From assembly GCA_903873705.1 (NCBI GenBank), contig CAIQPK010000048.1, positions 62,001-126,000 of the forward strand: a stretch of DNA of 64,000 bases, given 5' to 3'. The translations under genes were made by a program, and so were the position numbers. Shown here piece after piece: positions 1-64,000 of this stretch (positions within the stretch are counted from its first letter, which is position 1; the number at the start of each line of letters is the position of its first letter). Below the pieces are notes generated by a model that worked only from the letters and a program-made list of their open reading frames with translations, was not told the DNA's origin and searched no databases. This DNA comes from an uncultured Acidobacteriota bacterium (GTDB lineage Bacteria; Acidobacteriota; Terriglobia; Terriglobales; Acidobacteriaceae).

Positions 1-1393
1 CTGCCAGCGGGACAAAGAGATATTTTGCCACGCCGCCAAGAAAAAACATCGGCACGAACACGATGCAGATAGCAAGGGTGGAAACGAACGCCGGCATGGC
101 AATCTGGGCCGAGCCGTCGATGATGGCCTGCTCCACCTCCTTGCCTTCTTCAATGTTGCGATTGATATTTTCGATCGCGACGGTAGCGTCGTCGACGAGG
201 ATGCCGACGGCAAGGGCCAGGCCGCCAAGCGTCATGATGTTGATCGTCTCGCCCAGCGCAACCAGCATCAGCAGCGAACAAATGACCGAGAGCGGGATCG
301 AAATGGCGATGATGACGGTGGAGCGCCAGCTGCCCAGAAAGACCAGGATCATGACGGCGGTCAGGATGGCCGCAATCACCGCCTCGCGCACCACGCCGTT
401 GATGGCGCCACGAACAAACACCGACTGGTCGGCAATGGGCTTGAGTTCGAACTCAGGCGGGAGTTGCGATTTGATGAAGGGGATAGCCGCACGGACGTTC
501 GAGATGATGGCGAGCGTGGAGGCGTTACCGACCTTCTGCACGCTCAGCAGCGAGGAGCGCTGGCCGTCGACGCGGACAATGTTCGTCTGGGGCGGATAGC
601 CGTCGCGGACATTGGCGACGTCGTGAACGTAAGTTGTGGAGCCGTTGATGGTGCGGATGGGCAGGTTGCCGAGCGCCTCGATCGTGGTGGGCGCGCTGTT
701 GGTTTCCACCTGGTACTCAAAGTTGCCCATCTTCACTGTCCCGGCAGGAAGGATCAGGTTCTGCTGACCCATGGCGGCAACGACGTCCGCAGAAGACAGT
801 CCGTACTGCTGCAGCTTCTGGGTGTTCAGGTCCACCATCACGGTGCGCGACTTGCCGCCGGCTGGAGCCCCGAGGGCCGCGCCCTGCACCGTGGCCAGGC
901 GAAGGCGTACCGTGTTCTGGCCGTAATCGAACAACTGCTGCTCGGAGAGCCCTTTGCCGGACATCGCTAATTGCAGGATGGGAACGTTGGAAGCGTTGAA
1001 CTGCAGGACGTTGGGCGGATTGGTTCCCTGCGGAAATTGGCGCAGGACCGACTGCGCGTTCGCCGTTACCTGGGCGACGGCCTGGGTGATGTTGACGTTC
1101 GGCTGGAAATAAATCTTGACGACCGAGTTGCCGTTGACGGTCTGAGACTCGGTGTGATCGATATCGTTGACGGTGGTGGTAAGGCTGCGCTCGAAGTTGG
1201 TGGTGAGGCGCTCGCTGAGCTGCTCAGGGGAGAGGCCGGCGTAGCCCCAGACCACTGAAACGACAGGGATGTCGATCGTCGGAAAGATATCGACCGGGGT
1301 TCTCATTACCACTACGGGGCCCAGAATAAACAGGAGCAGGGACATCACGACGAACGTGTAGGGTCTCCTAAGGGCGAGACTGACAATCCACAT
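1..1393 (-). CDS. RND efflux transporter permease (AcrB/MdtB type), N-terminal part
   Basis: Inner-membrane permease of a tripartite RND drug/solute efflux pump. About 464 codons are visible and the gene continues past the left edge. It starts at an ATG preceded by the Shine-Dalgarno AGAGGAG. Residues near the start form TM1, followed by the family motif around VDIFPTIDIPVVSVVW. A periplasmic porter domain follows (residues about 40-330), then TM2-TM4; the TM4 stretch has the conserved LVDDATVAIENI, which contains the Asp residues of the proton relay. The neighbouring glycerate kinase lies 244 bases upstream on the same strand, so this gene probably has its own promoter and starts the pump operon. 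The membrane-fusion partner is not in view. The substrate cannot be read from this fragment. Family assignment is firm. Confidence 0.93.
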   Translation of the reverse strand, partial: MWIVSLALRRPYTFVVMSLLLFILGPVVVMRTPVDIFPTIDIPVVSVVWGYAGLSPEQLSERLTTNFERSLTTTVNDIDHTESQTVNGNSVVKIYFQPNVNITQAVAQVTANAQSVLRQFPQGTNPPNVLQFNASNVPILQLAMSGKGLSEQQLFDYGQNTVRLRLATVQGAALGAPAGGKSRTVMVDLNTQKLQQYGLSSADVVAAMGQQNLILPAGTVKMGNFEYQVETNSAPTTIEALGNLPIRTINGSTTYVHDVANVRDGYPPQTNIVRVDGQRSSLLSVQKVGNASTLAIISNVRAAIPFIKSQLPPEFELKPIADQSVFVRGAINGVVREAVIAAILTAVMILVFLGSWRSTVIIAISIPLSVICSLLMLVALGETINIMTLGGLALAVGILVDDATVAIENINRNIEEGKEVEQAIIDGSAQIAMPAFVSTLAICIVFVPMFFLGGVAKYLFVPLA

Positions 1394-1637
1394 CGATACT
1401 CCTCTTACCGGGCGAGCGCGTTAGCAGGGTGAACCGCGGCGACGCAGCGCGTCGCCGGACTGAAAATAGAGCTGTCAACCCTGCGTATGGGATTCTAGAC
1501 GTTGCAGGTCGCCATTCAGACCCCAAGGGTGTGCGATTTTCGGACGATCACCTCGAAGTCTCGCCAATCAAAGATATTTACCGTGACTCTGACGCCCACG
1601 CAAGCGCTTCCGACACCGAACATATCGCATTGCGAGA

Positions 1638-2966
1638 TTAATGCTCAGCGCGATTCGACAGGAGTATCCGGACGTCCCGCAGATTGTTGCCCGTGGGGCC
1701 GGTAACGATCGTGTCCCCGACCGCCGCCAGATAGGTTCCGGCATCGCAGCGGTCGAGATGAGGCTGCATGGCGAAGCCGAGTCCACGTCCCCGGGGCTGG
1801 GTCGTCGCGTCGACGACGGCGCCAGCCGCGTCGCTGTGACCATCGATGCCGTCTGTACCCGCGCTGAGAATGGTAACGTTGGGCGGCATCGCCACTGCGG
1901 CGCAGTGCAGGCAAAACTGCTGATTACGGCCGCCGACTCCGGGCGAGTCAGGCAAAAGTACTGTTACCTCACCGCCGGAAAGCAGGCAAACCCGGTCCGC
2001 CTCGCCCTGCAGGGCCGCAAGGCGACCCAGGAGGTAGTCGGCCGCTGCCCGGTACTCCTGGTCGTCGCAGGAATTGTCGACCGTCACGACATAGCCGAGG
2101 GCTGTTGCGGCGCGGGCGGCTTCTTCCAGGATGGTGGCGTTCCCCAGCAGCACGGCGGCGTGAGCGTTGCGGAAAGCCGGCGCGTCTGCTTTGGGAGTTT
2201 CCTCCAGGCCGGCGTCGATCAGTGCGCGGAACGATGGGGGAAGGCGCTGGAGGAGGCCGAAGCGGTCGAGGACGGCGAGGCAGTCGGCAACCGTGCTCGT
2301 ATCGGGGAGGCTGGGGCCGGAACCGAGCGCATCAAGCGCCGTGTCGGGGACGTCGGAGATGAGCAGCGTGAGCTTGTCGCGCTCACCTGCCGCCAGGGCG
2401 AGACGGCCGCCCTTGATGCGCGAAAAGTGCTTCCGGACAGCATTGATCTCGGCAATAGATGCTCCCGAGCCGATGAGGAGCCGGTTGAGCGCGATGAGGT
2501 CGTCAAGGGAGACGGTGTCCGAGAGCGGCAGCTCACACATGGCAGACGCTCCGCCGGAGATGAGCAGCAGCACCAGCGCGTCGGAAGCGCAGGCGCGGAC
2601 GGCATCCAGTGCGGCCCGCGCAGCGGCGAGCGAGGCGCCGTTAGGCTCCGGGTGTCCTCCAGCGAAGTACTGCAGATGCTCGCCGACCCGCTGCGGCGGC
2701 GACGGCGCACACACCATGGCGCAACGAGCAAGGCCGCTGGGCAGCAGCACATCGATGGCGTCGAAGAGCGTGGCGCCGGCTTTGCCAATGGAGATGATGC
2801 AGACTTCACTGTAACGGCTGAGATCGTACGCGATTCCTCCCGCATACAGGATGTTCTGATCGCAATGCACCTGGCGCGCGACCGCCGCTGCCACCGTGGC
2901 CTGCGCCATGGCGGTGTGAAAGATAGCGAGGGCGTCGGAACGGCGTTGGGCTGCTGCGGTTGGCAT
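1638..2966 (-). CDS. Glycerate 2-kinase, type-2 (DUF4147 + MOFRL)
   Basis: Phosphorylates D-glycerate, probably to 2-phosphoglycerate, in the cytoplasm, feeding it into lower glycolysis (family knowledge for GckA/TtuD-type kinases). The N-terminal DUF4147 domain has the Gly-rich run ISGGASAM. The C-terminal MOFRL domain contains LSGGEVTV and SAGTDGIDGHSDAAGA. I place the start at the ATG at 2966, giving 442 residues. A 28-residue longer form from an ATG at 3050 is open, but its start codon would overlap the well-supported start of the divergent VOC gene at 3049. Neither start has a strong ribosome binding site. The protein ends close to the RND gene but is separated from it by 244 bases. Alternative name: hydroxypyruvate reductase, an old misannotation for this family. 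Confidence 0.9.
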   Translation of the reverse strand: MPTAAAQRRSDALAIFHTAMAQATVAAAVARQVHCDQNILYAGGIAYDLSRYSEVCIISIGKAGATLFDAIDVLLPSGLARCAMVCAPSPPQRVGEHLQYFAGGHPEPNGASLAAARAALDAVRACASDALVLLLISGGASAMCELPLSDTVSLDDLIALNRLLIGSGASIAEINAVRKHFSRIKGGRLALAAGERDKLTLLISDVPDTALDALGSGPSLPDTSTVADCLAVLDRFGLLQRLPPSFRALIDAGLEETPKADAPAFRNAHAAVLLGNATILEEAARAATALGYVVTVDNSCDDQEYRAAADYLLGRLAALQGEADRVCLLSGGEVTVLLPDSPGVGGRNQQFCLHCAAVAMPPNVTILSAGTDGIDGHSDAAGAVVDATTQPRGRGLGFAMQPHLDRCDAGTYLAAVGDTIVTGPTGNNLRDVRILLSNRAEH

Positions 2967-3048
2967 GGATTCGTTGGCGCGCGGCGCTGCCGAAAAGGGG
3001 CGAGCGCGAAGTGCTCCTGCGATGATTGTAGGATCCTGAAGGGAGAAC

Positions 3049-3495
3049 ATGAGCCTGCCCCAGAATTTTCGCCTGCACCATGTCGGCTACGCCGCCCGGG
3101 AGATCGGGCCCGTCGCCGCGATGTACGTGGCGCGTTTTGGCTACGCCGCGGTCACCGGCATCATTCATGACCCGCTGCAAACCGCACTGGTGCAGTTCCT
3201 GCAACTCGCGGGCCAAGCGACCTACCTGGAAGTCGTGGCGCCCGATGGGCCGGAAAGCAAGCTGGCCGGGGCCGTCAAGCGCGGCGGTCCGCTGAACCAT
3301 CTCTGCTATGCGACACGTGAGCTGGAAGCGGCGATACTCCATCTGGAGAGCACGGGAATGAAGCTGATCTCCGATCCCAAACCGGCTGTGGCGTTTGCCG
3401 GACGGCGGATCTGCTGGCTGATGGGGCAGGACATGCTGCCGATTGAGCTGGTGGAGCTCCAGCATCAGGACGAGGCGTGCGTGCCGGGCGTTTGA
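3049..3495 (+). CDS. VOC (glyoxalase-like) superfamily protein
   Basis: 148-residue protein of the vicinal-oxygen-chelate fold, close in layout to Glyoxalase_4/methylmalonyl-CoA epimerase-like members. Two beta-alpha-beta-beta-beta modules are visible: the first begins LHHVGYAAREIG (His early in strand 1), the second contains LNHLCYATRELE and ends with the acidic strand PIELVEL. These His and Glu positions are the usual metal ligands. The ATG has a good Shine-Dalgarno (AAGGGAG, 5-6 bases upstream). It is divergent from the glycerate kinase and followed tail to tail by a cytochrome gene. Substrate is unknown; epimerase, isomerase or resistance roles are all possible for this family. Confidence 0.82.
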   Translation: MSLPQNFRLHHVGYAAREIGPVAAMYVARFGYAAVTGIIHDPLQTALVQFLQLAGQATYLEVVAPDGPESKLAGAVKRGGPLNHLCYATRELEAAILHLESTGMKLISDPKPAVAFAGRRICWLMGQDMLPIELVELQHQDEACVPGV

Positions 3496-3502
3496 ACGCC
3501 AG

Positions 3503-3931
3503 CTAATGAGCCGATATTTTGGGGAGGACCAGCTTCTCGAGTGCAGGGGCGTCTGAGGGGAGGCAGGTGGCGCCAGCGGGGTACTGGTTGGCCTTGAGGA
3601 TGAAGGCGACGATCTCTACCGTTTCGGCGGGTGTAAGCGATCCGGGTGCGTCAGCTGGCATGGTGTTGCCGATACGGTCGAATAAAACGGAGAGCGACCG
3701 GCCGCTGTATTTCGCGAGGAAGTCCGGCGACGCCAGGGCGGGAATAGGGTCGCCGCCAGCGAGGTCCTGACCGTGGCAGGCGGCGCAACGTTTGGCGTAG
3801 ATGACATTACCGCGTTGCGACTGCGCGGCGGTGTAAAGGCCTGCCTCCGGCCGTGCATCGTCTTGAAGCGCGGCATAAGAGATGGCGAAAGTCAGAACAG
3901 TAAGGTTTAATCCCAGAAGCGCTTTGATCAT
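3503..3931 (-). CDS. Small secreted c-type cytochrome
   Basis: 142-residue mono-heme cytochrome c. The N-terminal hydrophobic segment (residues about 3-20) is an export signal or anchor. The heme motif CAACH lies at residues 49-53, followed by the GQDLAGG loop usual in cytochrome c class I (CccA/Cytochrome_CBB3 families), and a distal Met is available in the TMPAD segment. It would carry electrons in the periplasm. It is monocistronic, convergent with the VOC gene and divergent from the PEBP gene across an AT-rich spacer that contains a 16-bp palindrome. Redox partner is unknown. Confidence 0.88.
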   Translation of the reverse strand: MIKALLGLNLTVLTFAISYAALQDDARPEAGLYTAAQSQRGNVIYAKRCAACHGQDLAGGDPIPALASPDFLAKYSGRSLSVLFDRIGNTMPADAPGSLTPAETVEIVAFILKANQYPAGATCLPSDAPALEKLVLPKISAH

Positions 3932-3956
3932 TCAAATTATTCCTATAACGATAATA

Positions 3957-3972
3957 TACGATTATAATCGTA
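3957..3972. promoter_or_regulatory. Perfect 16-bp palindrome in a divergent promoter region
   Basis: TACGATTATAATCGTA is its own reverse complement. It sits in an AT-rich patch between the divergent cytochrome (start 3931) and PEBP (start 4043) genes, in otherwise GC-rich DNA. A further CGAT half-site lies exactly 10 bases to the left (3949). The form fits an operator for a dimeric helix-turn-helix repressor overlapping a -10 region; no cognate regulator is adjacent. Confidence 0.5.
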
Positions 3973-4042
3973 CCACACGGAATCATGGGTCGCACATCAC
4001 ACTTGTGTCGACCTGGACGTTGCATTTGAGTCAGGAGAAAGA

Positions 4043-4633
4043 ATGATGAAGACCGCATTGAGAATGGCGCTGGCCGCATGGGCACTTTCGTCGTGGAGTG
4101 CCTTAGCGCAAACGCCGGCAGCCCCTGCCACTCGCCCGCCTGGGCTGACGCTCACCACAACGGCTTTTGAAGATGGCGGCATCATTCCCAACAAGTACAC
4201 ACAGTCTTCGCCGGCCGGCACGGCTGTTTCTCCGCCCCTGGCATGGACGAACACTCCGGCCGGCACAGTGAGCTACGTGCTCTTCCTCTTCGATCCCGAT
4301 GCGCCGGTGATGAAGTCGACGTCCAATATCCTGCACTGGATGGCCTTCAATATTCCAGCCGCAACACACAGCCTGCCTGAAGGCGTGCCGGCCGGGCAGG
4401 CAGCACTCGCGGACGGAACGACGCAAGGTCTGAATTTCCGCAGGAACGTCGGCTACATGGGCATGGCGGCGGGAGCGAACGGGCCTTATCACCACTACAC
4501 GTTTGAGTTGGTAGCGCTCGACAGCAAACTCAGCCTACCGCCAGACGCGTCGCGCAAGGACGTGGAGGCGGCCATGGATGGGCACGTCCTGGGTATTGGC
4601 ATTCTGGTTGGCCGATTTCGGCGTCCGCAGTAG
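4043..4633 (+). CDS. YbhB/YbcL-family (PEBP, Raf kinase inhibitor-like) exported protein
   Basis: 196-residue phosphatidylethanolamine-binding-protein fold. A signal peptide (residues 1-22, ending ALA-Q) implies a periplasmic location. The PEBP signature region reads DPDAPVMKSTSNILHWMAFN and the second ligand-pocket strand contains GPYHHYTFELVAL, giving the conserved Asp-Pro-Asp and His residues. The start is the first of two ATGs, preceded by AGGAG 6-7 bases upstream. Biochemical role in bacteria is not settled for this family. It is convergent with the MFS exporter downstream (30-base gap) and shares an upstream palindrome region with the cytochrome gene. Confidence 0.9.
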   Translation: MMKTALRMALAAWALSSWSALAQTPAAPATRPPGLTLTTTAFEDGGIIPNKYTQSSPAGTAVSPPLAWTNTPAGTVSYVLFLFDPDAPVMKSTSNILHWMAFNIPAATHSLPEGVPAGQAALADGTTQGLNFRRNVGYMGMAAGANGPYHHYTFELVALDSKLSLPPDASRKDVEAAMDGHVLGIGILVGRFRRPQ

Positions 4634-4663
4634 GACGTCGCCCATACCTTCACCGCCGCAACC

Positions 4664-6073
4664 TCAGCGAGCGAGCGTTGTCTCCAGCAGGTGGTCGCCT
4701 GCATTGGGCGCGAGAAACAGCGCGTCGACAACGGCGAAGAGCGACAGGCTGGCGGTGAAGAGGAAGGCCAGGTGAAAGTCGGCCAGCGTGGCCGTCTCGT
4801 TAGACCGGCCGTGAAGGAACGTGGCCGCGTGCATGGCGAGCGCGCCAACGGCGATGCCCATGCTCATGGAGAGCTGCACCATCGCGCTGAAGAAGCTGTT
4901 GGCAGCGGACAGACGCTGCTTGGGAACATCGGCAAACGCCAGCGTATAGACCGCGGTGAACTGCATGGAGCGAGTCAGTCCTGAGATGAAGAGGATGCCG
5001 AGGATGATCAGTTTCGGCGTGGTGGGCGTCAGCACGCAAAAGAGCAGCGACGTGACGCCGACCAGCAGGCCGTTGCCGACGAGGATCGCCTTGAAGCGGA
5101 AGTGGCGCAGCAGTCGGGTGGTGAAGAACTTCAGCATGAAGTTGCCGGCAAACAGCGCCAGCAGGTAGCTGCCGGCCTGGAACTCGGTCATGTGGAACGC
5201 CGACTCGAACATGAGCGGGAGCAGGAACGGCGCCACGCTGATCGCGACGCGCGCTGCTGAACCGCCGCTCATGCTGCTGGCGTACGTCTTGATTTTGAAA
5301 GATTCGAGATCGATCAGTGGCGAGGATGACGTCCGCGAAAAGCGCAGGGCAAGCCAGGCCAGCACGGCCGAAAGCGCCAGCGACAGGCCGGCGCGCGCGT
5401 AGTCCGGATGGTCGACGCCGCAGGCTTCGAGGGCGTACAGAAATGCCGTGCAGGCCCCGCCAAAGCAGAGGAACGTCTTCCAGTCGAAGCTCCGGGTCTC
5501 GTGCTCTTTGTCGTTATCGATGAGCAGCCGCGCCAGCAGCAGGGCGATGATGCCGAGCGGCAGGTTGAGGTAGAAGATCCATCGCCAGTTGAGGTACGAC
5601 GTGATGAAGCCGCCAATGGGAGGACCGAGCACCGGCGCGAGCAGGCCGGGCCACGCCACATACGCCAGCGCCCGCACCAGGTCGCTTTTCTCGGTGTTGC
5701 GGAGGACGACCAGGCGGCCGACCGGCACCATCATCGCTCCACCAACCCCCTGTAGTACGCGGGCCGCAAGAAACGCGGGGAGTGTGTGAGTGATGCCGCA
5801 GATGAGCGAGGCAAAGGTAAAGAGGCTGATGGCGGAAAGGAAGACGGTGCGCGCGCCCATGCGGTCGGCCACCCAGCCGCTGATGGGGATGAAGATCGCC
5901 AGCGCCAGCAGGTAGGCTGTCATGCCCACGTTGAGGTTGATGGCATCAACGTGAAAGGCCTTCGCCATCTGCGGCAGCGCGGTGACGATCACCGTGCCGT
6001 CGAGGTTCTCCATGAAGAATGTGCCGGCGACGAGGAGAACGGTATAGGTGGGATGGAATCGGCGACTGGTCAT
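4664..6073 (-). CDS. DHA2-family MFS multidrug exporter (EmrB/QacA type)
   Basis: 469-residue drug:proton antiporter with 14 predicted membrane segments. The N terminus VLLVAGTFFMENLDGTVIVTA is the DHA2 motif D1 with the membrane-embedded Asp. Motif A appears as GWVADRMGAR in the loop between TM2 and TM3. The antiporter motif C lies in VLGPPIGGFI, and WRWIFYLNLPLG follows, all typical of EmrB/LmrB. Expected at the inner membrane exporting lipophilic compounds. No EmrA-type partner is adjacent. It runs from its own 130-base upstream spacer; galE ends just upstream on the same strand. Confidence 0.92.
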   Translation of the reverse strand: MTSRRFHPTYTVLLVAGTFFMENLDGTVIVTALPQMAKAFHVDAINLNVGMTAYLLALAIFIPISGWVADRMGARTVFLSAISLFTFASLICGITHTLPAFLAARVLQGVGGAMMVPVGRLVVLRNTEKSDLVRALAYVAWPGLLAPVLGPPIGGFITSYLNWRWIFYLNLPLGIIALLLARLLIDNDKEHETRSFDWKTFLCFGGACTAFLYALEACGVDHPDYARAGLSLALSAVLAWLALRFSRTSSSPLIDLESFKIKTYASSMSGGSAARVAISVAPFLLPLMFESAFHMTEFQAGSYLLALFAGNFMLKFFTTRLLRHFRFKAILVGNGLLVGVTSLLFCVLTPTTPKLIILGILFISGLTRSMQFTAVYTLAFADVPKQRLSAANSFFSAMVQLSMSMGIAVGALAMHAATFLHGRSNETATLADFHLAFLFTASLSLFAVVDALFLAPNAGDHLLETTLAR

Positions 6074-6202
6074 GGCTCACAAGCGCAATGCGGTCAGGCG
6101 GGATTACGGCCGAAGCATCATCACAGACCTTGAAACCGGCTAAACGTTATCTCCATGATACGTGGCGGCCGCGTTCGTAAAAAGTCTTCGCAGGATTGAC
6201 GG

Positions 6203-7177
6203 TCAGGGCCGGGAGTAGCGCTGCTGGTGCCACTCCCATGCACTGGCGATGATCTCGTTCAGCTCCGAGTGCTGGGGCTGCCAGCCGAGTATGCTGCGCG
6301 CTTGCTCCGAGCTGGCGACCAGGCGTACCGGGTCGCCGGCGCGGCGGCCTTCGATGACCACGGGGATCGGATGGCCGGTGACCACACGCGCGGCCTCAAT
6401 CACTTCCTTCACGGAGAAGCCGCTGCCGTTGCCGAGGTTGAGGATCATGCGGGTGTGCGCGTCCAGGGCATTCAGCGCAAGAATGTGAGCTTCTGCGAGG
6501 TCCTTGATGTGGACGTAGTCGCGGACGCAGGTGCCGTCGGGGGTCGGATAGTCGTCGCCGTAGATGGCGATGCTCTTGCGCCGGCCGAGCGCGACGTCGA
6601 GGATCAACGGGATCAGGTGGGTTTCAGGATCGTGGGCTTCTCCGCGGGACGGCAAAGCACCGCCCACATTGAAGTAACGCAGCGAGGCATAACGCAGACC
6701 GTGGACGCGGTGGAACCACTGCAGCATGTGTTCGACCAGGAGCTTCGACTCGCCATAAGCATTCGACGGCGCCAGCTCAGCGCTCTCTTCGATCGGCGTG
6801 GACTTTGGCTCGCCGTAAACAGCAGCGGTCGAAGAAAAGACGAGACGCCGGACGTTGGCGGCGAGCATGCTTTCGAGCAGCGAGAGCGTGGACGCGGTGT
6901 TATTGCGGAAGTAGGCCTCGGGCCGCTGCATCGATTCGCCGGCTTCGATCAGGGCGGCGAAGTGCATGACGCTGTCGGGCTGTAGGTCGCGAAGCAGTGC
7001 CTCGACCTTGGTGCGGTCAGCGATGTCGGCTTCGACGAAGGCGACGCCCGGAGGCACCTGGCTCCGCGTGCTGCGGCAGAGATTATCGAGTACGGTAACG
7101 CAATGGCCGCGCTCGACCAGGATGGCCGCGACGCTGCCGCCAACATAACCCGCTCCGCCCGTGACGAGGATCTTCAA
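6203..7177 (-). CDS. galE: UDP-glucose 4-epimerase
   Basis: 324-residue extended short-chain dehydrogenase that interconverts UDP-glucose and UDP-galactose in the cytoplasm, supplying sugar for surface polysaccharide and galactose catabolism. The NAD-binding GGAGYVGG motif is at residues 7-14, catalytic Tyr141 and Lys145 lie in YGESK, and the substrate-side segment VRDYVHIKDLAEAH is present. The start is a TTG with a GGAGAAG Shine-Dalgarno 9 or so bases upstream; no better in-frame start is available because the glycine motif begins at residue 7. It stands alone, facing a 419-base gene-free spacer. Confidence 0.93.
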   Translation of the reverse strand: MKILVTGGAGYVGGSVAAILVERGHCVTVLDNLCRSTRSQVPPGVAFVEADIADRTKVEALLRDLQPDSVMHFAALIEAGESMQRPEAYFRNNTASTLSLLESMLAANVRRLVFSSTAAVYGEPKSTPIEESAELAPSNAYGESKLLVEHMLQWFHRVHGLRYASLRYFNVGGALPSRGEAHDPETHLIPLILDVALGRRKSIAIYGDDYPTPDGTCVRDYVHIKDLAEAHILALNALDAHTRMILNLGNGSGFSVKEVIEAARVVTGHPIPVVIEGRRAGDPVRLVASSEQARSILGWQPQHSELNEIIASAWEWHQQRYSRP

Positions 7178-7596
7178 CGGGCCGCTTCTCCGCTACCAGT
7201 AACCATCTTGTGCCGCATTCAGCCTCAACCCTGGGTGATGACTAATTCGTTGCAAAAACTGCGAAGCGCGATGCCCACCATCTCTGTATTCAACGCTCCA
7301 GACGTTACGAGGCAGATGGGGCCGCCTGGCTGAATGTCTCACTGTCATCGTACTGTAGTTGGGCATAAAGCCTGTAGTTTCACTGGCGCCAGGCCGCAAG
7401 GCATAGCGGACATTCCCGGTCACGGATGCGATTTCCGGCCATTTGAGGAACAATTTCCCTCCCGAAAACGTAAATCACCGCTACCGAAAGAACTGTTCCC
7501 TGCGTCTACAGCGCATCGGCCACTAATTTTTGCAGTATTTCCGTCGCATTCAGCGGCAATTGTCTGCCTACTCGGCAACAGATTGAGGAGAGTTTG
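7178..7596. other. 419-base intergenic region between divergent galE and the TIGR03435 block
   Basis: No coding frame with family support was found. Presumably it carries the two divergent promoters. The only structure noticed is a loose pair of GAAC-TTCCC elements at about 7449-7460 and 7491-7501; there is no palindrome or hairpin strong enough to call. Confidence 0.5.
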
Positions 7597-8733
7597 ATGA
7601 AGAAGCTGATGCTGGGCATCGCGGCGTTTATCGCACTGAGCGGCAGTGTTCTGCGAGCGCAGGATTTCACCGGAACATGGCAGGGAACGCTGCACGCGGA
7701 GAAGGACCTGCGCATCATCCTGACGGTGGCAAAGGCCGACGGTAAGCTCAACGCAACCATGTACAGCATCGACCAGGGCGGCCAGCCGATCAAGGCCTCC
7801 GAGGTTACCCAGGAGGGCACGGCAGTCACCTGCACCGTGAGCCTGATCAGCCTGCGCTATACGGGCAAAATGAGCGCCGACGGCAATGCCATCGAGGGAA
7901 CATCGACGCAAGGGACGCAGGCCTTGCCGCTGAACCTGGTGCGCGCCACCAAGGAGACGGCGTGGGAGATTCCACCGCCGCCCGCGCCGCCGAAGATGAT
8001 GGCCGCCGACGCTGACCCGTCGTTCGATGTAGCGACCATCAAACCGAACAACTCCGGCGCGACCAATATGCAGGGTCTGACGGTGCGCGGGCGCAACTTT
8101 GCCACACGAGCCTCATCGTTGATCGATCTGATGGAGTTTGCCTACGGCGTGCAGGCCAAGCAGATTATCGGTGGCCCGGACTGGGCGGAGAAAGACCGCT
8201 ATGACATCGCCGCAGTGCCCGATGTCGAGGGCATCCCGAGCCCCCAGCAGCTCCGCAACATGATTCGCAAGCTGCTCGCCGAACGCTTTCAGCTCAAATT
8301 TCACAACGAAAAGCGCGAGCTACCCGCCTTTGTGCTCTCGATCTCCAAGACCGGGCAGAAGCTCTCGCCGACACAGCTCAACGGGCCGTTGCCGGGCATC
8401 GGCATCCAGGGCGGGAGCGACGGACTTTCACTGCTACTGCGCAATGCCAACATGAGCGACTTCACCGGCTTCCTGCAGTCGCCGGTGCTGGACCGGCCCG
8501 TGATTGACGAGACCGGCATCGCGGGACGCTTCGATTTCAGCGTGAAGTTTACGCCGGACGACTCCCAGTTCCACGGGCATCCACCAGTCCCGCCGTCCAG
8601 TGACGATAAAGCCGAGCCCGCACCCAATCTCTTCGAGGCTATTCAGCAGCAACTGGGTCTCCGGCTGGAAGCGAAGAAGGTACAGGTCGACGTGATGGTG
8701 TTGGATCACGTGGAAAAGCCCTCGCAGAATTAG
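7597..8733 (+). CDS. TIGR03435 family secreted protein with extra N-terminal beta domain
   Basis: 378-residue exported protein. A signal peptide spans residues 1-22 (…LRAQ). Residues about 24-120 form a beta-rich domain starting FTGTWQGTL, of the kind seen in front of some bacterial hydrolases. From about residue 140 the TIGR03435 domain follows: FDVATIKPN, then LIDLMEFAYGV, IIGGPDWAEKDRYDIAA, LLAERFQLKFHNEKRELPAF, RPVIDETGIAGRFDF and a C-terminal QLGLRLEAKKVQVDVMVLDHVEKPS. This family is expanded in Acidobacteriota and has no known function. The ATG at 7597 is preferred over an immediately preceding TTG because GAGGAG lies 6 bases upstream. It heads a same-strand block with a paralogue, a TonB receptor and a VWA protein. 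Confidence 0.9.
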   Translation: MKKLMLGIAAFIALSGSVLRAQDFTGTWQGTLHAEKDLRIILTVAKADGKLNATMYSIDQGGQPIKASEVTQEGTAVTCTVSLISLRYTGKMSADGNAIEGTSTQGTQALPLNLVRATKETAWEIPPPPAPPKMMAADADPSFDVATIKPNNSGATNMQGLTVRGRNFATRASSLIDLMEFAYGVQAKQIIGGPDWAEKDRYDIAAVPDVEGIPSPQQLRNMIRKLLAERFQLKFHNEKRELPAFVLSISKTGQKLSPTQLNGPLPGIGIQGGSDGLSLLLRNANMSDFTGFLQSPVLDRPVIDETGIAGRFDFSVKFTPDDSQFHGHPPVPPSSDDKAEPAPNLFEAIQQQLGLRLEAKKVQVDVMVLDHVEKPSQN

Positions 8734-8799
8734 CAGCAGCAGACGGCATTGGCCGCGGCTTTTGTAAGGCATTATTCAACAGGCAAGGAAGGTGATCGG

Positions 8800-9666
8800 A
8801 TGCTTAGACAGGATGCATGGAAGAGTTCGCTGGTGCTATTGGCTGGCGTCATGATTTGCGCAACCGGCGCCATCGCGCAGCAGGCACCAGGCGCTGCGTC
8901 CGCTCCGTCTGCGAAGGCGGCTGCTGATGTAAAACTCCCGGAGTTCGACGTCGCTTCAGTGAAGGAGAACAAGTCCGGCGATCACCGCATGATGATCAAG
9001 GGCAAGCCGGATGGTTTCGAGTCCTCAAACATTCCGCTCAAGGTGTTGATCGCCAATGCGTACGGCATCAAGCAGGACCTGGTGTCGGGCGGGCCGGCGT
9101 GGGTGGATTCGGTCGGCTTCGATATCGATGCGAAGATCACCTCACCGGACGCGGCGTTGATGAAAAGCTTGACCGGCGAGCAGCGCGAAGCGATGCTACG
9201 CCCAGTGCTGGCGGACCGTTTCAAGCTGAAGGTACACATCGAGGCGAAGGTGCTGCCGATCTACGAACTGGTGGTAGCCAAGGGCGGGCCAAAGCTGACC
9301 GAGTCCAAAATACCTCCACCGAATCCGGACGAGCCCCCGTCCGCTGGCGCCAGGAAGGCTGGCATGATGACGATGCGTCCGGGAGAATTTTCGGGCCAGG
9401 GCATCGGGCTTTCCGGGTTGGCCACCCGGCTATCGTCTATCGTGCACCGCACCGTTATCGATAAAACGGGCCTCGATCACGAGTACGATTTTGACCTGAA
9501 GTGGACGCCCGAAGAACACAATGGCCCCGGTGGGGATGCAGACGCTGAAGCAGGGCCGTCGGTCTTCACGGCACTGCAGGAGCAGCTGGGATTGCGGCTG
9601 CAGAGCACCAAGGGCGAAGTGCAGACGCTGGTCATCGACTCCGTCGAACGTCCTTCGGAAAACTGA
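8800..9666 (+). CDS. TIGR03435 family secreted protein (paralogue)
   Basis: 288-residue paralogue of the gene just upstream, without the extra N-terminal beta domain. The signal peptide runs to about residue 27 (ATGAIAQ). The domain is intact: FDVASVKENKSGDH, ANAYGIKQDLVSGGPAWV, LADRFKLKVHIEAKVLPIYEL, RTVIDKTGLDHEYDFDLKW and a C-terminal LGLRLQSTKGEVQTLVIDSVERPSEN. The ATG at 8800 has an AGGAAGG ribosome binding site; an upstream in-frame start (8749) would add 17 residues ahead of the signal peptide. It lies 66 bases after its paralogue and 40 bases before the receptor gene, so co-transcription is likely. Function is unknown. Confidence 0.9.
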   Translation: MLRQDAWKSSLVLLAGVMICATGAIAQQAPGAASAPSAKAAADVKLPEFDVASVKENKSGDHRMMIKGKPDGFESSNIPLKVLIANAYGIKQDLVSGGPAWVDSVGFDIDAKITSPDAALMKSLTGEQREAMLRPVLADRFKLKVHIEAKVLPIYELVVAKGGPKLTESKIPPPNPDEPPSAGARKAGMMTMRPGEFSGQGIGLSGLATRLSSIVHRTVIDKTGLDHEYDFDLKWTPEEHNGPGGDADAEAGPSVFTALQEQLGLRLQSTKGEVQTLVIDSVERPSEN

Positions 9667-9706
9667 CCCTGCGATGGTAGTGAATAGACAAGGGGAACCG
9701 GGCTCG

Positions 9707-12700
9707 ATGGGACGACGGCTGAGCAGCACTCTTCGTCACCTGGTTATGTTGGCGTGCCTGGGCGCATGCAGCGTAGCCGTGGCGGCCGAGCATCATGGGC
9801 AGGTGAGCTTCAACGGCCTGCCCGTCCCCGGCGCGGTGGTGACGGCTACGCAAGGCGGCAAGACCATCACGGCCATCTCTGATCGCGACGGCAACTACGT
9901 CTTCGCCGATCTGCCGGACGGCGTGTGGAAGCTCGAAGTGGCGATGACCGGATTTGCCACGTTGCAGCGGCAGGTGACCATCGCGCCCAGCGCCCCCGCA
10001 GCGAAATGGGAGCTGAAGATGCTCTCGCTCGATGAGATCGTGGCGCAGACGAAGGCCATAAAGGTGGCGCCTGCGCAGGTGCTGAACGCTGCCCTGCCGA
10101 ACGCTCCACAGAAGAGTGACGCGCCGAAGGATCTCGCTCCCGCTGAGCCGATGCGAGCGAACGATGAGCCGGCGCAGCAGTCGTCGGATGGTTTCCTCGT
10201 CAACGGCAGCGTCAACAATGCGGCCACATCGCAGTTCACCATGGCGGCTGCGTTTGGCAATACGCGCAAGGGCAGCAAGAGCCTGTACACGGGCGGGCTT
10301 GGCGTTATCTTCGATAACTCGGCGCTGGATGCGCGGCCCTATTCCTTGACGGGCCTCGACACGCCGGGCTCCGCGTATAACAAGGTGACGGCGATTGCGA
10401 CGCTCGGCGGTCCCATCCGCATTCCCCACCTGATGCCGCGCGGACCCAACTTCTTTGTGGCCTATCAATGGACACGCGACCGCATTGCGAGCATCGACTC
10501 CGGCCTGGTGCCAAACCTGGACCAGCGCAGCGGCAAACTGGCGACCGGCACTGTTAGCGTAAGTCCGCAGGCGGCGGCGCTGCTGGCGCTGTATCCCCTG
10601 CACAACGTTGCCGGCAACACTCAGTACAACTACCAGGTACCGATCCTCAGCAACGCGCACCAGGACGCCTTGCAGACGCGGCTCGATAAAACCTTCGGCC
10701 AAAAGAACCAGGTCTTTGGGGGCTTCGCCTTTCAGAGCACACGCTCCGACGAGTCCAACCTCTTCGGATTTCGCGATGCGACGGCCACACTTGGCATCAA
10801 CAGCAACATCAACTGGGCACACCGCTTCAACCACACCCTCTTTCTGAACACGGGCTATCGCTTCAGCCGTCTGCGCACGCAGGTGACGCCCTTCTTTGAG
10901 AATCGCACCAACATTTCAGGCGCAGCAGGCATTGGCGGCAATGCGCAAGACGCGGCAAACTGGGGACCGCCGACACTCACTTTCTCCAGCGGCATCGCGG
11001 CGCTGGCCGATGGGCAAAGCGCGTTCAATCGCAATCGCACCGACGCGCTGTCGGCCTCAGTGCAGTGGTTTCGACGCAAGCACAACTTTACTTTCGGCGG
11101 GGATTTTCGCCGCCAGCAGTTCAACTACTTTTCGCAGCAAAACCCACGCGGCACGTTTACCTTCACGGGCGCGGCCACCAACGTCTCCGACTTCGCCGAC
11201 TTCCTCAGCGGGGTGCCCGACACCAGCTCCATCGCTTTCGGAAATCCGGACAAGTACCTGCGCCAATCCGTGTATGACGCTTACTTCACAGACGACTGGC
11301 GCGTCGCACCGGAGTTGACGCTCAACGTCGGCGTGCGCTGGGAGTATGGCGCGCCGATCAGTGAGCTAAAGGGCCGCCTCGTCAATCTTGATGTAGCGCC
11401 GAACTTCAGCGCGGTTTCGTCCGTTCTCGGCTCCAGCCCAACAGGGACGCTGACGGGGGAGCATTATCCTGCGTCGCTGCTGCGTCCCGACCGCCGCGGC
11501 GTAGAGCCCCGTATCGGCCTTTCGTGGCGGCCCATTCCAGGATCGTCGCTGGTGGTTCGGGCCGGCTATGGCGTCTACGCCGACACCTCGGTTTACCAGG
11601 CCACGGCGCTGAGCCTCGCGCAGCAGGCTCCGCTATCCAAAAGCCTGACGGTGCAGAACAGCGCTGCTTGCCCGCTCACGCTGGCTAACGGTTTCGCGTG
11701 CGCTTCGACGGACACGTTTGCCGTCGATCCCAACTTTCGCGTTGGCTATGCGCAGACGTGGCAGCTGGCGGTGCAGCGGGACCTTCCCGCTGCGCTGCAG
11801 ATGACGGCAACGTATCTCGGCGTGAAGGGGACGCGTGGCGTGCAGGAGTTCCTGCCGAACACCTACCCGCTGGGCGCGGTCAACCCTTGCCCTCTGTGCC
11901 CGGTCGGCTTTGTGTATCGCACCTCGAATGGCAACTCCACGCGCGAGTCGGGGAGCGTGCAGTTGCGCCGCCGGCTGCGCAGCGGCTTCACCGCTTCGGT
12001 CCAGTACACGTTCTCGAAATCACTTGACGACGACTCCGTCCTGGGTGGGCAGGGGCCAGTGGCCGCCGGCGCAACCAGCCAGAGCACCGCCGCTGCACAT
12101 ATCGCGCAGAATTGGCTGAACCTGAGTGGTGAGCGTGGGCGTTCGCCTTTTGATCAGCGGCACGTGCTCAGCTCGACGGTGCAATACACCAGCGGCATGG
12201 GCCTGGGCGGCAAAACCCTGCTGGGCGGATGGCGTGGGCGCGCACTCAAAGAGTGGACCGCGTTGGGCACCATCGCCGCAGGCAGCGGCCTGCCGGAAAC
12301 GCCCGTCTACCTGGCGGCAGTCCCCGGCACGGGCTTTACCGGCAGCATTCGCCCCGACCGTACTTCGGCTTCGCTCTACGGCGGCCCGGCAGGCCACGCG
12401 CTCAACGCGGCGGCCTATGCTGCGCCCAGGGCCGGGCAATGGGGCAATGCGGGCAGAAATTCGATCAACGGCCCAAACCAGTTCACGTTCAATGCCTCCC
12501 TCTCGCGCACCTTTCGCGTCGGCAAACAGTACAACCTTGATGTTCGCGTTGAGGCCACCAACCTGCTCAACCACGTCGTCTTCACAGGTTGGAATACGAC
12601 GCTGACCCCCGCCACGGGAGTCCCTGGTAATCCGGCGCTAAGCAACCCTGTCTTCGGCCTTCCCATTGCCGCTAACCCCATGCGCAGCCTTCAAACCACC

Positions 12701-12718
12701 GCCAGGCTGAGGTTCTAA
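9707..12718 (+). CDS. TonB-dependent receptor-like outer-membrane protein with carboxypeptidase-regulatory domain
   Basis: 1003-residue outer-membrane beta-barrel of the acidobacterial Oar/TonB-receptor type. Order: signal peptide (residues about 1-27); a carboxypeptidase-regulatory Ig-like domain (HGQVSFNGLPVPGAVVTA to GFATLQRQV); a Pro/Ala-rich linker; a plug-like part with VNGSVNNAATSQFTMAAAFG; then a long barrel rich in aromatic girdle strands, ending TTARLRF with the C-terminal Phe used for barrel insertion. I choose the ATG at 9707, just before the signal peptide; longer frames from 9521 overlap the preceding gene. The VWA gene starts 3 bases after its stop, so the two are almost certainly one transcript. 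The ligand is unknown; the receptor may bind a polymer or organise the surface rather than import iron. Confidence 0.88.
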   Translation: MGRRLSSTLRHLVMLACLGACSVAVAAEHHGQVSFNGLPVPGAVVTATQGGKTITAISDRDGNYVFADLPDGVWKLEVAMTGFATLQRQVTIAPSAPAAKWELKMLSLDEIVAQTKAIKVAPAQVLNAALPNAPQKSDAPKDLAPAEPMRANDEPAQQSSDGFLVNGSVNNAATSQFTMAAAFGNTRKGSKSLYTGGLGVIFDNSALDARPYSLTGLDTPGSAYNKVTAIATLGGPIRIPHLMPRGPNFFVAYQWTRDRIASIDSGLVPNLDQRSGKLATGTVSVSPQAAALLALYPLHNVAGNTQYNYQVPILSNAHQDALQTRLDKTFGQKNQVFGGFAFQSTRSDESNLFGFRDATATLGINSNINWAHRFNHTLFLNTGYRFSRLRTQVTPFFENRTNISGAAGIGGNAQDAANWGPPTLTFSSGIAALADGQSAFNRNRTDALSASVQWFRRKHNFTFGGDFRRQQFNYFSQQNPRGTFTFTGAATNVSDFADFLSGVPDTSSIAFGNPDKYLRQSVYDAYFTDDWRVAPELTLNVGVRWEYGAPISELKGRLVNLDVAPNFSAVSSVLGSSPTGTLTGEHYPASLLRPDRRGVEPRIGLSWRPIPGSSLVVRAGYGVYADTSVYQATALSLAQQAPLSKSLTVQNSAACPLTLANGFACASTDTFAVDPNFRVGYAQTWQLAVQRDLPAALQMTATYLGVKGTRGVQEFLPNTYPLGAVNPCPLCPVGFVYRTSNGNSTRESGSVQLRRRLRSGFTASVQYTFSKSLDDDSVLGGQGPVAAGATSQSTAAAHIAQNWLNLSGERGRSPFDQRHVLSSTVQYTSGMGLGGKTLLGGWRGRALKEWTALGTIAAGSGLPETPVYLAAVPGTGFTGSIRPDRTSASLYGGPAGHALNAAAYAAPRAGQWGNAGRNSINGPNQFTFNASLSRTFRVGKQYNLDVRVEATNLLNHVVFTGWNTTLTPATGVPGNPALSNPVFGLPIAANPMRSLQTTARLRF

Positions 12719-12721
12719 CGT

Positions 12722-14827
12722 ATGCGACTCCTATCCATCACGTTGCTGCTAACGGCCATTGGCGCGCACGCACAGACCATCGGGCAGAACAAGAGTGCGG
12801 ATGCGCCTTCCGGATATACACTCTCGGTGCGATCACAGCTGGTAGTGGAAACCGTAGTAGCGAAAGATAAGCAAGGCAATCCCATCGGCGGCCTGACGGC
12901 AAAGGATTTCACGCTTACCGAAAGCGGCATACCCCAGACCATCCGCTTCGCTGAGCACCAGACGCTGCCTTCCGAAGCGCGGCCAGTAGCACCCGCTGCG
13001 AAGGAAGAGATCAAGGTCTATAAGCAGCTCACGCGCACACAGTTTGCGCCCGAGACCCCTGAGAACCTGCGCTACAAAGACCGCCGCCTGCTCGCACTCT
13101 ACTTCGACATGAGCGCCATGCGTCCGGGTGACCAGCTGCGCGCGCTGACCGCTGCGGAAAAGTTTGTGCGGACCCAGCTTACCGAAGTGGACCTGGTATC
13201 GATCCTGCGTTACGAAGGCGGTTCCGTGGATGTTCTGCAGGACTTTACCGCAGACCGCAACAAGCTGCTGAGCATTCTCGAAACGCTCGTGGTTGGTGAA
13301 GGCCAGGGTGATGGCGAGTCGATTGACGATGCCAGCAGCGCCGACACCGGCGCTGCCTTTGGACAGGATGATGGCGAGTTCAACGTCTTCAATACCGATC
13401 GGCAATTATCCGCGCTCCAGACGGCGGCAAAAATGCTCGGTCAACTGAACGAAAAGAAGTCACTGATTTATTTTGCAAGCGGACTGCGGCTGAACGGCGT
13501 CAACAACCAGGCGCAGCTTCATGCCACGGTCGACGCGGCCATTCGCGCCGGTGTGTCGTTCTGGCCGATCGATGCGCGAGGGCTGGTCGCTTCGGCCCCG
13601 CTGGGCGATGCGACGCAGGGTTCGCCGGGAAATGCCGGCATGTACAGCGGTGCCGCTGCCCAGGCCAACCAGGCCGCCTTTCAGCAGTCGCAGGACACGC
13701 TATTCGCACTCGCCGGCGATACCGGAGGCAAGGCGCTGTTCGATTCCAACGACCTGACCCGCGGCATCGTGCAGGCACAGCAATCCGTTTCCGACTACTA
13801 CATTCTGGAGTACTACACCACCAACCCCACACTCGACGGCCGCTTCCGCCGCATCAAGATCACGCTCAATGGGTATCCCGATGCCAGGCTGGAATTTCGA
13901 CAGGGGTACTACGCCGGCAAGGAGTTCAGCAAATTCACTTCCGTGGACAAAGAACGCCAGCTGGAAGATGCGCTGATGCTAGAAGACCCAATCACCGAGC
14001 TGACCATCGCGATGGAGATCAACTACTTTCAGTTGAACCGCGCGGAGTACTTTGTTCCCATCGTCGTGAAGATTCCGGGGCGTGAGCTTTCTCTCGCCAA
14101 GCGCGGTGGGGCGGACCATACGCTCATCGATTTTGTTGGCGAAATCAAGGACGTTTACGGTGGCGTGACGGTGACGAACGTCCGCGATAACGTGAACATC
14201 AAGCTGAGCGATGCGACCGCAGCGGAGCTGGCGCATCGGCCGATTGAGTACGATGCCGGCTTCACGCTGCTGCCCGGCAAGTACATCATCAAGTTCCTGG
14301 CGCGCGACGATGAAACGGGAAGAATCGGCACTTATCAAACGACGTTCGAAGTTCCGAACCTGAATAAGGAAGAGAAGCGTGTGCCAATCAGTTCCGTGGT
14401 GCTGAGCAGCCAGCGCGTGGACTACAAGGACGCCCTCTACAATGCCGCCAATGCCAAGGATCAGGCCAAGGCGGCGGCGGTGAATCCGCTGGTGATCGAC
14501 GGCAAGAAGCTCATCCCGAGCGTGACGCGGGTATTCAATAAGGGGCGCGCGCTGTTCGTGTATCTGCAGGGCTATGAGCAACCCTCCGCTGCGCGGCCCC
14601 TGCTGGCGTTCGTGAGTTTTTATCGCGACCAGACGAAGGTGCTGGAGACGTCGTCGATTGCCGTGACGCCGACTGTATCTAACCGGCTGGAGCCGGCGTC
14701 TTTCAACTTCAGCATCAACCTGGACCAGCTCCCGCCCGGTGAGTACAACTGCCAGGTCACGATCCTCGACCCCACTGCGCAGAAGAGCACGTTCTGGCAG
14801 GGTCAACTGATGCTGACCGCGCCATGA
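12722..14827 (+). CDS. VWA domain-containing exported protein (TIGR03436, acidobacterial VWFA-related)
   Basis: 701-residue protein with a signal peptide (residues 1-17, AHAQ). Residues about 40-75 read LVVETVVAKDKQGNPIGGLTAKDF, the opening strand of TIGR03436. The VWA core follows with RLLALYFDMSAMRPGDQL, where DMSAM replaces the usual DxSxS metal site, so metal binding may be altered. A conserved SDYYILEYYTTN and RRIKITLNGYPDARLEFRQGYYAG segment follows near residue 370-400, then a beta-rich C-terminal half. It is 3 bases downstream of the receptor gene and convergent (3-base gap) with the MFS gene. Role is unknown; VWA domains mediate protein contacts, so a surface complex with the receptor is a reasonable inference. 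Confidence 0.88.
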   Translation: MRLLSITLLLTAIGAHAQTIGQNKSADAPSGYTLSVRSQLVVETVVAKDKQGNPIGGLTAKDFTLTESGIPQTIRFAEHQTLPSEARPVAPAAKEEIKVYKQLTRTQFAPETPENLRYKDRRLLALYFDMSAMRPGDQLRALTAAEKFVRTQLTEVDLVSILRYEGGSVDVLQDFTADRNKLLSILETLVVGEGQGDGESIDDASSADTGAAFGQDDGEFNVFNTDRQLSALQTAAKMLGQLNEKKSLIYFASGLRLNGVNNQAQLHATVDAAIRAGVSFWPIDARGLVASAPLGDATQGSPGNAGMYSGAAAQANQAAFQQSQDTLFALAGDTGGKALFDSNDLTRGIVQAQQSVSDYYILEYYTTNPTLDGRFRRIKITLNGYPDARLEFRQGYYAGKEFSKFTSVDKERQLEDALMLEDPITELTIAMEINYFQLNRAEYFVPIVVKIPGRELSLAKRGGADHTLIDFVGEIKDVYGGVTVTNVRDNVNIKLSDATAAELAHRPIEYDAGFTLLPGKYIIKFLARDDETGRIGTYQTTFEVPNLNKEEKRVPISSVVLSSQRVDYKDALYNAANAKDQAKAAAVNPLVIDGKKLIPSVTRVFNKGRALFVYLQGYEQPSAARPLLAFVSFYRDQTKVLETSSIAVTPTVSNRLEPASFNFSINLDQLPPGEYNCQVTILDPTAQKSTFWQGQLMLTAP

Positions 14828-14830
14828 GCT

Positions 14831-16162
14831 CTAGCTGTCCGGCGGGTCCGCGGTGAGGCCCATCTCCGCGTAGATGGGTGTGATGATCGCGGTCACTTTT
14901 GGCAGCTTGAACGTGAACCATGCAAACGCAATAAGGCAGCAGACACCGGTGAAGATCATCGTGCGGGGAGCGCCGGCGTGGTGCGCGAGCGCGCCCGCCT
15001 CCAGGCTGCCGAAGGGTGCAGTGCCGAAGAACGCCATGGTGAAGTAACTCATCACGCGAGCGCGCTTGTCTTCCGGCACCAAAGACTGGATGACGGTGTT
15101 GGAGCCTGCGGTGGTTTGCATCAGGCCAAAGCCGACGAAGAGCATCAGCACCAACGCCGGCCACAGCGTGTGAACGAAGCCGAGCAGGATGAGAGCGCCT
15201 CCGAGGATGGCCGAGGCGAACTGTATGCGGCGTACGAGGCCGACCACAGACCTGCGGAACGTGAGCGCCAGCGCCGAGATAAAAGCGCCCAGACCGAGCG
15301 CACCGGTGAGCCAGCCGAGCGTTTTGGCGTCGCCGTGGAGGACCTGATCGGCGAATAGCGGCAGCAGGACCGGATACGAATAGCCCAGCAGGCAGATGGT
15401 GGCCACCAGCAGCAGCAGCGTTCGAATAGGAAGAAACGTGCTGACGTAGTGCCAGCCTTCACGCATCTGTTCGAACATGGTTTGGGTGTGGCGCCTTAGC
15501 GCGAGAGGCCGGACGCGCATCGCCAACAGCGAGACGATGACGGCGATGTAACTGACGCCATCGATGAGGAAGCACCAGCCTTCGCCGAAGGCTCCGATGA
15601 CCAGTCCAGCTATCGCAGGACCGATAAGACGGCCGCCGTTGGTCATCGAGGAGTTGATGGCAATGGCGTTGCTGAGGTCGTTCCTGTCATCGACCATCTG
15701 CACCAGGAACGACTGACGGCCGGGCAAGTCGAACGCATTGATCAGGCCCTGAAACGTGGTGAGGACGATGATCTCCCCCATCGTAATCACGTGCGCAAGC
15801 GTGAGTGCGGCCAGCGCGAACGATTGGACCGCAGCAGCAACCTGGGTGGCGATGATGAGCTTGCGGCGATCGAGGCGTTCCACCCACACACCCGCGATAG
15901 GCCCGAGGAGGAAGGAAACGATCTGCCCGGCGAAGTTGACCACACCCAGCAGCCACACCGAATGCGTGAGGCGATAAACCAGCCAGCTGGTGGCAAGGCG
16001 CGTCATCCAGTTACCGATGACTGAGATGCCCTGGCCGAAGAAGTACAGCTGAAAGTTGCGGTAGCGGAGCGCACGCCACGCATGCGAGAACACGCTTTGC
16101 GGCGGCCTGGCCACTACCCTCGCCGCCTCCGCTTCAACATCCTGCTCGCCCCGCATTGCCAT
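14831..16162 (-). CDS. MFS transporter, EntS/DHA3-like
   Basis: 443-residue permease of the MFS_3/EntS branch. About 12 membrane segments are visible. The N terminus contains ALRYRNFQLYFFGQGISVIGNWM, the hallmark opening of this group, and the TM4-TM5 region has FDLPGRQSFLVQMVD, also diagnostic. Members export siderophores or macrolides; the substrate here is not evident. It stands between the VWA gene (convergent) and the SpoIIE-phosphatase operon, whose last gene ends 18 bases upstream on the same strand, so read-through from that operon is possible. Confidence 0.87.
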   Translation of the reverse strand: MAMRGEQDVEAEAARVVARPPQSVFSHAWRALRYRNFQLYFFGQGISVIGNWMTRLATSWLVYRLTHSVWLLGVVNFAGQIVSFLLGPIAGVWVERLDRRKLIIATQVAAAVQSFALAALTLAHVITMGEIIVLTTFQGLINAFDLPGRQSFLVQMVDDRNDLSNAIAINSSMTNGGRLIGPAIAGLVIGAFGEGWCFLIDGVSYIAVIVSLLAMRVRPLALRRHTQTMFEQMREGWHYVSTFLPIRTLLLLVATICLLGYSYPVLLPLFADQVLHGDAKTLGWLTGALGLGAFISALALTFRRSVVGLVRRIQFASAILGGALILLGFVHTLWPALVLMLFVGFGLMQTTAGSNTVIQSLVPEDKRARVMSYFTMAFFGTAPFGSLEAGALAHHAGAPRTMIFTGVCCLIAFAWFTFKLPKVTAIITPIYAEMGLTADPPDS

Positions 16163-16180
16163 GGTTCCGCCCTGTTCAGT

Positions 16181-17656
16181 TTAACTCTGGGCAATGGCAA
16201 TGGTCAGAACGGTAATGTCATCTTCCTGTCCGAAGTGCTGCGCCGCTTCTGCGATCTGCTGAGCCGGTTGCAACACCAGATCGGAGAGGCGGTCGAAACC
16301 GTAGAGCTCACCGGATGCTGCGCGGGCCTCGGGCACACCATCCGACATCAGCACCATGCGGTCGCCCGGCCGCAACTCACCATGCGTTAGCTCGTAGCTC
16401 TGCATAGGCACAAGGCCGAGGGGAAGCGAGGGCGGCGTTTCCAGCTCGCGCCCCGAAAGATAAGGCGCGATGTGGCCGGCATTGGCGAGAATGTATCCGC
16501 CGGAAGGAAAGATGCGCGCGCAGCAAGCGGTGGTGAAGCCGAGCTGACCTTGCGCGATGAGCGCGTTGTTGAGCTCGAAAAGAATCTCGCCGGGATCGTG
16601 CGAGGTCTCGCGGCGGAGGGCGCCCAGGATCATCGCCACCCGCATGGCAGCGGTGAGGCCCTTGCCCGAGACGTCGCCAACCAGTGCTGTCAGCGAGCCA
16701 TCAGGAGCCGGAGCAACAAAGAAGAAGTCGCCACCGACCTCGCTGGCCGGAAGATAAACCGACTCGATCAGAAAGCCAGGCGTGGAGCGCGAGGCGCTTT
16801 GCAGCAACAGTTGCTGCACCGTGCTGGCGGCCTGAAGCTCAGCGGCGAAGGCGGCACGCGATTGCGCCGCGCCCACCATTTCGACCGCAAGCAACGCGTT
16901 GGCGATGGCCGCTGCGGTTTGCAGGGCGATGGTGTTCAGAAGCTTCAAATTTGCGGCGGAGTAAGTCGCCGAAGGTTCGCTATTGGCAAGCGCGATGATG
17001 CCCACCGTGCGCTGGCCTGCGCGCAAAGGAGCGTAGATGAGCGCTCCCAGGTCACGTTCAGCGCCCTGCGAGCGCGGATCGGCAGCGCAGTTATTGACGA
17101 TTTCCGCAATGCCGCGTTCAAGAAGGGATGAGACGAAGGCAGAGTCTGCCCCAAGTGGGCTTGCGGTGCGCTGGGAATCAGCGCCGAAGTTAGCCGCAAT
17201 ACGGAGAGTTGATTCGGGTGTTTCCATGACGAGGATGCAGCCCTGTGTCGCCGGAATCAGCCTCTGCGCCTGCGCCAATGCGAGCTGGCTGACCGCTTCG
17301 AGATCCAGCAGCGCGGCAAGCTGCTCGGATAATTGTTCAATCAGGTTGGCTTCGCGATAGAGATGAAGCACCTCCGCACCCAGCGAGCGGCTCTCTGCTT
17401 CACGTGCCGCCAGGTGGTTGAGCAGCAGAACGAGTGCGCCCGCTGCGGGCGACGAACCGACGACAAAGCCCATCGTTTCGCCGCCGCTTTCTATGACGGC
17501 GCCTGGATGCTCATCCGGAAGCGCACTCCCCAACAGCAGCTTTCCGGAGCGATCCGCAACGCTAATGGGGCTTTCCGAAAGATCGCACAGCGCCTTAATC
17601 GCCGCATAGCTTTCAGACTTCGGGCCAACCAGGGCCCTGAGTGGGATGCCGGGCAT
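16181..17656 (-). CDS. GAF-domain PP2C/SpoIIE serine phosphatase (RsbU-like)
   Basis: 491-residue cytoplasmic protein. Residues about 30-100 form a small N-terminal ligand-binding-like domain. A GAF domain spans about 120-265, a short helical linker follows, and a SpoIIE phosphatase domain lies at about 300-490. The metal-binding Asp residues are in EVGGDFFFVAP and ALVGDVSGKGLTAAM, with LMSDGVPEAR near the C terminus. By family knowledge it would dephosphorylate an anti-sigma antagonist; no antagonist or anti-sigma gene is next to it. The ATG has GAGG 5 bases upstream and lies 6 bases after the CheY-like gene, so it is the last gene of the kinase operon. It probably acts as that pathway's output. 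Confidence 0.9.
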   Translation of the reverse strand: MPGIPLRALVGPKSESYAAIKALCDLSESPISVADRSGKLLLGSALPDEHPGAVIESGGETMGFVVGSSPAAGALVLLLNHLAAREAESRSLGAEVLHLYREANLIEQLSEQLAALLDLEAVSQLALAQAQRLIPATQGCILVMETPESTLRIAANFGADSQRTASPLGADSAFVSSLLERGIAEIVNNCAADPRSQGAERDLGALIYAPLRAGQRTVGIIALANSEPSATYSAANLKLLNTIALQTAAAIANALLAVEMVGAAQSRAAFAAELQAASTVQQLLLQSASRSTPGFLIESVYLPASEVGGDFFFVAPAPDGSLTALVGDVSGKGLTAAMRVAMILGALRRETSHDPGEILFELNNALIAQGQLGFTTACCARIFPSGGYILANAGHIAPYLSGRELETPPSLPLGLVPMQSYELTHGELRPGDRMVLMSDGVPEARAASGELYGFDRLSDLVLQPAQQIAEAAQHFGQEDDITVLTIAIAQS

Positions 17657-17662
17657 CGCGCC

Positions 17663-18034
17663 TCACAGCCCCAGAACTTCGCGGGCCTTGGCAAGCAGCG
17701 CGTCAGGATCGAAGGGCTTGGTCATATAAAGGTCCGCGCCAACTTCGCTACCCCGCTGGCGATCGAACTCCTGACCCTTCGCCGTCAGCAGGATGATGTG
17801 AATGTGGCCGAGACCCAGCTCCTGCTTCACGGCATGGCAGACGTCAAAACCGTTCTTCTTCGGCATCATGACGTCGAGGAAGACCAGGTTCGGCTGCTCG
17901 GCCTGGATGGTGGCAAGGGCCTCTTCGCCGTTAGTAGCAGTAAGAAGCTCGACGCCGTCGTCTTCGAGTTCTTCCAGAGTCTGCTGGATCAGTTTGCGGA
18001 GATGGGGTTCGTCGTCAACGATGAGTATTTTCAT
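17663..18034 (-). CDS. Single-domain response regulator (CheY-like)
   Basis: 123-residue stand-alone receiver domain. Acidic pocket D7-D8, phosphoacceptor D54 in LVFLDVMMP, T84 and K106 are all present, so it should be phosphorylatable. The ATG follows the stop codon of the hybrid kinase with no gap (TAAATG), and the bases upstream are pyrimidine-rich with no Shine-Dalgarno, so translation probably depends on ribosomes finishing the kinase. It has no output domain; the SpoIIE phosphatase 6 bases downstream is the obvious partner. Confidence 0.93.
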   Translation of the reverse strand: MKILIVDDEPHLRKLIQQTLEELEDDGVELLTATNGEEALATIQAEQPNLVFLDVMMPKKNGFDVCHAVKQELGLGHIHIILLTAKGQEFDRQRGSEVGADLYMTKPFDPDALLAKAREVLGL

Positions 18035-21000
18035 TTATTGATAGATGAGGAAGAGAACGTTCTCCATGCCTTTCTCAAAGCGTAGCGAGCGAACGGCTTC
18101 GTTGCTGGAAAGCAGCGAACTCAGGATGATGATGTCCGGCTTGGATGAGACAGCACGCGAAACGAGCTCGGAACCGTTCGATTCAACCACCTGGTAGCCG
18201 CGATTCTTGAGCACGTCGGTGAGCGTGCGGATCGTTGAGGCATCTTCGTCAACGACCATCACCTTCTTCTTGGACTTGCCTTGATCGAGCAGTGCGTCGA
18301 CTTCGTGAAAGAGCGACGCGGTGTCGATGGGCTTGGTAAGGTAGCGATCGACGCCGAGGCGGAACCCGCGCTCCTTGTCCTCCACGATGGAGAGAATGAT
18401 GATGGGAATGTCCATCGTCGCCGGGTCGTTCTTGAGCACGGCAGCGACGTCGAACCCATTCATCTCCGGCATCATGACGTCGAGAATCACCAGCCCAGGC
18501 GTCTCCTCACGGATAAGCGCAAGGGCCTGGCGTCCGTTTTCAGCAAGGCGGACAGCGTAGCCGGCTTCGGTCAGCTCTTGCTGCAGCAGCGACCGAATGT
18601 TGGGATCGTCATCGACGACGAGGACGGATTTGTCGCGCGATTGATGGTTTGCGACACGCTCACGCAGCTGGCGTACGAGGTCTTCCACGTCAACCGTCCG
18701 CGTTGCCGGCAACAGGTTCATCTGTGCGGATTTGCCCGTAAGCGGAAGGGTGAAGGAGAAGGTGCTGCCGCTGCCGGGAACGCTCTCCACCCAGATCCGG
18801 CCACCGTGGAACTCGACGATCTCTCTGCAAATGGGGAGACCGAGGCCGGTGCCCTTGGGCTTGTCAGTGAGCGTGTCGCCAACCTGCTTGAACTTTTCGA
18901 AGACCTTCGGCTGATCGGAGAGCGCGATGCCAATCCCGGAGTCCGCCACACTCACGACGATCTCCGAGCCATTGCGGTGCGCCGAGCAGGTAATTGAACC
19001 CGTATCGGTGAATTTGATGGAGTTGGAAATGAGATTGATGACGACCTGGATGAGACGATCATGGTCGCCATTGATCTCCGGCAAGTTCGGTTCAACGTCT
19101 CGCACAAGTGTGAGCTTCTTCGCTTCAAAGAGCGACGACGTCGCCGAAATAGCGCGGTCGATCACCTCGGAGATGGAGACGCTGGCCATGTTCCACGTGA
19201 ACTTGCCGGCTTCAATCTTGGCGAGGTCGAGGACATCGTCGATGAGCTTGGTCAGACGCTCGCCTTCGCTCACAACGACGCCGAGGTTTTCAATCACCTG
19301 CTGCTTCGCCGAGGCGATCTTGCGGTCGTCTTCCGGGATCAGCGGGAACAGGCGCTCTTCCAGGCGCCGGCGGATGATCTTCGCGAAGCCGAGTACGGAC
19401 GTCAGCGGCGTCCGCAGTTCATGGCTCACCGTGGAGAGAAACGAACTCTTGGCGGCGTCGGCTTCTTCTGCGGCGGCGCGGGCCTGGCTGGCTTCTTCAA
19501 AGAGTCGCGCGTTGTGGAAGGCGACGCCCACAGCCGAAGCGATCGTCGACAGCAGGCGCTGATCGGCTTCCGTGAAGCGGCCTTCCTGGTCAGTGGACTG
19601 CACGCTGATGACGCCGATGACCTGGCCGCCGGAAGGGATGGGCACGCCGAGGTAGGACGCTGTGTCGCGGCCGATCTGGTGGATGCCAAGCGATTCGCGG
19701 TTGCGCTGCATGTCTTCATTAATAAGCAGGGGCTGGCCGGTACGAATGATCTGAGACGTGAGGCCCTGTCCGAAGGGACGCGATGCGGCTTCTTCGCCGA
19801 AGGCATACGGGAAGTCGAGCATCATCGTGGAGCGATCGAGCAACGAGACGTATGCGATGGGTGCACGGAACAGCTCGCGCACCTGGTCGCCGACGAGCTG
19901 GATGAGGCTCTCCTTTTCAAGCTGCGTGGCCAGCGCCTGGGTGATGCGATTGATGGTGACCAACTCAGCCGCACGCTCGCGGACCTCGTGCTCACGCTGA
20001 TTGATGACGAGGTAAGCGCCGGCGTTGTCGAGGGCGATCGTTGTATAGGCGGCGAGATTTTGAAGCAGGCTCAGGTGCTGCTCGGTGTAGGCGTTCTTCT
20101 TGAAGCTTTGAATACTGAGCACGCCAAGCACGCGCTCCTGGGCAACGAGCGGCAGATAGATCATTGACGCGGGCGGCTCGGCGGCGCTGCCGTCCTCCAG
20201 CGTCCAACCGCCGTGATCGTAGCTGGAGATGTACTTCGAATACTCCACAGCTACGTCGTTGATGCGGATCGGCTGACGGTGATCGATGCACCAGACAGCG
20301 AACTGGTTCTTGTCGTCGGTGCTGCGCGTGTAAGGCGCGTAGCGCTTACCTTTTTCAATGGCGAGGGTGTACTCGATCAGGTGCTTCTCGGGTCGATAAA
20401 GCCCCACACCGAATATGCTGGCGTCCACAATCTGATTCACGCGCTCGTAGAGCTTGAACAGGATCGTATTCAGATCGAGCGAGGCGGTGATCTCTTTACC
20501 GATTTCGCTCAGCAGCTCAATGCTGTCCTTCTGCGCAGCGATTTCAGCAGCCTGAGCGCGCACCTCCTGAGTCCGCTCAGAGACCGTCGCTTCCAGAGCA
20601 CGGGCCTGGGCTTCGAGCTCTTCCCTGCTCCGCCGCGCCTTTTCGCGCTCGTGCCGCCGCACCATCTGGATCGTGAGGAACACCAGCAGGACGAAAAGTA
20701 GAACGTAAATGATGTAAGCGAGCGTGGTGCGGTACCACGGCGGAAGAATGGTGAATGAGAAGACACCCTCTTCGCCGGTGCGGCCATCGTCAGTCCGCGC
20801 TCGCACGCGGAAGTGATACTCGCCTGGGCCTAGACCGCTGTAGTTCGCTTCCTTCTGCTTGGCCCATGTCGACCAGTCCTTGTCCGCGCCATCGAGAAAG
20901 TACTGATAGGTCGTCTCGGTGGGATTGTCGTAGGCCAGCGCGGCAAATTGAAACCGCAGGCCCTGGGTTCCCGGCGGAAGGCGCAGTCCGGACGTGACGC

Positions 21001-23014
21001 CGGTGCCACCGTACACAATCTGCGTTCCCGCGTTCACCTGGCGCACCAGCGTGGTGAGCGGCGGTGTCGGGGGCGGCTTCACCTTGGGATCGAAGTGGAT
21101 CAGCCCTTCGCCGCTTAGCCAGAGCGACCCATCGGTATCGCTGTAGACATCGATAACGAAGAACCGCGTGAGACGACGATAGGTGTCTTCGTCAAGCTTC
21201 CACGTTCCGTCGGCCTGCTTGTTGAACCGGCCGACGCGACGTGTGTCAGGCCCGCTCGAGCCCGACCAGACGCTGCTGTCCCCCGAGGTGAACAATTGAG
21301 GCGAGTAAACCGGTGCATCGAGCGGCAGCAGGAACCGGTTATCGACGACGAACTTGCGGGCTGCGGGGTCCCAGCGATAGTTATTCGCGGTACGCGCCAC
21401 GGTGACCCACAAAGTACCGTCTAAAAACTCCGCATCGGTAGAGCCTTCAGGCAGCCCCTGGTCGTGTCCGAGTATTTCAAACTTGGAGTCGCGCATCCCC
21501 GTGGGCGCCACCTCCACGCGGAGCACCTTCCCGTCGCCGCCACTCACCCACAGCGCGCCCTGCGGATCTTCAAATACATCCCTTGCCTCGTAGATGATGC
21601 CCGGCAACCGGCCTTCATCAAGCCACTTGGTGCCGTCCCAGCGGATAGAGCTGACGCCTTCGCCATGAGCCACGAAAATTCTGGAAGGATTCAGCCTGGA
21701 CTGCTTGATGTAGTAGGTCTGCTCGGTTGGGCCGGTCAAGCCCGGAATCGCCGGCGCCAGGTTATCGCCCTGCACCGTCATCACGCCTTCGCTGGTGCCT
21801 ACCAGTAGTTGCTCAGGAGTCTTGCCCGCTGGATCTTTGAAGTCGACAAAAGCCCAGGCCTGGCTGGCGCCATGTATGGGTGTGAGCGACGACTTTCCTG
21901 TCTTCGGATCGACAACAAGCCGCGCTACGGAAGCGCCCGCTCCAGAGGCGACATAGATCGTGTTCTTGAAACGAATGGTGCTGAGATTCCCGTCGTGCGA
22001 GAAAAAGGAGATCGGCGAGTTGACTTCTACGCGCGCCGCCCCGGCGTCGAGACCGAGCCACAGTGCGCCATCACGGTCCATGTAGGCGGAAAGCACGTTG
22101 GTGCTGGGAAGTCCCGCAGCTTGATCAATCAGCTGACGCAGCTTTCCGTCGTGCCCAATGATGACAGCGCCGCCGTTCAACGTCGTGAGGCAGATGCTGC
22201 CGTCCGGCAACAGGGTGGACGTATAAATTTTGTGCGTCTTGAAGTACTCGTCCACTTGGGTGGGGAACGGCGTAACCTTCTGCCCGTCGTAGAGTGTCAG
22301 CGTCGTATCGCGAGCGCTGACCAGGATGCGATTGTCGTCATAGGGATGGAGAAAGAGCTTTGCGGAGGTCTTGTAAGCATCGCCTCCCGGCGCATTGCGC
22401 AGGTCGTCGCCAACAATCTCCTGCAGTCCGATGCCGTCCTGCGCGGTATAGATGTGGCCGTGCACCGCGGAGAGGGCCTGAAACCGCGACGACGACGACC
22501 AGACATGCATCGTCTTGCCGTCCCAGCGAAAGAGCTTCTGATAGGACCGGAAGAAAGTGCCCTGCGGCGATACGAGAACCTGCCAGACGTCGGTGAAGCC
22601 GCGTTGATCGGCCGGGATTTTGTCGAGTAGCGAGACAAAATGCAGCACGCCGGCGGGGTCCGCCTGCAGGTAGCCGAAGTTGCCGCTGCCGCCAGCCCAG
22701 ATCGTGTCCTTGGCATCGATGGCGAAGGACCGAATGACGCTTGAGGGCACAACGATGCGCCGCCAGGTGACGCCGTCGTACTCAAAGATCGCGCCGGATG
22801 AGTCGCCAAGGTACATGACGCCGCGGCGGTCCTGAATCATGTTCCAGACCTGGCCGCCGCCGTTGTACTCCTTGGCCGAATGGTTCTGGAGGACGGGCGT
22901 TCCGGTTTCCACGCCGGCCGATGGACTGATCTGCGCAACAGCGGAAAGACCAAGGCCAACAGCCAGGATCGTCGCCAATACGTTTCGACTACGGAGTACC
23001 GGAGATTCCGCCAA
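18035..23014 (-). CDS. Hybrid histidine kinase with periplasmic two-component beta-propeller sensor
   Basis: 1659-residue membrane sensor. Order: signal segment (residues about 10-28); Reg_prop beta-propeller (about 50-650, repeats such as DRDGALWLGLDAG and SDTDGSLWLSGEG); Y_Y_Y domain (about 690-755); one TM (about 757-780); a basic coiled coil; GAF (about 840-1010) and GAF (about 1020-1175); HisKA with H1198 in SHELRTPL; HATPase_c with DSGIGIA and GTGLGLPICREIV; receiver 1 with D1512 in LVILDVMMP. A second C-terminal receiver-like domain (about 1583-1659) begins KVMVVDEDA, but its acceptor position reads DIIILSSLLSS with no Asp and it stops before the Lys, so it is a pseudo-receiver. The start is a TTG with a weak GAAGAG site. 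It heads an operon with the CheY-like and SpoIIE genes. Related HTCS sensors detect glycans; the ligand here is unknown. Confidence 0.92.
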   Translation of the reverse strand: MAESPVLRSRNVLATILAVGLGLSAVAQISPSAGVETGTPVLQNHSAKEYNGGGQVWNMIQDRRGVMYLGDSSGAIFEYDGVTWRRIVVPSSVIRSFAIDAKDTIWAGGSGNFGYLQADPAGVLHFVSLLDKIPADQRGFTDVWQVLVSPQGTFFRSYQKLFRWDGKTMHVWSSSSRFQALSAVHGHIYTAQDGIGLQEIVGDDLRNAPGGDAYKTSAKLFLHPYDDNRILVSARDTTLTLYDGQKVTPFPTQVDEYFKTHKIYTSTLLPDGSICLTTLNGGAVIIGHDGKLRQLIDQAAGLPSTNVLSAYMDRDGALWLGLDAGAARVEVNSPISFFSHDGNLSTIRFKNTIYVASGAGASVARLVVDPKTGKSSLTPIHGASQAWAFVDFKDPAGKTPEQLLVGTSEGVMTVQGDNLAPAIPGLTGPTEQTYYIKQSRLNPSRIFVAHGEGVSSIRWDGTKWLDEGRLPGIIYEARDVFEDPQGALWVSGGDGKVLRVEVAPTGMRDSKFEILGHDQGLPEGSTDAEFLDGTLWVTVARTANNYRWDPAARKFVVDNRFLLPLDAPVYSPQLFTSGDSSVWSGSSGPDTRRVGRFNKQADGTWKLDEDTYRRLTRFFVIDVYSDTDGSLWLSGEGLIHFDPKVKPPPTPPLTTLVRQVNAGTQIVYGGTGVTSGLRLPPGTQGLRFQFAALAYDNPTETTYQYFLDGADKDWSTWAKQKEANYSGLGPGEYHFRVRARTDDGRTGEEGVFSFTILPPWYRTTLAYIIYVLLFVLLVFLTIQMVRRHEREKARRSREELEAQARALEATVSERTQEVRAQAAEIAAQKDSIELLSEIGKEITASLDLNTILFKLYERVNQIVDASIFGVGLYRPEKHLIEYTLAIEKGKRYAPYTRSTDDKNQFAVWCIDHRQPIRINDVAVEYSKYISSYDHGGWTLEDGSAAEPPASMIYLPLVAQERVLGVLSIQSFKKNAYTEQHLSLLQNLAAYTTIALDNAGAYLVINQREHEVRERAAELVTINRITQALATQLEKESLIQLVGDQVRELFRAPIAYVSLLDRSTMMLDFPYAFGEEAASRPFGQGLTSQIIRTGQPLLINEDMQRNRESLGIHQIGRDTASYLGVPIPSGGQVIGVISVQSTDQEGRFTEADQRLLSTIASAVGVAFHNARLFEEASQARAAAEEADAAKSSFLSTVSHELRTPLTSVLGFAKIIRRRLEERLFPLIPEDDRKIASAKQQVIENLGVVVSEGERLTKLIDDVLDLAKIEAGKFTWNMASVSISEVIDRAISATSSLFEAKKLTLVRDVEPNLPEINGDHDRLIQVVINLISNSIKFTDTGSITCSAHRNGSEIVVSVADSGIGIALSDQPKVFEKFKQVGDTLTDKPKGTGLGLPICREIVEFHGGRIWVESVPGSGSTFSFTLPLTGKSAQMNLLPATRTVDVEDLVRQLRERVANHQSRDKSVLVVDDDPNIRSLLQQELTEAGYAVRLAENGRQALALIREETPGLVILDVMMPEMNGFDVAAVLKNDPATMDIPIIILSIVEDKERGFRLGVDRYLTKPIDTASLFHEVDALLDQGKSKKKVMVVDEDASTIRTLTDVLKNRGYQVVESNGSELVSRAVSSKPDIIILSSLLSSNEAVRSLRFEKGMENVLFLIYQ

Positions 23015-23152
23015 AGGACTCTTCTCGATTATCTAAATGCGAAGCAGGAACTACTCGGGCAAAACGGAACTGCAGCTGGAGATGTAGCTGACGCAGCCCA
23101 TCCTACCATGTGTCCCCGCGAGCCAGGATGATCGCATTTGCGGTTGACCTGG

Positions 23153-23320
23153 TCAATTGCAACCGCGATTGAACGCCGCACATACCGTAACGATCTGCTC
23201 TCGGAGATGCTCGCATTGCATTTCGCTGGCGCCATTCTTGATGGCCGCCTCCAGCTCGACCTCGAGCTCGTTCAGGCGATCTTCCAGGGCCTGGCGTTCG
23301 CGTTCTTCATGGCTAAACAT
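23153..23320 (-). CDS. Small coiled-coil protein, 55 residues, unknown function
   Basis: A 55-codon frame fills the gap before the hybrid kinase on the same strand. Its first 35 residues are strongly amphipathic and charged (MFSHEERERQALEDRLNELE and onward), predicting one long helix or coiled coil, and it has Cys residues near the C terminus. No clear Shine-Dalgarno is seen upstream. The composition looks like a real protein rather than noise, but there is no family recognition. It is divergent from the glycosyltransferase gene at 23370, which supports that gene's later start. Confidence 0.45.
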   Translation of the reverse strand: MFSHEERERQALEDRLNELEVELEAAIKNGASEMQCEHLREQIVTVCAAFNRGCN

Positions 23321-23369
23321 AGCCGGTTCAGGCTATCACCGCAGCGGGTCTCCTATACTGTGCCTACCG

Positions 23370-24923
23370 ATGCTCACTCCAGAAACCAGTTCAGAACAGG
23401 TTCCGTGGGTAGGGTGGAGACGCCTGCAGATCGCTACTTTCTGCGTATTGATGATGGCGTTGCTGGTCGCAATCCAATATCGCAGCGGAGCCTTCACGGC
23501 CGACGTGGCCGCCGACAACGACGAGCCCGCGCACGCCGTTACCTGCCTGATGGTGCGCGACTACATCGTCCAGGACTTTCCGCATAATCCGGTAACTTAT
23601 GCGCGGACATATTATGCGCATTATTCCAAGGTTGGCATCGGCCATTGGCCCCCACTTTTTTATTGTTGCGAAGCGCTTTGGATGCTCCTCTTCGGGCGGA
23701 CCCGCGTCGCGCTGCTGCTCTTCGTCGCGCTGAACGGAGCATTGCTGCTAGGCAGCATCTTTGCGGAAGTAAGGCGACGGACGTCAATCGCGGCAGCCCT
23801 CTTGAGCGTCGCCATGCTGATGATGTGCAGCGCGTTCTATCCGGTATTGCTGGGCGTGCGGTCCGACTTGCTGCTGGCATTGCTGATTTTCTGGGCGACC
23901 GTGCACGGCGGAGAGTGGATGCACTCCCACTCCCAAAAGAGTCGCCATCGCTTTTGTGCATTCGCAGCTCTGGCGCTTTTGGTGCATGGCCGAGCAGCCG
24001 TGTTGCTCTTTCTGCCCTTCCTTCTGCTCTTCGCCTTTCCGCCCAGAACGCCGTGGAAGTGGGTCGTCGCCGGGCTGGTTCTGCTGCTTGCCCTGCAGTT
24101 GCCGCACGTCTTCAGCGTGTCCAACCCATTCCGACTCCGTACCGCAGCGTTTGACGCATGGATGTACCTGCTGGGCACGGAACGGCTGGCGACGTGGCCG
24201 GCGATCCTGCTAGCGCTTGCCGGCTCGCCACTGGTCTTCAAGAACGGGCCAACTCGACCGTTCTGGGCTGCCGTGGCCAGCCTCGCCGCAGCGGGCTTCA
24301 TCTTCTACGTCCTGGTCCCGGTGTATTGGGACGGCCGCTATCTGCTGCCAACGGTAACCGCCGTCGCCGTGCTGGCCGGGGGCGGAGTACAGGTGTTGTT
24401 GGACGCACTGGCTAAACACGGTTCTCCGCAACGTCGCTGGCTCATAGCGGCCGTTACGGTTGCAGCGGTCGTCGTTATCGGCAGGGCAGCATACTTCAGT
24501 CCGGCCAAGCCAGACCTGGGCTATCGCAAAATGATGGCGAACTGCCTGCTGTGCGGGCACAGTGTGGGATTGGTTGCCGGTGACGCGACCCAGGAAGGCG
24601 ACCTGATCGCTGAGGCGGCCCTTTCCGACCCGACACTCTCGCGGACGATGCTTCGGGCCAGCAAGGTTCTGGCTAAGAGTACGTGGTCAGGTTATGACTA
24701 CCGCACCCTGTATTCCTCGCCGGCGCAGGTGCTCGATTATCTTGACCGCGCGAAGGTCTCCATCATCGTTATTCACAACGCCTCGACCCGAGACGATGTG
24801 AGCGAGCTGCGGTCTGCGCTGGCGCTTTCGGGACCGAACTGGGTATCCGATGACCGGACTTACGCTGCCCAGAAGGTCACCGTCTTCCGAAGGCCAACCC
24901 AACCCGGCGCGGCAGCTCACTAG
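23370..24923 (+). CDS. GT39/ArnT-like integral membrane glycosyltransferase
   Basis: 517-residue polytopic membrane protein with about 10-12 hydrophobic segments. The first periplasmic loop carries DNDEPAHAVTCL, matching the acidic DE motif of GT-C transferases such as dolichyl-phosphate-mannose mannosyltransferases and ArnT, followed by HWPPLFYCCEALWMLLFG, also typical. A soluble C-terminal tail has a Rossmann-like sequence. Expected to transfer a sugar from a polyprenyl-phosphate donor on the periplasmic side of the inner membrane. The ATG at 23370 is chosen because the frame further upstream (to 23157) reads low-complexity Ser/Arg sequence over the opposite-strand small ORF. No Shine-Dalgarno is obvious. 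A GT2 gene follows after 136 bases on the same strand. Confidence 0.72.
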   Translation: MLTPETSSEQVPWVGWRRLQIATFCVLMMALLVAIQYRSGAFTADVAADNDEPAHAVTCLMVRDYIVQDFPHNPVTYARTYYAHYSKVGIGHWPPLFYCCEALWMLLFGRTRVALLLFVALNGALLLGSIFAEVRRRTSIAAALLSVAMLMMCSAFYPVLLGVRSDLLLALLIFWATVHGGEWMHSHSQKSRHRFCAFAALALLVHGRAAVLLFLPFLLLFAFPPRTPWKWVVAGLVLLLALQLPHVFSVSNPFRLRTAAFDAWMYLLGTERLATWPAILLALAGSPLVFKNGPTRPFWAAVASLAAAGFIFYVLVPVYWDGRYLLPTVTAVAVLAGGGVQVLLDALAKHGSPQRRWLIAAVTVAAVVVIGRAAYFSPAKPDLGYRKMMANCLLCGHSVGLVAGDATQEGDLIAEAALSDPTLSRTMLRASKVLAKSTWSGYDYRTLYSSPAQVLDYLDRAKVSIIVIHNASTRDDVSELRSALALSGPNWVSDDRTYAAQKVTVFRRPTQPGAAAH

Positions 24924-25059
24924 ACCCGCCACGGCACCTTTGGTCAAAAAAGACACACTTCCAACCCCACTGTAAGGATCGCCGCGAATCCAGATAGACT
25001 GCACGTGTCGGCTCCCGGGTAGGCCGTTCCCGGACAGCCACCCAACCAGAGTGACCGCA

Positions 25060-26403
25060 ATGCCCGTTTCGATCACCATCATCATCCCCGCTCGCGACGC
25101 TGCCGCCTATCTCAGGCGTTGCCTGCAGGCGCTGGGGCAGAGCAGTCATCCTTCGGAGGAAATCATTGTCGTCGATGACGGCTCGACCGACGATACCAAC
25201 GCGGTTGCCCAGGAGTTTGGCGCCACCGTTATCCAGACGGGCAGAGCGATGGGACCATCCTTCGCTCGCAACCTTGGCGCAAAGACTGCGAAGGGCGACG
25301 TCCTTTTCTTCCTTGATGCCGACGTTTGCGTAATGCCCGAAACCCTGCAAAAGATCGGCAATAGCTTTGACAAGGATCAGGGGCTTGACGCCGTGATGGG
25401 ATCCTATGATCTCAACCCTTCCGCCCCGGATTTCATTTCGCAATACCGAAACCTGATGCATTGCTACGTGCACCAGACGGGGTCCGAGAACGCATCCACC
25501 TTCTGGAGCGGCTGCGGCGCGATTCGGCGAGATGTGTTCCTGCAGCACAGCGGTTTCAGCGAGGGATATGGCCGGCCCGCGATTGAAGATATCGAGCTGG
25601 GTTACAGGCTGGTCCAGGCTAAACGCAAGATCATCCTCGACCACTCGATCCTGGTCACCCACATGAAGCGCTGGACGTTTTGGGGATTGATCAAGACCGA
25701 CATCTTTGATCGCGGCATCCCCTGGACCGAGCTGATTCTTCGTGATCGCCTGATGCCGGACGACCTGAACCTTCAACTCAGTCAGCGTGTGAGCGTTGCT
25801 CTCGTCTTCATCCTGGTCATCCTCGCGGCGGCCATGGCCATCGTTGACGGTGGCTACGTGCTGGTACCGCTACTGGTCATCGTCTTCCTGATGCTGGCGC
25901 GGTGGTGGGGCGAAATTGGAAGCTATCGCCGTCCTCGCAGGGCATTTGCGGTTTTGACCTGCATGATCACCCTCGTTGCAGCAGTGGCCTACTCTCAAAA
26001 AATGTTCGGGCTTATCCCGTTCCTGATGGCGATGCCCATCCTGTTGTTGTTACGGCACAAGTATTACGAACGCGGCAAACTGAAAAAGTCGCACCGCTGG
26101 CTGGGTATCATTTTTATATGCTTCTCGGTGCTGGTGGCTGCACTCTACCTTCCAGCGCAACATCACCTGATTTTTGCGTGCTTCGCGGTGCTCATCCTGC
26201 TGGGCCTGCTCAACAGCAGCTTCTACATCTTCCTGGCCGGTAACCGCGGACTGGCCTTTGTGTTCGCGGCGATTCCCTTCCACCTGCTCTACCACTTTTA
26301 CAACGGGATATCGTTTATAGCCGGCCTGGTGGTCTATCTATTGCCGGCTCGCTCAACCAGAAAGAACGCGCCCCTGACGTCGCCCACCGACAGCACTCTA
26401 TAA
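25060..26403 (+). CDS. Membrane-anchored family 2 glycosyltransferase
   Basis: 447-residue protein. Residues 1-230 are a GT-A catalytic domain: SITIIIPARDAAAYL, VVDDGSTDDT with the nucleotide-binding Asp residues, FFLDADV as the DXD motif, and FSEGYGRPAIEDIELGYRL as the acceptor-side ED motif. The C-terminal half has six or more membrane helices. Likely makes a lipid- or polymer-linked sugar at the cytoplasmic face of the membrane. A GTG at 25051 gives a form three residues longer. It follows the GT39-like gene on the same strand, suggesting a small surface-glycan pair; the sugar and acceptor are unknown. The pobA gene converges 7 bases downstream. Confidence 0.88.
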   Translation: MPVSITIIIPARDAAAYLRRCLQALGQSSHPSEEIIVVDDGSTDDTNAVAQEFGATVIQTGRAMGPSFARNLGAKTAKGDVLFFLDADVCVMPETLQKIGNSFDKDQGLDAVMGSYDLNPSAPDFISQYRNLMHCYVHQTGSENASTFWSGCGAIRRDVFLQHSGFSEGYGRPAIEDIELGYRLVQAKRKIILDHSILVTHMKRWTFWGLIKTDIFDRGIPWTELILRDRLMPDDLNLQLSQRVSVALVFILVILAAAMAIVDGGYVLVPLLVIVFLMLARWWGEIGSYRRPRRAFAVLTCMITLVAAVAYSQKMFGLIPFLMAMPILLLLRHKYYERGKLKKSHRWLGIIFICFSVLVAALYLPAQHHLIFACFAVLILLGLLNSSFYIFLAGNRGLAFVFAAIPFHLLYHFYNGISFIAGLVVYLLPARSTRKNAPLTSPTDSTL

Positions 26404-26410
26404 CCCAGGA

Positions 26411-27607
26411 TCAGTCCACACCCTCAATGGGCAGTCCGACGTAATTTTCCGCGATCGTGCGTGCGCCCGCTTCGGAACTTGTTACGTAGTCCAGTTCAGC
26501 GAGCTGACGCCGGTGGTCGAAGTCATTGGCGTCCGGCATGCGATGCAGCATCGACGTCATCCACCACGAAAATCGTTGGGCCTTCCACACACGTCGCAAG
26601 CAAAGGCTGGAGTATCGGTCCAGGCCCCGCATCGCACCCTCCCGGTAATACAGGGAGAGCCCCTCTGACAACACCTTGACGTCAGAGATGGCGAGGTTCA
26701 TGCCCTTGGCTCCAGTCGGTGGAACGATGTGCGCAGCATCGCCTGCCAGGAAAAGCCGCCCATACTGCATCGGCTCGGTTACGAAGCTGCGCATCGGCGT
26801 GACGCTCTTCTGAATGATCTGTCCAACATGAGGGGCCCAGCCGTCCTCGCACTGCAAGCGCAACAAGAGCTCCGCCCAGACCCGCTCATCCGGCCAATCC
26901 GCAATATCGGTCTCATTGGCGCATTGCAGGTAGAGTCGCGTAACCGTGGGCGATCGCATGCTGAATAAGGCGAAGCCGCGGTCGCTGTGCATATACACAA
27001 GCTCATCCTGCGACGGCGGCGCCTCTGCCAGTATGCCGAGCCAGGAGAAAGGGTAAACACGCTCGTAGATCTTCAGAACGCCTTCCGGAATAGAGGGCCG
27101 GCTGACGCCGTGAAAACCGTCACAACCGCCGATGAAGTCACAGCTCAATTCATGGGAGAGACCGTGGTGCGTGTAGCGGATGCTGGGCGCGCTACCGTCG
27201 ATGTCGTGCAAGGAGACGTTCTCGACATCGAAAAGGATCGGAATGTGACGCGCGTGAGCGCCGGCGATGAGGTCTTTAACGACTTCGTGCTGTCCGTACA
27301 CCGTTACCGTTTTGCCGACAAGCTTCTCGAAGTCGACATGATGACGACGGCCATTGAAGCCGATCTCCACCCCGTGATGCGTGAGCCCTTCGCGCCGCAT
27401 ACGGTCGCCGAGGCCGAGTTCATTAAGGATGTCGACCGTTCCCTGCTCCAGCACACCCGCACGTACGCGGCCTTCCACGTAGCTGCGGTCACGCGCTTCC
27501 AACACCACGCAGCTGATCCCAAGAGCATGCAACAAGTGCGCCAGAACAAGCCCGGCAGGGCCGGCACCGACGATTCCTACCTGGGTCTGCGTTCTTATCA
27601 CTTCCAT
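26411..27607 (-). CDS. pobA: 4-hydroxybenzoate 3-monooxygenase
   Basis: 398-residue FAD-dependent aromatic hydroxylase that converts 4-hydroxybenzoate to protocatechuate with NAD(P)H and oxygen. GIVGAGPAGLVLAHLL is the dinucleotide-binding motif, GCDGFHGVSR the shared FAD/NADPH motif, and AGDAAHIVPPTGAKGMNLA the second FAD motif; RVRAGVLEQGTVDIL is characteristic of PobA. Length matches the family (about 390-395). It is the last gene of the pca operon, starting 2 bases after the pcaC stop. Its product is the substrate of PcaGH encoded at the head of the operon. PobA usually lies with its own pobR activator; none is present here. Confidence 0.95.
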   Translation of the reverse strand: MEVIRTQTQVGIVGAGPAGLVLAHLLHALGISCVVLEARDRSYVEGRVRAGVLEQGTVDILNELGLGDRMRREGLTHHGVEIGFNGRRHHVDFEKLVGKTVTVYGQHEVVKDLIAGAHARHIPILFDVENVSLHDIDGSAPSIRYTHHGLSHELSCDFIGGCDGFHGVSRPSIPEGVLKIYERVYPFSWLGILAEAPPSQDELVYMHSDRGFALFSMRSPTVTRLYLQCANETDIADWPDERVWAELLLRLQCEDGWAPHVGQIIQKSVTPMRSFVTEPMQYGRLFLAGDAAHIVPPTGAKGMNLAISDVKVLSEGLSLYYREGAMRGLDRYSSLCLRRVWKAQRFSWWMTSMLHRMPDANDFDHRRQLAELDYVTSSEAGARTIAENYVGLPIEGVD

Positions 27608-27609
27608 GG

Positions 27610-28002
27610 TTACTTGGTGTCCTGTGAATCTATCCCGGCAAAGGCGGCTTCAGCCCAATGAAAGGCATTGTTGGCCGCTGGTAATCCGCAGTAAATGGCG
27701 CTCTGCAATAGCGCCTCCTGAATCTCTTCACGCGTCACGCCGTTCGTCAGCGCCGCACGCACGTGCATCTTGAACTCGTCTTCGCGATTCAAGGCAACCA
27801 TCATCACCAGCGTTAACAGGCTTCGCGTTGGGCGCGGCAGGCCGGGTCGCGACCATATTTCTCCCCACGCGTAACGGGTAATGAACTCCTGAAAAGGCTG
27901 ATTGAAGCCGTTGAGCTTGGTAAGAGAACGATCGACGTGGGCAGTGCCCAGCACCTCGCGACGGATCTTCAGACCCTCTTCGTAACGCTGCGCGTCATCC
28001 AT
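27610..28002 (-). CDS. pcaC: 4-carboxymuconolactone decarboxylase
   Basis: 130-residue member of the CMD/AhpD-like family, decarboxylating gamma-carboxymuconolactone to 3-oxoadipate enol-lactone. Visible features: ITRYAWGEIWSRPGLPRPTRSLLTL, the family core, and HVRAALTNGVTREEIQEALLQSAIYCGLPAANNAFHWA split over the catalytic helices. The ATG at 28002 overlaps the pcaD stop (TGATG) and has GGGGAG 5 bases upstream; a GTG one codon earlier is possible. Translation is probably coupled to pcaD. Single-domain form, not the PcaL fusion with PcaD found in some actinobacteria. Confidence 0.94.
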   Translation of the reverse strand: MDDAQRYEEGLKIRREVLGTAHVDRSLTKLNGFNQPFQEFITRYAWGEIWSRPGLPRPTRSLLTLVMMVALNREDEFKMHVRAALTNGVTREEIQEALLQSAIYCGLPAANNAFHWAEAAFAGIDSQDTK

Positions 28003-28790
28003 CACTGCTCCCCTTCTAAAAGGAATCGTAAGACAGTTTCTGTGAATGCAGCAGAGGCTTCGATGTTGGAGATATGCGCCGCATCCAGTTCGACAAGCTG
28101 CGCACCCGGAATGTGAGCGGCCAGAAACTCGGCCTCGGATGGCGGAGTGGAAATATCGTGGGTTCCGGAGATCACCAGCGTCGGGGCCGTGATCGTGGCA
28201 ATCTCACTCCGCTGATCCATATCGCGGACGGCGGTGCAATCAGCGATATAGCCCGCAGGCACGTTGGCGGCCAGCATCTGATGAATGCGTTCCATCTCCG
28301 CCGGGTGTTGATTGCGAAACGCCTCAGTGAACCACGCCTTCAAGAGCGTCGGAATGATGGATTCCATCCCGTTCTGCTGTACGTTTTCAATACGCTGATT
28401 CCAGTTCGCAGTGATGCCGATCTTCGACGCGGTATTGGACAGGACAAGCCGGTGGAGGCGTTGCGGGGCGTGGATGCCGAGCCACTGGCCGACCATGCCT
28501 CCCATCGACAGCCCGCAGAAATAGACGCGGTCCAAACCGCAGGCGTCAAGCAGCGCCAGCACATCGTTCCCCATCATGCTGACGGTGTAGGGGGCGGGTG
28601 GAATGGACGAGCGGCCCTGTCCGCGAGCGTCGTATCGCAGCAGTGAAAAATGCTGTGAGAAGGCATTCACCTGCGGAGACCACATCGAGAGATTGGTGCC
28701 CAGAGAGTTGGACAGGACCAGCACGGGGCGTGAGTCGGCAGGATCGAATTGGTAGTAAAGCGTGACGTCGGCAAGGTCGAGGACAGGCAA
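28002..28790 (-). CDS. pcaD: 3-oxoadipate enol-lactonase
   Basis: 262-residue alpha/beta hydrolase hydrolysing 3-oxoadipate enol-lactone to 3-oxoadipate. Nucleophile S95 lies in GLSMGG, the acid is in VISGTHDISTPP, and the His in DAAHISNIEA. The oxyanion region reads LSNSLGTNLSMW, typical of PcaD. The start is a TTG with AAGGA 7 bases upstream, inside the end of pcaB, and lies 3 bases after the pcaB stop. The stop overlaps the pcaC start. This is the last ortho-pathway step before CoA activation (PcaIJ), which is not encoded in this window. Confidence 0.93.
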   Translation of the reverse strand: MPVLDLADVTLYYQFDPADSRPVLVLSNSLGTNLSMWSPQVNAFSQHFSLLRYDARGQGRSSIPPAPYTVSMMGNDVLALLDACGLDRVYFCGLSMGGMVGQWLGIHAPQRLHRLVLSNTASKIGITANWNQRIENVQQNGMESIIPTLLKAWFTEAFRNQHPAEMERIHQMLAANVPAGYIADCTAVRDMDQRSEIATITAPTLVISGTHDISTPPSEAEFLAAHIPGAQLVELDAAHISNIEASAAFTETVLRFLLEGEQ

Positions 28791-28793
28791 TGG

Positions 28794-30149
28794 TTAGTCC
28801 TTGTTGTTATCGGATTTTTGGCTGGCATAAGCCTGTAAAACGCTGTCAATCATTTGACCGGATGCGCCGAGGTAGAGCCCCGGATCGAACAGTACGTCAA
28901 GCGCCGTGGGCGTGAGGTGCGCCATCATTTCTGTGCTGGCTTGAATGACCTCGCGCAGTGGCTTGCCATCTGAACTCGCGCGGAGCGAAGCTTCTTCGAC
29001 GGCAGCATGTGCGCGGTCTTTGCCCATCGATGCCGCGAGTGCCATGCTGATGGCCTCTGCAAAGATGAGCCCGTTTGTTCGGTCGAGATTCTGCCGCATC
29101 GCTTCGGGAAATACTTGAAGACCGATCAGCATACCGACCGTCTTCTCAAGCGCGCCGAGCGTGATCGTGCAGATCTCCGGAAGCGTCTCCCACTCCGCAT
29201 GCCAGCCGCCCAGGCCGCGTTCATGCTCCTGCGGCATGGCAGAAAGTACCGTTCCAACGAGGCCAGGAACGCGTATCGCCGCCGCAAGAATCGCAGCGCA
29301 AGCCACGGGATTACGCTTGTGTGGCATCGTCGAAGACCCGCCGCGGCCGGGAGCCGAGGCTTCGGCCGCGTCAGCAATTTCGGTCTGCATCAGCAACGAA
29401 ATGTCGCGCGCGATTTTTCCCAGCGTTCCGGCGAGTAAGCCGTGAAAAGTGGCAACCTCCGCGATTCGGTCGCGATTGGCATGCCAGGGGACATCGGGTA
29501 GGGCCAGGTTGAGCTCGCCCGCCAGCGCGGTCGCAACCTCCACGCCCCGCCCGCCAAGCGACGCCAGGCTGCCCGCGGCGCCCCCAAATTGCAGCACCAG
29601 CACCCTCGGTCTCAGCTCCAGCAGACGCTCCCGATGTCGCAGGAGACTATCCAGCCAGCCGGCCGTCTTCAGGCCGAACGTGATGGGTACCGCTTGTTGA
29701 AGCCAGGTGCGGCCAGCCATCGGAGTATCGCGATGCAGACGCGTGAGCAACGCAAGGGCATCGCACGCCCTGCCCACCAGGGCCTCAACCAGTTCGAGCT
29801 CGACACGCAGCTGCAGCACCAGTGCGGTATCGATCACGTCCTGGCTGGTGGCGCCGAAGTGCACAAAACCCGCGGCCTCAGGACTCTTTTCTCGAACCAG
29901 GGCGGTGAGTTGCTTGACGAGCGGAATGGCCGTATTGCCGCTGACTGCGGCCCCATCCCGCAACGCTTCAAGGTTGAACTGCGCGGCCTTGCAGCACGCA
30001 GCGATCCTCTCGGCCGCGGTGAAGGGCACGATGCCGACTTTGAACTGTGCCCTCGCCAGCGCTGCTTCGAAGTCCAGCATCGACTGGAGAATACGGGTCT
30101 CGTCGAAGATCTCGCGCCCGGCAACGGAATGGAGAAGTGGTTCAAGCAT
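28794..30149 (-). CDS. pcaB: 3-carboxy-cis,cis-muconate cycloisomerase
   Basis: 451-residue member of the fumarase/argininosuccinate-lyase superfamily that lactonises carboxymuconate to gamma-carboxymuconolactone. The superfamily signature GGSSTMPHKRNP is present near residue 275, along with HFGATSQDVIDTALVL in the second conserved region. Start: the ATG at 30149 (MLEPLLHSVAG) is chosen because the longer frame to 30221 overlaps the end of pcaG and begins with atypical Arg-rich sequence. With this start the gap to pcaG is 20 bases. Operon position is third, between pcaG and pcaD. Confidence 0.93.
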   Translation of the reverse strand: MLEPLLHSVAGREIFDETRILQSMLDFEAALARAQFKVGIVPFTAAERIAACCKAAQFNLEALRDGAAVSGNTAIPLVKQLTALVREKSPEAAGFVHFGATSQDVIDTALVLQLRVELELVEALVGRACDALALLTRLHRDTPMAGRTWLQQAVPITFGLKTAGWLDSLLRHRERLLELRPRVLVLQFGGAAGSLASLGGRGVEVATALAGELNLALPDVPWHANRDRIAEVATFHGLLAGTLGKIARDISLLMQTEIADAAEASAPGRGGSSTMPHKRNPVACAAILAAAIRVPGLVGTVLSAMPQEHERGLGGWHAEWETLPEICTITLGALEKTVGMLIGLQVFPEAMRQNLDRTNGLIFAEAISMALAASMGKDRAHAAVEEASLRASSDGKPLREVIQASTEMMAHLTPTALDVLFDPGLYLGASGQMIDSVLQAYASQKSDNNKD

Positions 30150-30169
30150 GTTGTCAGGCAGCGGGCGTC

Positions 30170-30739
30170 CTAAAACTCGAGGAAAACAGTTTCGGCTTCG
30201 CCTTGCATCCGAATTTCCCAATGGAGGAGATTCGCGTGCTCAGACGAGGGCGTCATGATCAACGTTGCGCGACGGGATGGCTCTATCAAACCTAATATCG
30301 GGTCCGAACTGTTCAGCCGTTCGTCGGGAAAATAAGCGCGGGTTACGAGACCGCGCAACAACCCCCGCATGAGCAGGCCAACAACCAGGTGCGGCGCCTG
30401 CGTGGTGCCGTTAGGACCGGGAACCGTGCCCGGCTTGATGGTGGTGAAGCGGAAAGTGCCGTCGTCCTGGGTAGGAATGCGACCGAACCCTTTGAAGCCG
30501 GCTTCCAGTGGCTTGTCCTGCGTGTCAGCGGGGTGGGCATACTTTCCGGCTGCGTTCGCCTGCCAGATTTCGAGCACCGCATCACGGATGGGCAAGCCGT
30601 CGCCATCAAGCACCCTGCCTGCGACAGCCACGCGCTCGCCTTCAACCCCGACACCGGCAATGTCAGCATCGAACAAGCGTTCGAGCCCAATGCGAAAGAA
30701 CGGTCCAACCGTTTGCCACGTCGTTGCTTGCAGACTCAT
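30170..30739 (-). CDS. pcaG: Protocatechuate 3,4-dioxygenase, alpha subunit
   Basis: 189-residue alpha chain of the non-heme Fe(III) intradiol dioxygenase that opens protocatechuate to 3-carboxy-cis,cis-muconate. The barrel core is recognisable: TVGPFFRIGL at the N terminus, VAGRVLDGDGLPIRDAVLEIWQAN, and RGLVTRAYFPDE. As expected for alpha chains, the iron-ligand Tyr/His set of the beta chain is not conserved (the PHLVVGLLMRG region replaces PAHIHF). It lies 36 bases after pcaH. The start ATG follows directly on the TVGPFF segment found early in all PcaG proteins. Confidence 0.94.
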   Translation of the reverse strand: MSLQATTWQTVGPFFRIGLERLFDADIAGVGVEGERVAVAGRVLDGDGLPIRDAVLEIWQANAAGKYAHPADTQDKPLEAGFKGFGRIPTQDDGTFRFTTIKPGTVPGPNGTTQAPHLVVGLLMRGLLRGLVTRAYFPDERLNSSDPILGLIEPSRRATLIMTPSSEHANLLHWEIRMQGEAETVFLEF

Positions 30740-30775
30740 ACGTTTCCTCTACTGACTTCATCCGCTATGCGTGCA

Positions 30776-31495
30776 TTAGTCCTGATGGTGCGCGTCTTCC
30801 ATCGGTGTCGCATCGGCACCACGCAGAATGAAGTCGAACTTGTGTCCAATGGTCGAACCCGGGATCGTCGTCTCCCAGTCGAATTGCGAGATGAGCCGGT
30901 TGCGTGCTTTCTCATCGGTGGTGCAATTGAAAATCGGATCGAAGGGCAGCATCGGGTCGCCGGGGAAGTACATTTGTGTCACCAGCCGTGTGGCCATCGC
31001 CGGGCCGAAGAGCGAAAAGTGAATATGCGCCGGGCGCCACGCGTTATAGTGATTGCCCCAGGGATAGCATCCGGGACGGATCGTAACGAAGCGATAGCGC
31101 CCCAGCTCGTCCGTCATGGTGTAACCATCGCCCGTGAAGTTGGGGTCAAGTGGAGCATCGTGTTGATCGTAGCGATGCAGATACCGCCCTGCCGCGTTTG
31201 CCTGCCACACCTCAACAAGGGTATGCGGTACCGGGCGGCCATTCTCATCCAGCACGCGGCCACTCACCGCGATGCGCTGCCCCTGGGCTTCGCCGCCGGT
31301 GGCGGAACGCGTCAGGTTGCACTCCGCAGCGTGCTGGGCATCGCGATCGAAAAGCGGTCCAGTAACCTCGGACAGCGTTTGCGGAATGGCGACCAGAGGC
31401 TTCTGCGGCGCACGCTTGATGCTTGAGGCGTAAGGCGTATGCAGGAATTCCGGTTGCGTTCCGAGAAATGGCTTTCGGTAATTCGAGATGCTCAA
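30776..31495 (-). CDS. pcaH: Protocatechuate 3,4-dioxygenase, beta subunit
   Basis: 239-residue catalytic beta chain. The Fe(III) ligands are all visible: Tyr105 in GRYLH, Tyr144 in PGCYPW, His157 and His159 in PAHIHF. The N-terminal LGTQPEFL and SSIKRAP segments are standard for PcaH. I place the start at a TTG (31495) because AAGGGAG lies 6 bases upstream and the length then matches the family; an ATG at 31540 has no ribosome binding site and would add 15 residues. It is the first gene of a six-gene operon, pcaHGBDC-pobA. The 249-base spacer to the divergent carotenoid cluster must hold its promoter. Confidence 0.94.
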   Translation of the reverse strand: MSISNYRKPFLGTQPEFLHTPYASSIKRAPQKPLVAIPQTLSEVTGPLFDRDAQHAAECNLTRSATGGEAQGQRIAVSGRVLDENGRPVPHTLVEVWQANAAGRYLHRYDQHDAPLDPNFTGDGYTMTDELGRYRFVTIRPGCYPWGNHYNAWRPAHIHFSLFGPAMATRLVTQMYFPGDPMLPFDPIFNCTTDEKARNRLISQFDWETTIPGSTIGHKFDFILRGADATPMEDAHHQD

Positions 31496-31744
31496 AGCGG
31501 CTCCCTTCAGTCCCCACGCCCCGGCCGGGTCAATCGCCATAACGATATTACTGTAGTCATCCGTGCTGCAGCCTGCCGGCCTCAGGCGAACGACCGGCGG
31601 TTAGCTGGGACACATAGCGCCGCCCGCGACACGGTCTGTACGGCGCCGAATGCTGGCCGGTATTCGTCGTTACCGTGGCCGGTGGTCGCGCGAACGATTG
31701 TTCTTTTTGGAGAGGGCTCGGCTAAAGCCTCATAATTGAGGGGC
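31496..31744. promoter_or_regulatory. Divergent intergenic region between pca operon and carotenoid cluster
   Basis: About 249 bases separate the pcaH and desaturase starts, so both operons must be driven from here. No regulator gene is adjacent and no clear palindrome was found; a GGAGAGGG purine run at 31709-31716 is too far from the desaturase start to be its ribosome binding site. Confidence 0.45.
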
Positions 31745-33274
31745 ATGACGCAGAAAAAAATAGCCGTGATAGGTGCAGGCCCAGGAGGGTTGGCAGCAGC
31801 GATGCTGCTTGCCCACAAGGGCTTCAGCGTTGACGTGTTCGAAAAGGCGCCCACCATCGGAGGCCGAAGCGCCGAGGTCGTTCTCGACGACTACCGCTTC
31901 GATCTCGGACCGACATTCCTCATGATGAAGTTCGTGCTTGACGAACTTTTCTCCAACGTCGACCGCTCGCTTTCGGACTATCTCGATTGCCGGCCGCTCG
32001 ATCCGATGTATCGCCTGCAGTTCCCCGCGAAGTCGATGCTGGTCCACTCGGACCCCGACAAGATGCACGCAGAAATCGAGCGCTGCTTTCCCGGCGAGGG
32101 CGCGGGTCTGCGCCGGTTCCTCAAGCGGGAGGAAGTACGTTTCCGCAAACTCTATCCCTGCCTTCAGCACGCCTACGGCAGCGTGACCGATTTTCTCAGC
32201 CCCGCGCTGCTGGCTGCAGCCCCGCACATCGCCGTCGGACGCTCCTTATACGACGTGCTCAGCGGCTACTTCAAGGCTGAAGAACTCCGCCTCGCCTTCA
32301 CGTTTCAATCAAAGTATCTCGGTATGACACCCTGGGACTGCCCCGGCTTGTTCGCCATGATTCCCTACACCGAGCACGCCCACGGCATCTATCACGTGAT
32401 GGGCGGATTGAACCGCATTCCTGCCGCCTTCGCCAAGGTCGCCCAGGAAGAAGGTGCACGCATCCACACGTCGTGCGCTGTCGCCCGCGTGCTGGTGAAA
32501 AATGGCAACACCACCGGCGTGGAGCTTGAAAACGGAGAGCAGCTCGCCTTCGACGAGGTCGTGATCAACGCCGACTTCGGCCACGCAATGAGCACGCTTT
32601 TCAAACACGAGGCGCTCGGCAAGTACAAAGCCGCCTCGCTCCGCGAGCGTGACTACTCCTGCTCAACCTTTATGCTGTACCTCGGTTTGGACCGCGCCTA
32701 TCCGGATATCGAGCATCACATGATCGTCTTCGCGGAAGACTACCGAAAGTGCCTGAATGACATCGCGCAGCACAAGATCGTCTCCGAAGATCTCTCCATC
32801 TATGTGCGCAACGCAGCGCCGCTTGACCCCGGCTGCGCCCCGCAGGGCCACTCGGCGATTTACATCCTCGCGCCCGCACCCAACAACACCAGCGGCATCG
32901 ACTGGGAACAGCACAAGGCCGCTTATCGTGACAGGATTCTCGACATCCTTCAGGAACGCACGCCCTACGGCGACCTGCGACCGCACATCCAGCGCGAGTT
33001 GATCATCACGCCATCCGACTGGGAGAAAAAGATGTCAGTCTTTCTCGGCGCGACCTTCAACATGGGTCACGGCTGGAATCAAATGCTCTATCTCCGCCCC
33101 CACAATAAGTTCGAGATGTTCGGCAACACCTACCTGGTCGGCGGAGGCACGCACCCCGGCAGCGGACTTCCCACCATCTTCGAGTCGGCTCGCATTTCCT
33201 CCAACTTGATCTGCGACAAGTACGGTGTTCCGCACCCTGCATCCAGGGCATTCGACGAAATTGCATTGACCTGA
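31745..33274 (+). CDS. crtN: CrtN/CrtI-family carotenoid desaturase (C30-type likely)
   Basis: 509-residue FAD-dependent desaturase. The N-terminal GAGPGGLAAAMLL and GGRSAEVVLDDYRFDLGPTFL motifs and the C-terminal GTHPGSGLPTIFESARISSNLI are hallmarks of the phytoene/diapophytoene desaturase family. I choose the ATG at 31745; a TTG at 31736 is also possible and neither has ideal spacing to a Shine-Dalgarno. The stop overlaps the aldehyde dehydrogenase start (TGATG). Genome context (aldehyde dehydrogenase, second desaturase-like oxidase, glycosyltransferase, CrtO-like acyltransferase) points to C30 carotenoid chemistry rather than C40. The exact substrate, diapophytoene or squalene-derived, is inferred only. 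Confidence 0.8.
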   Translation: MTQKKIAVIGAGPGGLAAAMLLAHKGFSVDVFEKAPTIGGRSAEVVLDDYRFDLGPTFLMMKFVLDELFSNVDRSLSDYLDCRPLDPMYRLQFPAKSMLVHSDPDKMHAEIERCFPGEGAGLRRFLKREEVRFRKLYPCLQHAYGSVTDFLSPALLAAAPHIAVGRSLYDVLSGYFKAEELRLAFTFQSKYLGMTPWDCPGLFAMIPYTEHAHGIYHVMGGLNRIPAAFAKVAQEEGARIHTSCAVARVLVKNGNTTGVELENGEQLAFDEVVINADFGHAMSTLFKHEALGKYKAASLRERDYSCSTFMLYLGLDRAYPDIEHHMIVFAEDYRKCLNDIAQHKIVSEDLSIYVRNAAPLDPGCAPQGHSAIYILAPAPNNTSGIDWEQHKAAYRDRILDILQERTPYGDLRPHIQRELIITPSDWEKKMSVFLGATFNMGHGWNQMLYLRPHNKFEMFGNTYLVGGGTHPGSGLPTIFESARISSNLICDKYGVPHPASRAFDEIALT

Positions 33275-34713
33275 TGACCATGCTGAACCGCATCGAAGTC
33301 GCGCGTGGTGCCCAGCAAGAGTGGGCGATGCTGCCGGTACACGAACGAGTGAAGCGGCTCAAAAGTCTCCGCCGCGCCGTCGCGGCCTTAATAGACCCTT
33401 TCGTTGCCGTGATCTCAGAGGAAGTGGGTAAGCCGCCGCTGGATGCCCTCACCGGGGACGTCATGGTGACGCTGGAACACTTGCGCTATTGCGAACATCA
33501 CGCCGAAAAGCTCCTCCGCCCCCGAAAAGTGGGAAAGCCGTTCCTGCTCTATCACGACACCGAATTCGAAGAGCTGATGGAGCCGCACGGTGTCGTGCTC
33601 GTTCTCGCTCCGTGGAATTATCCTCTCCAGCTGGCGATGGTTCCCATGACCACGGCGCTTTTCGCAGGCAACGCTGTCGTGATGAAGTGTTCCGAGCGAA
33701 CGCCGATGACCGCCGCGCTGATTCGCGAAGTCTGCGAAGCGGCCAGTCTCCCTGAAGGGCTGGTACAAGTCTGTTGCGATCCGCCTGAAGTAGCGTGCGC
33801 ATGGGTTGAAGCGAAACCCGACATGATCTTCTTCACGGGATCGAGCGCTAACGGAAAGGCCATTGCACGGCGCGCTGCCGAACTCTTTATCCCGGTTACT
33901 CTTGAGCTTGGCGGTAAGGATGCGTCCGTCGTCTTCGCGTCCTCCCACCTGCAACGCACGGTAGAAGCCGTGGTTTACGGCGCGTTTTCCAACGCTGGGC
34001 AGGTGTGCGTCGGCATCAAGCGCGTCTACGTTCAGAGAGAAATTCACGATGCCTTCGTCCAGGCCCTATGCCTTCGCGCGCAACAACTTCGAACCGGGAC
34101 AAGCCTGGAGTCCGACATGGGACCCGTTCGCTTTCCGTCCGTAAGATCGTTGCTCGCGGAACAGATCGATGACGCGCTCGCGCGCGGAGCAACGCTTCAT
34201 ACTCCGTGGAACCGGACAACCGATACCGTGCCGCCGCTGATCCTCACCGACGTCCCGCGAGCAGCGCGGCTGCTCACGGAAGAAACCTTCGGGCCGGTCC
34301 TTTGCATCCAGATCTTCGAAGATGAAACCGAAGCCATTGCGCTCGCCAATGACTCCGACTTCGCACTGAGCGCAAGCGTGTTCACACAGGACCAAGCCCA
34401 GTCCCAACGCATCGCACGCGCGCTGGCAGCCGGCAGCTGCGCCATCAACGATGCGGTGCGCAACATTGGCAACCCCTACGCAGCCTTTGGGGGCAACCGC
34501 GCCAGCGGACATGGTCGCTACCATGGCGGCAGCGGGTTCCATGCCTTTTCCCGCATCAAGACCGTGATGAAGCTGAAGCATCTCAAGCCAATCGAGCGGC
34601 ACTGGTTTCCGTTCACCGCAAAAACTTTTCAGCAGCTGAAAGGCATTCTTCAGTTTCGACATTCGCCTTTGCCCTTGTGGAAGAGACTGAAGTACCTGCC
34701 TCGCAGCCGATAG
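33274..34713 (+). CDS. Aldehyde dehydrogenase, carotenoid-aldehyde type (AldH/CrtNc-like)
   Basis: 479-residue NAD(P)-dependent aldehyde dehydrogenase of the class-3 type. PWNYPLQL, FFTGSSANGK, catalytic Glu211 in LELGGKD and nucleophile Cys245 in GQVCVG are all present, and the C terminus is hydrophobic/basic as in membrane-associated class-3 enzymes. Its ATG overlaps the stop of the desaturase gene by one base. In staphyloxanthin-type pathways such an enzyme oxidises 4,4'-diaponeurosporen-4-al to the carboxylic acid; that role is inferred from the flanking genes. A general fatty-aldehyde dehydrogenase is the alternative. Confidence 0.85.
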   Translation: MTMLNRIEVARGAQQEWAMLPVHERVKRLKSLRRAVAALIDPFVAVISEEVGKPPLDALTGDVMVTLEHLRYCEHHAEKLLRPRKVGKPFLLYHDTEFEELMEPHGVVLVLAPWNYPLQLAMVPMTTALFAGNAVVMKCSERTPMTAALIREVCEAASLPEGLVQVCCDPPEVACAWVEAKPDMIFFTGSSANGKAIARRAAELFIPVTLELGGKDASVVFASSHLQRTVEAVVYGAFSNAGQVCVGIKRVYVQREIHDAFVQALCLRAQQLRTGTSLESDMGPVRFPSVRSLLAEQIDDALARGATLHTPWNRTTDTVPPLILTDVPRAARLLTEETFGPVLCIQIFEDETEAIALANDSDFALSASVFTQDQAQSQRIARALAAGSCAINDAVRNIGNPYAAFGGNRASGHGRYHGGSGFHAFSRIKTVMKLKHLKPIERHWFPFTAKTFQQLKGILQFRHSPLPLWKRLKYLPRSR

Positions 34714-34739
34714 CCCTACCCAGCATTCCGGAGGTCCAG

Positions 34740-36257
34740 TTGAACGCAGTAACCAGAACAGCGGGCAAGCGAGTGGTCGTCATCGGCGCCGGAATCGGCG
34801 GCATGACCGCAGCCATTCAGCTCGCGCGTGCAGGATTCTCCGTAGACCTCGTCGAAAAGAACGAGCGGCTGGGCGGCAAGCTGAACCTTCATCAGGAAGC
34901 CGGTTTCAGCTTCGACCTCGGCCCGTCGATCTTTACCCTGCCGCAGATGTTTCGTCCTGTATTTGAAGGCGACGGCCGCAAGCTCGAGGACTACGTCACG
35001 CTTCAACGCGTCGACCCACAGTGGCGCAATTTCTTCGAAGACGGCACCGTCATCGACCTCTGGGAAGACCCCGCGCGCATGCATCAGGAGTTGCAGCGCT
35101 TTGGCGCCGCCGCCATCGAAGACTACGACGCCTTCCTGCGCTACTCACGCCTCCAGTACGACATCGTTGAACGCGGCTACTTTGCTCGCGGGCTCGACAC
35201 GTTGTGGCAGTTCATACGCTTCTACGGCCTCCGCGGTGGTCGCGGTCTGGACTACACCAGCACCATGGCTGGCGGAATTGCCAAACGCGTGCGCAATCCT
35301 TACCTGCGCGACATCCTGGAATACTTCATCAAGTACGTCGGCTCCTCGGCCTACGACGCCCCCGGCTTCATGAACCTGATGCCGCACATCCAACTCGAAT
35401 TCGGTCTCTGGTACGTGTCGGGCGGACTCTACGAGCTGGCGCGCGCGTTCGAGCGAAGACTTGAAGAGACCGGCGTTCGCGTTCACCTCAATCAAACCGT
35501 CACGCGCATCGACAAGAACGGCGGCCACGTGACAGGCATCGCCGCCACGGGCCCAGACGGTTCGGAGACTGCCTTCACCGCCGACTTCGTCATCTCCAAT
35601 ATGGAAGTCATCCCGGCCAGCGAACGCCTGCTCAATGAGTCGCCGCGAGTCATGAAGAAGCTCAGCCGATTCGAACCGGCGTGCTCGGGAATTGTCCTTC
35701 ACCTCGGCCTCAACCGCACTTATCCCCAGCTTGCCCATCACAACTTCTTCTTTTCGCAGAATCAGAAGGCGCACTTCAACCGAGTCTTTCGCGAGAAGCG
35801 CCTACCGGACGATCCCACGATCTACCTCGTTGCCCCCACCCGCACCGACCCCTCGCAGGCGCCCGCGGGTTGCGACAACATCAAGATCCTGCCGCACATT
35901 CCTTATCTCAATGACGAACATCCCTACACGCGTGAAGACTGCGTCGCACTCAAAGAAGCCTGCCTCGACAAGCTCGAGCGAATGGGCCTAACCGACCTGC
36001 GAAAGCACATCGTGGTTGAAGACTTCTGGACGCCGTTCGACATCGAGGCGCGCTACCTTTCCAATCGCGGCTCGATCTACGGCGTCGTCTCGGACATGCG
36101 CCGCAACTTCGCCTTCAAGGCTCCGAAAAGAAGTGACCGCTACGACAACCTCTTCTTCGTCGGCGGCAGCGTGAACCCCGGCGGAGGCATGCCCATGGTG
36201 CCGTTGTCCGGCCCGCACGGTGCGCGCATGGTAATGGAACCGGCCGGAGTGGCGTGA
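34740..36257 (+). CDS. CrtP/CrtN-like carotenoid oxidase or desaturase
   Basis: 505-residue FAD-dependent enzyme of the CrtI/CrtN/CrtP superfamily, paralogous to the first desaturase of the cluster. GAGIGGMTAAIQLARAGFSV, GGKLNLHQEAGFSFDLGPS and the C-terminal NPGGGMPMVPLSGPHGARMV are visible. The start is a TTG at 34740 with a strong GGAGG 5 bases upstream; an upstream GTG at 34677 would overlap the previous gene and lacks such a site. In the staphyloxanthin pathway CrtP oxidises the terminal methyl group of diaponeurosporene, which would feed the adjacent aldehyde dehydrogenase. Which of the two paralogues desaturates and which oxidises cannot be settled from sequence alone. Confidence 0.8.
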   Translation: MNAVTRTAGKRVVVIGAGIGGMTAAIQLARAGFSVDLVEKNERLGGKLNLHQEAGFSFDLGPSIFTLPQMFRPVFEGDGRKLEDYVTLQRVDPQWRNFFEDGTVIDLWEDPARMHQELQRFGAAAIEDYDAFLRYSRLQYDIVERGYFARGLDTLWQFIRFYGLRGGRGLDYTSTMAGGIAKRVRNPYLRDILEYFIKYVGSSAYDAPGFMNLMPHIQLEFGLWYVSGGLYELARAFERRLEETGVRVHLNQTVTRIDKNGGHVTGIAATGPDGSETAFTADFVISNMEVIPASERLLNESPRVMKKLSRFEPACSGIVLHLGLNRTYPQLAHHNFFFSQNQKAHFNRVFREKRLPDDPTIYLVAPTRTDPSQAPAGCDNIKILPHIPYLNDEHPYTREDCVALKEACLDKLERMGLTDLRKHIVVEDFWTPFDIEARYLSNRGSIYGVVSDMRRNFAFKAPKRSDRYDNLFFVGGSVNPGGGMPMVPLSGPHGARMVMEPAGVA

Positions 36258-37327
36258 GGATCGGCGTGGCGGCAGCGCTTTGCCTTTGCGGACTTGCTTG
36301 TGGCTGGCTGCTGTTCCGGCACATGACGGTCGTTCCGCAAGTCACAGGCGAAACGCCTCCGACGCCGATCACCATCATCATTCCTGCACGCAACGAAGCC
36401 ATAAACCTGCCACGCCTTCTGCAGTCGTTGGAGGACACGGCGCCCGCCCTCGAGGTGATCGTCGTCGACGACCATTCCACCGATGACACGGCACGGATCG
36501 CACAAGCGCACGGCGCGCGTGTGTTGCCCTCGCAGCCGCTCCAGTTGGGCTGGACGGGCAAGACCTGGGCGTGCTGGCAAGGCGCCAATGCGGCGACGTC
36601 CACCCTCCTGCTTTTTCTTGATGCCGACACCTATTTTGCACGTGGCGGGTTAGCGCGGCTGCGCTGCTTCTATCGAACGCACCACACCGGTGCAGCGCTT
36701 TCGGTGTTGCCGTATCACGCGGTGGCGCGGCCCTACGAGCAGCTTTCGCTCTTCTTCAATCTCCTCATGGCGGCCGGCGCTGGTGGCTTCAGCGGACTGG
36801 AGCAGCCAAAACTTTTTGGCCAGTCGTTGCTCATCGATCGCGAGCTTTACTTCAGGGCCGGCGGCCATCAGGCAGTACGGCAGCAGGGCTTGGAAAACCT
36901 GCATCTCGCCTCGCAGGTCGCCGCCGCGGGCGGTGCGCTGGTCACCGCGGTTGGACGCGGAACACTGGAAATGCGCATGTTTCCTGAGGGGTACACGCAG
37001 TTGCTGCAAGGCTGGAAGCGGGGGTCTGCCGACGGCGCCGCAGCAGCAACGCCGCGCTCATTGCTGCTCAGCATGGCCTGGATCGCCAGCGCAACCGTCG
37101 CGTTCATCGCGCTCGCCATAAGCCGTGGAAGCTCAGGCATTGCGGCGGCAATCTATCTGCTGGTTGTCGCACAGGTCTATCGGGTCGCACGGCGCATCGG
37201 CGGCTTTCGCTGGACGACGGCGGTCCTCTACCCCTTGCCGCTCTTGTTTTACTTCGCCGTCCTCGGCCTCTCGGCAGGGTCCCGCAGGCTCGGCAAGCCG
37301 TCCACGTGGAAGGGTCGCCAGCTGTGA
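36254..37327 (+). CDS. Family 2 glycosyltransferase (CrtQ-like)
   Basis: 357-residue membrane-anchored GT2. An N-terminal TM (residues about 5-22) precedes the catalytic domain with ITIIIPARNEAINLPRLL, VVDDHSTDDT, LGWTGKTWACWQGA and LFLDADTYF (DXD). Three C-terminal hydrophobic segments follow. The GWTGKxWA motif is shared with CrtQ-type diaponeurosporenoate glucosyltransferases and hopanoid GTs. Its GTG start overlaps the preceding stop (GTGA), implying coupled translation. In this context it would glycosylate the carotenoid carboxylic acid; the sugar donor is inferred to be a UDP-hexose. Confidence 0.82.
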   Translation: MRIGVAAALCLCGLACGWLLFRHMTVVPQVTGETPPTPITIIIPARNEAINLPRLLQSLEDTAPALEVIVVDDHSTDDTARIAQAHGARVLPSQPLQLGWTGKTWACWQGANAATSTLLLFLDADTYFARGGLARLRCFYRTHHTGAALSVLPYHAVARPYEQLSLFFNLLMAAGAGGFSGLEQPKLFGQSLLIDRELYFRAGGHQAVRQQGLENLHLASQVAAAGGALVTAVGRGTLEMRMFPEGYTQLLQGWKRGSADGAAAATPRSLLLSMAWIASATVAFIALAISRGSSGIAAAIYLLVVAQVYRVARRIGGFRWTTAVLYPLPLLFYFAVLGLSAGSRRLGKPSTWKGRQL

Positions 37328-37797
37328 AGGCATGGATCGCCATCGCCAACGTCTTCGGATGTGCAACGCTACAACTCGGCCTCGCCCGCCTTTTTATTTC
37401 CTTACCCGGCAATATCTTTGCCGCAGATACACGGCCCTTCAGAGAGCTGCGGAGCGAAGTAGCCTTCTACCGGCACATACTGCGCATCAGGACGTGGAAG
37501 AAAAAGCTTCCCGACGGAGCCTCATGGGTTGGCGGAAAGTTCTCCAAGCAACGGATGCACTCCCTGAATGCGGCCTATCTCCGTCACTTCGTTATCGAGA
37601 CCCGTCGCGGTGAATCCGCTCACTGGGTCGCGATTCTCTGCGCGCCCGTGTTCTACCTATGGAACCCCGCCTGGGCCTGCTGGGTCATCACGCTTTACCT
37701 GATGGCGAGCAACCTGCCGTGCATCGTTGCGCAACGCTACAACCGCTTTGCAATCGAGAAAATCATCTCGTATCGGCTGCAACGCAGAGAGCCCTGA
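37324..37797 (+). CDS. crtO: Glycosyl-4,4'-diaponeurosporenoate acyltransferase (CrtO-like)
   Basis: 157-residue membrane protein. The core matches the CrtO acyltransferase family: RTWKKKLPDGASWVGGKFSK, a conserved YLRHFVIETRRGESAHW, then a hydrophobic stretch ending NLPCIVAQRYNRF. Two to three membrane segments are seen. A GTG at 37324 overlaps the GT2 stop (GTGA) and has GAAGGG 8 bases upstream, the same junction type as the gene before; a GTG at 37306 is an alternative. It would esterify a fatty acid to the sugar of the glycosylated carotenoid acid, the last step in staphyloxanthin-like synthesis. It closes the five-gene cluster and converges with selO after 21 bases. Confidence 0.82.
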   Translation: MKAWIAIANVFGCATLQLGLARLFISLPGNIFAADTRPFRELRSEVAFYRHILRIRTWKKKLPDGASWVGGKFSKQRMHSLNAAYLRHFVIETRRGESAHWVAILCAPVFYLWNPAWACWVITLYLMASNLPCIVAQRYNRFAIEKIISYRLQRREP

Positions 37798-37818
37798 ACA
37801 TCCCTCATCGTCACTGAT

Positions 37819-39354
37819 CTAAGTTCCGCAAAAGGTCCAGCGCACCCGCTCTTCCGGCTGTGCGGGTACGGCGTACGCCTCACCGCCCGGCCGCTCTTCA
37901 AACGGATGCGTCACGACGTCCAGCAGTCTCTCGAAGGTTTCAAAATCCTGGCGCTCTGTCGCTGCGGTAAGGGCCGCCTCGACCATGTGGTTCCGCGGAA
38001 TGTAGACGGGATTGGCGCGCTTCATCGCCGCAACACGCTCCTCCGTGGTGGACGATTCCTCCGCCAGGCGTTCGCGCCACAACGCCGCCCAGCTGTCGTA
38101 AGCCGCAGGCTCAGCAAACAGCGCACCCGCAACCACATCGCCCTCATTCCCGGCCGCAGCATCGCACAACCTGCGGAAGAAAAGCGTCATGTCAACACGG
38201 TTCGCGCCCATGCGATCGAGCAAATCCTGTACGAGACCAACGTCGCCATCCCGCTCCGTGGTAAGGCCAAGCTTCCTGCGCCATCCCGCCATCTGTGCCG
38301 CATCGTGCAAAGGAGCGAAGGTAGAAAGCGCCTCCTCAGCAGCCGTCCGCGCCGCGGTTTCGCTGCCCGTTTCCTCTTCCAGAAGAGGAAGCAACGCTTC
38401 AGCAAGACGCGTCAAATTCCACAACGCAATCCGTGGCTGATTGCCATAAGCGTATCGCCTCTGGCTGTCGATCGAGCTGAACACGGTCTCAACGTCATAC
38501 GCTTCCATGAAGGCGCATGGCCCATAGTCGATCGTCTCCCCCGAGATCGAGGTGTTGTCCGTATTCATCACGCCATGGATGAAACCTAGCAGCATCCACT
38601 GCGCTACCAGGTGCGCCTGCGCGGAGACAACGGCCTCCAGAAGCGCGCGGTAGGGTCGCTCGGCCGTGGCTGCCTCAGGATAATGCCGCGCCATGGCGTA
38701 AGCTGCCAGCACACGAACACCTTCGGTGTCGCGGCGAGCGGCAAAATACTCGAACGTACCCACCCGCAGATGGCTGGCGGCGACGCGTGTCAGCACGGCT
38801 CCAGGCAGCGCCGATTCACGCAACACGGCCTCACCGGTGGCAACGGCCGCCAGCGTCCGCGTCGTCGGCACGCCGAGCGCCGCCATCGCTTCGCTGACCA
38901 GATACTCCCGCAATACCGGCCCAAGGGCGGCCCGGCCGTCGCCACGGCGCGAGAAAGGTGTCGGCCCGGAACCCTTGAGCTGAATGTCGTAGCGAAGGTC
39001 GTTGCGAGCAACCACCTCACCGAGCAGGTTGGCCCGGCCATCGCCGAGTTGCGGCACGAAGTGTCCAAACTGATGGCCGGCATACGCAATCGCCAACGGT
39101 TCGGAGCCCCTGGCCACCCGGTTGCCGGCAAGTATCTGGACGCCTTCCTCGCTCTGCAGCGCCTGCGGATCGAGACCTAGCTGCAGCGCCAGCGCCACGT
39201 TCAGCTTGATCAGCCGAGGCGCCGCTACAGGCTTCGGATTGATCCGGCTGAAGAAGCGGTCAGGCAGGCGCGCGTAGGTATTGGAAAAGCCGAAATCTAC
39301 GGGTTGGCCAGCGCCGGAGACACCTTCCGCGGCGGATACAGCGTTTGAGCTCAT
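37819..39354 (-). CDS. selO: Protein adenylyltransferase SelO (YdiU/UPF0061)
   Basis: Pseudokinase-fold enzyme that AMPylates proteins, linked to oxidative-stress responses in characterised members. 511 residues from the ATG at 39354. [54 protein letters not shown] (over two conserved motifs) and [16 protein letters not shown] are diagnostic. The C terminus ends CGT with a Cys where eukaryotic SelO has selenocysteine. Starts at 39399 and 39432 (GTG) are also open; none has an ideal ribosome binding site, and 39354 was chosen for length before the conserved FSNTYARLP. Convergent with the carotenoid cluster. Confidence 0.93.
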
Positions 39355-39544
39355 GATGGATTCGATGCGGACCACGCGAATTCGCTTCGTCGCCAGCATA
39401 GCCCTCCACGGCGAAGAGTCACAAGCCAGCACCTCGCGTCCGCCTCGGCTGCTAGTCTGAAAGCAGGCCCCGAATCCATGTCTTTCTCCCTTCTGCTCCT
39501 ACCCATTCCCTTCTCGCGTTCGAGCGATGATAGAAAACGTCGCG

Positions 39545-39560
39545 TTCCTGGGCGTTACAG
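39545..39560 (+). promoter_or_regulatory. Candidate shared upstream motif, site A
   Basis: TTCCTGGGCGTTACAG ends 45 bases before the kinase start at 39606. It shares the core GGGCGTTAC with a site 43 bases before the Ig-protein gene (42902-42917). Function is unproven; a promoter element is possible. Confidence 0.3.
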
Positions 39561-39605
39561 GGGAATGACATCACTTAGCCAAAAACATTTGGGCGGAGTC
39601 GTCCC

Positions 39606-42248
39606 GTGGGGAACGGTGCCGCAGCCATGACCGCCGAGCTTTGGATAAAAGTCCGCGCCCTGCTGGATCGCGCCATGGCACTGCCCGCGGCTGAACGTAA
39701 CGACTTCCTGCAACACGCTGACGCCGATGCCGGCGTCATTGACGAAGTTCGCCGGCTGCTCGACTGTGAAGGCGACGCGACAGCGATGTTCGGCATCGAA
39801 GACTGGCACGCCAGCACACGCGCCGCTCAGGAAGGCAGTCTGGCGGGCACGGTCATCGGCAGCTATCGTCTGCTCCACGAGTTGGGCCGCGGCGGCATGG
39901 GCGCCGTCTACCTTGCGGAGCGAGCCGACGGTGTTTACCAGCAGACCGTCGCCATCAAGGTGCTGCGCGAAAACATCTTTACGCCCGCTCTCTCTGACCG
40001 TTTCAAACAGGAACGCCAGATTCTCGCGCGCCTCCAGCACCCCGGCATCGCTCGCCTGCTCGATGGCGGCGTCATGCCCGACGGCCGCCCTTACCTGGTC
40101 CTTGAGTACATCGACGGCGTTCCCATCAACGCTTTTTGCGACACGAAGCGACTCGATATCAGGGACCGCCTCCGGCTTTTTCTCCGCGTGGCCGAGGTTG
40201 TACAGTCGGCCCACCAACAGCTGGTCCTGCATCTTGACCTCAAGCCGGCCAACATCCTCGTTACGCCGGAAGGCGAGCCGCGCCTGCTCGACTTCGGCAT
40301 CGCGCGCATCCTCAACGAGTCGATGGGCGGCAACGCCCAAACCGAGACGACTCTGCGCCTGCTGACGCCCCGCTACGCCAGTCCCGAGCAGGCCGAAGGC
40401 GCCCCCCTCGGTGTAGCCAGTGACGTCTTTTCGCTCGCCACCCTGCTGTACCAGCTCCTGACCGGCGGACTGCCCTACCCCATCGAGGACGTCTCACCCC
40501 TCGAAGCCGCACGCCTCATCCGGGAAGTACCGCCCATCGTACCCAGCCGGGCGGCTGGCCAGGCTGCTGATTCTCCGCTTCGCGGTGACCTCGACACCAT
40601 CCTCCTCCAGGCCTTGCGTAAAGAGCCGGAGAGGCGCTATCCCACCGTCGCCGCCTTCGCCGCCGATGTTCAACGCCACCTCTCTTCCGAGCCAGTACAA
40701 GCTCACGCCGACAGCTTCAACTATCGCGCGGGTAAATTCTTTCGCCGCAACCGTGCGGCGGTCATCGCCGCCATCGCCGCCGCACTGATCCTGACCGTCA
40801 GTGGCGCAGCCGTCGTGCGCTCCGCAGTGATCGCCCGCCGTGAGCGCATCGTTGCCGACCGTGAACGCGCTACCGCCGAGCGCCGCTTGAAAGGCATGCG
40901 CGAGCTCGCGCACTCGTACGTCTTCGATCTCGACCCCAAACTCGAAGATCTTCCCGGTAGCGTGGGAATCCGTGACTTCGTACTGCAAAACGCGCAGAAG
41001 TATCTGGAATCCATGTCCCGCGAAGCCGCGGACGACGACGATCTCGCCCGCGAAACCGCCGAGGGCTACAGCCGCATCGCCGAAGTTCAGGAAAACCTCG
41101 GCATGCCCAGCCTCAACGACCATCTTGCCGCCGCACAATCCATCAACCGCGCCATCGCGATCCAGAAGCACCTGGTAGAAAGGCATCCCACCGACGCCAG
41201 GCAGCGCGTCGAACTGCTCTTCCAGATGCAGCACCTCGCCACCACCTACGCTCTCGAAGGCGATATCGTGAACGCGAACAAGGTGCTGCTCGAAACCTGG
41301 GAGCTTGGCCAGCCGCTGCGCCAGGTCCACCCCACACCGCCGCGTATCACTGACCTCGCGGCCATCGCCTGGGATGTCGCCTGGGTCAACATCGGCAACG
41401 GCGATCTATGGAATCTTGCCGACCCCGTCACCGCTCTCCCGTGGCTCGATCATGCTCGCCAGATCACCGAACAACAGCAGGCCGACCATGATGATCGCCT
41501 GTCCAGGCTGCAGGTCGCCTCCCTGCTCGAACGCATCGACATCAGCCGCGCGGCGGCACTCGCCCAACTCGGGCGCGTCGCCGAGGTCGGTCCCATCTAC
41601 GAAGAGGCCCTGCACTTCACCACCCTCACCAAGCGCAACCTCAACGAGGAAGAGATGCGCCGCCAGATCAACATCTACTACGCTGGCTACCTGCTCTCCA
41701 TTCACGACGTCCGCCACGCCGATGCCCTCGCCCCCAACCTCATGCCTCCCGAGTATCACGAGAAGGGCAAAGATCGTGTGCCCACCGGAGATGAAGCCGA
41801 CGAACTCGCGTTGCTCGCCCGCATCGACCTTGAAAACGGTCGTATCGCCGCCGGGAAGCAGAAAATGCAGAAGGCGCTGAGCACGCTGGAGGCCCTCTAC
41901 GCCAGCGCACCCATCGATGCCGGCAACAGCTCCGAGCTGGCCTGGGACACCTTCCGCCTCGCCGAAGAGCCCGCCCTCGATGCACCCACCCGTCAGCATC
42001 TCTATCGACGCGCCGGAGAAATTGCCGCGACGTACGCTGCCACGCACCCCCAGGTCATGAGTGCGAGCATGCTCATCGGCCGGTCGCAACTCGGCCTTGC
42101 GCACCTGGCGCAGGCAGCCCACAACGCGGCAGCTCAGCATGTTTCGGCCGAGTCGGCCGCGCAGCAATTCTCCCTGGTTCTGGGCGCCCACCCTCAGCAG
42201 CCGCAAGCCACCACCCTGCTCGCAGAAGCTACCGCTCTCGGCAAGTAA
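39606..42248 (+). CDS. Membrane Ser/Thr protein kinase with TPR-like C-terminal half
   Basis: 880-residue Pkn2-type kinase. A helical N-terminal segment (1-70) precedes the kinase domain (about 85-350): GRGGMGAVYLAE loop, Lys118 in VAIKVL, catalytic loop HLDLKPAN with Asp211, DFGIARI, and RYASPEQAEG in the activation segment. The Arg of the usual HRD is Leu, so this is a non-RD kinase. One TM at about 378-402 separates it from a long alpha-helical, TPR-like C-terminal region outside the cytoplasm. The GTG start has CGGAG 7 bases upstream; an ATG at 39627 is an alternative. A paralogous ECF sigma gene ends 4 bases away on the other strand. The pair is repeated at 49.9-53.1 kb. Target is unknown. 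Confidence 0.9.
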   Translation: MGNGAAAMTAELWIKVRALLDRAMALPAAERNDFLQHADADAGVIDEVRRLLDCEGDATAMFGIEDWHASTRAAQEGSLAGTVIGSYRLLHELGRGGMGAVYLAERADGVYQQTVAIKVLRENIFTPALSDRFKQERQILARLQHPGIARLLDGGVMPDGRPYLVLEYIDGVPINAFCDTKRLDIRDRLRLFLRVAEVVQSAHQQLVLHLDLKPANILVTPEGEPRLLDFGIARILNESMGGNAQTETTLRLLTPRYASPEQAEGAPLGVASDVFSLATLLYQLLTGGLPYPIEDVSPLEAARLIREVPPIVPSRAAGQAADSPLRGDLDTILLQALRKEPERRYPTVAAFAADVQRHLSSEPVQAHADSFNYRAGKFFRRNRAAVIAAIAAALILTVSGAAVVRSAVIARRERIVADRERATAERRLKGMRELAHSYVFDLDPKLEDLPGSVGIRDFVLQNAQKYLESMSREAADDDDLARETAEGYSRIAEVQENLGMPSLNDHLAAAQSINRAIAIQKHLVERHPTDARQRVELLFQMQHLATTYALEGDIVNANKVLLETWELGQPLRQVHPTPPRITDLAAIAWDVAWVNIGNGDLWNLADPVTALPWLDHARQITEQQQADHDDRLSRLQVASLLERIDISRAAALAQLGRVAEVGPIYEEALHFTTLTKRNLNEEEMRRQINIYYAGYLLSIHDVRHADALAPNLMPPEYHEKGKDRVPTGDEADELALLARIDLENGRIAAGKQKMQKALSTLEALYASAPIDAGNSSELAWDTFRLAEEPALDAPTRQHLYRRAGEIAATYAATHPQVMSASMLIGRSQLGLAHLAQAAHNAAAQHVSAESAAQQFSLVLGAHPQQPQATTLLAEATALGK

Positions 42249-42252
42249 GCCG

Positions 42253-42825
42253 TCAGCGTCCGGTTGTTCGTTTGGTCTTGAGCTCCGCCGCCAGCCACAG
42301 CTTTCCGGCCTGCCAGTCGCGATAAACCGTAGCCACAGATATGCCAAGGAACTCGGCTGTCTCCTCAACGGTCATGCCGCCGAAGATCCGCAATTCGACG
42401 ATCTTCGCCATGCGCTCATCCATCTCGGCCAGGCGGTTCAGCACCTCGTCCACTTCGTTGAAGATCACGGCCGGGGCCGCCGAGGGTTCCGGTGAATCGT
42501 CCAGGCGCACCAGCGTCACATCGCCGCCGCGCTTCTCCGCGTCCCGGCGGTCGTCGTAGGAGCGCAGAATGCGTCGCATCATCTGCGCCGCAACGCCAAT
42601 TACCTGGGCGCGGTTGGTGAAGTCCACGCTGTGCTGGGTCGAAAGGCGAAGATACGCTTCGTTGACCAGCGCCGTCGGCTGCAGGGTGTGATTGCCGCGC
42701 TCCTGGTACATGTAGGAACCGGCCAGGCGGTGAAGTTCGTCGTAGACCTGCGGCAGAACGTCGTCCAGCGAAAGTTTCTTGCGGGGATCTATTCCAGCTA
42801 AAGACTTCGCAAGTTCCTGTTCCAT
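42253..42825 (-). CDS. ECF-like RNA polymerase sigma factor (Sig-70_X6, TIGR02999)
   Basis: 190-residue sigma factor with regions 2 and 4 only. Region 2 is seen in VYDELHRLAGSYM through LVNEAYLRLSTQHSVDFTNRAQVIGVAAQMMRRIL, and region 4 in LRIFGGMTVEETAEFLGISVATVYRDW, a helix-turn-helix. The family is common in Acidobacteriota and Planctomycetes and is usually next to a Ser/Thr kinase instead of an anti-sigma factor. It lies tail to tail with such a kinase (4-base gap) and is divergent from the Ig-like gene at 42961. Start ATG has AGGAG about 10 bases upstream. It may direct transcription of neighbouring surface genes. Confidence 0.92.
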   Translation of the reverse strand: MEQELAKSLAGIDPRKKLSLDDVLPQVYDELHRLAGSYMYQERGNHTLQPTALVNEAYLRLSTQHSVDFTNRAQVIGVAAQMMRRILRSYDDRRDAEKRGGDVTLVRLDDSPEPSAAPAVIFNEVDEVLNRLAEMDERMAKIVELRIFGGMTVEETAEFLGISVATVYRDWQAGKLWLAAELKTKRTTGR

Positions 42826-42871
42826 GGCCCGCGTTCTCCTGCCGCAATCGGCTCATTCAGGTTATCAGGGT

Positions 42872-42961
42872 CGGAATCTCCCGTTGCGAGACATTCCAGC
42901 CATTCCGGGCGTTACTGTCAGCCATTTTTCTGCAGACATTAATCGATCCCGGGAGATTCCG
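42872..42961. promoter_or_regulatory. 12-bp inverted repeat covering the Ig-protein gene's ribosome binding site
   Basis: CGGAATCTCCCG (42872-42883) and CGGGAGATTCCG (42950-42961) are perfect reverse complements, 66 bases apart, in the divergent spacer between the sigma-factor and Ig-protein genes. The right arm contains the GGGAG Shine-Dalgarno and the first base of the GTG start codon. In an mRNA starting upstream of 42872 the arms would pair and hide the start; as DNA they could be a looping operator pair. Confidence 0.5.
42902..42917 (+). promoter_or_regulatory. Candidate shared upstream motif, site B
   Basis: ATTCCGGGCGTTACTG, between the arms of the inverted repeat, shares GGGCGTTAC with site A and is 43 bases from the GTG start at 42961. 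Significance is not established. Confidence 0.3.
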
Positions 42962-43914
42962 TGAAACTCATCGCCATTCCAGCGCCCAGCACCACTCTTA
43001 ACAGCCGTCAATCCCTGCCTTATGAGCTCTGGCAGGCCATCTCGGGCCGCAGCCTGGCCGGCGCTCTCGTCTTTCTGATGGCGTTTGCCTGCTTCACCGC
43101 CGCCCGGGCGCAGGGTACCGCCGTAGCCGATCCAGCGATCCCGGTCATCATTTCGCCCTCCGCGAGCGGCTCGGAGTTCTTCATCCTGAACCAGGATTTG
43201 AGCCTCCTCACACACTCGACGCAGTACACCACGGCCTACAACTGCGCAGCACCCACCGGCTTTACGGCCTCCAGCACCACACCCCGCACGCTGCTCAACG
43301 ACGGCGAAAACGCCTACTTCACAGCCCAGAGCTCCGCCAGCGCCAACGCAGCCGCCACCGCCATTGAGCCGGATTTCTCATGTGCCTCCGCTGCAGCGTT
43401 CGCCCTCACCGGCGGCACGCCCACCGGCTCGCTCTCGTCCAACGATCCCGGCCACGGACGCTACTTCGTCCTCAACGCCTTCAGCGGCGCGTTCCCTGAC
43501 CTGCTCACCGTCATCAACAACCTGAACACCAACAGCACCGCCACCCCCACCCTCACACAAAAGAACCGTGTCTCGCTCGACACCAACGGTCAGTACACCG
43601 CGATGGTCACCGACGTCCACAGCGGCTTCGGACTCACTGCCATAACCGAGCTCAAGACCGCCACCAGCCCCGGCAACCTCTGGGTCTATAGCCCCGGCAC
43701 AACACCGCCTTCAAAATCCTCGGCCCCGGCGGCGCCCCGCTCCCGGCCCTCGGCGCCTTCATCATCCCGGCGAAGAATAACGGCAACGGCGACCTCCTCG
43801 TCCTCATCAACCAGGACGGCCTCACCTCTTCCAACCTCGCCTCCCCGCCGCAGGACACCACGCCCTTCACCATCATCGATCTCGGCCAACTCCAGCGCAC
43901 CTTTTCCGCCGTAG
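42961..43914 (+). CDS. Ig-like surface protein, N-terminal fragment (frameshifted)
   Basis: 317-codon frame encoding the start of a large secreted protein. It opens with a GTG (GGGAG 5-6 bases upstream) and a signal peptide whose h-region is near residues 34-48 (SLAGALVFLMAFACFTAARA-Q). Normal sequence runs to about residue 246 (LWVYSPG), then turns into Pro/Ser/Arg-rich out-of-frame peptide. The -1 frame, which opens at 43692, continues the protein sensibly (HNTAFKILGPGGAPLPALGA and onward) into the next feature. So this and the next entry are one gene, 42961-47492, broken near 43698-43703 by a one-base deletion or a sequence error. Confidence 0.7.
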   Translation: MKLIAIPAPSTTLNSRQSLPYELWQAISGRSLAGALVFLMAFACFTAARAQGTAVADPAIPVIISPSASGSEFFILNQDLSLLTHSTQYTTAYNCAAPTGFTASSTTPRTLLNDGENAYFTAQSSASANAAATAIEPDFSCASAAAFALTGGTPTGSLSSNDPGHGRYFVLNAFSGAFPDLLTVINNLNTNSTATPTLTQKNRVSLDTNGQYTAMVTDVHSGFGLTAITELKTATSPGNLWVYSPGTTPPSKSSAPAAPRSRPSAPSSSRRRITATATSSSSSTRTASPLPTSPPRRRTPRPSPSSISANSSAPFPP

Positions 43915-43982
43915 TAGCCAGCGGCAGCACCATTACCCTGCCCTACGTCACCCAGATCCACGCCACCACGTCCTACTACGCC

Positions 43983-46900
43983 ATGCTCGGGGCGGCCTAT
44001 AACCCCGTCAATCACCTGCTCTATGCCCTGGTTGCCGGTGGCACCAGCTCCAGCAGTGTTACCGAAAGCATCATCACCTACGACCCCACCAACCCCTCAG
44101 CCCCCAGCGAGACCGTCGTCGCCGACGTCTCCAGCATCCCCTTCACCTTCGGCTCCTTTCCACAGCTCGCACTGAACGCCGCCTCCAGCACCCTGCAGAT
44201 TCTCTCCGGCAGCCCCGCCGCGCTGTACACCGTCGCGCTCAACGGCCTCGGCAACACCGCCACCCTCGTCACCGGCTCGCCCTTCCCCGACTCCAACTTC
44301 AAGCCCACCTTCGTCACCGCCAACCCGCTCCTCGGCGAAACCTACATCGCCTCCTCCAGCGGACAGGTCGACATCCTCACCCGCCCCGCTGCCGCCAGGG
44401 CCCGCGGCACCATCGAGCTCTACGGCACTGACAACGCCATCGCCACCCAGAGCTACACGCTCTACACCCAGTCGATCAACCCGACCGGCGACACCGACCT
44501 CACCAACGCCACCACCACCTTCACCGCCACACCTGCCGGCGGCGCCGCCTACACACTCGCCACCGCGCCGTTTTACAACTTCGCAGGAACCAACGGCAAC
44601 GTCTCGGTCACCTTCCCGGCGGCAGGCGTCTACACCATCGTCGCCACCACGCCCGCCACCACCAACTACCCCGCCATCACCTCACTCCCGCTGGTCGTCA
44701 CGGTAGGCGCAACCGGAGTCACCGGCGTCTATCCCACCACCCTCGCCCTCGGCGTCCCGGCAACGGCGCCCTCCGGCCCGGTCGTCGTCACTGCCACCCT
44801 CTCCGGCAGCACCTACGGCCCCACCGGCCGCATCGTCGTCACAGACGCCACCAACAACGAAGTCGGCCGCTACACCCTCACCGGCGCCGCCGTCGCCTTC
44901 CCCGTCAACATCACCCTCACGCTCCCCGACGGCCCCTCCACTCTCTCCGCCACCTACAACGGCGACGACCAGAACCAGACCAGCACCTCACCTACCGCCA
45001 ACATCACCGTCGGCGCCGTCGCCAAGGTCACCCCCACCTTATCTCTGGCTCTGCCATCCAGCCCCGCGGCAGGCTCCACCGCCACCGGTACGGTCTCGCT
45101 GTTGTCTTCATCCACCACCGCTCCCACCGGCAACATCACCATCTACGCCGTGCCCAGCGGCACCACCACGCAGGTCACGCTCGCCGTTATCCCCGCCGCC
45201 CAGGCCTTCGCCAGCGGCGGCAAGAGCTTCACCTTCACCGTCCCCGCCACCGGCACCAGCTCCGTCTTCGCCTCCTATGACGGCGACACCGCCTACAACC
45301 TGGCCTTCTCACCCACCTACTCCCTGGTCTCCACCGCTCCCGCGAAAATCACGACGACCACCACCATCAGTGCTCCAGCTTCACCCACGGCCGGCGTCAA
45401 CTTCACCGTCCTCATCACCCTCAAATCCGCCACCGCCTCCACCCCCGCACCCACCGGCAACGTGACACTCACCGCCACTCCCGCAGGCGGCGGAACCCCC
45501 AGCACCGCCACCTACACCGCGGCCCAGGCCTTCGCCAGCGGAGGATACCCTGCCGTCGTCGCCCTCACCGCCGCCGGCACCTACAGCCTGACGGCCGCCT
45601 ACGCCGGTGACGCCAACTATGAGGCTTCCAGCGGCACCGTCACCACCATCGTGGCATCTCCGCCCGTCGTCACACCCACCCTCAGTCTCTCTATCGCCGC
45701 AACAGAGACTGCGGGCACTTCGCAACCCGGCACGCTCGCTTATGACTTCTCCGGCTCGACAGCAACGGCCACCGGCAACATCCTGATCATCGCTACTTCC
45801 AGCACCGGCGCCTCCATCACCCTGGCCACCATAGCCGCATCGCAAACCAAGGGTCACCTCGCGACCATCTTCGCCTTCACCGCTCCGGCCAGCGGCAACT
45901 ACGCCGTCACCGCACAGTACGCCGGAGACGCCTCCTTCAACCCCGCCACCTCGAATGTCATCAATCTCGCCGTCACCACACCCGGCTTCACAACGACGGC
46001 CCTCAGCCTGAGCGCACCGGCCACCGTAACCGCTCCCCAGGCCTTCACCGCCACCATCCGGCTTACTTCGGCAACGACACCACCATCGGCTCCAACCGGA
46101 AATGTCATCCTCACCGCAACGTCCACGGCTGGTGGTACCTCGACCACGGTCGCCACCATCCCCGCAACCCAGGCCTTTGCTGCGGGCGGAACGACCACCT
46201 CGGTCATCATCTTTTCCGCCGGTGCCTACACGCTCACAGCAACCTACGCCGGCGATACCAACTACGGCTTCTCTACCGCTTCGGTCGGAGTCAACGTCGT
46301 CGCCCCGGTAGCCACCATCACCATCACCGTCCCGCCCGCAGCCACCATCCTCAACAGCACCGACTTCGTCGCCAACATCGCACTCAAGTACACGGGAACC
46401 ACCGCAACGCCGACCGGCACCATCGCCATCGCCGCAGCTCTTCCCAGCGGTTATAACGTCACCTTCGGAACCGTCTCAGCTGCCTCGGCCTACGCTGCCG
46501 GTGGTGTGAACGCAACCATCAACCTCGTCAACCCCGGCACCTACACCCTCACCGCAACCTACGCGGGCGATAGCAAATTCCCCGCCGCCACCGCGTCAGT
46601 CTCGGTAACGCCGCTGGCCAAAACCTTCACCGTCTCCATCACCGGGGCCAGCCAGGGGACCGTCGGCCAGCCCTACAGCGTCTCCACGAAGCTGACGGGA
46701 GCCGATTCAACCATCAAGGGCACCGTAACTATAACCGCCACCCTCAACGGAGGCACGGCCGCACCCAGGGTCATCACCCTCGACGCCACAGACGTCTATC
46801 TCACGCCCCCGTCCTCCTTCTTCACCTTCGATACCGCCGGCACCTACACCATCACCGCCCATTACACCGGCGATGGCTCATTCAGTGCCAGCGACGCGAC

Positions 46901-47492
46901 CCCCCTCGTCGTGGTGGTGTCGCCCCCGCCTCCCTCCAGCTTCAAAATGACGCTGGACGATCCCACGGTCAGCAATCCTGACGGCGCCGTCTCCGTGATC
47001 CAGGGAAGCGTCGACAAGACCGGCCTCACTCTCACCAGTGTCGGCGGCAACGGGCCCGGGCCCGTAACGCTTACCGCCACCAACGTACAGTCCGATGGAT
47101 ACGTCATCTTCCGTGATGCGAAAACCAACGCCATCATCACCACGATCACGCCAACAGCCGCCGGAGCCCACGTCATCATCGAGTGCGGCGATGCCACCAG
47201 CAAGCCCCTCGCCCTCTTCAAACAACTCCAAACCTCGTCCCCCATCTCCGTTGCCGGTGGCTTTGGCTGCCTCTTCGGTCTCGCGTTCCTCGGCTTCAAG
47301 AAGCGCAGCCGCCGCGCAATGAAGGCGCTATATCTGATGAGCGCACTCTGCCTCATCACCGTCTCCGGCGCCCTCATTGCCGGCTGCGGATCCTCAACCA
47401 GCCAGATCCTGGTCACCGCCACTCCCGTTACGGCGTCAGCAGCAGCGCCGCCGCAGAGCGTGACCTTCTACCTGACGGTTGAAGAACACTAG
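43983..47492 (+). CDS. Ig-like domain repeat surface protein, main part (frameshifted from 42961)
   Basis: 1169 codons from the first ATG; protein-like sequence in this frame actually begins near 43698. The first 150 residues are beta-rich. About seven Ig-like repeats follow, each with PTGN and a closing YxGD strand (YNGDDQ, YDGDTAY, YAGDANY, YAGDASF, YAGDTNY, YAGDSKF, YTGDGSF). The C terminus has a TM (ISVAGGFGCLFGLAFLGF), a basic KKRSRR stop, then MKALYLMSALCLITVSGAL with a perfect lipobox LIAGC and a short beta tail. The lgt gene starts 54 bases downstream. Such proteins are presumed adhesins or surface polymers; codon use is heavily skewed to GCC/ACC. Confidence 0.75.
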   Translation: MLGAAYNPVNHLLYALVAGGTSSSSVTESIITYDPTNPSAPSETVVADVSSIPFTFGSFPQLALNAASSTLQILSGSPAALYTVALNGLGNTATLVTGSPFPDSNFKPTFVTANPLLGETYIASSSGQVDILTRPAAARARGTIELYGTDNAIATQSYTLYTQSINPTGDTDLTNATTTFTATPAGGAAYTLATAPFYNFAGTNGNVSVTFPAAGVYTIVATTPATTNYPAITSLPLVVTVGATGVTGVYPTTLALGVPATAPSGPVVVTATLSGSTYGPTGRIVVTDATNNEVGRYTLTGAAVAFPVNITLTLPDGPSTLSATYNGDDQNQTSTSPTANITVGAVAKVTPTLSLALPSSPAAGSTATGTVSLLSSSTTAPTGNITIYAVPSGTTTQVTLAVIPAAQAFASGGKSFTFTVPATGTSSVFASYDGDTAYNLAFSPTYSLVSTAPAKITTTTTISAPASPTAGVNFTVLITLKSATASTPAPTGNVTLTATPAGGGTPSTATYTAAQAFASGGYPAVVALTAAGTYSLTAAYAGDANYEASSGTVTTIVASPPVVTPTLSLSIAATETAGTSQPGTLAYDFSGSTATATGNILIIATSSTGASITLATIAASQTKGHLATIFAFTAPASGNYAVTAQYAGDASFNPATSNVINLAVTTPGFTTTALSLSAPATVTAPQAFTATIRLTSATTPPSAPTGNVILTATSTAGGTSTTVATIPATQAFAAGGTTTSVIIFSAGAYTLTATYAGDTNYGFSTASVGVNVVAPVATITITVPPAATILNSTDFVANIALKYTGTTATPTGTIAIAAALPSGYNVTFGTVSAASAYAAGGVNATINLVNPGTYTLTATYAGDSKFPAATASVSVTPLAKTFTVSITGASQGTVGQPYSVSTKLTGADSTIKGTVTITATLNGGTAAPRVITLDATDVYLTPPSSFFTFDTAGTYTITAHYTGDGSFSASDATPLVVVVSPPPPSSFKMTLDDPTVSNPDGAVSVIQGSVDKTGLTLTSVGGNGPGPVTLTATNVQSDGYVIFRDAKTNAIITTITPTAAGAHVIIECGDATSKPLALFKQLQTSSPISVAGGFGCLFGLAFLGFKKRSRRAMKALYLMSALCLITVSGALIAGCGSSTSQILVTATPVTASAAAPPQSVTFYLTVEEH

Positions 47493-47546
47493 AAACAAGC
47501 CTGCGGATGCGGCGCCAGCGCGCTGCATCCGCCATGAGGTCCACCC

Positions 47547-48383
47547 ATGCTTCCAGTCATTTATATTGGGGCCGTTCCCTTCTACACCTTCGGCCTTGTC
47601 TTCGGACTCGCCATCTGCGCTGGCGCCTATGCCTTTGACCGCTACTTCAAAACCCACAACCTCCCCGTCAATCTCCCCGCACTGGCAATCACGCTTATCG
47701 TGGCAGGTCTTCTGGGCGCCAAGCTGGACAGCCCCCAGCTCCTCTCGGCCATAGGCACCGGCCACTTCCTGGCAGCGGCCCGCCAGCAGTTTCTCTACGG
47801 CGGCTACACCTATCTCGGCTGCGTCATCGCCGGAGTCGCGGCGGGAATCGGGTATGCGCTGGTCAATCGGCACCCCCTGCTGGAGGGTTTCGACGCCATG
47901 TTCTGTATGGGCCTCGGCTACGCCATTGGCCGCATCGGCTGCTTCCTCTCCGGCGACGGCGACTACGGTATCGCCTCGAACTTACCCTGGGCCATGAGCT
48001 TTCCTCACGGCACCATGCCGACGCTCACACGCGTCCACCCCACCATGCTCTACACCACGTTGTATGAGCTGGCACTCTTCACCTTCTTGTGGAAGCTGTC
48101 TGCTCCACGCCGAACGGCGCCCTTGCCGCAAGGTTTCATTCTCGGTCTCTACCTTGTCCTGACCTCGACTGGCCGCTTCTGCGTCGAATTCCTGAGCCGC
48201 AACCCACGCGTTGCCATCGGATTGACCGAAGCCCAGATCGTCAGCATCACCATGGCGGTCGCCGGCGCGGCATGCCTTCTGACGGCCACCCACAAGCGGG
48301 CCTCCCATAAAAGCCCTTTGCCCTTGGCGCAGGAGCAAAGCGCGGACAGCTCATACGGCACGTCCATCAGCGTGGCCCGGTAA
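47547..48383 (+). CDS. lgt: Prolipoprotein diacylglyceryl transferase
   Basis: 278-residue inner-membrane enzyme with about seven hydrophobic segments that adds diacylglycerol to the lipobox Cys of lipoprotein precursors. The Lgt signature appears as GRIGCFLSGDGDYG, preceded by LYGGYTYLGC, and VHPTMLYTTLYEL and RFCVEFLSR carry other conserved residues. The Asn of the usual GRIGNF is Cys and the common NGE reads SGD, so it is a somewhat divergent Lgt. GAGGT lies 6 bases before the ATG. It directly follows the Ig-like protein gene, whose C terminus contains a lipobox, so a dedicated role is possible. Whether this is the only Lgt of the cell cannot be seen here. Confidence 0.87.
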   Translation: MLPVIYIGAVPFYTFGLVFGLAICAGAYAFDRYFKTHNLPVNLPALAITLIVAGLLGAKLDSPQLLSAIGTGHFLAAARQQFLYGGYTYLGCVIAGVAAGIGYALVNRHPLLEGFDAMFCMGLGYAIGRIGCFLSGDGDYGIASNLPWAMSFPHGTMPTLTRVHPTMLYTTLYELALFTFLWKLSAPRRTAPLPQGFILGLYLVLTSTGRFCVEFLSRNPRVAIGLTEAQIVSITMAVAGAACLLTATHKRASHKSPLPLAQEQSADSSYGTSISVAR

Positions 48384-48487
48384 CCGATCCCTCAAAAGCC
48401 CACTCCCCGGGATCTTGCCTTGTGGCCTTATGCTTATCAACGGATCGAGAGTACATTTTCAACCTCCATCCCGATGAGGAAGCCTTC

Positions 48488-49828
48488 ATGTCCCAGGACA
48501 ACCCGATAGCCATCCAGGATGTCCTCGACAACGGTCCCTGGTCGCTACTCCAGAAAATGGCCGCGCTAATGGCGGCCGGTGCCGTGCTGCTCGATGGATT
48601 CGATATCCAGGTCCTCGGCTTTGCCGTGCCCTCCATTGCGACGGAGTGGCACCTCGCCAAGTCGAGCTTCGCTCTCATCTTCGGCGTCAGTCTCGCGGCC
48701 ATCGCCGCAGGCCACCTCACCGGCGGATGGATTGGCGATCGCTTCGGCCGCCGCAAGGCACTCTTCTTTGCCGTCCTGTGGTTCGGCATCGCCACATTGC
48801 TGCTCGCAAACGCCACCTCCCTCAACGGCATCTTTGTCTGGCGGATGATCTCGAGCCTCGGGATCGGTGCCGCCCTCCCCAATGCCACGGCCTACATCGC
48901 CGAAATCACACCCAGCCGCTTCCGCACCACCGTCCTGTCGGCCAGCATCGTCTGCATCCCAGGCGGCGGCCTATTCGGCGGCATCATCGCCGCACACTTG
49001 CTTCCCGTAGCGTCGTGGCGCGTACTCATCCTCATCGCCGGCACGCTCCCCTTCCTCCTCGCGCTGCTGATCTGGATCGCGCTCCCCGAGTCGCCGCGCT
49101 TCCTGGCCGCGCACCCGGCAAACCACCAGCGCCTGCGGCAGCAGCTCCATCGCTTCGGCATGCCCGTCGCAACCGACGCCGTCTTTGTCGCCGAATCAAT
49201 CCCCACTTCGCAGGAAGGCGTCGGCACCCTGCTCCGCCCTCCCTACCGGCGCGATACGCTCAGTGTCTGGGCGGCTTTCTGCTTCTGCCTCATCAGCGTC
49301 TTCCTCGTCTTCAACTGGCTGCCAAGTATGCTCACCACGCTCGGCATGGGTCCCGCCGCCGCGAGCAACGGCCTCGCCATTTACAACTTCGGCGGCATCG
49401 CCGGTGCCATCCTCTTCGGCCTCTGGATGAACCACCGAGGCTCGCGCCTGCCCCTGCTGCTCGCCGCCGCCTGCGCGGTCCTCAGTGCCCTGTGGCCGGC
49501 GCTCCACCTCATCGTCGCTCCCGCCGGCACCCCGCTCCTGACAGTCCAGCTCGGCGTCCAGGGTTTCTTTGTCAACGCCGTTCAAACCGCCCTCTACGCC
49601 GTGGCCGCCCACCTTTACCCCACCCGCTTCCGCTCCCGAGGCGTCGCCATCGCCAGCGCCTTCGGCCGGGCCGGCGCCGTCGCCAGCGCCTTCCTCGGCG
49701 GCAAGGCGCTGCAACACTCCGGGCAGGACTACTTCCTCCTGCTCACCCTCACCCTCTCCTGCGTCACCATCAGCCTCTTGTTCCTGCGCAACCATATCCC
49801 CGGCACGCGGTCCCTTTCGCCAGCCTGA
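48488..49828 (+). CDS. MFS transporter, aromatic acid:H+ symporter (AAHS)-like
   Basis: 446-residue carrier with 12 predicted membrane helices. AVLLDGFDIQVLGFAVPSIATEW in TM1 carries the DGFD motif of PcaK/MhpT-type aromatic acid carriers, and GGWIGDRFGRRKALFFAV is MFS motif A. The central loop contains LPESPRFLA. The ATG at 48488 is used because GAGGAAG lies 6 bases upstream; an upstream frame adds 22 residues of poor quality. Candidate substrates are aromatic acids such as 4-hydroxybenzoate or protocatechuate, matching the pca/pob operon 17 kb away, but substrate prediction within AAHS is weak. It is followed by the second kinase gene after 65 bases. Confidence 0.88.
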   Translation: MSQDNPIAIQDVLDNGPWSLLQKMAALMAAGAVLLDGFDIQVLGFAVPSIATEWHLAKSSFALIFGVSLAAIAAGHLTGGWIGDRFGRRKALFFAVLWFGIATLLLANATSLNGIFVWRMISSLGIGAALPNATAYIAEITPSRFRTTVLSASIVCIPGGGLFGGIIAAHLLPVASWRVLILIAGTLPFLLALLIWIALPESPRFLAAHPANHQRLRQQLHRFGMPVATDAVFVAESIPTSQEGVGTLLRPPYRRDTLSVWAAFCFCLISVFLVFNWLPSMLTTLGMGPAAASNGLAIYNFGGIAGAILFGLWMNHRGSRLPLLLAAACAVLSALWPALHLIVAPAGTPLLTVQLGVQGFFVNAVQTALYAVAAHLYPTRFRSRGVAIASAFGRAGAVASAFLGGKALQHSGQDYFLLLTLTLSCVTISLLFLRNHIPGTRSLSPA

Positions 49829-49893
49829 AGCCCCGCAAAACACCGCTCCCTTCCCATAGAGAACAAAGCGGCCGCCATGATAGGTTAAGGGCC

Positions 49894-52551
49894 TTGGCCA
49901 CCCATCCAACAGACCCCATCACCCCCACAGCACCGTCGCCAATCGACGCCGAGGAGTGGGCTGTTCTCCGCGCACTCGTTGAAGCCGCGCTCCAAATCGA
50001 CCCGGAACATCGCGTCGATTTTCTTCGCCAGAAATCCCCCGACGAACGCCTGTACCAGGAAGCTCTGCAACTCCTCGATTGCGACGCCGACTCCAATGAC
50101 CTCTTCGCTCCGCACCAGTGGACGCAGTGGGCAGCATCCCTCGACCTCGCCAGCGCTGCCCCCGGAACCCTCGTGGGAAACTACCGCATCGAAGCCGAAC
50201 TCGGCCACGGCGGCATGGGCACCGTCTATCGCGCTACCCGCGCCGACGGCATCTACGACCAGCAGGTCGCCATCAAAATCCTCCAGGGTGGCAACCTCAC
50301 CCCCTACCTCATTCGCCGCTTCGGCACCGAACGCCAGATTCTCGCCCGCCTCTCCCATCCCGGCATTGCCCGCCTCCTCGACGGCGGCATCCTCGCCGAC
50401 GGCCGCCAATATCTTGTCCTGGAGTTCGTCGACGGCATCCCCATCGACCACTTCTGCGACCACCACCACCTCGACATGGAAGCCCGGCTGAAGCTGTTCC
50501 TCAAGGCCGCCGAAGCCGTTCAGTCCGCCCATCAGCAGTTCGTGCTGCACCTCGACATCAAGCCCGCCAACATTCTCGTCACACCTCTCGCCGAGCCCCG
50601 CCTGCTGGACTTCGGGATATCGCGCCTCGCATCCGAAACAACCACCGACGGTGCGTTAGCCGACGCCACCACGCAAATCCTCACACCCTCCTTCGCCAGT
50701 CCCGAACAGGCCTCCGGCCGGCCCATGGGTGTCGCCAGCGACGTCTTTTCGCTCGCCACCCTGCTCTACAAACTCCTCACCGGGCGCCTGCCCTACGCCA
50801 TAGAACAAGCCACACCCATCGAAGCAGCTCGTATTCTCTGTCAGGTCGCTCCCGCGCTGCCCAGTTCAGTAGCGCCGCCAGCCTTTGCGTCAGCACTGCG
50901 TGGCGACCTCGACACCATCCTCCTGCAGGCCCTCCGCAAGGAACCCGAGCGCCGCTATCCCACCGTCGCCGCGTTCTGTGAAGACATTGAGCGCCATCTG
51001 CGCTCCGAACCCGTAACCGCTCATGCTGACAGCCTCGCCTACCGCTCCGCCAAGTTCCTGCGCCGCAATCGCGTCTCGACTATCGTCACCGCCATCGCCG
51101 CCATCGCCGTCGTCGCAACAACAGCCGTTGCCATTCGCTCCGCGGTAGCTGCCCGCCGCCAGCGTGCCACCGCCGTGCGCCGCCTCTCCGACGTCCGAGG
51201 CCTCGCCCACTCCTACATCTTCGATCTCGTGCCCGAACTCCAGTCCTTCTCCGGCACCCTCAAAGTGCGTAACGAAGTCGTCCAGCGAGCGCTCGGTTAT
51301 CTGCAAGCCATGTCACGCGAGACCGATGCCGACCCGGAAACGGAGCGCGAACTCGCCCTCGGCTACTTCACCATCGGCCGGCTGCAGGGCGCGCAGTACG
51401 CCAAGAGTCTTGGCGATCGCTCCAGCGCCCTGGACTCCTTCAGCCGCGGCCTCGCTATCCAGCAGAAGCTGGCCGCAACCGACCCCTCCAACCCCAAGGA
51501 CGCCGGCCTCACAGCGCGCATCCTCATCGAGATGGCCAACCTCCACATCGTCTCCGGCGATATTGAAACCGGCCAGCTCCTGCTCGAACAGGCCTGGCGA
51601 CTCGCCCAGCCAGCCATCGCCGCTGGCCCATCCTCGCCCTACTTTCTGAACGCGGCCAACGTTGCGTGGCACCTCAGCATGAATGCCTCCGGCGACGGCC
51701 GCTGGAACCTCGCCTCCCCCCAGCAGGGCCTGCGCTGGGCTCAGACCAACCGCACCATGCTCGAGCAATACGCCCGCGCTCACCCCGAAGCCATGCAGGA
51801 GCCCGGCTTCCTCAGTACGCTCTGCACCGCGCGAAGTTCTGAGGCGGACGCGCTGGTTCTGCTTGGACGCGATGACGAAGCCTTCGCCCTCGTCCGTGAC
51901 AGCCTCCCGTACTTCGATACCGATCCGCCCCAGCAGGACCAAACCAGCCTCGAAACCCGCCGCTTCGTGCATAACCACTACGCCCGCATGCTGGTTGACC
52001 GTGGCGACCTGCGCCAGGCAACCGCCCTCTCCGCCATCCTCCGCCCAGAGGAGCGCCGCGAAACCAGGGAGACGGTAGGCCGCAGCCTGTGGGAGAAAAT
52101 CGCCCTCGCCGGCACCATCGAATGGACCGCCAACATCGACTGGAGAAACGGCAAAACAGCGTTGGCCCACCAGGAAATGGCGGAGACGCTCCGAATATTC
52201 CGCGAGCTGAACAAGCAAGAGCCCGACCTGATATGGCCACTCACCGGCCTGCATGACGCCCTGCTCGAATTCGCCACATTGCCCGGAATGAAGCCAGTTG
52301 ATGCCGCGCCCATGTTCCGCGAGGCCCTGGCGATCTCTTCCAACTATCGCGCGCAACACCCCGCCGTAGGGAGCGCCAGTCTCGCCCAGGCCCGTGCCCA
52401 TGCCGGACTGCAACAGGTAGCGCTCAAGCAAAAGCACCCGGAAGAAGCCGCCAAAGAGGCACGCGCCGTCCGCGAAACGCTGGCTCCGCTGCTGTCCGCA
52501 CATCCCGATCTGATCGCCGCAAAACGACTCGTTGAGGCCGCGAGCCACTAA
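49894..52551 (+). CDS. Membrane Ser/Thr protein kinase with TPR-like C-terminal half (paralogue)
   Basis: 885-residue paralogue of the kinase at 39.6 kb with the same order: helical N terminus, kinase domain, TM (about residue 395-420), helical repeat region. GHGGMGTVYRAT, Lys128 in VAIKIL, HLDIKPAN with Asp221 (again Leu for the Arg of HRD), DFGISRL and SFASPEQASG are seen. Start: TTG at 49894 preceded by AAGG; the frame stays open far upstream, but that part only reads the opposite phase of the MFS gene. Its last 4 bases overlap the end of the second sigma gene on the other strand. It may share a transcript with the MFS gene. Target and signal are unknown. Confidence 0.87.
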   Translation: MATHPTDPITPTAPSPIDAEEWAVLRALVEAALQIDPEHRVDFLRQKSPDERLYQEALQLLDCDADSNDLFAPHQWTQWAASLDLASAAPGTLVGNYRIEAELGHGGMGTVYRATRADGIYDQQVAIKILQGGNLTPYLIRRFGTERQILARLSHPGIARLLDGGILADGRQYLVLEFVDGIPIDHFCDHHHLDMEARLKLFLKAAEAVQSAHQQFVLHLDIKPANILVTPLAEPRLLDFGISRLASETTTDGALADATTQILTPSFASPEQASGRPMGVASDVFSLATLLYKLLTGRLPYAIEQATPIEAARILCQVAPALPSSVAPPAFASALRGDLDTILLQALRKEPERRYPTVAAFCEDIERHLRSEPVTAHADSLAYRSAKFLRRNRVSTIVTAIAAIAVVATTAVAIRSAVAARRQRATAVRRLSDVRGLAHSYIFDLVPELQSFSGTLKVRNEVVQRALGYLQAMSRETDADPETERELALGYFTIGRLQGAQYAKSLGDRSSALDSFSRGLAIQQKLAATDPSNPKDAGLTARILIEMANLHIVSGDIETGQLLLEQAWRLAQPAIAAGPSSPYFLNAANVAWHLSMNASGDGRWNLASPQQGLRWAQTNRTMLEQYARAHPEAMQEPGFLSTLCTARSSEADALVLLGRDDEAFALVRDSLPYFDTDPPQQDQTSLETRRFVHNHYARMLVDRGDLRQATALSAILRPEERRETRETVGRSLWEKIALAGTIEWTANIDWRNGKTALAHQEMAETLRIFRELNKQEPDLIWPLTGLHDALLEFATLPGMKPVDAAPMFREALAISSNYRAQHPAVGSASLAQARAHAGLQQVALKQKHPEEAAKEARAVRETLAPLLSAHPDLIAAKRLVEAASH

Positions 52552-53108
52552 CCCTTCGTTGCCGGCCCGGCCCGGCGAAGCTCCCGCGCCAGCCACAATC
52601 GGCCCGAAGACCAGTCGCGTGAAACGGTCGCCTCCGACACACCCACGAACTCGGCCATCTCCGGGATGGTCAGCCCCCCGAATATCTGCAGCTCAGCCAC
52701 CAGGGCCTGCCGCTTGTCCAGCACAGCCAGCCGGTTCAACACCTCGTCCACCACCGAAAACGCCATCACCTGTGGCGCCAACGGCTCTTCCGATTCCTGC
52801 AGGCAGAGCAGGGTCGCTCCTCCCCCACGCTTGAGCGCGCTGCGCGTCTGCTCATGCGTCGCCAGGATGCGACGCATCATCTGCGCGGCAATCCCCAACA
52901 GCTGCGCACGATTACTGAAGTCCACGCTGTGCTGCCCCACCAGCCGCAGGTAGGTTTCGCTCACCAGCGCCGTCGGCTGCAGGGTATGGTTCGCACGCTC
53001 CTGGCGCATGCAGCTGGCAGCCATGCGGTGCAGCTCGCTGTACACCAGCGGCAGCATCTCATCCAGCCTTGTCTTCTGCGTCCGATCGGATAGGTCAAGG
53101 GTCTGCAT
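52548..53108 (-). CDS. ECF-like RNA polymerase sigma factor (Sig-70_X6), paralogue
   Basis: 186-residue paralogue of the sigma factor at 42.3 kb. Region 2: LVYSELHRMAASCM, ANHTLQPTALVSETYLRLVGQHSVDF and AAQMMRRIL. Region 4: LQIFGGLTIPEMAEFVGVSEATVSRDW. The N-terminal half is much more similar between the two than the linker, so their promoter choices may differ mildly. The ATG at 53108 is used; a GTG at 53120 adds four residues. It overlaps the end of the kinase gene by 4 bases, tail to tail, repeating the architecture of the first pair, and is divergent from a secreted-protein gene. Confidence 0.9.
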   Translation of the reverse strand: MQTLDLSDRTQKTRLDEMLPLVYSELHRMAASCMRQERANHTLQPTALVSETYLRLVGQHSVDFSNRAQLLGIAAQMMRRILATHEQTRSALKRGGGATLLCLQESEEPLAPQVMAFSVVDEVLNRLAVLDKRQALVAELQIFGGLTIPEMAEFVGVSEATVSRDWSSGRLWLARELRRAGPATKG

Positions 53109-53177
53109 GGCCGTGGTCACCAGAAGAGTACCAGTGGTTTGACGATTCTGGCAGCACCGTGAGGATGTTTCGCCGCG

Positions 53178-53193
53178 CTTTCAGCGTTAACCC
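53178..53193 (+). promoter_or_regulatory. Candidate shared upstream motif, site C
   Basis: CTTTCAGCGTTAACCC lies exactly 98 bases before the start at 53292. It shares the 10-base core CAGCGTTAAC with site D, which is also exactly 98 bases before its gene (start 61087, minus strand). Function is unproven. Confidence 0.35.
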
Positions 53194-53291
53194 ATAGCAG
53201 CACTCTCCAAATATTCGGGCTTACGCTCTATGCGCGCCGCCAAACGTAGGCCCCATTGGTCAGTGCACTGCGAATTCTCGTGAGGTGCCCC

Positions 53292-54314
53292 ATGTCATCG
53301 CCGTTTCGTCTCGCTCGCTTTCTTTCAGGACTCACCCTCCTCACCGCCATCGCCCTGCCCGCTCACGCCATCAGCTTCGGCAGCAAGGACAAGGTGAAAG
53401 TCGTCAATGGCGGCCCACTCAAGGAAGGAACAACCTTCGCGCTCGGTTCTTTCCGGGTCTGTTTCATCACCGAAGATGAAGTGGTTTCCGTAGCTAAAGG
53501 CAGCTGGGTAACCGGAGGCAGCAGTTCGTCGGCAGCCATGTCTGGTTCACTCGAAGGCCTCGACCAGGCCACCATGCAGAAGATCGCAGACAAGATTTAC
53601 GCCGACTTCCTCAAGCAGGCGGCCGGGCGGGGTGTCACCTTGACCGACTCCGTACACCTGGCCCAGGCTTCACCCACCTACAAGGCCATGCAGATGACCG
53701 CCAACTACTCCACCGGCCGCATGGGAACCATGGTCATTCCGACCGGACAGCAATCCGTGCCGCTCGCCGAAGACGCCAGCGAAAAATCCAACAAAGGCTC
53801 CAAGGGGCTCATGTCCCAGTGGAAGCAGATGGGCGCCACCGACTTCGCCACGGCCGACGCGAACAAGCTCTTCCCCGTCGCCGCAAAGGAAGCCGGCATG
53901 CCCGTCCTGGGTGTCACCATCGTCGTCAACTTCGCCGACTTCAAGGGCGGCAACGGCAGTTTCGGCAACTCCAAGGTGGGCATGATGCCCGGCGCCACCA
54001 TCGAAGGCAGTCTCAAGACCGAGCTCCTGCGCGCCACCTCGATCGTCGCCTGGGGACCGAAAACCGCTACCTGCCCAGCCTGCATGGCGCAGGCCTTGCT
54101 TGAAGGCACCGTGCACTCCACCGAGCCCATAGGCAGCACTGAAACCCACAAGGGATCCAAGGGCATCAGTGGCCTCGTCGGCATCGGTCCCACCAATTCG
54201 TATGCAAAGAAGGGTACGACCATCTATGTCGACCTTCCCGCCTATGAAACCAACGTGCTCGCCGTCGCCGCTGAAGCCAACGAAATGCTGGTGGCCGAGC
54301 TAGGCAGGAAATAG
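53292..54314 (+). CDS. Secreted protein of unknown function
   Basis: 340-residue protein with a clear signal peptide (residues 1-27, PAHA-I). I do not recognise the family. The mature part is compact and mixed alpha/beta, with repeated GSKG/KGSKG segments, a strand VTIVVNFADFKGGNGSFGN, a CPAC pair and a closing GTTIYVDLPAYETNVLAVAAEANEML. The C-P-A-C motif could be redox-active or bind metal, but nothing else supports a thioredoxin fold. ATG chosen with GAGGTG 4-5 bases upstream. It is divergent from the second sigma factor and followed by a strong terminator. The context suggests control by the adjacent sigma factor. Confidence 0.8.
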   Translation: MSSPFRLARFLSGLTLLTAIALPAHAISFGSKDKVKVVNGGPLKEGTTFALGSFRVCFITEDEVVSVAKGSWVTGGSSSSAAMSGSLEGLDQATMQKIADKIYADFLKQAAGRGVTLTDSVHLAQASPTYKAMQMTANYSTGRMGTMVIPTGQQSVPLAEDASEKSNKGSKGLMSQWKQMGATDFATADANKLFPVAAKEAGMPVLGVTIVVNFADFKGGNGSFGNSKVGMMPGATIEGSLKTELLRATSIVAWGPKTATCPACMAQALLEGTVHSTEPIGSTETHKGSKGISGLVGIGPTNSYAKKGTTIYVDLPAYETNVLAVAAEANEMLVAELGRK

Positions 54315-54384
54315 GTCATTTTCACATTCATGCTTTCGGCGACGGGCATGAGGATTACCGCAAGGGAGTCGCCGGACTTCACTC

Positions 54385-54420
54385 GAACGCTCCGCTCAAC
54401 TAGGGAGCGTTCCCTTTTTT
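54385..54420 (+). terminator. Rho-independent terminator
   Basis: GAACGCTCC (54385-54393) and GGAGCGTTC (54404-54412) form a perfect 9-bp stem with a 10-base loop, followed by CCTTTTTT. It lies 70 bases after the stop of the secreted-protein gene, and is the strongest terminator in the window. Confidence 0.85.
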
Positions 54421-54433
54421 GGTCCTCAACCAC

Positions 54434-54499
54434 GCAGGCTTTTGTAGTCAACCGTGCAGGCCTTTGTCGTCAACCGAGCAGGCCTTTGTCGTCAACCGA
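54434..54499. repeat. Three tandem 22-bp direct repeats
   Basis: Units at 54434-54455, 54456-54477 and 54478-54499, with the start of a fourth (GCA). Units 2 and 3 are identical and begin GCAGGCCTTTGTCGTCAACC; unit 1 differs at a few bases. There are no spacers, so this is not CRISPR. Each unit contains GTCAACC. Confidence 0.8.
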
Positions 54500-54710
54500 G
54501 CAAGACCGGCACGAACCTCCGACCGGTTCGCCACGCCAGTCCGTGGACGACGCTCAAAAGGGCACTGTCTCGCTATCTTTCCTGCGTCCGGTCCGCGGAG
54601 CGCGCTGGAAACTACCCCTATCGCCGTGCGCTCGCCGCTCAGGCCGCCGACCCGCTGAAAGAGTTCCGTCTTGCCAGGAATGTCGCCTCAGCCACAGCGT
54701 AGAGCCCCGA

Positions 54711-54730
54711 AACAAAACGGCTTTAGCCGG
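54711..54730 (-). terminator. Possible minus-strand terminator hairpin
   Basis: On the minus strand CGGCTAAAGCCG is followed by TTTTGTTT. The stem is only 4-5 bp, so the call is weak. It would stop transcripts of the large surface-protein gene running through the transposase remnant. Confidence 0.35.
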
Positions 54731-54775
54731 TGTCGCAACCACTGAAGGCCGCCTCCCGCTTCATCAGCGGCCCCT

Positions 54776-55105
54776 TTGCCCAACGCGTACATCGGCCTGC
54801 TGCTGGAACACGGTATCCAGCCCAGCATGGGCCGTGTCGGCAACCCTTACGACAACGCAAAAATGCGGAGCTTCATGAAGACGCTCAAACAGGAGGAAAT
54901 CTACACTCGACGGTACCGCGACCGCATCGATCTGGAAGCCTGCATCGGCGAGGTCATCGAGCGGTACTACAATCGCAGACCGCTGCACTCGGCCCTGGGC
55001 TACCGCACCCCCGAGCAGTTCGAATACAGCCTGCACCCACTCCCGTCCGCACAAGAAGCAATCAGCGAACGGCAAACTGGGACTTCTGACGCTGACTCAC
55101 TCTAA
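54776..55105 (+). pseudogene. IS3-family transposase (OrfB) C-terminal remnant
   Basis: About 109 codons of the rve integrase core C terminus: YIGLLLEHGIQPSMGRVGNPYDNA, then MRSFMKTLKQEEIY, the region with the last catalytic Glu position changed (AKMRSFMKTLK where intact copies have an acidic residue two to three positions before SF), and RRPLHSALGYRTPEQFE. The part with the first two catalytic Asp residues and OrfA is missing, and upstream DNA matches it in no frame. A TTG opens the frame by chance. Not expected to be active. No terminal inverted repeats were found. Confidence 0.8.
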
Positions 55106-55333
55106 GGGGTCACGCCAACTCCCCCAAATCCTGTCAAGCCCCCGCGCCTCTGCAAAACGTTGCAAACCCGCATCAACACACGCGATTCTCGTTCAAAATA
55201 CCTGGCACATTTATTCGGGTCGACTCTCTACAATAGGAATAGGCCGAAATCCATCAACGGGAACCGTAAAGCCAGACCCGCTCAGGGTCTGCCCAGACCT
55301 CACCCTGTATTTTGAAGACTTTGGAGATCTGGA

Positions 55334-55357
55334 TCTGGGGGGCACCCCCCCCCCAGA
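55334..55357. repeat. G/C-run hairpin after the large surface-protein gene
   Basis: TCTGGGGGG (55334-55342) and CCCCCCAGA (55349-55357) form a 9-bp stem within a 10-base C run. It lies 22 bases after the stop of the minus-strand gene ending at 55379. There is no T tract, so it may protect the 3' end or be a REP-like element. Confidence 0.5.
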
Positions 55358-55378
55358 CAGGTCAATCGAGTTCCCCGA

Positions 55379-58300
55379 TCAAGGCAGGTACACCGTGGCA
55401 TTCACCGACTGATACGTCGTCGGCTGCACGAACCCGGTAGCCGCTCCCAGCGTCAGCGTAGTCGTTCCCGCCGCCACCGAATGGAAGTTGAACGTCCCCG
55501 AAGTAGCCCCCGCCGCAAACGTCACGGTAGAGCTAACCGGAGCACCCACACCCGGCTGCGAGCTGGTCACCTGCAGCGATGTGCCGGCCTGCGGATTCAC
55601 CTGCGCATTCGCCAGCCACTGGCCCGCATCGTTCAGGATGGCCGGTGTCACCGTAACGCTGCCATCACCATTCGACTTCCCGCGCACAAAGTCGAACTGC
55701 CGGAACACAAACCCAGCCGGCCGCACCGTCACCGTAATGGTCCGGCTCTGGTACAGCGGTCCGGTAAACGTGATCGTCGTCGTCCCGGCCTTCAGTCCTT
55801 GCACATAGAAGTTGTTGTTCACATAGTTGAGCCCCTGCAGCGAGATACTGCTTCCTCCCACCACGGTCGCAGAATTCGACAGCACCGCAATCGTCGGATC
55901 GGCGATCGTCACCGTCACCTGCAGCGTAGTGATATTGGTCGTGGTCCCCGACAGCGATTCATTGCCGACCACTTCCATTCCGACGCCCGCATCAATGTCA
56001 TGCGACTCGATAACCAGCGCGTAAGTCGCATCGCCCTTGTTGACGGCAGTCGCGATGCCCATTTTCCGGCCTGCCGTTGACGTGTTGTAAAGGCCCGTAG
56101 ATTGCGTGGCCAGGCTGAACGTCGTCATGCCATTCGTCAGGCCGGTGTAAGGCAGGTACGCCAGCCCCAGGCTCGTATCGTAAGCATTCGATACCGGTGC
56201 AAACACGCCGATCGTCGGATCGGCGATCGCCACCGAGAAAGTAGGCGCCGTCGCTCCCGGATTGATGCCACAGTTAGTAGACCCAGCCAGGCAATCGCTG
56301 ACCACGCTGTTGCTATAAGGATCGAGCAGCGAAATGATCGCACCCAGCTTCGCCGTGCCGCTCGTGGGTACCGTGTCAGACGCAAGCGACGTGCTCGCAC
56401 TGAACAGCGTGAACCCAGCCTTGTAGATCGCCACCGTCACGTCGTAAGGCGTATAACCATGCGCCGTCACATGCAGCTTCGTATACCCCGGGACCACCCC
56501 CTGGATATAGAACGGCGGCGGCCCACCGGTACCCTGCGCAACGCCCGTAACATTATTGAACGTCAAGCTCGACGCCGTTCCCATCACCGCCGGATCAAGC
56601 GAAAGCTTCGCCAGCGTCGGATCGGCCAGCGTCACCGTAATGCTGATACCGCCCGAAGCCGGAAGATTCGACGTCCCCGCATAAGCCTTCGTATAGAAGC
56701 CGGCGCCGGTCGTAATATCGGGAACCGAGAACGTCGGCCCAGAGACGGATGCTACACCTGAACTGAAGGTACCCGCCGTGAATCCAGACGGCTGCGAAAT
56801 GGCCAACGTCGAGAACCCAACCTCGTTGGGAACAAACGTCGTCGTAGCCGAAACATTTGCCGGCGTAAACGTCAGCGCACTCGTGGAAATCGTTCCCGTT
56901 GTCGTGTTCGAACTCGTCACATTCGCCGTCAGCGAAAGTCCCGGGTTCAGCTGGCAGGAGCTCGTTCCACAGTAATTAGCGACCGCCCCAGTCGAAGCAT
57001 TCAACATGGCCAGGTAAGCGGTAAGCGTTGTGGGTGCCGTTTGTGTCGTCGTGGAGAGCGTGCCGCCACCTGACAGGAACACGACGCCCGACGGCAGCAC
57101 CGTCAGTGCCACCGGAGTCGTCGTATACCCCGGCGCCGATACCGTCAGCGTCGTCGTCCCCGGCGAAATGCCCTGGACATAGTAGGTGAGTGCGCCGCCC
57201 GCAAAATTGGGAATCGTAGCCACGGCAGTGCCCAGCACGTTCACATTAGTGCTGATGACGGCAACCGCTCCGTTCCCACTGGCGATGGAGACGGTGCGGG
57301 TTCCGCCGCCAGGCGCAGAGATAGCGGTGCTCACCGGCCAGGTGAGATTCACTCCGGTGTTCACCGGCTGCGTCGTGATCTTCGACTGCGTCACAAACAC
57401 GGACAACTGGCTCGGCCCATACCCCGCCGCCCTCTGCGCAAAGGGCGCAGGAGTCGTTCCAATCAGCACAACCGTCTGGCCAGCCGCCTGTCCCTGGAGC
57501 GTTCCGGTAGCGAAACCCGTCAGCGGAGCGAACGTAAAGTCGGTCAGTGTGGCGATGGACGTGTCCTGACTGATCACTGGGAAAGTATTTGCCGTTCCTG
57601 GAGTGATGAAGCAGTTCGTCACGGTGTTCACGTAACAGGAGAAGCCTGGCCCGACGTTCAAGATCAACGTCAGTGGATAGGGGGAGTCACTGGTGTTCAC
57701 AAACACGTTCGACCCCGAGCTAAACCCGACGCTCGCCGTGGTGATGCTTGCGGCCATCGTCACGGTCTTGTAGCCCGTCGCACTCACCGTGATGGTCGAG
57801 GTGCCCGCAGCGAGGCCCTGGAAGTAAAGTGTCGGTAAGGCACTGGCGACTCCAGGCAAGGTGACCGAAGCCGTTCCCGTGCCGGTAGGGGACGTAGTGA
57901 TCACCACAGCCGCCGGATTGCTACTGGTCACCGTCACGGTTGCACCACCCGGATTCGTCTCCGCCAGCGACAGCGTGCCGTTGATGATCGTCGTTACACC
58001 CGGAGCGCCGAATACACCCGCTGGCAGCGTGAACGTAGGCTGTGCAACCTGTTGCACAAATGAGGTGTATGTACTCGAAGGCGTGCTGAACCCGCTCGGC
58101 TGGGTTCCCAGCGAGACCGTCGTCGAACCGGCACCCACCGGGACGAATTGCGTCGTCAGCAGCGCGTCCCCAGCATTGAACGTCACCGGACTCGCCGTGA
58201 TGGTGCCGACCGCAGTACTTGAGCTCGTGACACCGATGCTGAAGCTGCTGCCGGGGTTCAGCCTGCATCCGCTCACCGCTACGCCAGCTGTGTTGAAGCC

Positions 58301-61087
58301 ACTGCATACGACGGGTGTGCTCGTCTGCAGCGCAGCGAGCACCAGGTTGATGGTGGCCGAGGTCGTGGTTGAAGACAGCGGTGTGGCGAACGTCGACTGC
58401 ATGATGACGGTCGGCGCATAGACCGTAATGAGGCCCGATGACGTTGTTGTATAGGCCGAAGACGTCGCCGTAACCGTCGTGCTGCCGGCCGCCTGTCCCT
58501 GCTCGTAGAACGCCAGGCTGCTGCCGGTAAAGTTGCTCACGGTAATGGAGGCCGTCCCCGCTACATTGGGGTCGAGTGAAAGCAGCAGAACCGCGGGATT
58601 GTTACTAGTCACCGTCACGCTCACCGGACTTACCGCACTCGCGCTCACGGTCACGGCCGCAGGCACGTACGTGTGCGCAGCGGTGTTCCCCACCTTGAGC
58701 GTGAAGCTGCCTCCCGTCACTGCAACGGCGCTCGTGGCGTCTGGAATGCCGCTCGCTTTTGCGTGTACGGTCGTCGTGCCCACTCCCACGCCGGTAACGG
58801 TGAAGTTGACCGTCGATTGTCCGGCAGCGACCGTTGCCGTAGCCGGCACGGTCGCAATCGTGGTGTCGTCGCTCTTCAGCGTGAACACCACGCCACCCGA
58901 AGGCGCAGTCGTTCCCAGGGAAATCTGATCCGAGGCCGTCAAGCCTTTGAGCATCGTCACACTCGTCGAGAGTGTCGCCGTCCCGGCAACGGTTAGAGTC
59001 TGGGTATCAGGCGCATAGTTCGTGGCCTTGGCGGTAAGCAGGGTGGTGCCAAAAGTCTTTGCCGATACCTGCGGCGCTATCGTGGGAGAGGTGGCGCCCG
59101 ACGGAATCGTCACCGACGAAGGAACCGTCGCCACGCTCGTGGATGCACTAGTCAACGTCACCACGACGCCTCCCGCAGGCGCAGGCTGGTTCAGTGTAAC
59201 GGCCAGCGCACCGCTCGCACCCGGCGCAAGGGTGGGCAGCGTTCCCAGGCTGACGAAACTAGCCGTCGTGGTCTCATCAACAGTTCCATCCGGCAACCCA
59301 GCGGCCGAGGCGCGCAGCTTGCTGGTACCGACGCCGACTGACGTGTACGTAAACGATCCTGACGTCGCACCAGCCGCGACCGTCACCGTCGACGGTGCGA
59401 TGGTGATCGCCGCCGTATTCGAGCTGCTCAGCGTTACCGTGGTACCGCCCGAAGGAGCAACCTGCGGCAGGGTGAACGTGCCAGTGAGCATCCTTCCGCT
59501 CCCGATCAGTGTCGACGGCGTCGTCATGACGATAGGCGTCGGAGTGACGTTGAACAGGGTGCTCACCGCGGCGGCATAGCCCCCCGATGTGGCTTGCAAG
59601 GTATAACCATTTGCGACTTGGTTCAGAGACAGATCGGTGAAGGTGAAGCTGCCGTCTCCTGAGCCGGTACCGCCCACCAGCGTTCCACCCAGGGTCGCAG
59701 AGCCTGGGTTTGCCGCGAGCGCCAGAGTGATGCTCTTGAAATGGTCGGGAACCAATGTGCCGTAAGCATCGACAATGCCAACGCGGACGCCGGGCAGGGT
59801 CGTGTTGACGATGCTGTCGACCGGTTGAGTCAGGAAGGCGAGCGCACTCCCCTGGCCTTGCGCAGAAAGCGTATAGGTCGCGGCAGTCGTCGCACTGGGT
59901 CCAAAGCCCGGGGCGGACGCGATGGCCCGCACCGTCCGCGTCGTGCTTGCCGACGGCGCGAGATTGAAGGATCCGGAGTAGACGGTGGATGCCTGCGTCG
60001 GCGTGGAGTTGTCGGTCGTGTAGTAGATAGTCGCGCCGGATGTTGCGTCGCTGATGGTGATCGATGGCGCCAGAGCATAGGTGCCGCTGGCGGGCGAGAT
60101 CACCGGGGTCGCCGCGTTCGGAACAATGGGCAATGACCACGCTGCGGGCGGCGCCGCCAAGACGGGTTGAAACGGTGCTCCCGGTGAGACCAGGGCGAAG
60201 AGCGCCGCTGCGTTGTTCGTTGGGTTGTTCAGGATATCGACTGCCGCGGCAATCGTGTCGGTCGGCCTGACGCCTCCCGGAGGCGTCGCCAGATCGAACA
60301 ATTGCTGGCAGACGCCGGTTCCATCAGAGTTGATACAGGCCGCCAGGATGTCGGCCAGCGTCGCCACCTCGACACTGGAGGCATAGAAGCCCGGCGCCAG
60401 TCCAGGCCCGGGGACGGTGCCGTGGGTGGTGTCGGTGTACGACTGCACCAGCGCCAGCGCGCTCAGAAACTGAGAGAGATCGCCCGCTCCGGAACCGAGG
60501 TTCGCGTAGCCGCTCATGTAAGGCGCAATAGGGGCCAGCGATCCAATCGTTGTCAGCTCATTGATCTCCACATTGGTGGCTGCGCTCAGATTGCCACACG
60601 GCCCCAGAACGGAGACCATGGCCAGCGCAGGGTTGTTGACGTTCGCACCCAGCCCTGGATTGCCGCCCGTCCCCACCAGGTAGACCTGGGCGTCGTTTGA
60701 GGGGCAGTGGTACTGGTCCGTGATGATGAACGCGCCCTTCGGCAGCGTATTGAACGCATTTCCGATGTTGGCATTGTCGTTGGCCGCATTACCCGTTCCG
60801 TCGCTCGTAGTCAGGGTAGCCAGGATCTGCGGCGATGCACTCGATTTGTCGCCCGTCGTACCCACCGCATAAAGCTGCAGCAGGGCTCCGGTCACGGGCG
60901 GCTGTCCGCCATGCATGCTGCCTGTTATCGCAAGGCTATGCGCGCCGCTCGCGACAGGAGCGCTTGTTCCGCAATCGCTCATGAATAAAGCGAAGCCCGT
61001 TCCCAACGCGGCCAGGATGGCGCGGCCAGTGCGATAGGAGGGAGCGGTACGAGATAAGCTTTTGACGCGACGGACGCAGGAAAACAT
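55379..61087 (-). CDS. Giant Ig-like/CHB_HEX repeat surface protein
   Basis: 1902-residue exported protein. An N-terminal basic region and hydrophobic stretch (AILAALGTGFALFM) are followed by SDCGTS, a poor lipobox (Asp before Cys). Residues about 50-310 form a domain typical of acidobacterial surface proteins (ALLQLYAVGTTGDKS, FIITDQYHCPSNDAQVYLVGTGGNPG). A chitobiase/beta-hexosaminidase C-terminal-like repeat follows (VISPASGTYALAPSITISD to YYTTDNSTPT), then 15 or so beta-sandwich repeats rich in Thr/Ser/Val with S-x-x-P-x-V-A motifs such as TTLTVSAPGY and TITVSATGY. There is no C-terminal anchor. Probably an adhesin or surface fibre. Monocistronic; a motif shared with the 53.3-kb gene lies 98 bases upstream. 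Confidence 0.85.
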   Translation of the reverse strand: MFSCVRRVKSLSRTAPSYRTGRAILAALGTGFALFMSDCGTSAPVASGAHSLAITGSMHGGQPPVTGALLQLYAVGTTGDKSSASPQILATLTTSDGTGNAANDNANIGNAFNTLPKGAFIITDQYHCPSNDAQVYLVGTGGNPGLGANVNNPALAMVSVLGPCGNLSAATNVEINELTTIGSLAPIAPYMSGYANLGSGAGDLSQFLSALALVQSYTDTTHGTVPGPGLAPGFYASSVEVATLADILAACINSDGTGVCQQLFDLATPPGGVRPTDTIAAAVDILNNPTNNAAALFALVSPGAPFQPVLAAPPAAWSLPIVPNAATPVISPASGTYALAPSITISDATSGATIYYTTDNSTPTQASTVYSGSFNLAPSASTTRTVRAIASAPGFGPSATTAATYTLSAQGQGSALAFLTQPVDSIVNTTLPGVRVGIVDAYGTLVPDHFKSITLALAANPGSATLGGTLVGGTGSGDGSFTFTDLSLNQVANGYTLQATSGGYAAAVSTLFNVTPTPIVMTTPSTLIGSGRMLTGTFTLPQVAPSGGTTVTLSSSNTAAITIAPSTVTVAAGATSGSFTYTSVGVGTSKLRASAAGLPDGTVDETTTASFVSLGTLPTLAPGASGALAVTLNQPAPAGGVVVTLTSASTSVATVPSSVTIPSGATSPTIAPQVSAKTFGTTLLTAKATNYAPDTQTLTVAGTATLSTSVTMLKGLTASDQISLGTTAPSGGVVFTLKSDDTTIATVPATATVAAGQSTVNFTVTGVGVGTTTVHAKASGIPDATSAVAVTGGSFTLKVGNTAAHTYVPAAVTVSASAVSPVSVTVTSNNPAVLLLSLDPNVAGTASITVSNFTGSSLAFYEQGQAAGSTTVTATSSAYTTTSSGLITVYAPTVIMQSTFATPLSSTTTSATINLVLAALQTSTPVVCSGFNTAGVAVSGCRLNPGSSFSIGVTSSSTAVGTITASPVTFNAGDALLTTQFVPVGAGSTTVSLGTQPSGFSTPSSTYTSFVQQVAQPTFTLPAGVFGAPGVTTIINGTLSLAETNPGGATVTVTSSNPAAVVITTSPTGTGTASVTLPGVASALPTLYFQGLAAGTSTITVSATGYKTVTMAASITTASVGFSSGSNVFVNTSDSPYPLTLILNVGPGFSCYVNTVTNCFITPGTANTFPVISQDTSIATLTDFTFAPLTGFATGTLQGQAAGQTVVLIGTTPAPFAQRAAGYGPSQLSVFVTQSKITTQPVNTGVNLTWPVSTAISAPGGGTRTVSIASGNGAVAVISTNVNVLGTAVATIPNFAGGALTYYVQGISPGTTTLTVSAPGYTTTPVALTVLPSGVVFLSGGGTLSTTTQTAPTTLTAYLAMLNASTGAVANYCGTSSCQLNPGLSLTANVTSSNTTTGTISTSALTFTPANVSATTTFVPNEVGFSTLAISQPSGFTAGTFSSGVASVSGPTFSVPDITTGAGFYTKAYAGTSNLPASGGISITVTLADPTLAKLSLDPAVMGTASSLTFNNVTGVAQGTGGPPPFYIQGVVPGYTKLHVTAHGYTPYDVTVAIYKAGFTLFSASTSLASDTVPTSGTAKLGAIISLLDPYSNSVVSDCLAGSTNCGINPGATAPTFSVAIADPTIGVFAPVSNAYDTSLGLAYLPYTGLTNGMTTFSLATQSTGLYNTSTAGRKMGIATAVNKGDATYALVIESHDIDAGVGMEVVGNESLSGTTTNITTLQVTVTIADPTIAVLSNSATVVGGSSISLQGLNYVNNNFYVQGLKAGTTTITFTGPLYQSRTITVTVRPAGFVFRQFDFVRGKSNGDGSVTVTPAILNDAGQWLANAQVNPQAGTSLQVTSSQPGVGAPVSSTVTFAAGATSGTFNFHSVAAGTTTLTLGAATGFVQPTTYQSVNATVYLP

Positions 61088-61185
61088 GAGGGACCCCAGG
61101 CGAAATCAAGATAGCTGGCCAGCGCCACAACACCCGCCGTGGAAGGGATCCTCCCCACTGGGTGTTTGAACGGATGGCTAGTTAT

Positions 61186-61201
61186 CTGTTAACGCTGGAA
61201 C
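61186..61201 (-). promoter_or_regulatory. Candidate shared upstream motif, site D
   Basis: On the minus strand GTTCCAGCGTTAACAG, 98 bases before the giant surface-protein start at 61087. It shares CAGCGTTAAC with site C. Confidence 0.35.
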
Positions 61202-61299
61202 GGTGAGAAAACCTCCTCACGCATCCTCGGGACGAGCTTTCCAATACGACGTACTCGGGCTTTTGGAACGAAATTTTGCGCTGTGCAAACTGTTGACCC

Positions 61300-62415
61300 T
61301 TATGGCGTCTTACCGACCATCAGGATGGTGAATGACCCGGGAATCGGTGGCCCCTGCACGGGACGTCCGCTCGCGGACGGCGGCGCATCCGCCGGCGCCG
61401 GACCGCGTTCCTGAGACATAGCAAAGAGGTGCCCCGTCTTGCTGTCAAACGTGATCGTCCGCGCGCCATTCATGGTCGACAGGTTCTGTTCCACTTCAAA
61501 GCTTGTCGGAGACTTTTCTTTCACGATCGTCATAGTCCCATTGCCCTGGGAACTGAAGGCCTCCATGGTCGCGGGGTTGAAGGTAGCTCCGTCGGAGGCA
61601 CCGGCGAGCGGAAGGGTCGCAAGAATCTTGCCGTCCCTGGCACTCATGACGACCATCATCGGCTGCTGGGCAACCGGGCTCCCGGAACGGCTGCAGGCGG
61701 CAAACAGAACTTGGTTCTTCACATCGAGCGCGAGGCCGTTGCATCCGCCCTTGTCAATAAAGGAGTAGTGGCCAACGACCTTCATCGACTTCACGTCAAC
61801 GGCCGTAACGCCGCCTACCGCGTCCTGCATCACGACATACAACATGCCCCTGCCGTCACCGACACCCTGCTCCGGCGTGCCACCCAGATCGATCGTGCCC
61901 AGCACCGCGCCATCTTTGGAGTCGATAACGGTAGCATCCTTGGTGGGATGGCTGAAGACATATACGTGCTCATTGAACGGATCGAAGTAGATGCCGTCAG
62001 GCCGCGCAGCCCCAACGTCGATGCTCTTGAGCGGCGCCAGCGTCTTGGTATCGAACATCGATACCTTGGGATGATCGCTAGTGAAGCCGTGATTCGTGAG
62101 GGGATCCACCGCTGTACCGTTACCGCCGATTCCGGACAGCTCTGCCACCGGCTTCAGCGTATCGAGGTCGAAGATGGTGAGGCGCTCTGGAATGTCCGGC
62201 GTCGCTGACGCTGCGCCCGCCGCCGGAACGCCACGTACGGCGCCACGAGGTATGTAGAGCCGCCGGCCAGCGGCATCGGCGTAGATGTAGTCCCAGCCGC
62301 CTTCGCCACCCACGCGCGCGGTCTCCAAGACCCGGTAGGGGCCCGCCTGCTGTGCCATCAGGGGCGCAGCCGTAACTACCGTGATCGCAACAGTGAGAGC
62401 AAAAGCAAAACGCAT
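61300..62415 (-). CDS. Secreted YncE-like seven-bladed beta-propeller protein
   Basis: 371-residue protein with a signal peptide (residues 1-21, PLMAQ). The mature part is a chain of propeller blades: GGWDYIYADAAGRRLYIPRG, LTIFDLDTLKPVAEL, VSMFDTKTLAPLKSIDVG, ATVIDSKDGAVLGTIDLGG, VTAVDVKSMKVVGHY, MVVMSARDGKILATL and ARTITFDSKTGHLFAMSQE. The repeated xVxDxxTxxxxxxI pattern is that of YncE/lactonase-like propellers. No catalytic set was recognised; binding or scaffold roles are more likely than an enzyme. ATG with GGAGA 6 bases upstream. Transcribed alone toward the giant surface-protein gene, 212 bases away. Confidence 0.87.
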   Translation of the reverse strand: MRFAFALTVAITVVTAAPLMAQQAGPYRVLETARVGGEGGWDYIYADAAGRRLYIPRGAVRGVPAAGAASATPDIPERLTIFDLDTLKPVAELSGIGGNGTAVDPLTNHGFTSDHPKVSMFDTKTLAPLKSIDVGAARPDGIYFDPFNEHVYVFSHPTKDATVIDSKDGAVLGTIDLGGTPEQGVGDGRGMLYVVMQDAVGGVTAVDVKSMKVVGHYSFIDKGGCNGLALDVKNQVLFAACSRSGSPVAQQPMMVVMSARDGKILATLPLAGASDGATFNPATMEAFSSQGNGTMTIVKEKSPTSFEVEQNLSTMNGARTITFDSKTGHLFAMSQERGPAPADAPPSASGRPVQGPPIPGSFTILMVGKTP

Positions 62416-62491
62416 ACGGAGTCTCCGGCGAGCAGTATAGTCCCCCCGTTACCCGGAAGTCCCGCACTCTCTGCAGCTCCCGTCACACCCG

Positions 62492-63403
62492 TTACTGTGC
62501 GAACACCTTCGCGCTCGTCAGCGTCCGGGCAAACTCAGTGGCCAGGCCTGAGGGCCTCCTTCCCGAAGCGAAGCACTGATGAATTTCGACATAAAGTGGC
62601 GGGCACGCCACGGAAAGCTCCACCACTTCGCCGCGGCGGACAGCTTCCGCCATGGTGCAAGCCAGCGCGCACGCGACGCCGATACCGCGGCTTACCATCG
62701 CGCGCACAATTGATACCTCCTGCGCCTGGCAGACGACCTGGAGATCAACGATGCCGTTTTTAGCGAGCAGGTCATCCACCATCTGCCAGAAGTGCGACGT
62801 CTTATCGGCGCTGATAAACGGCGCCTGGGCGAGGTCGAAGACGTCCACTTCGTCGCGCCGGGCCAGCGGATGGTTCGGCCCGGCGTAGAAACCCAGTCGC
62901 TGCCGCCCTACTATCTCGGTTTGGAGGTCAACGACCGGACCATCCGATAGCAGGAAGCCGATGTCCGCTTTGGCCTGCAGCAACTCGCTCACGACGTCCT
63001 CGTAACGGCCAGCCTTGATAACGATCTCCACGTCGGCCTTGCGCCGTGCGAAGTCAGCGAGCGGATCGCAGAGCATGAAATTGGCGATGGAGCGCTGTGC
63101 GGCGATCACCATGCGGCGTTTACGCGACGACTTGCGCGCGAGACCGAGACTCTCGGTCATGTCGTTGATTTGCAGGATCAACTCCGTGCCCGCCTGGTAG
63201 AGCCTGCGGCCTTCCTGGGTGAGACTTGCCGCAGCACCACGCCGCCGCTCAAAAAGCCGCTGCCCAAGCTGGGCCTCCAGGGCTTGGATGTGGTCGCTTA
63301 CAGACGGCTGCGAGATCGACAGTACCTCCGCTGCACCGTGCATGCTGCCAGCATCAACGACGGTGAGAAAGACTTCAAGTCGGCGGAATGTCGAGGGAAA
63401 CAT
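62492..63403 (-). CDS. LysR-family transcriptional regulator
   Basis: 303-residue regulator. The N-terminal winged helix-turn-helix is clear: RLEVFLTVVDAGSMHGAAEVLSISQPSVSDHIQALEAQLG and FERRRGAASLTQEGRRL split over it. The C-terminal LysR substrate-binding domain spans about 90-295. I use the ATG at 63403, giving the family's usual length; a frame to 63511 would overlap the divergent carrier's promoter. The divergent AAHS-type carrier starts 127 bases away, the classic LysR arrangement, so this protein probably controls uptake of an aromatic acid. The effector is unknown. Confidence 0.92.
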   Translation of the reverse strand: MFPSTFRRLEVFLTVVDAGSMHGAAEVLSISQPSVSDHIQALEAQLGQRLFERRRGAAASLTQEGRRLYQAGTELILQINDMTESLGLARKSSRKRRMVIAAQRSIANFMLCDPLADFARRKADVEIVIKAGRYEDVVSELLQAKADIGFLLSDGPVVDLQTEIVGRQRLGFYAGPNHPLARRDEVDVFDLAQAPFISADKTSHFWQMVDDLLAKNGIVDLQVVCQAQEVSIVRAMVSRGIGVACALACTMAEAVRRGEVVELSVACPPLYVEIHQCFASGRRPSGLATEFARTLTSAKVFAQ

Positions 63404-63530
63404 AAAGACCGATAGTATTTCGCCAATCAGTGACCCAGTCAAGAACGCGTTGCCTCCAACGATTCTCACGTAAGGTTGAAAGCAGCTGTGGCGAGGTAAT
63501 ATGGTTCGCAATCCAGTAAGGCGGCAACCT

Positions 63531-64000
63531 TGAATCTTGATTTGCCAACGACCTCAACGAGAAACCTGATCGACATCGCCAGCGTGGTCGACGATCAGCA
63601 GTTCCGCTGGTTCAATCTGAAGCTCGTCCTGCTTTGCTGGCTGGTCATCTTCTGCGATGGCTATGACATTTATGCCATCAGTTACGTGGGCCCTGCGGTC
63701 GCGCGAGAGTGGCACATTACGGCGGCGGCGCTCGGTCCCATCTTCAGTTCGTCGATGTTCGCGTACCTGGTCTCTGTACCGCTCTCCGCTTACTGCAGCG
63801 ACAGGTTCGGACGCAAGCCCATCATGGTCATCTGCGTTGTGGTGATCTGCCTGTCATCGTTTGGATCGATGTTCGCGACTGGGGTCACATCACTGTTCGT
63901 GCTGCGGCTGCTTACCGGCTTCGGTTTAGGAGCGGTTACTCCGCCCACGATCACCCACTGCGCGGAATTTGCGCCCCAAAGGATGCGCGGCCGGCTCGTC
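63531..64000 (+). CDS. MFS transporter, AAHS-like, N-terminal part
   Basis: About 156 codons are visible before the window edge. WLVIFCDGYDIYAISYVGPAVAREW carries the DGYD motif of aromatic acid:H+ symporters in TM1, CSDRFGRKPIMVICV is MFS motif A after TM2, and LRLLTGFGLGAVTPP continues into TM4. The start is a TTG with AAGGCGG 5-6 bases upstream; there is an in-frame stop at 63498, so no earlier ATG exists. It is divergent from the LysR gene, its likely regulator. The substrate is probably an aromatic acid by family. Confidence 0.88.

Follow-up and report, generated by a model that had tools for sequence, protein, structure and literature searches.

Genes of the operon

We found five open reading frames at positions 31745-37797 of the window (the whole 64,000-nucleotide stretch that was analysed), all on the + strand (Table 1). 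The initial annotation had read them as crtN, an aldehyde dehydrogenase gene (ald), crtP, a GT2 gene and crtO, and each was matched to its family. It had also described coupled junctions, and these are borne out: crtN and ald meet at TGATG, and crtP/GT2 and GT2/crtO each at GTGA. With crtP starting at TTG 34740, which is preceded by GGAGG, 26 bases separate it from ald. The crtP frame is open from GTG 34677, and the TTG start is therefore uncertain.

Table 1. Genes of the predicted carotenoid operon (positions in the window)
Gene	Position	Strand	Product and start	Predicted function
crtN	31745..33274	+	509 aa, ATG	squalene-route 4,4'-diapo-carotenoid desaturase
ald	33274..34713	+	479 aa	carotenal to carotenoic acid step
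crtP	34740..36257	+	505 aa from TTG 34740	terminal-methyl oxidase of diapo-carotenoids
crtQ-like GT2	36254..37327	+	357 aa, GTG	carotenoic acid glycosyltransferase
crtO	37324..37797	+	157 aa from GTG 37324	CrtO-family acyltransferase of the glycosyl ester

CrtN and CrtP matched crtI_fam (TIGR02734; cut-off 238 bits) with 443 and 358 bits, respectively. Ald scored 373 bits against Aldedh (PF00171) and has the motifs LELGG (residue 210) and GQVC (residue 242). It retains a tail that in relatives leads into a TM and DUF2141 domain, and ends short of that domain. GT2 scored 69.6 bits against Glycos_transf_2 (PF00535) and has the motifs VVDDHS and DAD. In the NCBIfam profile search, no model scored above its cut-off for GT2, and no fitting equivalog was found for Ald or GT2. 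The functions given for these two proteins are predictions from neighbourhood and weak identity. A promoter scan gave a single promoter-like site, at 31708-31736, where chance would give 1.4, and a terminator scan gave six terminator-like sites, where chance would give 6.6.

CrtO is a true member of PF18927, the family of glycosyl-diaponeurosporenoate acyltransferases (89.7 bits, family cut-off 27.3). An alignment of 28 CrtO sequences had 15 invariant columns. The AlphaFold model (pLDDT 89.9) had no match in the PDB at E 0.001 with Foldseek (best E 1.2), and a search of the PDB with the sequence profile gave nothing better than E 0.26. The best VIA-align Z score, 6.9, is under the tool's meaningful level for helical bundles. 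These comparisons establish neither a new fold nor a known one. No CrtO relatives were found in viral contigs. With a PF18927 crtO beside crtN, ald, crtP and GT2, the full tailoring set proposed for an acylated glycosyl ester is present.

Predicted squalene supply

The initial annotation had noted the absence of crtM or a squalene synthase gene from the window and had pointed to HpnCDE as an example of a possible source of the backbone. Both points held. There is no gene of the squalene/phytoene synthase family (PF00494) in the window, and a PF00494 profile search over the whole genome (assembly completeness 100%) gave two matches, HpnC and HpnD, both on contig C44. Neither crtB nor crtM was among these matches. 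HpnC scored 301 bits (cut-off 250) and HpnE 400 bits (cut-off 283). HpnD scored 225 bits, below its curated cut-off of 278.6; HpnD is nevertheless the model that fits it best, and in six further relatives that have hpnCDE or hpnD, HpnD scored 216-262 bits, likewise under the cut-off. The hpnE gene adjoins hpnC and hpnD, with overlapping reading frames, in a coupled hpnC-hpnD-hpnE unit. The genome therefore has a predicted source of squalene and neither CrtM nor CrtB, with an HpnD that falls below the curated cut-off.

The genome also encodes a squalene-hopene cyclase (Shc, 450 bits, contig C51) and four polyprenyl synthetases. Because HpnCDE occurs in genomes without such an operon, its presence can be accounted for by hopanoids alone. 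One such genome, without the operon and with HpnCDE, is G006. Among 11 genomes carrying the same operon type, three (67-84% complete) had no PF00494 match. Granulicella mallensis X5P3, which has the same operon, has hpnD and a squalene-synthase-like gene; hpnC gave no match there, and the hpnD locus lacks hpnE.

Placement of the two desaturases

We compared the desaturases with CrtN, CrtP and CrtI in two trees, as the initial annotation had proposed, and neither fell in the C40 CrtI group. The 74-row tree took in 27 of the best 80 loci among 202 relatives, and four of nine cluster-B loci. For the 29-row tree, the CrtP rows, another eight CrtN rows and a single CrtI-like row were dropped. CrtN fell in a 33-row group with Azospirillum and Methylomonas CrtN in the larger tree (support 100/100) and in a 25-row group in the smaller one (100/99), together with CrtN of A. 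brasilense Sp7 in both. Since A. brasilense Sp7 CrtN acts downstream of squalene (PMC13274349), we assign the CrtN here to the squalene route. In the 74-row tree, CrtP belonged to a group of 29 rows that also held the CrtP of Methylomonas and S. warneri (100/99). Searched by sequence against the PDB, CrtN had 4dgk and 4rep as its best matches.

These results argue for a C30 pathway. In a C40 carotenoid or apo-carotenoid pathway, phytoene would be desaturated in the manner of CrtI. The match of both desaturases to the broad crtI_fam model fits such a pathway, as do the four polyprenyl synthetase genes, with which GGPP may be made. However, the PF00494 search left no candidate for crtB, and the operon's two desaturases are the only CrtI-family matches above cut-off in the genome. 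In both trees they are distinct, with high support, from the CrtI of Pantoea, Thermus and Roseobacter. An AU test rejected a grouping of this CrtN type with CrtI from which the Azospirillum type was excluded (p 0.005; the groups for this and the following AU test were chosen after the tree had been seen). On these grounds we rejected the C40 reading, which we consider extremely unlikely, and the C30 assignment of the initial annotation is upheld. Of the refuting conditions named there, those that could be checked on the sequences all failed to speak against it.

The label "staphyloxanthin-like" was correct for one end of the pathway. CrtP is 48.6% identical to S. warneri CrtP and 37.5% to Azospirillum CrtP, GT2 is 32% identical to S. 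warneri CrtQ and 28% to the Azospirillum GT, and CrtO is 28% identical to S. warneri CrtO. The label did not hold for the start, where CrtN is of the squalene-route type and CrtM is lacking. In a strict staphyloxanthin pathway, an HpnD-like enzyme would act as CrtM and make dehydrosqualene (4,4'-diapophytoene), and the monoacid 4,4'-diaponeurosporenoic acid would be glycosylated and acylated. An HpnD below its NCBIfam cut-off would suit this pathway, as would a CrtP, GT2 and CrtO nearer to the staphylococcal proteins than to their Azospirillum counterparts. In contrast, CrtN is 43% identical to A. brasilense Sp7 CrtN and only 31% to that of S. warneri, and was not placed with staphylococcal CrtN. 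An AU test rejected a group that unites the two and omits the Azospirillum type (p 0.003). The staphylococcal CrtN is a single sequence on a long branch, and its position as sister of the other CrtN (89/55, 74-row tree) is uncertain. The fit of HpnD to its own model, its place in a coupled hpnC-hpnD-hpnE unit and the gene content of G. mallensis X5P3 also argue against this pathway. We regard the strict staphyloxanthin pathway as improbable.

Distribution of the operon

The operon is not peculiar to its source organism; it occurs widely within the family and in other groups as well. The host had been taken for an acidobacterium, and this was supported; it belongs to the Granulicella/Bryocella group, and G. 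mallensis X5P3 and Bryocella elongata are relatives from the same genus. Cultured relatives that carry the operon include these two, Edaphobacter lichenicola and Occallatibacter savannae. The five-gene set was present in 19 of 26 other acidobacterial, 18 of 39 verrucomicrobial and two of three Bdellovibrio-like loci examined. We conclude from its recurrence in acidobacteria (19 of the 26 loci) that the set is not a chance assembly. Ald was missing from four of the 26. The best identities in the other acidobacterial loci were 63-72% (CrtN), 48-58% (Ald), 68-81% (CrtP), 45-55% (GT2) and 34-49% (CrtO).

We also considered whether the operon is a mosaic put together recently from genes of Azospirillum and Staphylococcus. 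This idea is weakened by the wider distribution and by the trees. The acidobacterial CrtN and CrtP both sit with sequences from Verrucomicrobia, Bdellovibrio-like bacteria and methanotrophs, and the combination is therefore old and shared, not one assembled within this lineage. Within the host's genus, 10 genomes had the operon type described here, nine had an Azospirillum-type operon with another acyltransferase, and none had both (10 and nine of 28 genomes; hypergeometric 0.007, with kinship ignored). It is slightly more likely than not that the operon is a stable composite of the two well-known C30 routes, in which a squalene-consuming CrtN is joined to staphyloxanthin-type CrtP, CrtQ and CrtO. 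Within one acidobacterial genus this composite would have been exchanged for an Azospirillum-type operon with an unrelated acyltransferase and an equivalent pigment. The supply of squalene would be exchangeable as well (mostly hpnCDE, a squalene-synthase-like gene in G. mallensis X5P3).

Predicted pathway and comparison with known systems

Based on these results we suggest, with considerable confidence, that the five genes encode the dedicated steps of a squalene-route pathway to a C30 carotenoid, with an acylated glycosyl ester as its product. HpnC, HpnD and HpnE would make squalene, on which squalene-hopene cyclase would also draw, and carotenoid output would be linked to the pool that serves hopanoids. 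CrtN would desaturate squalene as far as 4,4'-diapolycopene or an intermediate close to it. CrtP would oxidize the terminal methyl groups to aldehydes, and Ald would oxidize the carotenoid aldehydes to acids. GT2 would then form a glycosyl ester of the carotenoic acid, and CrtO would attach a fatty acid to its sugar. We infer the order of CrtN and CrtP, the number of acid ends (one or two), the sugar and the acyl chain, as we do the reactions themselves. The most likely product is 4,4'-diapolycopene-4,4'-dioic acid in the form of an acylated glycosyl ester, which would colour the membrane pink or red and serve as an antioxidant.

The staphyloxanthin-type core implied by the initial annotation is not favoured. 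The closest relatives with known function, namely Methylomonas, the genus Rubritalea and, as regards the route, Methylobacterium and Azospirillum, suggest a core of diapolycopenedioic acid rather than 4,4'-diaponeurosporenoic acid. In the Methylomonas crtN-ald-crtNb cluster, the genes crtN, ald and crtP/crtNb are ordered and oriented as they are here, and in the better-covered loci CrtN is about 50-53%, Ald 37-41% and CrtP 55-58% identical. The roles of crtN, crtNb and the aldehyde dehydrogenase gene are known there, and the product core is described as diapolycopenedioic acid (PMC10745290). Methylomonas squalene is reported to come from a single squalene synthase, hpnCDE not having been detected in the work described (PMC10745290). 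The same crtN was present in 15 of 18 methanotroph loci, and ald lay beside crtP in 16. In contrast to the operon here, none of the 18 loci, several of which are short contigs, had GT2 or CrtO.

All five gene types are found in Rubritalea marina (L155), with ald on the opposite strand and crtN apart from crtP. The pigment is known from another species, R. squalenifaciens, in which diapolycopenedioic acid 2-acyl-xylosyl esters are described (PMC3967232). Conceivably, the carotenoid product of the operon is a C30 carotenoic acid and the substrate of GT2 and CrtO is a different lipid, in which case the pigment would carry no glycosyl ester. The methanotroph loci would be in keeping with such a division, as would GT2-CrtO pairs without crtN or crtP in the stretch examined (L091, L092 and a Picosynechococcus PCC 7003 plasmid). 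However, the frames are coupled in the operon, the linkage to crtN and crtP recurs in acidobacteria and Verrucomicrobia, and the Rubritalea pigments are acyl-glycosyl esters. A separate lipid substrate is very unlikely, and we retain the acylated glycosyl ester as the predicted product.

The staphyloxanthin cluster crtOPQMN shares homologues of CrtP, CrtQ and CrtO (S. warneri plasmid proteins as reference). The operon here differs in having no CrtM, a CrtN of another type and ald inside the operon. Azospirillum and Methylobacterium clusters have a CrtN of the same wide group and hpnCDE at a separate locus, but their CrtP is from a different group and their acyltransferase is unrelated (PF01553). 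In A. brasilense Sp7, deletion of crtNPOQ is reported to cause squalene accumulation and deletion of hpnCDE to abolish squalene and carotenoid (PMC13274349). The Methylobacterium pigment is described as an acylated glycosyl ester, and deletion of the glycosyltransferase gene leaves free carotenoic acid; for M. extorquens AM1, the authors' own search gave no CrtO homologue (PMC10448405). The best reading is that the pigment is nearer to those of Rubritalea and Methylobacterium than to staphyloxanthin. We regard the operon as a further example of a known pigment pathway, with no new kind of chemistry. The two operon types in one genus offer a natural comparison of PF18927 and PF01553 acyltransferases, which probably catalyse one and the same final step.

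Many soil acidobacteria are pink, and the operon supplies them with a concrete gene set and a predicted pigment structure. It is also carried by Occallatibacter savannae AB23 (L115), which has been described as a carotenoid producer (cited in PMC7661733).

Operon and squalene genes in the host genome

The assembly comprises 4.18 Mb in 94 contigs (listed completeness 100%, contamination 1.56), with the window at positions 62001-126000 of contig C48. The acidobacterial host named in the initial annotation was correct; same-genus genomes include Granulicella mallensis X5P3 and Bryocella elongata. The reading frames of the five-gene unit overlap at three of four junctions, as had been claimed. The ald-crtP gap is 26 bases, provided that crtP starts at TTG 34740. 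Genes on the opposite strand flank the operon, pca genes (aromatic breakdown) on the 5' side and selO on the 3' side. We found no tie between these neighbors and the pigment.

We found that the genes for a squalene backbone lie elsewhere in the genome, as the initial annotation had suggested. A whole-genome search gave two PF00494 matches, HpnC and HpnD, and no CrtB or CrtM; hpnE lies on the same contig (C44). A zinc alcohol dehydrogenase-like gene precedes hpnC, an arrangement known for subdivision-1 acidobacteria (described in PMC5462960). The weak HpnD score is a lineage trait, because HpnD at seven other loci (seven proteins scored) was also under the cut-off (216-262 bits). The genome contains one squalene-hopene cyclase (450 bits) and 11 CrtI-family matches, of which the two exceeding the cut-off are both in the operon.

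Features of the window genome and of related loci (C, contig of the window genome; L, locus from a relative)
Feature	Location	Strand	Assignment
Five-gene unit	window 31745-37797	+	Pfam and NCBIfam family matches
Gene 1 (crtN)		+	CrtI-family oxidoreductase (Pfam/NCBIfam)
Gene 2 (ald)		+	aldehyde dehydrogenase (Pfam/NCBIfam)
Tail of ald (in fused relatives, the part before the DUF2141 extension)	window 34560-34713
Gene 3 (crtP)		+	CrtI-family oxidoreductase (Pfam/NCBIfam)
Gene 4 (GT2)		+	family-2 glycosyltransferase (Pfam/NCBIfam)
Gene 5 (crtO)		+	PF18927 (CrtO)
hpnC	C44		HpnC, 301 bits (cut-off 250)
hpnD	C44		HpnD, 225 bits (under cut-off 278.6)
hpnE	C44, after hpnC/hpnD, frames overlapping		HpnE, 400 bits (cut-off 283)
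hpnD retained, squalene-synthase-like gene elsewhere; carotenoid operon intact	L197:3237-4184; L198:3793-5073		G. mallensis X5P3
GT2-CrtO pairs	L091:2577-4227; L092:7785-9429		two acidobacterial genomes, another family
GT2-CrtO pair	L105:5757-7342		Picosynechococcus PCC 7003 plasmid
Desaturase adjoining squalene/phytoene-synthase-family gene	L079:5028-7404		CrtI group; another genus of the family
Ald-DUF2141 fusions (ald gene)	L063, L067, L093, L094, L101, L112-L120, L122, L126, L128, L129

Desaturases and predicted product

We found that CrtN and CrtP of the window, which had been annotated as C30-type enzymes, were both apart from the CrtI group in a 74-row tree. CrtN fell in a 33-row group (support 100/100) with CrtN of Azospirillum, Gluconobacter, Methylomonas, Verrucomicrobia and Bdellovibrio-like bacteria. 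CrtI of Pantoea, Thermus and Roseobacter formed a separate group (100/100) with one acidobacterial CrtI-like row. A 29-row tree gave the same split (CrtN group of 25 rows, 100/99). S. warneri CrtN was sister to the 33-row group, on a long branch with weak support (89/55). With groups picked after the tree, AU tests rejected joining the window CrtN type, without the Azospirillum type, to staphylococcal CrtN (p 0.003) or to CrtI (p 0.005). All CrtN, staphylococcal included, may still form a single group. CrtP grouped with Methylomonas and S. warneri CrtP (29 rows, 100/99; long branches flagged), and Azospirillum-type CrtP was outside this group.

In Azospirillum brasilense Sp7, whose plasmid cluster was our reference, deletion of hpnCDE or crtNPOQ is reported to abolish the pigment, and deletion of crtNPOQ causes squalene to build up (PMC13274349). 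In Methylomonas, crtN, crtNb and an aldehyde dehydrogenase yield diapolycopenedioic acid (PMC10745290). Methylobacterium extorquens AM1 makes a 2-O-acyl-glucosyl ester of this diacid, which remains free when the glycosyltransferase is deleted (PMC10448405); Rubritalea squalenifaciens produces 2-acyl-xylosyl esters of it (PMC3967232). Given these reference functions, we favor diapolycopenedioic acid over the staphyloxanthin core as the more likely predicted core. That the pathway, as predicted, belongs to an already known type is well supported.

Distribution of the operon and of squalene genes

Within the genus, 28 genomes were compared (window genome counted), and 10 of them had the window operon type; G011 was counted from CrtO alone on a short contig, and G026 from crtN and the beginning of crtP. 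Nine others contained the Azospirillum-type operon, with a PF01553 acyltransferase (identity to Azospirillum: CrtN 52-56%, Ald 45-49%, CrtP 61-63%, acyltransferase 35-42%, GT 43-50%). Nine had neither, and none of the 28 had both (probability of zero overlap by chance 0.007, kinship ignored). The composite gene make-up and the proposed operon exchange within one genus are the parts that specialists may find useful.

Among 11 carriers of the window type (10 same-genus genomes and G029), six had hpnC, hpnD and hpnE together (the window genome, G004, G008, G018, G024 and Bryocella elongata G027). G026 had two adjacent PF00494 matches; G011, G023 and G029 (67, 84 and 84% complete) had no PF00494 match. 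In G. mallensis X5P3, no hpnC or hpnE was found at the hpnD locus and no HpnC-like match elsewhere. A squalene-synthase-like gene at another locus scored 94 bits to TIGR01559 (under the cut-off of 286.75); PMC5462960 describes the same situation in a different strain of G. mallensis. hpnCDE is not a specific mark of the pigment, because G006 has these genes and neither operon type.

Ten of 61 relatives contained PF18927, as did 14 of 396 genomes sampled from the phylum. Outside the core set, weak PF18927 matches (33-70 bits) occurred in five genomes of acidobacteria (L096-L100), with no crt neighbors found around them. A profile scan of genome contigs with the CrtP alignment gave 202 relatives, of which 80 were retained: by title, 39 verrucomicrobial (one just "bacterium"), 20 acidobacterial, 18 methanotroph/proteobacterial and 3 Bdellovibrio-like. 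Among the matches listed, the full five-gene set was found in 19/26 acidobacterial loci (pooled from several searches, repeats removed, window not counted), 18/39 verrucomicrobial, 2/3 Bdellovibrio-like and 0/18 methanotroph/proteobacterial loci. The last had crtP (18), ald (16) and crtN (15), and neither GT2 nor CrtO among the matches listed. Gene absences are upper limits because many contigs are short. In acidobacterial loci L114 and L119, crtN was not found next to the remaining operon genes. Occallatibacter savannae AB23, which has the operon (L115), is cited as a carotenoid producer in PMC7661733.

Related gene arrangements

No crtN or crtP match lay beside the three GT2-CrtO pairs within the stretch examined. 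Such lone pairs may decorate other lipids or cooperate with genes elsewhere. The L079 gene pair is possibly a C40 route.

Across 27 acidobacterial loci, counting the window, the operon Ald was fused C-terminally to DUF2141 (PF09912) in 18, and a hydrophobic segment resembling a signal or anchor joins the two parts. Three fusions were confirmed with Pfam and the others with a home-made profile. The remaining loci had Ald alone (5, including the window), DUF2141 alone (3) or neither (1), and PF09912 had no match in the window genome. DUF2141 also occurs within the Azospirillum and Gluconobacter clusters, and is reported next to crtG in Sphingomonadales (PMC5989583). It may be an exported helper in carotenoid handling.
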